In this document: positions 1-35,186 of the stretch, in pieces
How positions within the stretch are numbered: the first letter of the stretch is position 1
Layout: the number at the start of each line of letters is the position of its first letter
Source: an uncultured Clostridia bacterium
GTDB lineage: Bacteria > Bacillota > Clostridia > Oscillospirales > Ruminococcaceae
Length of the DNA: 35,186 nt
Assembly: GCA_946617595.1 (NCBI GenBank)
Contig: CAMOKN010000063.1
Coordinates: 1-35,186, forward strand
Direction: 5' to 3'
Notes under the pieces: model-generated
What the model saw: the letters and a program-made list of their open reading frames with translations, nothing else
Databases searched by the model: none
Told to the model about the DNA's origin: nothing
Translations under genes and position numbers: made by a program

Positions 1-121
1 ATTTCGTCAGATTGTACAGAAATGACGCAGGCTTGCTGGCGCAAGTCAAGGAATTTCTGTGCAAGATGACGGAATATTCTGCAAGCAAGCGCTGTACGTC
101 TATTTGTGCGGTATTGCCTTA
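1..121. repeat. Probable truncated copy of the TTAAGGCAATACCGCA-ended palindromic repeat
   Basis: The stretch ending at about 121 reads TGCGGTATTGCCTTAA on the plus strand, the same terminal inverted repeat seen at 26371-26439 and 20692-20734. The other end is not seen and may lie left of the window, so the left boundary is inferred. Inside are imperfect complementary stretches (ACAGAAAT near 18 and ATTTCTGT near 52), as expected for a folded non-coding element. No open frame here looks like a gene. Confidence 0.4.
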
Positions 122-197
122 AATCACTGTCCGTAAATGAGCGCATAAATCCCAATGACGGGTCACTGCACGATAGGCCATTGACAGCACATCTGCC

Positions 198-211
198 TTT
201 AGAGGTACCCT
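198..211. repeat. Lone terminal repeat end (TTTAGAGGTACCCT) next to the sufB stop
   Basis: These 14 bases match the right terminal repeat of the MITE-like element at 26088-26247. They directly abut the sufB stop codon (212-214 on the minus strand). No matching left end is recognisable between 122 and 197, so this is a solo or decayed end. It suggests an insertion or excision just behind the gene. Confidence 0.4.
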
Positions 212-1138
212 TTATTTCAAAAAGCCGTTGATGATCTGCTCTTCTGCCTGAGCTTCGGTGAGTCCGAGAGTCATAAGTTTTATGAGCTGCTCACCGGCGA
301 TCTTTCCGATAGCGGCTTCGTGGACGAGCTGTGCATCGACATCGTTTGCTTCAAGTGACGGAACAGCGAGTATCTTTCCGCTGTCCATAATTATCGAATC
401 GCACTCGGTGTGACCGCTGCACGGGGCATTTCCTGCAATGCAGGCATCGAATTTCTGATATGATGAATCGCGTGCCACAGAACGTGATACAACGTCTGCG
501 CTGGAGCCTTCGCCGTTCAGCGATACCTTGTAAACACTTTCGGCATTCTGTTCGCCGTGTGTCATAAGGCGCTCACGTACTACGAGCTTTGCGTCTTTTT
601 TCAGTTCCGCAACAGTCGTTCTGTGGGTTGAATCAACTCCCTTTATCTGCGCCATTTCCATTTCCATGGAACTGCCTTCTTCCATATACACCTCGGTAAC
701 GGGATCGAGTATGCGCTTTCCGGAACCGTCCCCCGAACCGTAATGCTTCTCGACATAGCGGACCTTTGAGTTTTTTCCGACATAGAAGCGGTGGATACCG
801 TCATGCTCCGAATCCTGCTGTCCGCAGTTGTCGATACCGCAGCCGGCAACGATCAGCACGTCGCAGTCCTCACCTATAAAGAAGTCATTGTACACAGTCT
901 CTTTCAGTCCGCTCTGACTGAGAACAACAGGTATATGCACGCTTTCATTCTTAGTTCCGGGCTTGATGTGTATATCTATGCCGCTGCCTTCTTTTTTTGG
1001 CTGGATATCAATGTTTGCGGTAGTATTTCTTCCGACAGCCTGCCCGTTTGCGCGGAAATTGTATGCTCCCTCCGGGATATCGTGCAGATCTGCTATTTCC
1101 TGCAGGAGTCTGAGCTGAATAGGATCCATTTTAAGCAT
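212..1138 (-). CDS. sufB: SufB/SufD-family Fe-S cluster assembly scaffold (minimal SUF/SMS type)
   Basis: Cytoplasmic scaffold on which an iron-sulfur cluster is built, working with the SufC ATPase encoded just upstream. The 308-residue protein is much shorter than E. coli SufB (about 495) and has essentially the SufBD beta-helix core. The C-terminal part carries TECDS (Cys246), at the place of the conserved SufB cysteine, and HEAAIGKI (His273-Glu274), matching the His/Glu pair at the SufB-SufD interface. The start at 1138 follows GGAGGG by 6 nt, and this ribosome site lies inside the end of sufC, so the pair is probably translationally coupled. No SufS, SufU or SufD is nearby; the pair fits the two-gene minimal (SMS) systems of anaerobes and methanogens. 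The family is certain; the exact subtype is inferred. Confidence 0.9.
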   Translation of the reverse strand: MLKMDPIQLRLLQEIADLHDIPEGAYNFRANGQAVGRNTTANIDIQPKKEGSGIDIHIKPGTKNESVHIPVVLSQSGLKETVYNDFFIGEDCDVLIVAGCGIDNCGQQDSEHDGIHRFYVGKNSKVRYVEKHYGSGDGSGKRILDPVTEVYMEEGSSMEMEMAQIKGVDSTHRTTVAELKKDAKLVVRERLMTHGEQNAESVYKVSLNGEGSSADVVSRSVARDSSYQKFDACIAGNAPCSGHTECDSIIMDSGKILAVPSLEANDVDAQLVHEAAIGKIAGEQLIKLMTLGLTEAQAEEQIINGFLK

Positions 1139-1140
1139 AA

Positions 1141-1887
1141 TTATCCCTCCGTTTCTGCTTCGGCGATCTTATGGCAGACATTCTGAGCGTATTTGGTGCC
1201 GATTATATCAGGAAGTATCTCGTCTCTGGTCCCCTGTCTGCTGATCCTGCCGTCTGCGATCACTACTATCTCATCGGCGATCTCAAGGATCCTTTCCTGA
1301 TGAGAGATAACAACGATAGAGCGGTTCTTGTCCGAATTGCGCATATTCTCAAATATACGGACAAGGTTTCCGAAGCTCCAGAGGTCTATACCTGCTTCCG
1401 GCTCATCGAACAGCGCGAGCTTTATATTTCTTGCAAGAACGGTCGCTATTTCGATACGCTTGAGTTCACCGCCGGAGAGTGAGGCGTTCACTTCACGGTT
1501 AATATAATCCTTTGCGCAGAGCCCGACTTCTGAAAGATGATCGCACGCCTGCGCAATTTTTATGGGCTTTCCCGCTGCTATGCGGAGAAGATCGAGGACG
1601 GTCAGCCCCTTGAATTTCACAGGCTGCTGAAATGCGAATCCTATACCGAGATTTGCTCTCTCGGTTATATTTTTTTCGGTGATATCTTCACCGTCAAAGA
1701 TTATCCTGCCGGACGAATTTTTTTCGATGCCTGCTATTACTTTAGCAAGCGTTGATTTTCCGCCGCCGTTGGGTCCGGTTATGACAACGAATTTGTTGTC
1801 CGGAACTGTCAGGCTTATGTCACGGATTATCTCAATATGTTTTCCGTCGGATTCTGCCCCGAAGGAGACATTTTTAAGTTCAAGCAT
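1141..1887 (-). CDS. sufC: SufC, ABC-type ATPase of Fe-S cluster assembly
   Basis: Soluble ABC ATPase that drives conformational change in the SufB-type scaffold. The 248-residue length is normal for SufC. Motifs in order: Walker A GPNGGGKST (38-46), Q-loop QQP (88-90), signature SLSGGELKR (136-144), Walker B LALFDEP (157-163) and switch histidine ISHQ (His196). There is no membrane partner, which is as expected for SufC. The start at 1887 is preceded by AAAGGAG. The gene is first in a two-gene minus-strand operon, and its stop is 2 nt before the sufB start. A TTGCAT-N17-TATAAT promoter lies about 70-95 bp upstream. No IscR-like site or regulator gene was seen. Confidence 0.95.
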   Translation of the reverse strand: MLELKNVSFGAESDGKHIEIIRDISLTVPDNKFVVITGPNGGGKSTLAKVIAGIEKNSSGRIIFDGEDITEKNITERANLGIGFAFQQPVKFKGLTVLDLLRIAAGKPIKIAQACDHLSEVGLCAKDYINREVNASLSGGELKRIEIATVLARNIKLALFDEPEAGIDLWSFGNLVRIFENMRNSDKNRSIVVISHQERILEIADEIVVIADGRISRQGTRDEILPDIIGTKYAQNVCHKIAEAETEG

Positions 1888-1953
1888 TTTTCTGCTCCTT
1901 TCTGTACTGGAGTCTGTATAATGTCAATACCTCATAAAGACTTCAACTCAATT

Positions 1954-1982
1954 ATTATAATACAAATTTACAGAAAATGCAA
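1954..1982 (-). promoter_or_regulatory. Sigma-A promoter of sufCB
   Basis: On the minus strand, TTGCAT (1982-1977), 17 nt, then TATAAT (1959-1954). This predicts transcription starting near 1947 and a leader of about 60 nt to the sufC ATG. The rest of the 296-bp divergent gap (1888-2183) is AT-rich and shows no other recognisable feature apart from the opposing promoter at 2095-2123. Confidence 0.7.
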
Positions 1983-2094
1983 GTGCAGATAAAAAATCAT
2001 ATATGTTTTAAATGAAATAGAAAAAGAAACGGTCATTTTTAACAATTTACGATCAAAATTATTGTCTGATATTAACAAATGAGCGAATAAAAAG

Positions 2095-2123
2095 TTGACT
2101 GTAAAATACGAGCGTGATATAAT
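2095..2123 (+). promoter_or_regulatory. Extended -10 sigma-A promoter of the cohesin/dockerin operon
   Basis: TTGACT (2095-2100), 17 nt, TATAAT (2118-2123), with TG at 2115-2116 giving an extended -10. Transcription should begin near 2130, leaving a leader of about 54 nt. The ribosome site of the first gene is weak: AAGGA at 2165-2169 is 14 nt from the ATG. Confidence 0.8.
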
Positions 2124-2183
2124 ATAAAATAGTATATTATGGGTAATTATGTATTCAGATAAGTAAGGATATGATGATATAAT

Positions 2184-3575
2184 ATGAAATTTCTGCTCAG
2201 ACTTGTGTCGATCCTGACGGCTGCCGCAGTAATGGCGGCACTAATGACCGGAGTATCGTATGCAGATACTCTGAATGGGATAGCTGTTTCGTCAAGTGCT
2301 TTGCACCCCGGTGACAAATTTACAGTTACTCTGACAGTTCCGCCGGCTGAGGACGCCGATACGGTATCTGTGCGTGCGGAGTTCGATCCGGCTGCATTCG
2401 AAGTGATATCCTGGAGTCCCGATATCAGCAATTCTTTGTCGAATTACGGCGAAGGATTCTTTGTGGTATCATCGTCGAATGTTTCAAGAGCGATAAAACT
2501 CGGAAGCGGACTGACAATGAAAGCGCAGCTCTCGGTAAAACAGAACGCTGTTCCCGGAACATACGCTGTAAAGCTTGCAAGATCAAGCATATCTTATGTT
2601 TCGGACGACGGCATCACTTCTGTCGAGCTGTGGAAGCCTGCTGTGACTCAGGTATCAATAAAGATAACAGCTTCTTCGCCGGCTGCCGGGATCGGCAGCA
2701 CCGATACGGCGGATACGGCACAGAATGTTCCGGCGAACATTCCCACAGGCGGCAGCGGAATAAAGAATACAAATACAGCCGGAACAACGGTTCACGACAG
2801 CCCGATCCCGATAGATAATGAAGAAACGGAAATTCCGGTTGATGACGAACAGGAAGAGAACGCACCGGAAAGCACGGGAAATGCAGGTGCCTCGAAAATA
2901 TCACTGAGCAATTCACTTGCCGGATTGTCCGGCGGAAAGATCAGGCTTACAACACAAAGCGATTTTTTCGATAATGACTCGGTCATAACGCTGTCACAGA
3001 GCGATGCTGCGGAAAAAACAGCAGCCTTTGCACTTGAAAGTCTCGGAATGAACGGTCATGGCTGCTATCCGTTCGATATCGGGATATACGAGAAGCAGAG
3101 CGGAAAAACTATAGATTCGCTTGACGGCGGATTCATCGAAATAACAATGCCGATACCGCAGATGTTTGAAAAAGCGGCGGACAGGCTCTCAGTATATCAT
3201 ATTGTCGGCGGATTCCCACAGCTGATAAGAAGCAGTATCACGATCGAAGAGGGTACGTTCAGGCTCACGTTCAGGACAAATTCGTTCTCGCCGTATATGA
3301 TAGTCGATACGGTGGGAGCACCGGCAGTTACCGGAGACAATGCCGACACTTACGGCAAGCCGGCAGGTGCCGGAGACAATGCCGATACATACGTAAAGCC
3401 TTTGGGAACCGCTCCTGCAAATACCGGAAATTCCGGCGGCAGACCGTTAAACCCCAATACCGGCGGAGTTATTGTCGCGGCAATAGCTGTACCCGGTGCT
3501 GCGGCAGGCTGCATGATACTTGCACGCAAGCAGATCAAACGCAGAAAAAGAACTAAAGGAAAGGGAATTGAGTGA
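2184..3575 (+). CDS. Wall-anchored surface protein with one cohesin-like domain
   Basis: Secreted protein of 463 residues, predicted to be attached to the cell wall. Residues 1-27 form a signal peptide ending SYA. Residues about 30-160 form a cohesin-like beta-sandwich domain: a PGDKFTVTLTVP strand, an ADTVSVRAEFDPAAFEV strand, an AQLSVKQNAVPGTYAVKL strand, and a closing VELWKP motif shared with all five repeats of the 6304 gene. A Thr/Ser/Glu-rich linker (160-235) leads to a domain of about 140 residues (236-375) ending NSFSPYMIV, also shared with that protein. A GDNADTY-x-KP unit is repeated twice near 385-405. The C-terminus is RPLNPNTGG (420-428), a hydrophobic helix and a KRRKR tail, a sortase-type signal with NPNTG in place of LPXTG. 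It is first in a three-gene operon. The cohesin assignment rests on pattern, not on a search. Confidence 0.75.
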   Translation: MKFLLRLVSILTAAAVMAALMTGVSYADTLNGIAVSSSALHPGDKFTVTLTVPPAEDADTVSVRAEFDPAAFEVISWSPDISNSLSNYGEGFFVVSSSNVSRAIKLGSGLTMKAQLSVKQNAVPGTYAVKLARSSISYVSDDGITSVELWKPAVTQVSIKITASSPAAGIGSTDTADTAQNVPANIPTGGSGIKNTNTAGTTVHDSPIPIDNEETEIPVDDEQEENAPESTGNAGASKISLSNSLAGLSGGKIRLTTQSDFFDNDSVITLSQSDAAEKTAAFALESLGMNGHGCYPFDIGIYEKQSGKTIDSLDGGFIEITMPIPQMFEKAADRLSVYHIVGGFPQLIRSSITIEEGTFRLTFRTNSFSPYMIVDTVGAPAVTGDNADTYGKPAGAGDNADTYVKPLGTAPANTGNSGGRPLNPNTGGVIVAAIAVPGAAAGCMILARKQIKRRKRTKGKGIE

Positions 3576-3576
3576 T

Positions 3577-6285
3577 ATGAAAACAAATTATTTCAGAAGG
3601 ATAACAGCGGCATTACTCGCGGCAGGTATGATATCAGCGACTCCGGCTATAGACAGCATAGTAGGGGGGATAGTGAGTATCGGCGCGGCGGCGTATTCAT
3701 ACGGAAATGTGAATGTCGGGGGAGTAAAGTATCTAACTAATTCAAATGGTTCAGCCTATGTGGCAGGCTACGCCGGTCCTGAAACCGATATAAATATATC
3801 TTCGGAGATTACTGATAGCGAAGGCGAAAAATATACGGTCACTTATATTGGTGATGATGTTTTTAAAGACAATACTGAGATAACATCAGTTAAAATATCT
3901 TCCGGAATAGAATCAATAGGGGAAAGTGCGTTTGAAGGCTGCATCAATCTTGAAAGTGTGGATCTCGGCAATGTTCAGCAGATAAGTATATCTGCATTTG
4001 AGGGCTGTACGTCGCTTACCGAAATAGAATTTCCAAAAAAGTCTGCCGATAATAATTGTTATATAGATAATTATGCTTTTAAAGATTGTACCGGACTTAA
4101 AAGCGCTGTTTTATCTGACATTCTGATTCATGAAAATGACAGCGGAGATATTTTTATGTATGTAAACGGAATATTTGTTGGCTGTACTGATCTTGAAAAC
4201 TATTATCTTGATGACGATATTGACAGTCTTATAGAAATAGACGGTGTAATTTATACAGCTGACGGGAAGACGATAAAAGCATTTCCTGTGGGGCGTACTG
4301 AGTTTGAAATACCAGAAGGTGTTACAACAATAGGTGGCTTCAATTATTCTAATATAACAACTGTAACTATCCCCGGAAGTGTTAAAACAGTGGAAGGATT
4401 TTTCGGCTGTAAAAAACTGAGAACAGTTATTATAAACGAAGGCGTCGTAAAAATTGGATTCAGTGCTTTCTCAGGTTGCACGGCTTTAGAAAGTATTGAC
4501 CTTCCCAACAGTATTACAGAAATCGGCAGCGATGCCTTCAAATGCTGTATCGCTCTCGAAAGTGTTGATCTCCCCGATAGCATTATTAATATCGGATCGG
4601 ATGCTTTTTCGGGATGCTTTGCTTTTGAAAGTATAGATATACCCCAAAATACCCAAACAATAGGTGCCAATGCTTTTTCTGGCTGTCATAAGATCAAAAG
4701 CTTATATATCCCCGCCTCTGTTAAAGTGATAGGTGGAAATCCGGTGGCAAGCATATCCGGAGCATATTGCAACGGACAATATTTTGATTATGATGATATG
4801 CAGATAAAGGAGATAAATGTTTCTCCTGATAACAAATACTATAAAAGCATAGACGGTGTACTATATAACTATGATCTTACAGAGATAATAGCCTATCCAG
4901 CTGCAAAAACAGGCGGTTCCATAGAATTGCCGTCAGGAGTAAATAAAATATGGAACAGTGCTTTTTTAAACTGTGATAAACTTGAAAGTATAATATTTTC
5001 GGAAAATGTCACCGATATCGGATTTAGCGCTTTTGAAGAATGTGACAACCTGAAAGATATATCATTTTTTACTGATGAGAAGGTCGTTCCGGAACATATT
5101 AAATCAATATCACTTGATGCATTCAATTACTGCAAAAGCATAACGACTCTGAGCATACCTTCGTGTGTTACGAATATATTTGCCGATTGTATCATAGGGT
5201 GCAGCAGCCTTACATCGGTAACTATTCCGGAGAGTGTATCCATACTGCGTTATAGCTATGACTGCAAGCCAGATGACAGCGTTCCTCCGTTCTATGGTTC
5301 ACAGCTCAGCACTGTTTATGGATATAAAGATTCTTTTGCCGAAGAACTGGCTGACAAGGACGGATATGATTTTGTTTCTATAGGAGAAGCAACAAATATA
5401 CCGATTATACTGGAATGCACTCCCCAGTGTGAAATTTACTATAAGCCGGAAACGACCAAAGCAGTTTGGGTATTTATAGGAAGGATCCCGAAAGCAGAGT
5501 CATATAATATTTACCGTTCAGAGTCTCCCGACGGAGAAAAAACACTGATAAAAAGCTTAGATCAGATAACTTATGAAAACAGGTTATACGATAATGATAA
5601 TATTGATTACTATTGGTATTATATAAACAGGTCAATCAACTGGCTTCGTGAAGGCAGAGATGTGTGGGGATTAGGTTACAGAGATACCGATATAAAGCCA
5701 TACAAAACCTACTACTACTTTGCAACCTCCGTTGACGAAGACGGCAATGAATCCGGTTTCTCTGACTACGCAATGGTAAGCACAGGAGAAGAGGAGCCAG
5801 CCCCCGACCCTGAACCCGACGAAACAGCTATCTCCGGCACTCTTTCTTCATACGACCGCTCAATGGGAAGCCTTACGGTAAAACTCACTGACAAGAACGG
5901 CAAGACACAGACAAAATTCTCGTCGGACGGCACATACTCATTCAATGATCTTGATGAGGACGAGACATATACACTGTCATTCTCGCTGCCGAGACACGTT
6001 CAGAGAACATACCGGAATGTTGCTGCCGGAAGCGAGCTTGATCCCTCGCTTAACCTTTACGGCGATATAAACGGTGACGGCAGTGTTGATGCAAAGGACG
6101 CAACGCAGATACTCAGATATGATGCGGGAATGAACGGTCTTATACGAAAGCCCGACAAGTCCGAGGACGATTATCTCAAAGCTGTCGGAAACATTACCGG
6201 CACCGGCGCTCCCACCGCAAGAGACGCAACACAGATACTAAGGTATGACGCTGGTATCCCAAGCCGCCTGTCAAAATTACTGTGA
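3577..6285 (+). CDS. Secreted BspA-like leucine-rich-repeat protein with C-terminal dockerin
   Basis: The start at 3577 is chosen over an in-frame ATG at 3520 because it follows AAAGGAAAGGG, begins 1 nt after the previous stop, and opens with a signal peptide (MKTNYFRR plus a hydrophobic stretch). The 902-residue protein has about 20 LRR_5 (BspA-type) units across residues 85-600, with the repeated pattern IGxxAFxGCxxLExVxLP. A fibronectin III-like region with SYNIYRSESPDGE and TYYYFATSVDEDGNESG follows (about 610-740), then a carboxypeptidase-regulatory/CNA-B-like beta domain (748-825). The dockerin (829-898) has a good first calcium loop DINGDGSVDAKD and a degenerate second one, NITGTGAPTARD. 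It should bind a cohesin, plausibly those encoded on either side. The ligand of the LRR part (host protein, polysaccharide or another cell) cannot be told. The LRR region is more AT-rich than the dockerin end. Confidence 0.88.
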   Translation: MKTNYFRRITAALLAAGMISATPAIDSIVGGIVSIGAAAYSYGNVNVGGVKYLTNSNGSAYVAGYAGPETDINISSEITDSEGEKYTVTYIGDDVFKDNTEITSVKISSGIESIGESAFEGCINLESVDLGNVQQISISAFEGCTSLTEIEFPKKSADNNCYIDNYAFKDCTGLKSAVLSDILIHENDSGDIFMYVNGIFVGCTDLENYYLDDDIDSLIEIDGVIYTADGKTIKAFPVGRTEFEIPEGVTTIGGFNYSNITTVTIPGSVKTVEGFFGCKKLRTVIINEGVVKIGFSAFSGCTALESIDLPNSITEIGSDAFKCCIALESVDLPDSIINIGSDAFSGCFAFESIDIPQNTQTIGANAFSGCHKIKSLYIPASVKVIGGNPVASISGAYCNGQYFDYDDMQIKEINVSPDNKYYKSIDGVLYNYDLTEIIAYPAAKTGGSIELPSGVNKIWNSAFLNCDKLESIIFSENVTDIGFSAFEECDNLKDISFFTDEKVVPEHIKSISLDAFNYCKSITTLSIPSCVTNIFADCIIGCSSLTSVTIPESVSILRYSYDCKPDDSVPPFYGSQLSTVYGYKDSFAEELADKDGYDFVSIGEATNIPIILECTPQCEIYYKPETTKAVWVFIGRIPKAESYNIYRSESPDGEKTLIKSLDQITYENRLYDNDNIDYYWYYINRSINWLREGRDVWGLGYRDTDIKPYKTYYYFATSVDEDGNESGFSDYAMVSTGEEEPAPDPEPDETAISGTLSSYDRSMGSLTVKLTDKNGKTQTKFSSDGTYSFNDLDEDETYTLSFSLPRHVQRTYRNVAAGSELDPSLNLYGDINGDGSVDAKDATQILRYDAGMNGLIRKPDKSEDDYLKAVGNITGTGAPTARDATQILRYDAGIPSRLSKLL

Positions 6286-6303
6286 TCGGAAACGAGGTAA
6301 ATA

Positions 6304-9300
6304 ATGATGAAACGATTGAAAGCATTATTATTGTCACTGTCCATGCTGATATTTTCGGCTGTTCCGTCAATTCCGGCTTCGGCAGATACGGACGCAATTG
6401 TGACCGACGGTATCTGTACATCTGTGACCAGAGCTGCTCAGGGCGATGAGTTTTATGTGTATATCAAGGTCCCAGCTCAGAACAGCAAGGCTGATTCCGT
6501 CAGTATCCATGTAAGTTTTGAGGAAGATGTTTTTGAGGTGATCGAGTGGGATTCACACACCGATGAAGAATATGAAAAAATCGGAGAAAATTTTTTCAGG
6601 GCATCTCACGGAAACGCGGCTGCCGATATAGACCTTACTGAAGGTATCACTATGGAGGCAAAGGTAAAGGTAAAAGAAGATGCCGAGCCCGGAGATCATT
6701 CATTCAAAGTCGAAAAGAGCAGTCTGAGTCATTGGGACGAAGAACAGAATAAAGAGGTCGATCTGTGGACTGCCGGTATAACGGAGGCTAAGATCAAGGT
6801 CGTTGAGGCAGGCGCTGATACCCAGAATGCCGTTACAGGCGGCGGGATCTCGGTTCCGGATAAAACATACAAGCCCGGTGATACATTTGAGGCAAGCGTT
6901 ATTATTCCGGAGATACCGACTATGGCGGACAGTATATCGATCAGAGTGGAGTTTGATGAGGACGCATTTGACGTGATCGAATGGTCACCGTCCCAGCTTA
7001 AAGGCGATTGGTACGATGATGCGAAAAACAGCAACTTTAACGGGTTTACTCCTCTGGCAAACTGCAAAGGTTTCTTTGCTCTGTCATACGGCAGCAAAAA
7101 AGCCAATATTGATCTGTCTGACGGGCTCACGCTGAAAGCCACGCTTCAGGTAAAGAGCGGAGCTGCGATAGGCGATCATATATTCACGCTTAAAAATTAT
7201 GATATTTCTTTTGCCGATGATTATGACAGCGGTGAACCCAAACCCCTGTGGATCCCTGAGATCTATGATGATACTGTGAAAGTTACCGAAAAAGATGACC
7301 TTTCTGTTACCGGCGGCGGTATAAGTCTGTCCGACAATGATCTTACCGCAGGAGATAAGTTCGATCTGTTTGTAAATATCCCGCAGCTTTTGCGCAAGGC
7401 GGATCATGCAGAAATAAATGTAGAGTACAACAGCAGTGCTTTTGAAGTGCTTTCGTGGAATTCAGGCATAAGCGGCGTATCCGAAAAAGTGGACGAAACC
7501 AAGGGAATACTCAGCTTCACATACGACAGCAGCACAGCGGCACTTGACTTTACGGACTCGGAAATACTTATTGCAAATATGATAGTAAGGAGCGGCGCTT
7601 CAACCGATACGGAGACGTTTGAACTCACAAGCTGGAGTGTTGTATATACCGATGAACTCGGAGTAAAGCATGAGCTGTGGGATACTCCTGAAAAGAACAG
7701 AACTGTGTCTGCAAAAGTAAGAGCTATAAGCGATCTGACTGTAAAAAGCGACGGCATAAGTGTTTCAAGTTCGAGAGTAAGCGTCGGGCAAACCTTTAAT
7801 GTGAATGTAAAAATACCTGCGCTGAATCACGCCGCAGACAAGATCAATATAAAAGTTGAGTTTGACAGCGATGCTTTTGCGCTTGTCACATGGACATCTC
7901 ATCTTTCCGGAGTTAATGAAGAATCAGGAGAAAATTACTTCAGTGTGACAACAGGCACTGCTTCAAGTATTCTGATAAACTCACCCATAACAATAACAGC
8001 AAGGCTGAAGGTCAGAAACGGAGCAGTTCAGGAGAGATATCCTATCAGACTCGTCGCATCTACGATCTCATACGCAGATGACTACGGATATACGCACAAG
8101 CTGTGGAGCCCTAAAAATGAAACGGCTTATGTTAATGTTATCGGAACATCTTCCGACGACTCTGTTTACGGCGGCGGAATAAGGCTTTCTGACACATATC
8201 TTAATCCCGGAAATGAGTTCTACGTTTATATTGATGTTCCGGCAATAGGTGAATATGCCGATCATGCGGCGATCAGAGTTGACTACAATTATCAGGCTTT
8301 CGAGCTTCTGGACTGGGATCCGTATATCACAGGCGCAAAATCTACAAGCTATCCCGGATATTTCATCTTATCCGCGTCTAACAGCAGCAGGAATATCGAC
8401 CTCAGCCAGAGCCGTCGTTTTACCGCAAAAATGAAGGTGCGCAACACGGCACCCTCCGGATATTATAATTTTGAACTTTCCACCGGAAGATTTTTCTACA
8501 TGGATGATAACGGTTATGATACGCATGAACTGTGGAGCCCGGCGTACAAATATGCCGCACTGACAGTCGGCGCCGGTTACACCACGACCTATCCGCAGGT
8601 AACGATACGCGATCCGTGGAATGTTCCGGATAACTGGAATGTCGTGACCACCACAACAACACTGGAGACGATACGACGTCCTACAGATGACGATGACGAC
8701 GAACCCGATAAGATCGTTACGGAGGATCGTGATACGGCATATTATCCCGAAGATGATGAAGAAGACATAGATCCGTCAGATGATGATACAACGAGGCAGG
8801 CTTCGGGAAACATCGAAATAACGCTGGACAATGAGCTTGACAGTCTCACCGCCGGTAAGGTGGTATTAAATACCTACAAGAAGTTCTTTGACCACAGCGT
8901 TATAATAATCATAAGGCGCACGGCTGCCGCAAATGAAGCCGGAACATACGCCCTGAGAAATCTCGGAATGGAGAATAACGAAAGTTACGCATTTGATATA
9001 AGTCTCTATGACACTGTTACAGGGCAGTATATACATTCACTCGGGGACGGATATATAGAGTTTGATATACCTGTTCCGTCAACCCTTGCCGACGATCTTG
9101 CCGCCGTAAGGCTTTACCATACAGACGGCAATTACCCTCAGCGCATCGACAGCAGTATTATTGTAGAGAACGGTCAGAAGAAGATACATTTCCGTGCGGA
9201 TTCTTTCTCTCCGTATCTGATGACCGGAGGAATAAAGCAAAGCGGCGGCTCACAGCTTGTCGATCCCATTGATGTGAACGGCGGCAAGAGTGCCGGTCCG

Positions 9301-9423
9301 CTCAATCCAAACACCGGAATTGCTGCGGCGATCGTAATACCTGCCGCGCTCACCGGCTGTGCATTCCTTGTACGAAAGAAGACAAAGCACAGAAAGAGAG
9401 CTAAGGTAAAGAGAGAAGACTGA
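6304..9423 (+). CDS. Wall-anchored scaffoldin-like protein with five cohesin-like domains
   Basis: Predicted secreted, wall-attached protein of 1039 residues. A signal peptide (about 1-27, ending ASA) is followed by five related domains at about 31-177, 178-333, 334-476, 477-618 and 619-758. Each repeats a GGGIS-type opening strand, a G(D/Q/N)xF-xVxIP strand, ADxxxIxVxFDxxAFxVxxW, a (T/K)AxxxVxxxA strand, and a closing (H)ELW(S/T)P motif. A Thr/Asp-rich acidic linker (759-840) precedes a domain of about 140 residues ending DSFSPYLM. The C-terminus has GPLNPNTG (998-1005), a hydrophobic helix and a basic KHRKRAKVKR tail. The last two parts are paralogous to the 2184 protein. GAGG precedes the ATG, and the gap to the dockerin gene is 18 bp. 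The likely role is to display several dockerin proteins, including the neighbouring LRR protein. The domains are divergent, so 'cohesin-like' is inference. Confidence 0.75.
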   Translation: MMKRLKALLLSLSMLIFSAVPSIPASADTDAIVTDGICTSVTRAAQGDEFYVYIKVPAQNSKADSVSIHVSFEEDVFEVIEWDSHTDEEYEKIGENFFRASHGNAAADIDLTEGITMEAKVKVKEDAEPGDHSFKVEKSSLSHWDEEQNKEVDLWTAGITEAKIKVVEAGADTQNAVTGGGISVPDKTYKPGDTFEASVIIPEIPTMADSISIRVEFDEDAFDVIEWSPSQLKGDWYDDAKNSNFNGFTPLANCKGFFALSYGSKKANIDLSDGLTLKATLQVKSGAAIGDHIFTLKNYDISFADDYDSGEPKPLWIPEIYDDTVKVTEKDDLSVTGGGISLSDNDLTAGDKFDLFVNIPQLLRKADHAEINVEYNSSAFEVLSWNSGISGVSEKVDETKGILSFTYDSSTAALDFTDSEILIANMIVRSGASTDTETFELTSWSVVYTDELGVKHELWDTPEKNRTVSAKVRAISDLTVKSDGISVSSSRVSVGQTFNVNVKIPALNHAADKINIKVEFDSDAFALVTWTSHLSGVNEESGENYFSVTTGTASSILINSPITITARLKVRNGAVQERYPIRLVASTISYADDYGYTHKLWSPKNETAYVNVIGTSSDDSVYGGGIRLSDTYLNPGNEFYVYIDVPAIGEYADHAAIRVDYNYQAFELLDWDPYITGAKSTSYPGYFILSASNSSRNIDLSQSRRFTAKMKVRNTAPSGYYNFELSTGRFFYMDDNGYDTHELWSPAYKYAALTVGAGYTTTYPQVTIRDPWNVPDNWNVVTTTTTLETIRRPTDDDDDEPDKIVTEDRDTAYYPEDDEEDIDPSDDDTTRQASGNIEITLDNELDSLTAGKVVLNTYKKFFDHSVIIIIRRTAAANEAGTYALRNLGMENNESYAFDISLYDTVTGQYIHSLGDGYIEFDIPVPSTLADDLAAVRLYHTDGNYPQRIDSSIIVENGQKKIHFRADSFSPYLMTGGIKQSGGSQLVDPIDVNGGKSAGPLNPNTGIAAAIVIPAALTGCAFLVRKKTKHRKRAKVKRED

Positions 9424-9755
9424 AAGGCAGATGTCCTCGCAGACGGCGCTGGGGCTCCGCTTTGATTGGCTTATATGTGCGCATCGTGCTCTCTCTTGGG
9501 CAGTCTATCGCCGCATCATGCAGCGACCCCGTCCCCGCTGCTTTTCAATGTGAAAAGCAGCAAAAGCAGATCACGTTAAAACGGAACTTGAAAAGATTCA
9601 TCATATAATGAAAGCACAGAGCTTTTCAGATGTCAAGCTCATTTCGTCCTTCGGACGAACAAATGGCTTCAAGCTGCGCTATGAAGCCATTTGTTGGCTG
9701 ATGAGCAGACATTAATTATTGCGGTACATGATCGGAAAAAGGATAGTGGTACACC
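9424..9755. other. Repeat-rich intergenic region, no gene
   Basis: This 332-bp gap holds small palindromes but no credible coding frame. CTGCTTTTC and GAAAAGCAG form a 9-bp stem (9538-9560), but no T-run follows, so it is a doubtful terminator. A 22-nt block (9574-9595, starting CGTTAAAACGG) recurs inverted at 28861-28882. ATCGCCGCATCATGC (from 9508) recurs at 28910. A TATAAT at 9604-9609 lacks a good -35. A 7-bp hairpin, TTCGTCC-TTC-GGACGAA (9643-9659), touches the 59-nt element at 9658-9716. Confidence 0.7.
9658..9716 (+). repeat. 59-nt hairpin leader element, copy A (upstream of the 9756 gene)
   Basis: Exact 59/59 reverse-complement match to 20486-20544. It has a perfect 13-bp stem, AACAAATGGCTTC (9658-9670) with GAAGCCATTTGTT (9683-9695), and a 12-nt loop. 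A GGCTGATGAGCAGACATTAAT tail follows. The ATTAAT end is 39 bp before the next ATG. The other copy sits in the same orientation, about 41 bp before the tex ATG. It is either a mobile palindromic repeat or a shared leader RNA element. Confidence 0.75.
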
Positions 9756-10166
9756 ATGTTTGGAGCAAAAATAGAATCTTTCAATATCATTACACTTCGT
9801 GAAACAGGTATGCGTGGCACAACAGAGTATGAGATCGTGACGAAGGACGATATAGCAGAAGTGTCATTTTACCGGATCAGATACACGCAGAGTCAGGATA
9901 GCCGTGAGCTTGACAGACGTGTCGTGTGCAGTAAAGAAACTATCATAAAGCTGCTTAATGGCTGTCATATTCTGTCGTGGAGAGGATTCGTCGGGGAGTG
10001 TCCGAAAGATGTCCTTGACGGAATAGCGTTCACTTTCGAAGCGACCGTCAATCAGGATAAAAAGATATATGCACGAGGTTCACAGAACTTTCCGGAATAT
10101 TACGGAGATTTTATCAATGGGTTGCGTGATATTCTTGATAATAAACAGAATATGATAATCACATGA
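9756..10166 (+). CDS. Conserved-looking small protein of unknown function
   Basis: I do not recognise this 136-residue protein. It has no signal peptide or membrane segment. It looks like a compact beta-rich domain: alternating strands in the first 60 residues (YEIVTKDD, AEVSFYRIRYTQ), then VCSKETIIKLLNGCHILSWRGF, a second sheet with FTFEATVNQDKKIYARGS, and a closing helix FINGLRDILD. The lone Trp in SWRGF and the QNFPEYYGDF segment could be surface or binding features. AAGGA lies about 13 nt before the ATG, a rather long spacing. The 59-nt hairpin element is in its leader. It is 62 bp upstream of the GH3 gene on the same strand and may be cotranscribed with it. Confidence 0.65.
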   Translation: MFGAKIESFNIITLRETGMRGTTEYEIVTKDDIAEVSFYRIRYTQSQDSRELDRRVVCSKETIIKLLNGCHILSWRGFVGECPKDVLDGIAFTFEATVNQDKKIYARGSQNFPEYYGDFINGLRDILDNKQNMIIT

Positions 10167-10228
10167 CAAAGCATTTGTTTTTTAACGCACGTTAGCGGAA
10201 ATAAATTAATAATTAGGGAGGAAAAATT

Positions 10229-11935
10229 ATGTATGAAGTGTTGAATCAAATGCGCCGAAATGGGATCGAGGACAGGGAGAAGCTTGTGGCGTGGTTTGAT
10301 ATCATGACAAGAAAACCTATGGAAGTCCAGACAAAACTGCTGCTGGAGCTCCTGAATGAAAATAAGGACACCGAATACGGAAAGAAATATGGATTTGCAA
10401 ATATCAGCTCGATCGAAGAATACCGGAAACAAGTTCCGATCACCGAGTATGATGATTACGCACCGTACATTGAACGAATGGTAAATAACGGAGAAGATAA
10501 CCTTATTTGCAGTCAGAAGCCTGTCTGGTACAACAAGACGTCCGGAACTGTAGGCGTTCCGAAAAAGATTCCTTACACACAAAGGACACGGGACTGCTTT
10601 ACCCGATACAGCCTGGGTTATCAATCAGGATTTTTATACAGACATCTTCAGGATAAATATTTTGGCGGTCGCTGGCTGAATCTGATACGCTGCGGCGGCT
10701 CAATAATCAGGCTCGCTGACGGAACTCCTTACGGACCGATCTCCGAGGCGTCTCTGCGGCCATATATCGACAAATGGCAGCACATTTTCCCCACTCCGAG
10801 TCAGGCAACATTTTCTCCGAAAGGCACCGATACAAGATATCTGAATTCAAGATATGCACTCTGCGACAAGGACCTGAACAATATAGCATGTACATTTACA
10901 GGCTTTATTCTTGATTTCTGCCGTTACATAGAAAAGAATTGGAAGCTTCTTGTAAATGACATTGAAAAGGGAGTTATAGATGACTCTATTGAGCTTCCCG
11001 AAGATTTAAGAGAGAGCCTTAGTGCTGAGCTAAAACCCATGCCGGAGCGTGCGGCGGAGCTGAAGGCTATCTTTGAGAAGGGGTTTGATACGCCGTTTAT
11101 CCCGAAGGTCTGGAAAGATCTTCGATTCGTTGTGGGCGGAGCTTCCGCAGGATTTGCAAGATACACAAATGAAGTACGCGAACGATATCTTGGAACAGAC
11201 ATAGCATTTTACTATCGTGGGATCTCGGCTTCAGAGGGCATTTTTTCTGTTCCGGTCGAACTTGCGTCACATGAATCTGCTCTTATCCCGGATTCATTGT
11301 TTTATGAATTTATTCCTGTTGACGAAGAAAACGCTGAGCCTGTCACTATGGACAGACTTGAGGTAGGAAAAAAATATGAGCTTGTCATAACCAATCATTC
11401 GGGCTTCTACCGTTATCGAATGAAAGATGTGATTTTGGTCACGGGTTTTTACAACGCCACACCTTTGGTAGAATTTCAGTACCGTATTGATAAGACTGTA
11501 AGCCTAATGGGCGAGAAGACCACGGAAATGGCGCTTCGTGTCGCGGCGGACAATACCGCGAAAGAATGCGGCTTTCTGCTGGTGGACAGCTCCGTTTATC
11601 CCGATACCGATGATGTCAGATATGTATTCATAATGGAGATAGACCGTGTGCCAAAAGAGCTGGATGCTGAAACTGTCATTGATTGCCTTGAAAGGAATCT
11701 GGAGGCGGTCAACCCCTCGTATGCGGATAAGGTCAGAAACGGTCTTATAAAGCCTTTGAAGCTTGTATTTGCGCAACCTGAGACGTATGTGCTGTACAAA
11801 GAGATGATGCTGATGAAAGGCAATTCTATCGCACAGCTCAAACCTGTAACAGTAATAGGAAATGAATTGCAAAGGAAATTTTTCTTTGCTCTTATCGAGG
11901 ACTTTGAAGAAATCAAAAGGGTGTCTGCGCTATAA
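10229..11935 (+). CDS. GH3-family acyl-adenylate-forming enzyme (acyl acid-amido synthetase-like)
   Basis: Cytoplasmic enzyme of the GH3 ('auxin-responsive promoter') superfamily, which adenylates a carboxylic acid with ATP and, in the plant members, transfers it to an amino acid. The 568 residues match family length. Visible motifs: the ATP/phosphate loop YNKTSGTVGVPKK (101-113), the FVVGGASAGF region after residue 290, YYRGISASEG near 330, the nucleotide-site motif FYRYRMKDVILVTGF (393-407), and MGEKTTE a little later. The usual YRYRxGDV glycine is lysine here (K399). A strong GGGAGG precedes the start. Substrate and acceptor cannot be predicted; no biosynthetic partner genes are adjacent. 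Bacterial GH3 proteins are poorly characterised. Confidence 0.88.
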   Translation: MYEVLNQMRRNGIEDREKLVAWFDIMTRKPMEVQTKLLLELLNENKDTEYGKKYGFANISSIEEYRKQVPITEYDDYAPYIERMVNNGEDNLICSQKPVWYNKTSGTVGVPKKIPYTQRTRDCFTRYSLGYQSGFLYRHLQDKYFGGRWLNLIRCGGSIIRLADGTPYGPISEASLRPYIDKWQHIFPTPSQATFSPKGTDTRYLNSRYALCDKDLNNIACTFTGFILDFCRYIEKNWKLLVNDIEKGVIDDSIELPEDLRESLSAELKPMPERAAELKAIFEKGFDTPFIPKVWKDLRFVVGGASAGFARYTNEVRERYLGTDIAFYYRGISASEGIFSVPVELASHESALIPDSLFYEFIPVDEENAEPVTMDRLEVGKKYELVITNHSGFYRYRMKDVILVTGFYNATPLVEFQYRIDKTVSLMGEKTTEMALRVAADNTAKECGFLLVDSSVYPDTDDVRYVFIMEIDRVPKELDAETVIDCLERNLEAVNPSYADKVRNGLIKPLKLVFAQPETYVLYKEMMLMKGNSIAQLKPVTVIGNELQRKFFFALIEDFEEIKRVSAL

Positions 11936-11952
11936 AATAGCTCCTTATGTAA

Positions 11953-11984
11953 GGGATATGTTGGCTGTGGGTGCAACATATCCC
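11953..11984. terminator. Hairpin between converging genes, possible bidirectional terminator
   Basis: A perfect 11-bp stem, GGGATATGTTG (11953-11963) with CAACATATCCC (11974-11984), has a 10-nt loop. It lies between the GH3 stop and the end of the converging gene at 12030. There is no clear T-run on either side, so termination is uncertain. Confidence 0.5.
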
Positions 11985-12029
11985 TGCATTTGAATGAAAA
12001 TAAATCTTCAGCAGCAATACATATCAAAA

Positions 12030-13112
12030 TCAAATAAAAGTTGTCAGAACTTTCTTGCCTGTTGCTGCACTCAGATCATTTACATAATCATCTATCCAAC
12101 CGGTATCTCCGTTTCCGAAGCTGTGTTCCTGCCCGATGTCGTGAAGTCCGGTAGAATTGAACTTTATCGAAAGATCCATTTTTGTAGAACTGTCGGAATA
12201 GCTGTATTCTGCCGCGTGGTCAATATAGCTGTGCAGGAGCTTTGTATGCTGCTCAACGGTAAAACCGTCCGCAGGATTTGCTTTTGCGTATTCGTGCAGC
12301 ATATCCTTTACACTCCTGTTGTCGGCTGTGATGAAGTCGTTCCCATTCTGTGTACATTCCGCAAGGTTCACGCCTATAAACTCCTTCACAAGCTCGTTAG
12401 AGTACCGGAGCGTCTGACCTTCCTTGATTATCTGCGAGCTGTTCTCCCATAAACTGCAAAGCCTTATATGGTCATAAAGATTTTTGCCGTTCTGACCGTT
12501 ATTGAGCGCGTTTTCTATGCTTGCCGATTTTTCCTTGTCGGCGCCGTCAACAGTGATCTTATTGGTGTACGCATCAACAGAAAAAGTATATTCTTCACCT
12601 GCGGATACACTGATACCATTCTCGGAGAGAATATTGCCGATCTGTCGGTTTATCATCTGACGGTCAAAGCTGTTTCTGTCGATCTCACTCAGGTATGCGC
12701 CGTTAGAAATGTATTCCGAGGACTGGTAGTCATATTGCGCTCCGTTTATGCGATTACTTGCGTTTGTAATTTGTTTTCCGGCTCTGTCATTTACTGCAAC
12801 TATCTCATTTCCTGCATTTTCAAGCCTTCTGTGATTTTCAGCCTTTGCTTCGTCAAATGCAGCAGAGACTTCTGAAAGCGTAGCTTTTCTAACTTGTGAA
12901 GCAGCCATTCTTATCTGCGGCTTTTTATAGATGTTCAGTCTTTTCGCTGCTGTTTCATCAAGAACCGCATTATTTAACTGACGCGAAAAGCCGTCGGAGC
13001 GCCTTCCTGCTTTGACTTTCCCATTTCTTTGAGAAAGCATTCTGGACATCAGCGAAGACCCATATTGCAATTTAAGAAAAGAACTGTTGGGATAAAATTT
13101 TTTAATATTCAT
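12030..13112 (-). CDS. Unknown 360-residue protein, second gene of a two-gene unit
   Basis: Not recognised. It has no signal peptide or membrane segment. The N-terminal third is basic and helical (KKPQIRMAASQVRKATLSEVSAAFDEAKAENHRR). The middle contains a YTFSVDAYTNKITVDG strand pair and ENALNNGQNGKNLYDHIRL. The C-terminal half is mixed, with repeated Asn/Asp and IGQEHSFGNGDTGWIDDYVNDL near the end. The composition (Asn, Ser, Asp; few Cys) resembles exported or appendage-associated Firmicute proteins, but that is only a guess. AGGGG precedes the ATG, and the gap to the upstream gene is 12 bp, so the two should be made together. Confidence 0.75.
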   Translation of the reverse strand: MNIKKFYPNSSFLKLQYGSSLMSRMLSQRNGKVKAGRRSDGFSRQLNNAVLDETAAKRLNIYKKPQIRMAASQVRKATLSEVSAAFDEAKAENHRRLENAGNEIVAVNDRAGKQITNASNRINGAQYDYQSSEYISNGAYLSEIDRNSFDRQMINRQIGNILSENGISVSAGEEYTFSVDAYTNKITVDGADKEKSASIENALNNGQNGKNLYDHIRLCSLWENSSQIIKEGQTLRYSNELVKEFIGVNLAECTQNGNDFITADNRSVKDMLHEYAKANPADGFTVEQHTKLLHSYIDHAAEYSYSDSSTKMDLSIKFNSTGLHDIGQEHSFGNGDTGWIDDYVNDLSAATGKKVLTTFI

Positions 13113-13124
13113 GGTAATCCCCTC

Positions 13125-13808
13125 TCACATCATTGCAAGCAATTCGGAAATGTCAAGGAAGATGACAGGCGGAATCTCGCTGACATTTGCCGCCGCATAG
13201 CTCATAGCATCGGGGATATCCGTTTCCGCGTCGATCATTGATGCAAACGCGAGCCGCCGTTCGAGCGACAGCGCCTGAGCCTGCGCAAGGGCTATCTTCT
13301 TCTTTTTCAGCAGCTTCTCAAATTCCTCGCGGCGCTTGTCCCGCAGTTCTTTGAGCTGTTTCCAGTATTCTTCCTTTTCCTCTTTCGTCAGCTTGCCCTC
13401 TCCGGTGGAAAACGAATCCTGACGGAAGTGCTCCGGCTTGCTGCCGAATTGAAGGGTGTGGTGCTGATTTCCGCTTAACTGTCGTATTCCCGGCGGTATC
13501 GCTGCCGAGAACGCACCGTGGATCTGCTCCAGAACCCACTTCTCGTAATCCGGTTCTTCCTGCATTCGCTTATACCCTGCGTCGGAAATGCTCACGGCGT
13601 ATGTATCACCGAACTGCGACGGGTGCAGGGAAAGCGAGGAAATGCGGTCTTTGATGTACGCTTTGTAGTCATCGAGGGACTGCTTTTTTTCGTTTATGCA
13701 GTTTTCGAGTGCAGCAGCGAAACCGTTATCTGACGGTGTTGGTGCTATGCTGTCCGTGAATGCTTTCATATAGGCAGTCTGCGCGGATATGTAAACTGTG
13801 TTGCTCAT
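13125..13808 (-). CDS. Unknown 227-residue protein, first gene of a two-gene unit
   Basis: The start at 13808 is preferred to an upstream ATG at 13871 because it follows AAAGGGGA at good spacing and because the extra codons would overlap the promoter. The protein starts SNTVYISAQTAYMKAF. It contains AVSISDAGYKRMQEEPDYEKWVLEQI near residues 85-110, a pattern I associate with small uncharacterised Firmicute proteins. A charged coiled coil rich in Lys/Glu (about 150-190, KLTKEEKEEYWKQLKELRDK) follows, then a hydrophobic Ala-rich tail. No signal peptide or catalytic motif is visible. It is cotranscribed with the 360-residue protein, and its promoter carries a motif shared with the adjacent two-component operon, so it is probably a target of that regulator. 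Confidence 0.75.
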   Translation of the reverse strand: MSNTVYISAQTAYMKAFTDSIAPTPSDNGFAAALENCINEKKQSLDDYKAYIKDRISSLSLHPSQFGDTYAVSISDAGYKRMQEEPDYEKWVLEQIHGAFSAAIPPGIRQLSGNQHHTLQFGSKPEHFRQDSFSTGEGKLTKEEKEEYWKQLKELRDKRREEFEKLLKKKKIALAQAQALSLERRLAFASMIDAETDIPDAMSYAAANVSEIPPVIFLDISELLAMM

Positions 13809-13857
13809 AAGATCCGATCCCCTTTCCGCTTTTGATAACTGTAGATGTCTTGCGTAT

Positions 13858-13887
13858 ATTATATCGCACAAACTTTTGCAAAATCAA
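13858..13887 (-). promoter_or_regulatory. Promoter of the two unknown genes (13808-12030)
   Basis: On the minus strand, TTGATT (13887-13882), 18 nt, TATAAT (13863-13858), predicting a start near 13851 and a leader of about 43 nt. The spacer is 1 nt longer than optimal, as for an activator-assisted promoter. A candidate regulator site lies just upstream at 13894-13926. A short GC stem (GCGC-ACTAAAAA-GCGC, about 13906-13921) might end the kinase transcript. Confidence 0.65.
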
Positions 13888-13893
13888 GCAAAT

Positions 13894-13926
13894 TGCTGTG
13901 AAACGCGCTTTTTAGTGCGCGAATTA
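13894..13926 (-). promoter_or_regulatory. Candidate LytTR-regulator operator, target copy
   Basis: Positions 13894-13913 match 16046-16065 at 16 of 20 bases; the common core in gene orientation is GC-x-TTTCACA. The box begins 34 bp upstream of the last -10 base, exactly as at the regulator's own promoter. A weaker second box 21 bp further (13918-13926, 6 of 9 matches) overlaps the kinase stop codon. Two direct half-sites one or two helical turns apart are typical of LytTR regulators. Confidence 0.5.
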
Positions 13927-15288
13927 TTGGAGCATCAGCATGACGGTGAGCGTGAACTTTCCGCCCTTGCAGTTGATCTCAATACCGCCGCCGTACTTTT
14001 CGGCGGTGTTTTTGATGTTCAGAAGTCCGAAGCCGTGGTTCTCGCTGTCGGATTTGGTAGTTGCAGGAAGTTCTCCGTCTGCAATTTCCGCGCCGGTGCA
14101 GGAATTTGTGACCGTGATAATGAACGCGTTCTTTTTCCGTGATGACGAGATAGCTATATTCCGCTCGTTTTCCGGGCATTTCTCCGCTGCTTCAATCGCG
14201 TTATTCAGCGCATTGTTAAGGATAATGCTCATATCCAGCGCACCGTCTTTGAGATCGGACGGGTAGTGAAAATCGCACTCAAAAGAGATACCACGCTTTG
14301 CAGCTTCGGACTGCTTTTCTGTCAGGATAACATCGGTCACCGGGTCGCCGCTGCTGATACCGGGGTCATTCCCGATACGGGCGCGTGCTTCCCGCAGATA
14401 GCTTTCAAATGCTTCATTCTCGCCGCGTTCGTGCAGGCTTTCGAGGACTGCAAGGTGATTTCGCATATCGTGCCGGACTGCGCGGATATCGCGGTAAAGG
14501 CTCTCCGCACCGCTGATGTAGTCGCGGATATTGTCGGTCTGCATGACAAGCATTGCATTCTCTTTTTCCTTTCGCTGTGCGGCTTTGATCTGCTCAAAAA
14601 AGCAGATCATAACAATAATTGCGGCATAGGAAATGATGTAATAAACAAGTGACGGAAAATCGAACGGTTTAACATTTATCTCTCTTGTGTCTATGCTGTT
14701 AAAATACAGCAGCATACGGTAATTGTTTATGTTGCACGCGCTTGGCAGAATAAGCATTACCGCTTCTTTAATGCTCATATCATTTGATTTGGTGACAAAT
14801 ACTTTGTGGAATATAACTATCATCAAGTACATTATCGCAGAATGTACTATCGCTCGTGCCGCATCAAACAAGACATACATTGAGATAAGCAGATCATAGT
14901 TATCAAGAAGATTTTCTATCAGCACTCCCATTAAAGGCATTGATACCGCCAGCCATACAACATTCGTGACTGCTCCGGTGAGCCAGCGTACAGAGAAAAA
15001 AGTGAATGCGAGGAATACTTTTTGCGGATAATTACGTCTGTCTATAAGCGTAAACACAATAAATGCCGCAACTATCGCCGCGCTGTATGCGGCAAGATTG
15101 CTGAATTCCTCCGGTACAAAATACATTATTCCGATAATGCCGGCATATGTCGCCCCTGCTGCCCATACAGCAGCTTTCTTCTTTGTGAACGGAGCAAGAA
15201 ACTGCATTATTCCCACTGCATAAACGAGCAGTGAGGTTATCATAGCCGAGACAAGCGCGTAATCGGTATAAATACTTAATTTATACAT
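13924..15288 (-). CDS. AgrC/VirS-like sensor histidine kinase (GHKL ATPase domain)
   Basis: Membrane sensor kinase of 454 residues. The N-terminal 215 or so residues contain about six hydrophobic segments, then a short helical linker. The phosphoacceptor motif is RHDMRNHL with His273. The HATPase_c (GHKL) domain has its N-box NNALNNAIEAA (358-368) and G-box GFGLLNIKNTAEKYGG (419-434). This is the arrangement of AgrC/ComD-type peptide-sensing kinases. GGAGG precedes the ATG, and the gene overlaps the regulator's end by 8 nt, so translation is coupled. No AgrB-like protease or AgrD-like peptide gene was found in this window; the signal is unknown and could be encoded elsewhere. Confidence 0.9.
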   Translation of the reverse strand: MYKLSIYTDYALVSAMITSLLVYAVGIMQFLAPFTKKKAAVWAAGATYAGIIGIMYFVPEEFSNLAAYSAAIVAAFIVFTLIDRRNYPQKVFLAFTFFSVRWLTGAVTNVVWLAVSMPLMGVLIENLLDNYDLLISMYVLFDAARAIVHSAIMYLMIVIFHKVFVTKSNDMSIKEAVMLILPSACNINNYRMLLYFNSIDTREINVKPFDFPSLVYYIISYAAIIVMICFFEQIKAAQRKEKENAMLVMQTDNIRDYISGAESLYRDIRAVRHDMRNHLAVLESLHERGENEAFESYLREARARIGNDPGISSGDPVTDVILTEKQSEAAKRGISFECDFHYPSDLKDGALDMSIILNNALNNAIEAAEKCPENERNIAISSSRKKNAFIITVTNSCTGAEIADGELPATTKSDSENHGFGLLNIKNTAEKYGGGIEINCKGGKFTLTVMLMLQ

Positions 15289-15991
15289 CGTCCGACCTCC
15301 GCAGGTATTTCAAATATGCTTTCACAAGCTCGGAATAGCGCTTTTTTGCAAGTATCACCTTGTCGCCGTTGTCAAGCGTCACCTGCGAAGATGTGTAGCT
15401 TGCAAGATACCGCAGATTTATCAGATATGAGCGGTGCGTGCGGAAGAAGCTGTCGTCCGTGCATTTCTCAAACTCGGACAGCTTGCCGCGGTACTCGACT
15501 TTCCCGCTTGCCGTGTGCAGTATCAGAGTGCGGTCAAACACCTCGGCGTACATGATCTCTGACAGCGCAAGTTTAGTGCTGACACCGCCGGATTTTACCG
15601 CTATGAACCGGTCGTTCGTGGCATTGGCTGTTGGCACGGAACGGCTCTCTATCGCTTTGTGCATGACTTCCGAGAACTTCTCCGCAGATACCGGTTTCAC
15701 AAGAAAGTTGAATGCTCCGACATCGAACGCGTCAAAAACTCTGTCCTCAAATGCGGTCACAAAAATGATCGCGGAACCGCACCCTCTCTTCCGCAGCTCC
15801 CGTGCGGTCTGCATACCGTCGATGCCGTTCATTCCTATATCAAGAAAGATTATGTCGAAGCTGACCGGGCATTCGAGAAGCTCCGCACCGGAAGAAAACC
15901 CTGTTATCACCGCGCCCGGGCTGAACAGCTTTATATTGTCCGAAATGCTCCTGCGAAGTTCGGCTTCATCATCACATACAGCAAATCTCAT
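15281..15991 (-). CDS. LytTR-family response regulator (AgrA/VirR type)
   Basis: DNA-binding response regulator of 236 residues, partner of the overlapping kinase. The start at 15991 is chosen over an upstream ATG (16102) because it opens directly into the receiver domain and follows AAGGGGTG. Receiver residues: acidic pair Asp7-Asp8, phospho-acceptor Asp51 in FLDIGMNG, Thr79 and Lys99-Pro100. The LytTR domain (about 127-232) has FIAVKSGG, IMYAEVFDRTLILHT, FFRTHRSYLINL and a LDNGDKVILAKKRY tail. It probably activates its own promoter and that of the two unknown genes at 13808-12030, because both carry the same 20-bp motif. Confidence 0.92.
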   Translation of the reverse strand: MRFAVCDDEAELRRSISDNIKLFSPGAVITGFSSGAELLECPVSFDIIFLDIGMNGIDGMQTARELRKRGCGSAIIFVTAFEDRVFDAFDVGAFNFLVKPVSAEKFSEVMHKAIESRSVPTANATNDRFIAVKSGGVSTKLALSEIMYAEVFDRTLILHTASGKVEYRGKLSEFEKCTDDSFFRTHRSYLINLRYLASYTSSQVTLDNGDKVILAKKRYSELVKAYLKYLRRSDDV

Positions 15992-16009
15992 GGTATCACC
16001 CCTTACATT

Positions 16010-16015
16010 ATTATA
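16010..16015 (-). promoter_or_regulatory. -10 element of the two-component operon
   Basis: TATAAT on the minus strand, 18 bp upstream of the ATG, giving a very short leader. The hexamer 17 nt upstream (AAGATT) is a poor -35, which fits an activator-dependent promoter with the operator at 16046-16077. Confidence 0.5.
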
Positions 16016-16045
16016 TCGGACAACATGACATAAATCTTTAATGTA

Positions 16046-16077
16046 TGGTGTGAAATGCACTTTTTCTGATGTGAAAT
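16046..16077 (-). promoter_or_regulatory. Candidate LytTR-regulator operator (autoregulation)
   Basis: Two direct repeats, TGTGAAAT at 16049-16056 and 16070-16077 on the plus strand (ATTTCACA in gene orientation), start exactly 21 bp apart, about two helical turns. They lie just upstream of the weak -35 region. A similar block stands at the same distance from the -10 of the 13808 gene. Confidence 0.55.
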
Positions 16078-16099
16078 ATGTTGACAAAAATGCGAAAAG

Positions 16100-16146
16100 C
16101 AAAAAAGGCTAAAACCGCCGTTTATTTGCGATTTCAGCCTTTTTGT
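16100..16146 (-). terminator. Terminator of the ExbB/ExbD-like operon
   Basis: Reading the minus strand, AAAAAGGCTGAAA is followed about 19 nt later by its complement TTTTAGCCTTTTTT, a stem of about 12 bp with one mismatch and a closing T-run. It works in this direction for the operon ending at 16310. It is nearly symmetrical, so it could also stop plus-strand transcription. Confidence 0.7.
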
Positions 16147-16309
16147 TGTATTCAGTCTGAATAAGCCGCAGTCTGTATGTCTGCGTTATTCGGGGACTTC
16201 TCTATGCGTAACCGACAGACCTTGCAGGGCTAATTCTCAAGCGTAAGCGACTTCTCTGACAGTCTCAACGGTACTTCAATAACGCATCTGCCGCACATAT
16301 ATGATCGTT

Positions 16310-16801
16310 TTACTCTTCAAATATCTGCTGTGAAGGTATGCCGTTTTTCTGGAGCTCGTCAATAAGGATCTGTATCGCGTCGTCGGTAGAACCGCTGTCG
16401 ATTATGTGTATCTCCGCTTCACCGTCCGGAACAGCTTTTGCCATATCAACTACCGAGCTGACAGAGACTTCAGCATCATTTACGGTATATTTGTTACCGC
16501 TTACTGTAACTGTTATCTTAGTCACTGTTTTTTCGGAGGTTTCGGCTGTTCCCTGAGGCGCATCCGTATCAGCAGCGGTAACTGATGTCTGTACGGTGCT
16601 TGAAGTTGATGAGCCGCTTGAACCAAGCTCTTTCCCGCCGAATATGCCAAGCTTCTGGAGCAGGAATATAAGCGCTCCGATAAGAAGTATAAGGATCAGA
16701 AGCAGGATTATTATTCGGGCTTTTGACCTGTTTCTTTTCTTAAGCTTTTTGTTCTGCTTTTCGAGCTTTTTCTGACGTTCTTCGATGTTGTCCTTTGCCA
16801 T
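16310..16801 (-). CDS. Single-pass membrane protein with ExbD/TolR-like extracellular domain
   Basis: The start at 16801 (MAKDNIEER) is preferred to one at 16819, because the ATG at 16819 is followed by AAAAGGAG, which is the ribosome site for 16801. The 163-residue protein has a basic N-terminus (about 1-30), one membrane helix (IIILLLILILLIGALIF, about 30-47), a Ser/Thr linker and a C-terminal domain of about 70 residues. That domain reads VTKITVTVSGNKYTVND, then EIHIIDSGSTDDAIQILIDELQKNGI. The strand-helix-strand-helix order resembles the periplasmic domain of ExbD/TolR. The membrane helix lacks the protonatable Asp of true ExbD, so it may be an accessory subunit. It is last of three genes. 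Confidence 0.7.
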   Translation of the reverse strand: MAKDNIEERQKKLEKQNKKLKKRNRSKARIIILLLILILLIGALIFLLQKLGIFGGKELGSSGSSTSSTVQTSVTAADTDAPQGTAETSEKTVTKITVTVSGNKYTVNDAEVSVSSVVDMAKAVPDGEAEIHIIDSGSTDDAIQILIDELQKNGIPSQQIFEE

Positions 16802-16815
16802 GTTTTTTCTCCTTT

Positions 16816-17394
16816 TCATCTTGAAGTGCTGATATAATTACAGTAGAATTTACTGTATTTTTCTTTTACATCTTCTGTGGCAGCCCTTATAAGGTTTGTG
16901 TCCTGACGCATTATGACACTGCCGTCATAGATAACTGAGCAGAGTATTACGTCGTTTTCGGAAATACCCAGAGAATCAAGAGCCGCTGTAATAGCCGATG
17001 CGACCTGTGTCTGATCGCTGAGGGAAGCACGCGATATCTCCTCGCTTCCGGAATATACAGCCAGTACCCCCGAATCGTCATAACGGATCTTTATCGTTAT
17101 GGTATGTCCGTCCGCAAAGCTGTCAACAGCCTTCTGATTCGCAACAGCAACGCTGTCGGATATTGCATCGAGCAGCTTGTCAAACTCGGTGTTGAGCAGG
17201 TCGTATTCCGACTTGGTATCCTCAAGCTCCTGCTCTGCGTCAAGATATTTCTGCTCGTATTCAGCCACTTGTTCGGCTGCTTCGGTCTTTACTTTTTCGT
17301 TGTTCTGCTCCATGCTCATCATGACCCAGAACAGCATTATGAGTATTACGTCAAGCAGTGCGGTAAGTTCGATCACGATACCACGATTTCTCAT
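16816..17394 (-). CDS. ExbD/TolR/MotB-like membrane protein with coiled coil
   Basis: 192 residues with a very short cytoplasmic end and one membrane helix, ELTALLDVILIMLFWVMM. Asp15 sits where ExbD Asp25, TolR and MotB carry the proton-binding aspartate. A coiled coil (about 35-80, EQVAEYEQKYLDAEQELED) and an extracellular alpha/beta domain follow (HTITIKIRYDDSG to the end). The start overlaps the upstream stop by 4 nt. With the TolQ-like neighbour it should form an ion-driven stator-type complex. The ligand at the outer end is unknown. Confidence 0.75.
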   Translation of the reverse strand: MRNRGIVIELTALLDVILIMLFWVMMSMEQNNEKVKTEAAEQVAEYEQKYLDAEQELEDTKSEYDLLNTEFDKLLDAISDSVAVANQKAVDSFADGHTITIKIRYDDSGVLAVYSGSEEISRASLSDQTQVASAITAALDSLGISENDVILCSVIYDGSVIMRQDTNLIRAATEDVKEKYSKFYCNYISTSR

Positions 17395-18155
17395 TTCCGA
17401 TCATCACCGCTTTCAGGCTCTGACACAACTGCTTCCGCTCCGGCTTGTTTCACTTCCGCAGTGTCGCCGAAATCAAGATCTTTGTCAGGCTCTTCCTCAA
17501 ACCACTGACCACTTTCGGATCTTTTTTCGGGAATATAGTATGTATCGACTATCACAGGCTCTTTTTCGTTCTTCACAGTATCCTGTACCGCATCGTCATC
17601 GGAGATATCATATCCCTCCACTGTACCGTTGTGAGAAACCGTCTGCTGTGCCGGTGAGACGTTTGTATTTTCATCTGCTCTTTCAAGGTACATCTGGACG
17701 CTCTTTGAATTGTTTTCGATGAGCGGTGCGATCATACCGTCGAGAAATTTGAATACTATCGCAAAAATAAGTCCCCAGAAAGTCGATGTGAGCGCACCGT
17801 AGAAATTTCCGGTGACGTTTTCCATATCTGAGACGAGTCCGAGAAGTGACACGACTGTTCCGAGTATTCCGAGCAGCGGGAAGATACCGGTGATGTTCAC
17901 GAACAGGGAGTAGAACTTGTCCGCCTCGTCACGCATACCCACAACTTCTTCAATGCTCAGCGATGACACCTGATCGTCGGTCTGCTGTCTGGACAGCCTG
18001 AAATGTGATACGTGTATCTTGTGGTTCATTTTCTTGTAGAGCTTGTCCGAGGACTTTCTAACCATATAATAAACGAACCCGTTTAGTATGGCGGCGAGGA
18101 AAATGATGATGTCAAATCCCCACAGATTTCTGAAAATTACGGAAAACAGATTCAA
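17391..18155 (-). CDS. MotA/TolQ/ExbB-like proton channel protein
   Basis: 254 residues. Three membrane helices are visible: about 13-33, 90-113 (NITGIFPLLGILGTVVSLLGL) and 122-145 (YGALTSTFWGLIFAIVFKF). The GILGTV and ALTSTFWGL segments are the pore signatures of TolQ/ExbB/MotA. The 90-residue cytoplasmic tail is acidic and disordered. The start is a TTG at 18155 with AAGGAG 9 nt upstream; an out-of-frame ATG (18159-18157) lies between them and would give a 15-codon peptide. The gene leads a three-gene operon with its own promoter. TolQ/ExbB systems normally serve an outer membrane; this host appears to be a monoderm, so the role is open. Confidence 0.82.
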   Translation of the reverse strand: MNLFSVIFRNLWGFDIIIFLAAILNGFVYYMVRKSSDKLYKKMNHKIHVSHFRLSRQQTDDQVSSLSIEEVVGMRDEADKFYSLFVNITGIFPLLGILGTVVSLLGLVSDMENVTGNFYGALTSTFWGLIFAIVFKFLDGMIAPLIENNSKSVQMYLERADENTNVSPAQQTVSHNGTVEGYDISDDDAVQDTVKNEKEPVIVDTYYIPEKRSESGQWFEEEPDKDLDFGDTAEVKQAGAEAVVSEPESGDDRK

Positions 18156-18186
18156 TCATACCATCTCCTTTGTCTGCACTGTATCA

Positions 18187-18215
18187 ATTGTATCACAAAA
18201 CCCGACAAAAATCAA
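18187..18215 (-). promoter_or_regulatory. Extended -10 promoter of the ExbB/ExbD-like operon
   Basis: On the minus strand, TTGATT (18215-18210), 17 nt, TACAAT (18192-18187), with TG one base before the -10. The predicted start near 18180 leaves a 25-nt leader. This separates the operon from tex, whose stop is at 18279. Confidence 0.7.
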
Positions 18216-18278
18216 CAACAAATCCGCAGGATCTCGTTATTACAGAAACAAGCCGCGCAGGCTGTCCGTAGTGAAATA

Positions 18279-20444
18279 TCAGTTGAGCCCTTTCATAGTG
18301 AGCGAAATGCGGTTTTTCTTTGTATCTATGCCGAGTATCTTCACATTCACGATATCGCCGACTTTTACAACGTCCAGAGGGTGCTTTACGAATCTGTCGC
18401 AGAGCTGAGAGATATGCACAAGCCCGTCCTGATGCACTCCGATATCCACGAACGCGCCGAAATCCGTGATATTGCGGACAGTGCCTTTGAGTTCCATACC
18501 TTCTTTCAGACTGTTTATATCAACAACATCGGTACGCAGCATCGGCTTTGGCAGCTCGTCTCTCGGGTCGCGTCCGGGCTTCATCAGTTCCTTGATTATA
18601 TCGGAAAGCGTCATATCACCGACTCCGGATTCCTCGGCAGCCTTTTTCAGACCAAGTTCTTTTACCTTGCTTCTGATCTTTTCTCCCGCTGCCTTTGAGT
18701 ATTCGCCCTTTATGTCGGATTCGGTCAGTCCGCACAGTTCAAGAAGTTTTCTTGCGGCTCCGTAGCTTTCGGGGTGTACGGCAGTATCGTCAAGAGGTTC
18801 CTTGCCGTCACGCACTCTCAGAAATCCCGCACACTGCTCGAATGTCTTCTTTCCGAGTTTGCTGACTTTGAGGAGCTGTTTTCTGTCGGTAAAACCGCCG
18901 TTTTCTTCGCGGTAGGCAACTATATTTTTCGCAATGCCCGAATTAATTCCCGCAACATAGGACAAAAGCGCCACAGATGCGGTATTTACATCTACACCCA
19001 CATTGTTCACGCAGTCCTCGACTACACCGCCGAGAGCTTCCGAGAGCTGCGCGGGCGGCATATCATGCTGATACTGACCGACTCCTATTGCCTTCGGTTC
19101 GATCTTCACAAGCTCTGACAGCGGATCCTGAAGCCGTCTTGCGATAGATACGGCACTGCGCTCGGTAACATCGAAATCCGGAAATTCTTCCTGAGCCAGC
19201 TTGCTTGCGGAATACACGCTCGCTCCGGCTTCGGACACAACCATGTAGCTTACCGGAGTATCGAGTTCTTTTATCATATCCGCAATAAATACCTCGCTCT
19301 CATGGCTGGCGGTGCCGTTTCCGATAGAGATAGCGTTCACGCCGTGCTTTTTTATGAGTGCGGTGAGCTTTCTTTTTGATTCCTCAGTCTTGTTGTGGGG
19401 CGGCGTAGGATATACTACTGTCGTATCGAGCACCTTTCCGGTGGTATCTACTACCGAGATCTTGCAGCCTGTTCTGTAGCCCGGGTCGAAGCCCATTGTG
19501 ACCATACCTTTTACCGGTGGCTGCATCAGGAGCTGACGCAGATTGTCGCCGAACACTTTTATTGCGGCAGTGCAGGCTTTTTCAGTGAGGTCGCTGCGGA
19601 CTCTGCGTTCTATGGACGGGTGTATAAGGCGTTTGTAGGCATCTGCCGCGGCATCGGAAACAAGCTCTGAATTGCGGTTCTTGGCTTTGATGATACGGCT
19701 TTTTATAGTTGCTGTCATATCGTCCGCATCTACATCTACAGTTACCTTCAGCACGCCCTCGCGCTCTCCTCTGTCAATAGCAAGTATGCGGTGTGTGGGT
19801 ATTCTGGTCACTGATTCCTTATAATCGTAATAATTCTCATAAACGCCGTCCGTGTCGCTTTCATCGTCTGCCTTCACCGAGCAGATCAGGGCATTGCGGT
19901 CATACAGTCCGCCGAGTATCTTCCGTATTTCCGGGTCGTCCGAAACATTCTCCGCGATTATATCCATTGCGCCTGCGATCGCATCTTCGGCAGAATCAAC
20001 GCCTTTTTCCTCATTTATGTATTTTGCGGCTTCTGCGTCTGGATCATCGGGCGACTGTGCGAAAATGAACTCTGCGAGGGGTTCAAGTCCCTTTTCTTTC
20101 GCAATGCTTGCACGGGTCTTTTTCTTGGGCTTGTAGGGACGGTAAATATCCTCAACAGCCGCAAGAGTTGCAGCTTCAGAGAGATCTTTCTCTATTTCAT
20201 CTGTAAGCTTTCCGAGTTCTTCTATCGCGGTGCGGACTTCTTCCTTCCGTTTTTCGAGATTTCGCAGATAGTTAAGGCGCTCTGACAGCTCACGGAGCTG
20301 CTGGTCATCGAGTGCGCCGGTGGCTTCTTTTCTGTAGCGCGCGATGAAGGGGATCGTATTTCCGGCGTCCAGCAGCTCTACAGCCGCTTTTGCCTGAGAC
20401 AGGCGGATACCGAGTTCCTCCGAGATCTTTGCTGTAATATCCAT
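18279..20444 (-). CDS. tex: Tex, RNA-binding transcription accessory protein
   Basis: Cytoplasmic nucleic-acid-binding protein of 721 residues, full family length, related to eukaryotic Spt6. The N-terminal helical part starts with the typical LGIRLSQAKAAVELLDAGNTIPFIARYRKE. The YqgF/RNase H-like domain begins MVTMGFDPGYRTGCKISVVD near 315. Helix-hairpin-helix repeats (NTASVALLSYVAGINSGIAKNIVAYREENG) lie near 490-520. A C-terminal S1 domain occupies about 650-721 (GTVRNITDFGAFVDIGVHQDGLVHISQL). AAGGAG precedes the start. Its leader is about 130 nt long and carries the 59-nt hairpin element. Confidence 0.97.
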   Translation of the reverse strand: MDITAKISEELGIRLSQAKAAVELLDAGNTIPFIARYRKEATGALDDQQLRELSERLNYLRNLEKRKEEVRTAIEELGKLTDEIEKDLSEAATLAAVEDIYRPYKPKKKTRASIAKEKGLEPLAEFIFAQSPDDPDAEAAKYINEEKGVDSAEDAIAGAMDIIAENVSDDPEIRKILGGLYDRNALICSVKADDESDTDGVYENYYDYKESVTRIPTHRILAIDRGEREGVLKVTVDVDADDMTATIKSRIIKAKNRNSELVSDAAADAYKRLIHPSIERRVRSDLTEKACTAAIKVFGDNLRQLLMQPPVKGMVTMGFDPGYRTGCKISVVDTTGKVLDTTVVYPTPPHNKTEESKRKLTALIKKHGVNAISIGNGTASHESEVFIADMIKELDTPVSYMVVSEAGASVYSASKLAQEEFPDFDVTERSAVSIARRLQDPLSELVKIEPKAIGVGQYQHDMPPAQLSEALGGVVEDCVNNVGVDVNTASVALLSYVAGINSGIAKNIVAYREENGGFTDRKQLLKVSKLGKKTFEQCAGFLRVRDGKEPLDDTAVHPESYGAARKLLELCGLTESDIKGEYSKAAGEKIRSKVKELGLKKAAEESGVGDMTLSDIIKELMKPGRDPRDELPKPMLRTDVVDINSLKEGMELKGTVRNITDFGAFVDIGVHQDGLVHISQLCDRFVKHPLDVVKVGDIVNVKILGIDTKKNRISLTMKGLN

Positions 20445-20485
20445 TTTAGTCTCCTTATAGAGTTGAGATTATTGTCACAAGCTAT

Positions 20486-20544
20486 ATTAATGTCTGCTCA
20501 TCAGCCAACAAATGGCTTCATAGCGCAGCTTGAAGCCATTTGTT
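20486..20544 (-). repeat. 59-nt hairpin leader element, copy B (tex leader)
   Basis: Exact reverse complement of 9658-9716. In tex orientation the 13-bp stem (20544-20507) comes first and the ATTAAT tail ends 41 bp before the tex ATG. It lies between the predicted tex transcription start (about 20577) and the start codon, so it should be present in the mRNA. Confidence 0.75.
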
Positions 20545-20583
20545 GGCTGCAAAAGTGCAAGGCAGTTATTGAGGACACATTAT

Positions 20584-20612
20584 ATTATAACACAAACCAT
20601 TATCCAAATCAA
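20584..20612 (-). promoter_or_regulatory. Promoter of tex
   Basis: On the minus strand, TTGATT (20612-20607), 17 nt, TATAAT (20589-20584). The predicted start near 20577 gives a 130-nt leader, unusually long, which contains the hairpin element. Confidence 0.7.
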
Positions 20613-20662
20613 GAGTATTTTTTCGGTACGGGAAGGTGAAAGAAATTTCATAAAACAATCAC

Positions 20663-20691
20663 TTGTAATCGGACGTTTTGTGTGATATAAT
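20663..20691 (+). promoter_or_regulatory. Extended -10 promoter of the GH13 operon
   Basis: TTGTAA (20663-20668), 17 nt, TATAAT (20686-20691), with TG at 20683-20684. Transcription should start near 20698, inside the palindromic repeat at 20692-20734. Confidence 0.7.
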
Positions 20692-20734
20692 ATATAGGCA
20701 ATACCGCACGCTCTTTGCGCGGTATAGCCTATAC
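20692..20734. repeat. Palindromic repeat (ATAGGCAATACCGC family) in the GH13 leader
   Basis: ATAGGCAATACCGC and GCGGTATAGCCTAT form a stem of about 14 bp around a short loop. The ends match the TTAAGGCAATACCGCA family at 1-121 and 26371-26439. It overlaps the predicted transcription start of the GH13 operon. Confidence 0.6.
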
Positions 20735-20813
20735 ATTAAAACTATGACTGTTTTTGCTGTTTCGGCACGCTTTTTCTGCGGTATGACCTGAAAGTTCAGG
20801 AAAGGATATTGAT

Positions 20814-22361
20814 ATGAATAATGTAAAATGGCTTGAAAATGCCGTATTCTACGAGATCTACCCACAGTCGTTCTGCGATTCGGACGCGGACGGCATCGGT
20901 GATTTTCAGGGCATCATCAGCAAGCTCGGCTATATAAAAGAACTCGGCTGCAATGCCGTATGGATGAACCCGTGCTTTGCGTCTCCTTTTCTCGATGCAG
21001 GATATGATATATCCGATTATTACACAGCCGCACCGAGATATGGGACAAACGCCGATCTCAAACGGCTGTTTGAAGAGATACATAAGCTGGATATGCACAT
21101 TCTCCTCGATCTCGTCCCCGGTCATACGTCGTGGGAGCACAAATGGTTCAGAGAATCCTGCAAAGCAGCGAAAAACGAATACACAGACCGCTATATCTGG
21201 ACAGACAATACGTGGGAAGCACCCGAAGGAATGAATGCGCTGATCGGCATTTCAGAGCGTGTGGGAGCCTGCGGCGTGAATTTCTTCTCGCATCAGCCTG
21301 CGCTCAATTACGGCTATTACAAGCCGAAACCGGACAAGCCGTGGCAGCAGTCACCGCAGGATCCCGGACCGAGAGCTACGCTTGAAGAAATGAAGAATAT
21401 AATGCGTTTCTGGCTGAGAACGGGCTGCGACGGTTTCCGTGTGGATATGGCTCATTCGCTGATAAAGAATGACGATAACGGAAAAGGCACTATCGCCCTC
21501 TGGCAGAATGTGCGTGAGTTCCTCGACCGTGAGTTTCCGGAAGCGGCAATGGTGTCCGAATGGGGAGAACCCGACAAATCGCTTCAGGGCGGGTTTCACA
21601 TGGACTTTCTTCTGCATTTCGGCCCTTCGCATTACAATGACCTGTTCAGATGCGAAAAACCGTACTTTGCAGGAAACGGAGATGCTTCCGAATTTGTGAA
21701 GACATATAAAGCGAACCGTGAAAGATCAGGCGGAAAAGGTCTTATGTGCATTCCTTCCGGAAATCACGATATGATAAGACTGGCAAAATATATACGCGGA
21801 GAACGTCTGAAACTGTCATTTGCTTTTCTGCTGTCAATGCCGGGTGCGCCGTTCATTTACTACGGCGATGAGATCGGAATGAGATATGTTGAGGATATCC
21901 CGTCGGTCGAGGGCGGTTATGAGCGTACCGGCTCACGTTCGCCGATGCAGTGGGACGATACACAGAATGCCGGATTCAGTGCTGCTCCGGCTGACAGGCT
22001 TTATATCCCGATCGACCCGTCGGAAGACCGACCCACCGTAAAAGCGGCAGCCGCCGACAAGGATTCTCTCTGGCACGAGATCCGGAAGCTTATAATGATA
22101 AGAAACGGACATTCAGCTCTTCAGAGTTACGGGGATATTGAGTTTGTTTATTGTGAAAAGGACAGATATCCGCTTGCTTATATAAGATCGGACGAAAATG
22201 AGAAAATACTTGTCATACTGAATCCTTCCGATAAAGAAGTCGTTTTTCCTTTTGACGGAAAGCTTGGGGAAGAAGTGTATTCGTTCGGAGGGAATGCTGC
22301 TCAGAACGGCGGCAGGATCACAGCTGCGCCTGTATCCGTCTGCTGGAATAAGATCGTATGA
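20814..22361 (+). CDS. GH13 glycoside hydrolase (intracellular alpha-glucosidase/amylase type)
   Basis: 515 residues with a GH13 (beta/alpha)8 barrel and C-terminal beta domain, and no signal peptide, so it acts in the cytoplasm on imported alpha-glucans or oligosaccharides. Conserved regions: FYEIYPQSFCDSDADGIGDF at the N-terminus; DLVPGHTS (region I, with Gly where Asn is usual in VxNHxS); GFRVDMAH with nucleophile Asp211; MVSEWGEP with acid/base Glu249; and SGNHDMIR with transition-state stabiliser Asp319. The overall layout resembles trehalose synthase/oligo-1,6-glucosidase relatives, but substrate cannot be fixed by eye. AAAGGA precedes the ATG. It heads a unit that includes DUF2156, YkgJ-like and clostripain-like genes. 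Confidence 0.93.
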   Translation: MNNVKWLENAVFYEIYPQSFCDSDADGIGDFQGIISKLGYIKELGCNAVWMNPCFASPFLDAGYDISDYYTAAPRYGTNADLKRLFEEIHKLDMHILLDLVPGHTSWEHKWFRESCKAAKNEYTDRYIWTDNTWEAPEGMNALIGISERVGACGVNFFSHQPALNYGYYKPKPDKPWQQSPQDPGPRATLEEMKNIMRFWLRTGCDGFRVDMAHSLIKNDDNGKGTIALWQNVREFLDREFPEAAMVSEWGEPDKSLQGGFHMDFLLHFGPSHYNDLFRCEKPYFAGNGDASEFVKTYKANRERSGGKGLMCIPSGNHDMIRLAKYIRGERLKLSFAFLLSMPGAPFIYYGDEIGMRYVEDIPSVEGGYERTGSRSPMQWDDTQNAGFSAAPADRLYIPIDPSEDRPTVKAAAADKDSLWHEIRKLIMIRNGHSALQSYGDIEFVYCEKDRYPLAYIRSDENEKILVILNPSDKEVVFPFDGKLGEEVYSFGGNAAQNGGRITAAPVSVCWNKIV

Positions 22362-22380
22362 CACAGACGGAAAATGATTG

Positions 22381-22402
22381 GGCATTGCCGCATTTATGCG
22401 GC
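22381..22402. repeat. Short GCCGCA-TTTA-TGCGGC hairpin of the palindromic family
   Basis: GGCATTGCCGCATTTATGCGGC, between the GH13 and DUF2156 genes, is a compact hairpin whose left half matches the repeat at 26371. It could set a processing or attenuation point inside the operon. Confidence 0.45.
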
Positions 22403-22428
22403 TGATTTGAATAGACCGAAGGTAAAAT

Positions 22429-23343
22429 ATGCTTGAATGGAGAACCCCTGCAATAAATGATATCCCGGAAATGAAGCGGATCATAAGCTCTTCCGGTGCA
22501 ATGGGCAGCGATGCCTGCGCGGCGAATATATTTCTCCTGCGTGAAAAATACAATATAAGGATAGCTATAGCGGAAGGCTCGCTTTTCCGGCTTTATACCG
22601 GAACAAGAATTCCCGGGCGCAGCGGTATAACCTTTCCGCTGGGAGGAGATCGCGTAAAAGCGCTCGATATGCTTGCGGAGGATTGCCGTGAGCGGAATAA
22701 GATCCCGCATTTCGTTTTTCTGACAGAAGAACAGAAGGAAATAGTTTCGTCCTGTTTTCCGGAAATGTGCTTCGACACATCGGACGGAAATTCTGATTAC
22801 ACCTATACAGCTCAGCACCTCGCAGAGCTTCAGGGAAAGGAGAATGTGAAGAAACGCAACCGTGTCAGTCACTTCTGCCGCGAATATCCTGAATGGGAGA
22901 TAAGGTATTCTGAAAACGAAGTCCCGACTTCATTCACGCGGGATATGATCTCGGTGGAAGAACGCTGGTTCAAGTCCCAGACAGAGCGCGTGGATTCGAC
23001 ATTTGTAGAGCGTCTCGAAATATATGAGGCGTGCAGGTACTGGGAACAGCTCGGTCTGCTGGGCGCGGTGATATATGTCGATAATGTCCCTGCTGCAATG
23101 ACAATATCCTCTGAGATCTCTCCCGGCTGTTTCGATATCCATTTTGAAAAGTGCTACGGAGAGTATGCGCAGGCGGGAGGCTTTTCCGTCATAAATAAAT
23201 ACTTTGCGCAGCATCTTGCTGCAGAGCACGCTGCACAGTGGATAAACAGGGAAGAAGACATCGGACTTGAGGGGCTTCGCAGAGCTAAAATGGCGTACAG
23301 GCCCGATAAAATGCTGGAAAAATACCATACGAGAAGAGGGTGA
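22429..23343 (+). CDS. DUF2156 (GNAT-like, phosphatidylglycerol lysyltransferase C-terminal-like) protein
   Basis: Cytoplasmic protein of 304 residues whose two halves have the tandem GNAT-like fold of DUF2156. Diagnostic pieces are GKENVKKRNRVSHFCREYP in the middle, GLLGAVIYVDNVPAAMTISS, FDIHFEKCYGEYAQAGGFSVINKYFAQHL, and the C-terminal signature INREEDIGLEGLRRAKMAYRP. Related domains in MprF transfer aminoacyl groups from tRNA to lipid; stand-alone DUF2156 proteins are largely uncharacterised, and there is no membrane domain here. GAAGG precedes the ATG. The next gene begins 4 nt after its stop. Confidence 0.9.
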   Translation: MLEWRTPAINDIPEMKRIISSSGAMGSDACAANIFLLREKYNIRIAIAEGSLFRLYTGTRIPGRSGITFPLGGDRVKALDMLAEDCRERNKIPHFVFLTEEQKEIVSSCFPEMCFDTSDGNSDYTYTAQHLAELQGKENVKKRNRVSHFCREYPEWEIRYSENEVPTSFTRDMISVEERWFKSQTERVDSTFVERLEIYEACRYWEQLGLLGAVIYVDNVPAAMTISSEISPGCFDIHFEKCYGEYAQAGGFSVINKYFAQHLAAEHAAQWINREEDIGLEGLRRAKMAYRPDKMLEKYHTRRG

Positions 23344-23347
23344 TAAG

Positions 23348-23851
23348 ATGCTGAGTGAAGTCCTTTCAAAGCAGTCCTGCGCAGAATGCGGATTCTGCTG
23401 TTCATTCAGAAGACAGAGCCTGTGGGAACTCCCGAGAGTTCCGGCAGGATTCACAGAGAAATACAGAACGGATATCAGCGGCGAGCCGATAGAATATACT
23501 TTCGGAGTGCATAAAAACGCTGAATTTGCGATAACTGAGCTTCATGGAAAATATCTTACAGACGATCCCGATGAAGAAGTCAGATGTCCTTTTCTTGACC
23601 CGCACAAGGGCTGTACTCTGCCCGATGAAGACAAGCCGTTCGACTGCAAGATATGGCCGTTGAGATATATGGAACTGCCTGACGGTGAGCTCAGAGTCTG
23701 TCTTACACCTACCTGCCCCGAGATAAACAAACTCCCCGTCGGACGAATGAAACAGCTCGCGGACAGCGGGATCGGGGAAAAAATAGCGGAATATGCGGAA
23801 AAATATCCGTTTATCATAAAAGAATACAAGCCCGGTTTTACGATACTGTAA
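23348..23851 (+). CDS. YkgJ-type CxxCxxCC metal/Fe-S cluster-binding protein
   Basis: Start at 23348, after AGAGGG and 4 nt behind the previous stop, is preferred to the longer frame from 23267, which would run into the DUF2156 gene. The 167-residue protein has the family motif CAECGFCC (Cys11, 14, 17, 18), then CPFLDPHKGCTL, PFDCKIWPLR and CLTPTCPE, the classic PF03692 cysteine pattern thought to bind zinc or an Fe-S cluster. The biochemical role of the family is uncertain. Confidence 0.9.
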   Translation: MLSEVLSKQSCAECGFCCSFRRQSLWELPRVPAGFTEKYRTDISGEPIEYTFGVHKNAEFAITELHGKYLTDDPDEEVRCPFLDPHKGCTLPDEDKPFDCKIWPLRYMELPDGELRVCLTPTCPEINKLPVGRMKQLADSGIGEKIAEYAEKYPFIIKEYKPGFTIL

Positions 23852-23886
23852 ACCTGCCGGCAAAATTTGAAAGAAGACGGTCAGAT

Positions 23887-26079
23887 ATGAAGAAGATTAT
23901 TTCACTGTTTGCAGCGGCGGCGGTTCTTATCGCGGGGGGCTGTTCGGGCGGTGATCCGGCGCAGACAAGTGCTGTTACACAGGACTTGCAGACCGGGCAG
24001 ACAACAGATGATGAGTACAATGACAGCGAAACCGATGCACCTGTAGGCGGCGAAAACACAGAAACCACAGTGCGTCAGCCCGTATCAGGATATCGTCTGT
24101 CGGTAGAAGACCCGACGGGAAAGATGTCTGTCGAACGTGCTCCGGAAAAATCGACCCCAATGGGCGATGAGGATACATGGACGATATTTGTGTATCTCTG
24201 CGGTACCGATCTTGAAAGCGATCTCAGTATGGCATCTCTTGATATTTATGAAATGGGTGACGCTGAGGCAAGCGAAAATATTAAATTTGTCGTTCAGACA
24301 GGCGGCACAAGTCAATGGGACGATGAATCTTTTAGCAATGATGTCTGTCAGCGCTGGGTCGTGACGGACGGCGGCAAGGAGCTTGCGGACAGTGTTCCGC
24401 TCGCAAATATGGGTGATCCCGCTACCCTGGAAAGCTTTCTTGAATGGGGAGTGGAAAATTATCCTGCCGATAAAATGGGGGCTGTATTCTGGGATCACGG
24501 CGGCGGATCTATCACAGGCGTATGCTTTGATGAGCTCTACGAAAGTGATTCGCTCTCACTTGCGGAGATCAACACCGCTCTTTCAGACGTTTATGACAAG
24601 ATGACCGACAAGTTCGAGTTCATCGGATTTGACTGCTGCCTCATGGCAACTGCCGAAACAGCAAACATTCTTGCTACTTACGCAAGATATTTATACGCCT
24701 CCCAGGAGTTGGAGACAGATACAGGCTGGGATTATCAGACCATAGGTACATATCTTGCTCAGAATCCCGAATGTGACGGAGGGGAACTCGGACAGATAGT
24801 GGCTGACAGCTACTTCAGCGACAGCGCGGAGATATATCAGGACAGCGAGAGTACATTTTCTGTCATGGATCTTGAAAAGACCGATGATTTCATCAAGGCG
24901 TTCAACGATTATGCGTATAAGCTTTATGATGCGGCACAGACTGAATTTACCGGTATAGTGAGAGGCATCAACAAGGCGGATAATTTCGGCGGCAATACAG
25001 AGACTGAGGGATATACAAACATGGTCGATATCGGCAGTATCATCGAGCAATGCTCGCAATATGCCGACGGCACCGAAGCCCTTTCTGCGCTGAGTGATTG
25101 TATAGTTTACATAATAAACGGCAGCGATCATCCGGACGCGTGCGGACTTTCGATATACTTTCCGCTTGCAATACAGGGATCGGAAGAACTCAGCATATTC
25201 TCCGGTATCTGTATAAGCCCGTACTATCTCTCTCTTGTCGATATGGAAGCATCAGGATATGCTTCCGGCGGTTACAGCAATTCTGCCCTCTTCACCGAGG
25301 ACGGAAAATGGACAGAGAACAATTGTGTGTGCGAAACTTGTGAGGCGGGATATTTCAGCAGTTCATCAGATATCGACAGCTCAGAGAGCGAACTTATCGT
25401 ATTTGCGGAAAAACCTCACATCAATGAGAGCGGGATATACACATTCAGACTTGAAGAAGAGAGCCTGAACTGCACCGAAAGTGTCAATGCGTACATTTAT
25501 CTTGAAAATGAAAACGGCGATCTGGTCGAGCTCGGTGAAACAAATGACATCTACGCAGACTGGGACGAGGGCGTTTTCGAGGACTACTTTGACGGATACT
25601 GGCTCGGACTCGGTGACGGGCAGATACTTGCGGCATACGTTGTTGATGAAACCGATGAATATACCATTTTCACTTCTCCGGTGAAATTGAACGGTACTCC
25701 CACAAATCTGCGCATACGTGTGTATTTTGATCAGACTGTTATTGTTGACGGAACATGGGACGGCGTTGACGAAAACGGTGTTGCTGCACGCAAAATAAAT
25801 AAGCTCACAGCCGGAGACAAGATCGAGCCTTTGTATTATCTCGAAGACGAAACTGTATTTCCGGGCAGTGAGTATTTGTGGGAAGACAGCGGCAAAGATG
25901 CAGGATTCAAAGTGCTGCCTGTAGGGGATTATTACTATGGATTCTATATTTATGATGTTTACGGCGATTATTGCCCGACCGACTATGTGGTTTTCACTAT
26001 AGATGAAGAAGGAAACATATATTTCTACGGTGATGAAGACGGAAACTACAGCGATGGCGGCAGCCGCGATGATGAATAA
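23887..26079 (+). CDS. Clostripain-family (peptidase C11) lipoprotein
   Basis: Predicted secreted cysteine peptidase of 730 residues tethered as a lipoprotein: signal peptide with lipobox IAGGC, modified Cys19. A Gly/Asp/Thr-rich linker leads to the C11 domain, starting TWTIFVYLCGTDLESD near residue 98. The catalytic dyad is His204 in FWDHGGGS and Cys251 in GFDCCLMA, where most relatives have Asp-Ala-Cys. C11 enzymes usually cleave after Arg or Lys. The C-terminal 250 residues are beta-rich and acidic, possibly a binding or pro-domain. The ribosome site is weak (GAAAGAAG). It is last in its operon and followed by a terminator at 26267. Confidence 0.93.
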   Translation: MKKIISLFAAAAVLIAGGCSGGDPAQTSAVTQDLQTGQTTDDEYNDSETDAPVGGENTETTVRQPVSGYRLSVEDPTGKMSVERAPEKSTPMGDEDTWTIFVYLCGTDLESDLSMASLDIYEMGDAEASENIKFVVQTGGTSQWDDESFSNDVCQRWVVTDGGKELADSVPLANMGDPATLESFLEWGVENYPADKMGAVFWDHGGGSITGVCFDELYESDSLSLAEINTALSDVYDKMTDKFEFIGFDCCLMATAETANILATYARYLYASQELETDTGWDYQTIGTYLAQNPECDGGELGQIVADSYFSDSAEIYQDSESTFSVMDLEKTDDFIKAFNDYAYKLYDAAQTEFTGIVRGINKADNFGGNTETEGYTNMVDIGSIIEQCSQYADGTEALSALSDCIVYIINGSDHPDACGLSIYFPLAIQGSEELSIFSGICISPYYLSLVDMEASGYASGGYSNSALFTEDGKWTENNCVCETCEAGYFSSSSDIDSSESELIVFAEKPHINESGIYTFRLEEESLNCTESVNAYIYLENENGDLVELGETNDIYADWDEGVFEDYFDGYWLGLGDGQILAAYVVDETDEYTIFTSPVKLNGTPTNLRIRVYFDQTVIVDGTWDGVDENGVAARKINKLTAGDKIEPLYYLEDETVFPGSEYLWEDSGKDAGFKVLPVGDYYYGFYIYDVYGDYCPTDYVVFTIDEEGNIYFYGDEDGNYSDGGSRDDE

Positions 26080-26087
26080 GGTGACTA

Positions 26088-26247
26088 AGGGGAACCTCTA
26101 AAAACCCATTTGAGAGAAAAAGAACTGCTTGCACCAACTGCTTCGTCAAGTCTCCTCACCTTGCATCAGCAAGCTTTCGGAGCCTTTCCTTGCTTTTGGC
26201 GCAATCATCTCATTTTCTCTATTCAAAGCGGTTTTTAGAGGTACCCT
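26088..26247. mobile_element. MITE-like 160-bp element with terminal inverted repeats
   Basis: Left end AGGGGAACCTCTAAAAACC and the complement of the right end AGGGTACCTCTAAAAACC are nearly identical. The similarity continues inward (TTGAGAGAAAA against TTGAATAGAGAAAATGAG), so the whole piece can fold. There is no coding capacity, so any transposition would need a transposase from elsewhere. It sits 8 bp behind the clostripain stop. Confidence 0.7.
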
Positions 26248-26266
26248 AAGGAGATTAAGGCAGCAG

Positions 26267-26304
26267 CCGGTACCGTGCATTATTCGCACGGTATCGGCTT
26301 TTTG
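26267..26304 (+). terminator. Terminator of the GH13-clostripain operon
   Basis: CCGGTACCGTGC and GCACGGTATCGG form a 12-bp stem (one G-T pair) with a 7-nt loop, followed by CTTTTT. A strong rho-independent terminator just ahead of the next promoter. Confidence 0.85.
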
Positions 26305-26336
26305 ATTTGCATCGGCGCGGAAATTGCTGTAAAATA

Positions 26337-26365
26337 TTGACATATCAATAAAAAAGTAGTATAAT
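26337..26365 (+). promoter_or_regulatory. Perfect consensus sigma-A promoter of the Ter cluster
   Basis: TTGACA (26337-26342), 17 nt, TATAAT (26360-26365). Both hexamers and the spacing are ideal. The predicted start (about 26372) coincides with the left end of the palindromic repeat, so the mRNA would begin with its hairpin. Confidence 0.85.
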
Positions 26366-26370
26366 AAATT

Positions 26371-26439
26371 TTAAGGCATTGCCGCACTAACAGATGCATA
26401 AAAGCTTCTTCCGCACACTATTTATGCGGTATGCCTTAA
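26371..26439. repeat. Complete palindromic repeat with TTAAGGCAT...CCGCA ends
   Basis: Ends TTAAGGCATTGCCGCA and TGCGGTATGCCTTAA are inverted repeats differing at about two positions; total length 69 nt. Inner ATGCATAAA and TTTATGCGG extend the pairing. It forms the start of the predicted yceG leader. Confidence 0.7.
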
Positions 26440-26480
26440 TATTACGGATTTTTCGTTTAGTTCTTCGGAAAGGTGCGGCA

Positions 26481-28751
26481 ATGATCGACAGAGGAAAAAT
26501 TAGTGATATAAATGATTTTTTTCTGCCGCCCGAAAAGCGGAACGGCGGCTGTGTGTATTTCTACAGAATAGCAGGCTGTTTTGAAGGCTTCGGATCTTTC
26601 ATAGGGAAATACCTTGATGAAGCACAAACTAACGGTGTTGTGATCGAAGGCGGGATCAGAAATCCAACACAGGGTAATCTCGAATACTATTCCGAAATAC
26701 TCGGAGACAGCTTTAAAGAAGATGCTTCTTTTATAAGCGGAGCACTCTCAAAATGGCTCCCGAGACTTGACCCCGGACAGAACAAGCTGTGCGCAGATGC
26801 TCTGTACAGTACGCTCAGACTGCTCGAAGCTGACGGAAAGAACGAAAATATCCGCAAAAACACCTATGTCAAGTTCATGTGCTGGCTGTACTACAGGTTC
26901 GAGCCGGTGGTCAGGCGCATAGGAGGAGAAAAATACCCCAAAATATTGTATGAGGGAAGCTGCATTTCCTCACATGAGATAATGCTTATAACAGCACTCT
27001 GCGGCTGCGGCTGTGACGCGGTGCTGCTTGAATATGACAGCGATGCCGCATACCTGAAAGCGGACCCTTCATCAAAATACTCCGACAGGCTTGAACTTTC
27101 GGGAATGACTGAATTTCCGCAGGATTTCTCAGTTGCAGAACTTCGCAGACAGAACAGTGAGAAAGAATCTCTCAGCCGCATATACGGCGGAAAGCCCGAT
27201 AAGGTGATGATCTGCAACAAATGGGGCTCCGGAAAACCGTTTGATGATATAATCACTCCACTCGGATCAAGAAAGCATGATGCCGGTGAGATCCCTACCT
27301 GCTTCTATCTGGTAAGAGGCACCGATGACAAGATAAATTACTCAAAACAGCTGTATGAGCTGCGGAAGAACATGATATCCGCAGGCAGAGCCGTCCACAT
27401 AGAAAATTATCATATCGCGCTGCCGGAAAACCCTGAGATCGCAGCGGTCACAAGGAGCAGCTATCAGTCGCTTGAACAGCTCGCTGCCGGTCTTGCAAAA
27501 AATCTTTCGTATATAACAGATCCTGCACTCAGAAGCATCATCGCGAAATCATTCGTCGATACCCTGAGCGCAGCTTATGAAAAAGACAGCAACCTCAACA
27601 AGCTTTCATCAAAAGGCGTATATATTCTCTGCTGGCTGAAAAGAATATTTTCATCTCTGTATAAGGAATACAAGAACGGCGTTATCGGCTGCTACATCTT
27701 CCTTGGCAGCGAGCTTACACTCAATGAAGATCTGTTCATTCGTTTTTTGGCGGGAACTCCCGCAGACGTGCTCATTCTGATGCCCGATCTTAACGGAAAG
27801 ATAGTTATTGCCGACGAGCGCTGCATTTCTGTCAACTATACGGAAAGTTCGGATATTGACGGGTTCCCCACAGATGACAATATACTGAAGGTCGGAACTG
27901 CAGCGTATCATGCCGAGCGTGAACTCGATGATGTTCTGTATAACAATTCGGGATTGTTCCGTGACCGTCAGTACGGCAGAGCGCGGACGGTGCTTCTTGA
28001 AACAATATGTGAGGAAATACCGATACTGTGGGACACGGAGCTGAAATACCGCTCCGGCTTTTCGGCGGACAGCAAAGGTATCACCATACCTGTTATATTC
28101 GCAAAAATATCCGGTGTCAAAAACAGCGATATCGACGAATACTGGCGGCAGATAAAGCGTCTCATAACAGCCGACACGCTTGTAATAAAGAGCGCGCCGT
28201 ATATTGTTCCGGAGCAGTCTTATCCGATAATGGCAGATGCAGTGCAGTTTCTCAGGAACGGAAAGCTTCGCCGCGACGAGATCAAGGCGTGCAGGGAATA
28301 TCAATATGGTTTTCTGCGTGAGGAGATGCAGGAGCACATTCTTGACAAGATACAGATGCTTCTCGACAGCGGTGTAATAAAGGACGGAAAGACAAACGGC
28401 AGGGAATACCGCATCTTATCTGTATGTCTTTCACTGAACAAGCCGATAGTGAGAATGATACAGAAATTCGACTTTACAAAGAAGAATCCAAAGATCATTT
28501 ACATCATCACGACTGAATCGGCGATCTCGCTTGAAGACACGATAGTGCTCACGCTTCTGAGCTATATTGGCTTTGATGTGCTGTTTTATGTTCCGACGGG
28601 ATATATATGTACCGAAAAGTATTATGCGGAGATACCGTTTACGGAGCATCAGAACGGCGAATATATGTATGATCTGACCGTTCCTGATTTCGACAAGATA
28701 AATGCAAACGCGAAGAAATCATTCTGGGGCGGATTATTCGGAAAGAAATAA
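26481..28751 (+). CDS. yceG: YceG-like component of the Ter (tellurite/stress) cluster
   Basis: Start at 26481 (MIDRGKIS) after GGAAAGGTG; a longer frame from 26394 would translate the palindromic repeat and lacks a ribosome site. The 756-residue cytoplasmic protein matches the YceG-type family of the Bacillus subtilis yceCDEFGH cluster: NDFFLPPEKRNGGCVYFYRIAG at the start, a central ILYEGSCISSHEIMLI region, repeated in second-half form as VYILCWLKRIF and IYIITTESAISLEDTIVLTLLSYIGFDVLFYVPTGY near the C-terminus. The duplicated alpha/beta layout suggests a possible enzymatic or nucleotide-related role, but no catalytic residues are known to me. Association with TelA and TerD downstream supports the name. 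It is unrelated to E. coli MltG, also once called YceG. Confidence 0.85.
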   Translation: MIDRGKISDINDFFLPPEKRNGGCVYFYRIAGCFEGFGSFIGKYLDEAQTNGVVIEGGIRNPTQGNLEYYSEILGDSFKEDASFISGALSKWLPRLDPGQNKLCADALYSTLRLLEADGKNENIRKNTYVKFMCWLYYRFEPVVRRIGGEKYPKILYEGSCISSHEIMLITALCGCGCDAVLLEYDSDAAYLKADPSSKYSDRLELSGMTEFPQDFSVAELRRQNSEKESLSRIYGGKPDKVMICNKWGSGKPFDDIITPLGSRKHDAGEIPTCFYLVRGTDDKINYSKQLYELRKNMISAGRAVHIENYHIALPENPEIAAVTRSSYQSLEQLAAGLAKNLSYITDPALRSIIAKSFVDTLSAAYEKDSNLNKLSSKGVYILCWLKRIFSSLYKEYKNGVIGCYIFLGSELTLNEDLFIRFLAGTPADVLILMPDLNGKIVIADERCISVNYTESSDIDGFPTDDNILKVGTAAYHAERELDDVLYNNSGLFRDRQYGRARTVLLETICEEIPILWDTELKYRSGFSADSKGITIPVIFAKISGVKNSDIDEYWRQIKRLITADTLVIKSAPYIVPEQSYPIMADAVQFLRNGKLRRDEIKACREYQYGFLREEMQEHILDKIQMLLDSGVIKDGKTNGREYRILSVCLSLNKPIVRMIQKFDFTKKNPKIIYIITTESAISLEDTIVLTLLSYIGFDVLFYVPTGYICTEKYYAEIPFTEHQNGEYMYDLTVPDFDKINANAKKSFWGGLFGKK

Positions 28752-29118
28752 GCAGAGATTTCGGCGTGTAAAGTTTTTTTTTGGAAAGGGGTTGGGAGAA
28801 TAACCTTTTTTCAAAAATGTTCAATTTGTCAAAAAAGTATATGAGTGAACTGTGAAGTGACTTTTCAAGTTCCGTTTTAACGGGAGTCAGTTACTTGAAG
28901 TTTTCTTTTATCGCCGCATCATGCGGCGTTTTGGAAAACCTCTTTACGGCTTCGTGCCGTAGGATCAAGCCCTTTTTAAAGGGCTTGCGGGGTGTTGAGG
29001 GTGTCTCCCCTACAGGGGAGGTGCCGAAGGCAGAGGGGCTGACCGACAGAGGAGTCCCTTCTGACTTATCTCATAGTTCTCAAGCGTAAGCGTCATAATC
29101 TCACAAGGAGGTCATAAT
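28752..29118. other. Repeat-rich gap between yceG and telA, no gene
   Basis: A possible weak terminator (AAAGGGGTT-gggagaat-AACCTTTTT, 28783-28812, two G-T pairs) follows yceG. Then come the 22-nt block (28861-28882) shared inverted with 9574-9595, the palindrome CGCCGCATCATGCGGCG (28912-28928), and a GC-rich stretch with CTCCCCTACAGGGGAGGTG near 29006, typical of a dispersed clostridial repeat. Last is TTCTCAAGCGTAAGCG (29077-29092), shared with 16234. No convincing promoter was found for telA. Confidence 0.6.
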
Positions 29119-30285
29119 ATGGGACTTGATTTCAGCAAGTCTGCAAGTATGCAGCAGGATACCGTGGTACAGGCGGCGGAACCGCAGTCTGCGCAGGTGA
29201 TCGAGGTTAAGGAAGAGGTCGCAAAATACGACATTGTTGCCGACAGGGAACAGATGAATGCCGAGCTTGTGAACTCGGCTGAGGTAGATGCGCTTGTAAG
29301 CACTATCGAAGTCACGAATATGGAAAGCATCGTATCGTTCGGTGCCGAGGCTGCGGACGAGATATCGAAAGTCTCCGATCTTGTGCTGCGTAACGTCAAT
29401 ACCGCTCAGATGACGAATACCAGCACAATGATGAATACCCTCGCCAAGATAATGGATAAGTTCGACATTAACGAGCTGAAGGAAGAACCAAGAGGGCTCG
29501 GAAAGCTTTTCGGAAAGGCAAAGAATCAGCTTGAAAAGATACTTGCCAAGTATCATACAATGGGTGACGAGGTAGATAAGATCTATGTTGAGCTGAGAAA
29601 ATATGAGACTGAGATAAAGGAATCGAACCGTAATCTTGACAATATGTTTGAAGCAAATGTCAATTATTACCATGAGCTTGTAAAATATATCCTTGCCGGA
29701 GAACAGGCTGTGCAGGAAGTGCAGAATTATATCGACAAGCGCGTTGCCGATATGGAGGCTTCGGGCGATAACTCGATACAGTTCGAGATACAGAGCTTAC
29801 AGCAGGCAAAGATGCTTCTTGAACAGAGAACACAGGATCTTCGCAGCGCAGAGAGTGTTGCGATGCAGTCGATCCCGATGATAAAGACAATGGAATTCAG
29901 CAATATGAACCTTGTCAGAAAAATAAACTCAGCGTTTATCGTGACTCTGCCAATATTCAAGCAGGCTCTTGCACAGGCTATAATGCTGAAACAGCAGAAA
30001 GTGATGGCTGAGGGAATGGCGGCTCTCGATGAGAAAACAAACGAAATGCTCATCAAGAATGCCCAGAATACGGTAAATCAGGCAAAAATGACGGCACAGC
30101 TCGCTTCCGGCAGCTCAATAAAGACCGAAACACTCGAAACAACGTGGAGAACGATCGTAAACGGCATCGAAGAGACTAAGCGTGTCCAGGACGAGGCAAG
30201 CAAGAAGCGTCTTGAGGACAAGGCCCGACTCGAAAATATCAAGAATGAGTTCAACAGAACTTACCATGTACCCGCTAAGAAATGA
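29119..30285 (+). CDS. telA: TelA/YceH-family toxic anion resistance protein
   Basis: Soluble 388-residue protein of the TelA family, which accompanies Ter/Yce stress clusters and can raise tolerance to tellurite and some antimicrobials; the mechanism is not settled. Visible family features: a variable, acidic N-terminus, LGKLFGKAKNQLEKILAKYHTMGDEVDKI near 130-160, long helices in the middle (QSLQQAKMLLEQRTQDLRSAE) and MIKTMEFSNMNLVRKINSAFIVTLPIFKQALAQAI. Most of the chain is predicted helical. A strong AAGGAGG precedes the start. It is followed after 170 bp by two terD genes. Confidence 0.95.
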   Translation: MGLDFSKSASMQQDTVVQAAEPQSAQVIEVKEEVAKYDIVADREQMNAELVNSAEVDALVSTIEVTNMESIVSFGAEAADEISKVSDLVLRNVNTAQMTNTSTMMNTLAKIMDKFDINELKEEPRGLGKLFGKAKNQLEKILAKYHTMGDEVDKIYVELRKYETEIKESNRNLDNMFEANVNYYHELVKYILAGEQAVQEVQNYIDKRVADMEASGDNSIQFEIQSLQQAKMLLEQRTQDLRSAESVAMQSIPMIKTMEFSNMNLVRKINSAFIVTLPIFKQALAQAIMLKQQKVMAEGMAALDEKTNEMLIKNAQNTVNQAKMTAQLASGSSIKTETLETTWRTIVNGIEETKRVQDEASKKRLEDKARLENIKNEFNRTYHVPAKK

Positions 30286-30369
30286 TGCTGAGGCAATGCA
30301 AAGAAATCAAAGGCGAACAGCTTCGCACACTTATCCGACAGACAGTTCTGTCAGTAGATTGAAATTTAT

Positions 30370-30424
30370 TTAAGCCAATACCGCAAAAAGCATGGCTTAC
30401 GCCTTTGCGCTGGGTATTACTTAA
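30370..30424. repeat. Degenerate palindromic repeat ahead of terD
   Basis: TTTAAGCCAATACCGCA and TGGGTATTACTTAAA are imperfect inverted ends related to the family at 26371. The element ends about 30 bp before the terD start, filling most of the 170-bp gap after telA. No promoter hexamers of good quality were seen in this gap. Confidence 0.5.
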
Positions 30425-30455
30425 ATCATTTTTATTAAGTCAGGAGGAATTTATT

Positions 30456-31037
30456 ATGGCAGTAAGTTTGACAAAAGGACAGAAGGTTGATCTCACAAAG
30501 GGTAATCCTTCACTGAAAAACATCATCGTTGGTCTTGGCTGGGATATAAACGCTTATGATTCCGGCGCTGATTTCGACCTCGATGCGGCTGCATTCATGC
30601 TCGGTGAAAACGGAAAATGCCCGACAGACAAGGAATTTGTATTCTACGGAAACCTTTCTCACCCGAGTGAGTCCGTCGTTCACCTCGGTGATAACCTCAC
30701 CGGTGCAGGCGAGGGTGATGACGAGCAGATAAAGGTTGATCTGTCTAAGGTTCCCGCAAATATTTCAAGAATAGCTTTTACCGTAACTATCTATGACGCT
30801 GACAAGAGACGCCAGAACTTCGGTCAGGTTTCAAATGCGTTTATCAGAATTGTTGACGCTTCAAACGATACCGAGATGATAAGATACGATCTCGGTGAGG
30901 ATTTCTCAATAGAAACTGCTGTGACAGTAGGTGAACTCTATCGTCATAACGGCGAGTGGAAATTCAACGCTATCGGAAGCGGATACTCCGGAGGTCTTGC
31001 GGCTCTCTGCGCCGCTTATGGCATAAACGCTGAATAA
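30456..31037 (+). CDS. terD: TerD-family protein (first copy)
   Basis: Start at 30456 after AGGAGG. The 193-residue cytoplasmic protein has all the TerD landmarks: [81 protein letters not shown] and a [16 protein letters not shown] end. Family members bind calcium through the acidic loops, and those acidic residues (DFDLD, GEGDDE) are intact. 21 bp separate it from the second copy. Confidence 0.97.
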
Positions 31038-31058
31038 TTTCGTAAGGAGACTGATAAT

Positions 31059-31646
31059 ATGTCAGTAAATCTTCAAAAAGGACAGAAAGTAAATCTGTCA
31101 AAGGAAAATGTCGGTCTGTCCAGAGTAATAGTAGGTCTTGGCTGGGACGAGGCGGAAGTAAAAAAATCATTCTTTGCACCTAAGCCGCAGCCCATAGACT
31201 GCGATGCGTCGGCAATACTCCTTGTGAACGGAGTGCTTGCCAACAACGCCGATGTCGTGTACTACGGTGCGCTCAGACATTCGTCAGGCTCTGTCGTTCA
31301 TCAGGGCGATAATCTGACAGGCGCAGGAGAAGGCGACGATGAGCAGATCATCGTTGATCTGAATTCGGTCCCTGCTCAGTATGACAGGATAGTTTTTGTA
31401 GTAAATATCTATAAGGCATACGACAGAAACCAGAATTTCGGCATGATAAAAAATGCATTTATCCGACTCGTTGATGCAAGAAACGGCAAAGAGATGTGCA
31501 GATACGATCTGTCCGAGAATTATGACGGAATGACCGCAATGGTATTCGGAGAGATCTACCGCCGCGACGGCGAATGGAAGTTCAACGCTATAGGTCAGCC
31601 CACAAGAGATGCCTCACTTACCGAGACTGTAAAAAGATACGTCTGA
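31059..31646 (+). CDS. terD: TerD-family protein (second, diverged copy)
   Basis: 195-residue paralogue of the gene upstream, after AAGGAG. It keeps [41 protein letters not shown] and [10 protein letters not shown]. An insert, KKSFFAPKPQPIDCDASA, replaces the [11 protein letters not shown] loop, keeping only two of the aspartates, and the C-terminus is different (TRDASLTETVKRYV). The change falls in the calcium-binding region, so the copies may differ in calcium affinity or partners. Confidence 0.95.
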   Translation: MSVNLQKGQKVNLSKENVGLSRVIVGLGWDEAEVKKSFFAPKPQPIDCDASAILLVNGVLANNADVVYYGALRHSSGSVVHQGDNLTGAGEGDDEQIIVDLNSVPAQYDRIVFVVNIYKAYDRNQNFGMIKNAFIRLVDARNGKEMCRYDLSENYDGMTAMVFGEIYRRDGEWKFNAIGQPTRDASLTETVKRYV

Positions 31647-31655
31647 TAGCACATG

Positions 31656-31679
31656 GTTCCGGAGCCTTGGTTCCGGAAC
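31656..31679 (+). other. Hairpin between terD and the Ca2+ ATPase gene
   Basis: GTTCCGGA and TCCGGAAC form a perfect 8-bp stem with an 8-nt loop. No T-run follows, so it is more likely an mRNA stabilising or processing hairpin than a terminator. Confidence 0.5.
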
Positions 31680-31714
31680 TTCTGTGTGTAATAAAAATCC
31701 GGAGGAATATAAAA

Positions 31715-34420
31715 ATGGAGATCAAAGGACTGAACGACAAACAGGTTCAGGAATCGCGTGAAAAATATGGTTCAAACCAGATTCCCGATTCAGAACCCAC
31801 GACGTTCTGGCACGAATTCATCGAGACATTCAAAGATCCGATGATAATTATTCTTGTAGTCATCGCAGCTATAATGATAGTTATGGCAATATTCGGAATG
31901 GCTACGATCTATGAGCCTATCGGTACAGTGATAGCGATACTTGTGGTTGCTTTTGTTTCGGCAAAAACAGGTGTTGCGAGCGACACGAAGTACAGAGAGC
32001 TCAAGGACAGCACAAAGAAAGATACCTGTAAGGTAATGCGAAATGACCTTGTTGTAGTCATCGACGTTGATGATGTCGTTGTAGGCGATAAGGTGATATT
32101 GCAGTCGGGTGATAAGGTTCCGGCCGACGGTATCCTCATTTCCGGAAATCTGAACGTTGATAACTCCGCACTCAACGGCGAGGCTGAGGAATGTAAGAAA
32201 AAGGCTGCGCTGGAAGGGTTTGAGTTTCCCGAAAACATAACGGGCGATGTGTTCGTTGACGATCACTCTCTGTTCAGAGGCGCTGTTGTGTTTGACGGAG
32301 AGGGCGTTCTTGATGTAAAGAAGGTCGGACTCAAGACCATGATGGGCAGAATGGCTGAAGAGATGCAGGAGGACGAACCCGACTCCCCGCTGAAGGTAAA
32401 GCTTGCGAAGCTCGCTAAGCAGATATCCACATTCGGTTACATCGGCGCTACCGTGATCGCGGTGTTCTACATTGCATACTTCATCTTCTTCCAGCCGATA
32501 ATCGGCGCGGACGGCGCTGTTCTCGGTACAGGACCGAACATATTCTTCTCCCAGGACGTGGGAACTATTATCCACAAGTTCGTTGAAGCGGTTTCGCTTG
32601 CGGTAGTTATCATAGTATGTGCGGTGCCGGAAGGACTGCCGCTTATGATCTCGCTGGTTCTGATGCAGAACACAAGCAAGATGCTCGATCATAACGTTCT
32701 CGTAAGAAAAGCGGAAGGTATCGAGACAGCAGGTTCGCTGAACATTCTTTTCAGCGATAAGACAGGTACTATCACAAAGGGTAAGCTCGAAGTTATAGAT
32801 TTCTTTACCGCAGACGGAAATTCGATACCGCTTGATGAGCTTTCAAAGCACAGCGCGGTAAAATCGCTGATAGATATTGCAATAGGAAAGAACACTCTTT
32901 CGATGTTTGATGCTTCTCACAATGTTGTCGGCGGTAACATGACCGATCAGGCTCTTATGAAGTTCATAGGAGAAGACACATTCAATATGCTCCAGCAGAG
33001 AACGGAGTACGTCATAACCGACAGCCAGAGCTTCAACTCTGCCAACAAGTTCAGCCAGAGCCGCATTGATAATCTCGGCAAGACATTTTACAAGGGTGCT
33101 CCGGAAAGACTTCTTGCAAAGGCAAAGAAATATCTCGACGCAGACGGCACACTGCATGACATCGACCTCGACAGGCTCAACAAGAAGATAGATGAACTTG
33201 CGGAAAGATCTATCCGTGTACTTTCGTTCGGTTATTCCGAGCAGGGTATGGTTCAGAATTCTATCAATGACGATGTTGTACTTATCGGACTTGTAGGCAT
33301 CAGAGACGATGTTCGTCCTGAGGCGAAGATCGCTATCAAGGAAGTACGTGAGGCAGGTATTCAGGTCGTTATGATAACCGGCGACCGCCTTGAAACTGCA
33401 AGGGCTATTGCGAAAGACTGCGGACTTATAAACAGTGATGATGATATTGCGCTTTCGTCCATGCAGCTCAATGAGATGAGTGACGACGAGGTAAAGAAGA
33501 TAATCCCGAGAATACGCGTTATCGCGCGTGCGCTTCCTACAGATAAATCGAGAATGGTTCGTCTCTGTCAGGAACTCAACCTTGTTGTCGGAATGACCGG
33601 AGACGGCGTAAACGACTCGCCCGCCCTCAAGCGCGCAGATGTCGGATTTGCAATGGGAAGCGGTACCGAAGCTGCTAAAGAAGCCGGAAAGATCGTTATT
33701 CTCGATGACAACTTCAAGTCGATCAAGGACGCTATCTGGTACGGCAGAACTATATATCACAACATTCTGAAATTCTGCGTATTCCAGCTTGTAATAAATG
33801 TAACTGCGGTAATAGTCAGCGCTATAGCACCGTTCTTCGGAGTAGAAGAACCGCTGAAGGTGACTCACCTTCTGTTCGTAAACCTCGTTATGGACTCTCT
33901 TGGCGCTATAATGCTCGGAAACGAGCCTGCACTCGAAAAGTATATGCATGAAAAGCCTCGCCGCAGAGACGAAAGTATCATCAGCAAGCAAATGGCAATA
34001 CGTATCGGAACAATGGGTCTGTGGCTGACACTTGTAAGCTTCTGCTATCTGCTGCTCCCGAAATTTGTTCCGGGATTCATGGACATCTTCGGCGGTGAAG
34101 CTCAGCATATAACAGGATACTTCGTACTGTTTATCTGGGCGGCAATGTTCAACGGATTCAATGTCCGCGACGACGGGTTCGGTATTTTCTCACGGCTCGG
34201 TGAGAACAAGAATTTCATCAAGGTATTCATTGCGATAGTGCTGATACAGGCATTGATCGTAAATGCTGCTCTGATACCCGGAATGAGCTTCCTCGGCGAT
34301 ATGTTCAGCTGTGAGCCGTTCAGTATAGTCGGCTGGTGCATCGTGATCGTACTTGCCGCAACAATGATACCTGTAGATCTTATCAGAAAAGCAGTTACAG
34401 GCGCAGGAAAAAACAAGTGA
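31715..34420 (+). CDS. P-type Ca2+-transporting ATPase (PMCA/type II)
   Basis: Start at 31715 after GGAGG; the longer frame from 31574 overlaps terD and is rejected. 901-residue membrane pump exporting cytosolic Ca2+. Features in order: actuator-domain motif SALNGEAEE (TGES-like, here NGEA), M4 CAVPEGLPL with Ca2+-ligand Glu306, phosphorylation site SDKTGTITKG (Asp348), nucleotide-domain FYKGAPE, hinge GMTGDGVNDSPALKRADVGFAMG, and M5-M6 with NVTAVIVSAIAPFF and FVNLVMDSLGA (Asn and Asp site II ligands). About ten membrane helices. Unusually, it takes the place TerC holds in the Bacillus cluster. Two long antisense frames across it are shadows. Confidence 0.95.
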   Translation: MEIKGLNDKQVQESREKYGSNQIPDSEPTTFWHEFIETFKDPMIIILVVIAAIMIVMAIFGMATIYEPIGTVIAILVVAFVSAKTGVASDTKYRELKDSTKKDTCKVMRNDLVVVIDVDDVVVGDKVILQSGDKVPADGILISGNLNVDNSALNGEAEECKKKAALEGFEFPENITGDVFVDDHSLFRGAVVFDGEGVLDVKKVGLKTMMGRMAEEMQEDEPDSPLKVKLAKLAKQISTFGYIGATVIAVFYIAYFIFFQPIIGADGAVLGTGPNIFFSQDVGTIIHKFVEAVSLAVVIIVCAVPEGLPLMISLVLMQNTSKMLDHNVLVRKAEGIETAGSLNILFSDKTGTITKGKLEVIDFFTADGNSIPLDELSKHSAVKSLIDIAIGKNTLSMFDASHNVVGGNMTDQALMKFIGEDTFNMLQQRTEYVITDSQSFNSANKFSQSRIDNLGKTFYKGAPERLLAKAKKYLDADGTLHDIDLDRLNKKIDELAERSIRVLSFGYSEQGMVQNSINDDVVLIGLVGIRDDVRPEAKIAIKEVREAGIQVVMITGDRLETARAIAKDCGLINSDDDIALSSMQLNEMSDDEVKKIIPRIRVIARALPTDKSRMVRLCQELNLVVGMTGDGVNDSPALKRADVGFAMGSGTEAAKEAGKIVILDDNFKSIKDAIWYGRTIYHNILKFCVFQLVINVTAVIVSAIAPFFGVEEPLKVTHLLFVNLVMDSLGAIMLGNEPALEKYMHEKPRRRDESIISKQMAIRIGTMGLWLTLVSFCYLLLPKFVPGFMDIFGGEAQHITGYFVLFIWAAMFNGFNVRDDGFGIFSRLGENKNFIKVFIAIVLIQALIVNAALIPGMSFLGDMFSCEPFSIVGWCIVIVLAATMIPVDLIRKAVTGAGKNK

Positions 34421-34434
34421 TACGGAGGTAAAAC

Positions 34435-34995
34435 ATGGGCCTTTTTGACAATATTGGAAAACCGCAGGCAGCGCCGTCAGGAAATACTGACGCCAAGGGA
34501 AACAAGTATGTTGACGTTGTATTCAACAAGCTTCCGGACACTTATGAAGAATTTATCGCGCTTCCTCAGGCTTCACTCTCTACGGTCTATGATACCGCAG
34601 CAATGACGGTACTTGCGCTGTGCTTCTATCCTCAGGATCCGGATCTTTCAATGAAGATGTACAGCTTTGTAAGCGGTCCCCGCACTATAAATCCCGCAGA
34701 GTTCAGCTTCATAAAAGACAGGTTCAGAGATTCTGACTATGTTCCGCGCTCCTACTTTACAGGTGCAACCCCGGCAAATGACTACAAGCCGACTGAGCCC
34801 TACACTGTCAGAGTCAGCGAGAACCCCTACACCTACGACAACGAGGGTTACGCAAAGATGTTCCTGACCTCAGGCGGCGCTGACAACCCACGCTTTGTAA
34901 CGCTCCGCAAGGCAAAGGACGGCAAGTGGTATCTCTGGGAACAGTTCATTCTTGTCGGCATAAGAGAACCTTCAAGCTCAAGTCCTTGGGCTTGA
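34435..34995 (+). CDS. Small conserved protein linked to Ter clusters (DUF6935-like, from memory)
   Basis: 186 residues, no signal peptide or membrane segment. It opens MGLFDNIGKPQAAPSG, then LPDTYEEFIALPQASLSTVYDTAAMTVLALCFYPQDPD, FIKDRFRDSDYVPRSYFTGATPANDY, and ends GKWYLWEQFILVGIREPSSSSPWA. I recall this as a conserved Firmicute family of unknown function found near TerD genes, but could not verify the label. GGAGG precedes the ATG, 14 bp after the ATPase stop, so it is cotranscribed with the pump. Confidence 0.8.
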   Translation: MGLFDNIGKPQAAPSGNTDAKGNKYVDVVFNKLPDTYEEFIALPQASLSTVYDTAAMTVLALCFYPQDPDLSMKMYSFVSGPRTINPAEFSFIKDRFRDSDYVPRSYFTGATPANDYKPTEPYTVRVSENPYTYDNEGYAKMFLTSGGADNPRFVTLRKAKDGKWYLWEQFILVGIREPSSSSPWA

Positions 34996-35057
34996 GCCTG
35001 TCATTGTGCATGAGAGAGCATTGAGATCTGGTCGCAATTAAACTCTACAGCATGATT

Positions 35058-35095
35058 AAAGGCACGAGCTGAAACAGTTCGTGCCTTTTTTATAT
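35058..35095 (+). terminator. Strong terminator closing the Ter/Ca2+ ATPase operon
   Basis: AAAGGCACGAGCTG-AAA-CAGTTCGTGCCTTT forms an 11-14 bp stem (one G-T pair) with a 3-nt loop and is followed by TTTATATTTT. The 90 bases after it to the window edge show no gene; the last 30 are purine-rich. Confidence 0.92.
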
Positions 35096-35186
35096 TTTGT
35101 TTGCAGAGATTGTAACAGGAGCAGTACACTATTGGCTTAGGTGCAGCCTTTCAGGAGGGTGGAAGAGGGGAGGGGTCCGGGGAGGG

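Follow-up and report, generated by a model that had tools for sequence, protein, structure and literature searches.

Cohesin-dockerin pairs are mainly regarded as the joint of fibre-digesting machines. The closest described systems are those of Ruminococcus flavefaciens and R. bromii. R. flavefaciens FD-1 has LRR-dockerin proteins and an LRR-cohesin-dockerin protein, ScaI, which is bound by ScaE, an anchored single cohesin; the group-4a dockerin partners of ScaE comprise ScaI, the cohesin-dockerin proteins ScaH and ScaF, ScaB, and CttA, and most dockerins of LRR proteins gave no interaction with the cohesins tested (PMC5301203). The amylosome of R. bromii contains the LRR-dockerin proteins Doc1 and Doc2 and has amylases as passengers (PMC9112005). 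LRR-dockerin proteins are thus found within true cellulosomes and amylosomes (PMC2930009, PMC5301203, PMC9112005).

The operon described here lies in the window, by which we mean the whole 35,186-nt stretch of DNA that was analysed, and belongs to a genuine and conserved gene system for surface proteins with cohesins and dockerins, as seen in its layout, the identity of its domains, their co-occurrence across genomes, and the type of cargo (Table 1). With the ScaE system it has in common a single-cohesin protein with predicted sortase anchoring and proteins combining cohesin and dockerin, including one that has LRRs (PMC5301203); unlike what is described for R. flavefaciens, no enzyme-bearing dockerins were found here and the multi-cohesin protein is itself predicted to be anchored. 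With R. bromii it shares a sortase-type scaffoldin (Sca5, with two cohesins there) and LRR-dockerin passengers, whereas the amylase passengers reported there were not seen here (PMC9112005). Judging by entry titles, cohesin folds also stand outside cellulosomes in Archaeoglobus fulgidus (2xdh) and Clostridium perfringens (2jh2, 2vo8, 2w1n), as they do here; the C. perfringens modules, again by their titles, are carried on glycoside hydrolases, unlike the window cohesins. We know of no wall scaffold with adaptors described for these non-cellulosomal cohesins. The first-pass annotation had set the LRR protein apart from the carbohydrate enzymes docked in classical cellulosomes; LRR-dockerin proteins are, however, already described in R. 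flavefaciens (PMC5301203) and R. bromii (PMC9112005). Given these precedents the parts are known, and the novelty lies in a dedicated assembly, apparently free of enzymes, that has a cohesin family to itself. The accessible literature that we searched, mostly without subscription papers, held no description of this cohesin family or of an enzyme-free LRR cohesin-dockerin system.

Table 1. Positions of the operon features in the window.
Feature	Position	Strand	Basis
Promoter-like site TTGACT-17-TATAAT, TG before -10	2095..2123	+	consensus match only
463-aa ORF: single-cohesin, putative NPxTG-anchored surface protein	2184..3575	+	ORF list
Cohesin domain, anchored single type, 463-aa protein	2268..2675	+	family profile, domain tree
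XD domain (conserved C-terminal domain common to anchored cohesin proteins), 463-aa protein	2895..3308	+	
Sorting signal NPNTG, hydrophobic stretch, basic tail, 463-aa protein	3450..3572	+	
902-aa ORF: secreted BspA-type LRR protein, C-terminal dockerin	3577..6285	+	ORF list, Pfam
CarboxypepD_reg-like domain adjoining dockerin, 902-aa protein	5824..6048	+	Pfam E 1.1e-4, under cut-off
Dockerin, 902-aa protein	6049..6282	+	Pfam, dockerin profile, loop/helix reading
1039-aa ORF: five-cohesin, putative NPxTG-anchored scaffold protein	6304..9423	+	ORF list, Pfam
Cohesin 1, 1039-aa protein	6391..6810	+	family profile; structure model = cohesin fold
Cohesin 2, 1039-aa protein	6826..7293	+	family profile
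Cohesin 3, 1039-aa protein	7303..7719	+	Pfam genome search, family profile
Cohesin 4, 1039-aa protein	7738..8148	+	family profile
Cohesin 5, 1039-aa protein	8158..8574	+	family profile
XD domain, 1039-aa protein, between cohesins and NPxTG	8812..9222	+	
Sorting signal NPNTG, hydrophobic stretch, basic tail, 1039-aa protein	9304..9420	+	

The gene layout proposed earlier, a three-gene operon in which two proteins with one and five cohesin-like domains flank an LRR-dockerin protein, was confirmed, with gaps of 1 and 18 nt between the genes (the 902 residues are counted from the ATG at 3577; the ORF lister put a TTG start at 3520). Both cohesin proteins have a signal-peptide-like start, cohesin-like domains, an XD domain, and the NPNTG sorting signal. 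Contrary to what had been supposed, the operon is not self-contained: its own genome has more cohesin genes, on contigs C115 and C17. The promoter-like site matches the consensus at 11 of 12 positions about 60 nt 5' of the 463-aa gene; 22 such sites were found between 1850 and 10300, against 17.4 expected from shuffles.

The cohesin-like nature of the six domains was borne out by profile searches and by the fold model of cohesin 1, and the window domains display both the beta-sandwich and the cohesin sequence profile that mark the Cohesin family. Pfam Cohesin matched three stretches of the 1039-aa protein (E 6.9e-18) and gave no match to the single domain of the 463-aa protein; because it alone overlooked most family domains in the own genome, finding two places where our family profile found eight, our own cohesin profiles were needed. 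With leave-one-out profiles, each of the six domains scored 100-127 bits against the other five, whereas shuffles (200 each) reached at most 6.5 bits; this margin of more than 90 bits indicates that the six-domain repeat is not a product of chance. All 19 PDB matches of a 50-row cohesin profile were cohesin entries. A search with the profile of the six window domains had returned three cohesins and six transaminases at E <=1; the transaminases were taken as chance and were gone with the 50-row profile. A closing (E/K)LW(S/T/K)P motif had been ascribed to all six domains. Its LW core is indeed present in every one, whereas the strict form occurs in three alone (ELWKP, KLWSP, ELWSP), the others reading DLWTA, PLWIP, and ELWDT. 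Among 140 family domains (those of fetched loci passing E 1e-6 and longer than 105 residues), 139 have W near the end, 125 a hydrophobic residue preceding it, and 120 P two residues after it, and this closing LW(x)P mark distinguishes the cohesins here from those of R. flavefaciens.

The 902-aa protein matched LRR_5 (PF13306) with 247.6 bits (E 2.5e-74), as BspA-type LRR proteins do. That it also carries a dockerin, as first proposed, is upheld by the Dockerin_1 match, the PDB dockerins matched by the profile, and the F-helices. Dockerin_1 (PF00404) gave E 4.4e-4 and 20.8 bits against a cut-off of 22.9, and 24.9 bits in the genome search. The domain has the two repeats of calcium loop and F-helix of a type I dockerin; the first loop is canonical (DINGDGSVDAKD), the second degenerate (NITGTGAPTARD), and both F-helices read DATQILR. 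A profile of 13 window-type dockerins matched 29 PDB sequences at E <=0.1, with the ScaH dockerin as the best, a further trait in common with R. flavefaciens. Position 1 of the calcium loop is Asp in all 13 first loops, whereas the second loops, differing here from R. flavefaciens, keep it in just 2 of 13; positions 1, 3, and 5 are all kept in nine first loops and one second loop, and the second F-helix opens with DATQI in all 13. Such asymmetry would be consistent with a binding mode that depends less on two calcium sites than on the helices.

Wall anchoring of the two cohesin proteins agrees with the sorting-signal architecture at both C-termini, with NPNTG in place of the LPxTG motif. NPxTG was found within the last 60 residues of all 36 cohesin-XD proteins (33 of 36 by a stricter pattern). 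The NF033846 model of NPXTG-anchored Ruminococcus surface proteins scored 13.8 bits with the 1039-aa protein, below its cut-off of 23.5 (E 0.053), and no match to it was listed for the 463-aa protein, though the motif is present. NP-type motifs are taken by class B sortases. On contig C284 of the own genome three sortase genes lie in a row, two of them above the Pfam cut-off; all three had their best match to the class B model, with E between 4e-41 and 8e-35 and scores under the curated cut-off of that model. The R. flavefaciens ScaE motif is LPXTG, in contrast to NPxTG here (PMC5301203). No Pfam family was listed for the XD domain at E <=1, and an XD domain without cohesin is also present in L103 6623-8299 (G061).

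Outside the operon, the own genome encodes an LRR-cohesin-CarboxypepD_reg-dockerin protein with one further family cohesin (C115) and a short protein with one family cohesin and a membrane-type tail (C17), bringing the total to eight. In the genus survey the cohesin profile matched 20 of 71 genomes at E 1e-5: 18 strongly (best E 3.2e-32 or better), and G061 and G023 marginally (8.8e-6 in the latter). About one in four of the related species surveyed thus has the gene system; records of relatives are those of MAGs, several from goat or deer gut. Outside the genus, the order and phylum samples gave weak cohesin matches alone: 20 of 394 genomes of the order at E 1e-5, a count that includes the own genome (1.2e-12 for the best of the rest), and two of 398 of the phylum at 1e-8, the own genome and G619 (2e-14). 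The G112 match is a 264-aa protein that looks, by eye, like a different cohesin-dockerin protein.

Across 37 loci, some lacking individual parts and several ending at contig ends, the recurring parts are an anchored single cohesin, LRR-dockerin proteins, proteins that combine cohesin and dockerin with or without LRRs, and an anchored protein bearing between two and eight cohesins. A gene for a single cohesin with a membrane tail is often present as well. In the tree of the 140 domains, 14 anchored single cohesins fall within a 16-leaf clade (support 0.936) that also holds two multi-type domains, 11 of 12 membrane single cohesins form their own clade (0.89), and seven adaptor cohesins from seven genomes group together (0.998). 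Eleven multi-type domains share one clade (0.827), and each of the three identified ones closes its row of cohesins; no clade unites all ten plain adaptor cohesins. These separate conserved clades suggest distinct docking partners and hence a layered assembly. A 1231-aa protein in L049 6971-10666 (G002:C4) has one family cohesin and a membrane-type tail, its cohesin flanked by stretches resembling, by eye, another LRR type, with no dockerin match.

The dockerin profile matched 25 of the 71 genus genomes at E 1e-6, with a clear step between 29 matches at <=1.1e-22 in 14 genomes and those at 3.8e-17 and weaker in 11 others. All 14 strong-dockerin genomes belong to the 18 with strong cohesins, the four with cohesins and no strong dockerin being G063, G077, G007, and G072. 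Every one of the 29 strong dockerins shares its protein with a cohesin or has a same-strand cohesin gene no more than 1.74 kb away; a cohesin at E below 1e-6 is in the same protein for 18, and on C115 the cohesin is in the dockerin protein itself, with no other cohesin gene on the contig. The profile was built from 13 of these 29 dockerins, from six genomes, which is a selection bias; with the source genomes left out, dockerin and cohesin overlapped in eight of eight, in counts uncorrected for kinship. The strong form of the window dockerin type is thus located only in or beside cohesin genes.

No Pfam catalytic domain was found in any of the 29 dockerin proteins of the window type (14 genomes), scanned with cut-offs of E 1, 0.01, 0.001, and 0.001 over four scans (the L054 9893 protein via its identical copy in L105), or in the four dockerin ORFs of the own genome, which is 87.7% complete. 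The dockerin-bearing polysaccharide-degrading enzymes of a cellulosome were accordingly seen in neither set. Pfam found LRR_5 in 12 of the 29, and local profiles found cohesin matches in 21 (18 strong, three weak or partial); five are LRR proteins without cohesin. The L085 4280-6862 protein has a Cthe_2159 carbohydrate-binding domain, so the cargo is not LRR alone. The L088 protein has InlB-type repeats, that of L086 CarboxypepD_reg-type matches and nothing else, and that of L092 weakly matches a domain found at the C-terminus of GH85 enzymes, outside their catalytic part. Two dockerin proteins of the own genome are of another type, one of 128 aa (dockerin alone) and one of 793 aa (L141 399-2780, G000:C283), in which the dockerin is surrounded by chitobiase-C and Fn3_assoc repeats. 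Among the matches listed, dockerin ORFs of this other type of about 780-861 aa occur in many genus genomes and are possibly one conserved protein.

Docking was judged by pTM, with natural neighbours folded as one tethered chain. For the window dockerin joined to cohesin 1 of the 1039-aa protein the value was 0.57, by our own estimate about the value for two confident but unplaced domains; docking to the neighbouring cohesin, as proposed by the first-pass annotation, was therefore not predicted for cohesin 1, the one window cohesin modelled. The dockerin of a relative (L120) and the membrane-tailed single cohesin following it, modelled by the same method (alignment rows identical plus two), gave 0.78, linker residues 87-105 having pLDDT <50. 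This contrast suggests that the single membrane type is a cognate socket and cohesin 1 of the five-cohesin protein is not, from one pair each, in different species and with no outside control.

We consider it probable that the operon forms the core of a dedicated network of cohesins and dockerins on the cell surface, whose cargo is non-enzymatic. After secretion, the 463-aa and 1039-aa proteins would be attached to the wall at NPxTG by class-B-like sortases, exposing one and five cohesins, and the LRR protein, likewise secreted, would be retained at the surface through its dockerin, bound in a calcium-dependent manner by a family cohesin. By analogy with ScaI, ScaH, and ScaF docking on ScaE in R. 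flavefaciens, the LRR-cohesin-dockerin protein of C115 may be an adaptor lengthening the chain, and the anchored single, membrane single, and adaptor clades may differ in docking specificity, giving a layered assembly. Guessing from domain type, plant particles, other microbes, or mucus would be the likeliest targets of LRR and other cargo; an adhesion role is plausible from the kind of cargo, whereas the host interaction named as another option by the first-pass annotation would be pure speculation.

The locus could also be a branch of an ordinary cellulosome or amylosome, its scaffold docking polysaccharide-degrading enzymes that are absent from the incomplete draft or have dockerins too divergent to be recognised. 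The LRR protein would then be one of the lesser passengers, as it is in R. flavefaciens and R. bromii. The LRR-dockerin proteins inside true cellulosomes and amylosomes would fit this, as would the carbohydrate-binding domain of the L085 cargo and the 25-28 Pfam dockerin matches, among the matches listed, of G070 and G023. However, dockerin-rich G070 has no family cohesin match and G023 one marginal, and with no Pfam enzyme domain on any of the four dockerin ORFs of the own genome or the 29 window-type dockerins we hold this to be quite unlikely. A different objection is that the cohesin-like domains no longer dock and serve, as pilin or CLIPPER domains do, as the beta-sandwiches of a stalk or adhesin, the dockerin protein being adjacent through shared regulation only. 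The structure model of cohesin 1 does tie in Z with the fibrillar-adhesin CLIPPER domain 9ifr (13.3), followed by pilin domains at about 11, docking of the window dockerin on cohesin 1 was not predicted, and four genomes have cohesins without a strong dockerin; yet the PDB profile matches are uniformly cohesins, dockerins and cohesins are linked in 29 of 29 cases and co-occur across genomes, the L120 dockerin is predicted to sit on its cohesin, and proteins fusing a family cohesin to a window-type dockerin exist, which makes a loss of docking unlikely.

If the operon is the core of a dedicated network, it adds a new specificity class of cohesin-dockerin pairs and would be a case of this joint serving to build an attachment surface; with LRR-dockerins and one cohesin family encoded side by side and no enzymes, the partner is directly testable. 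A tentative and rather doubtful extension is an enzyme-free 'adhesome', in which cohesin-dockerin adaptors would chain head to tail on wall-anchored proteins of one to eight cohesins, as a calcium-dependent, exchangeable lattice displaying LRR and other binding domains; a cohesin-dockerin assembly would then serve attachment, not digestion, across a branch of gut bacteria.

Two other genes of the window were recorded: just downstream of the operon, 10229-11935 encodes a member of the GH3 N-terminal domain family (PF03321, 8.8e-70), and 23887-26079 a clostripain-family (C11) peptidase (3.7e-38).
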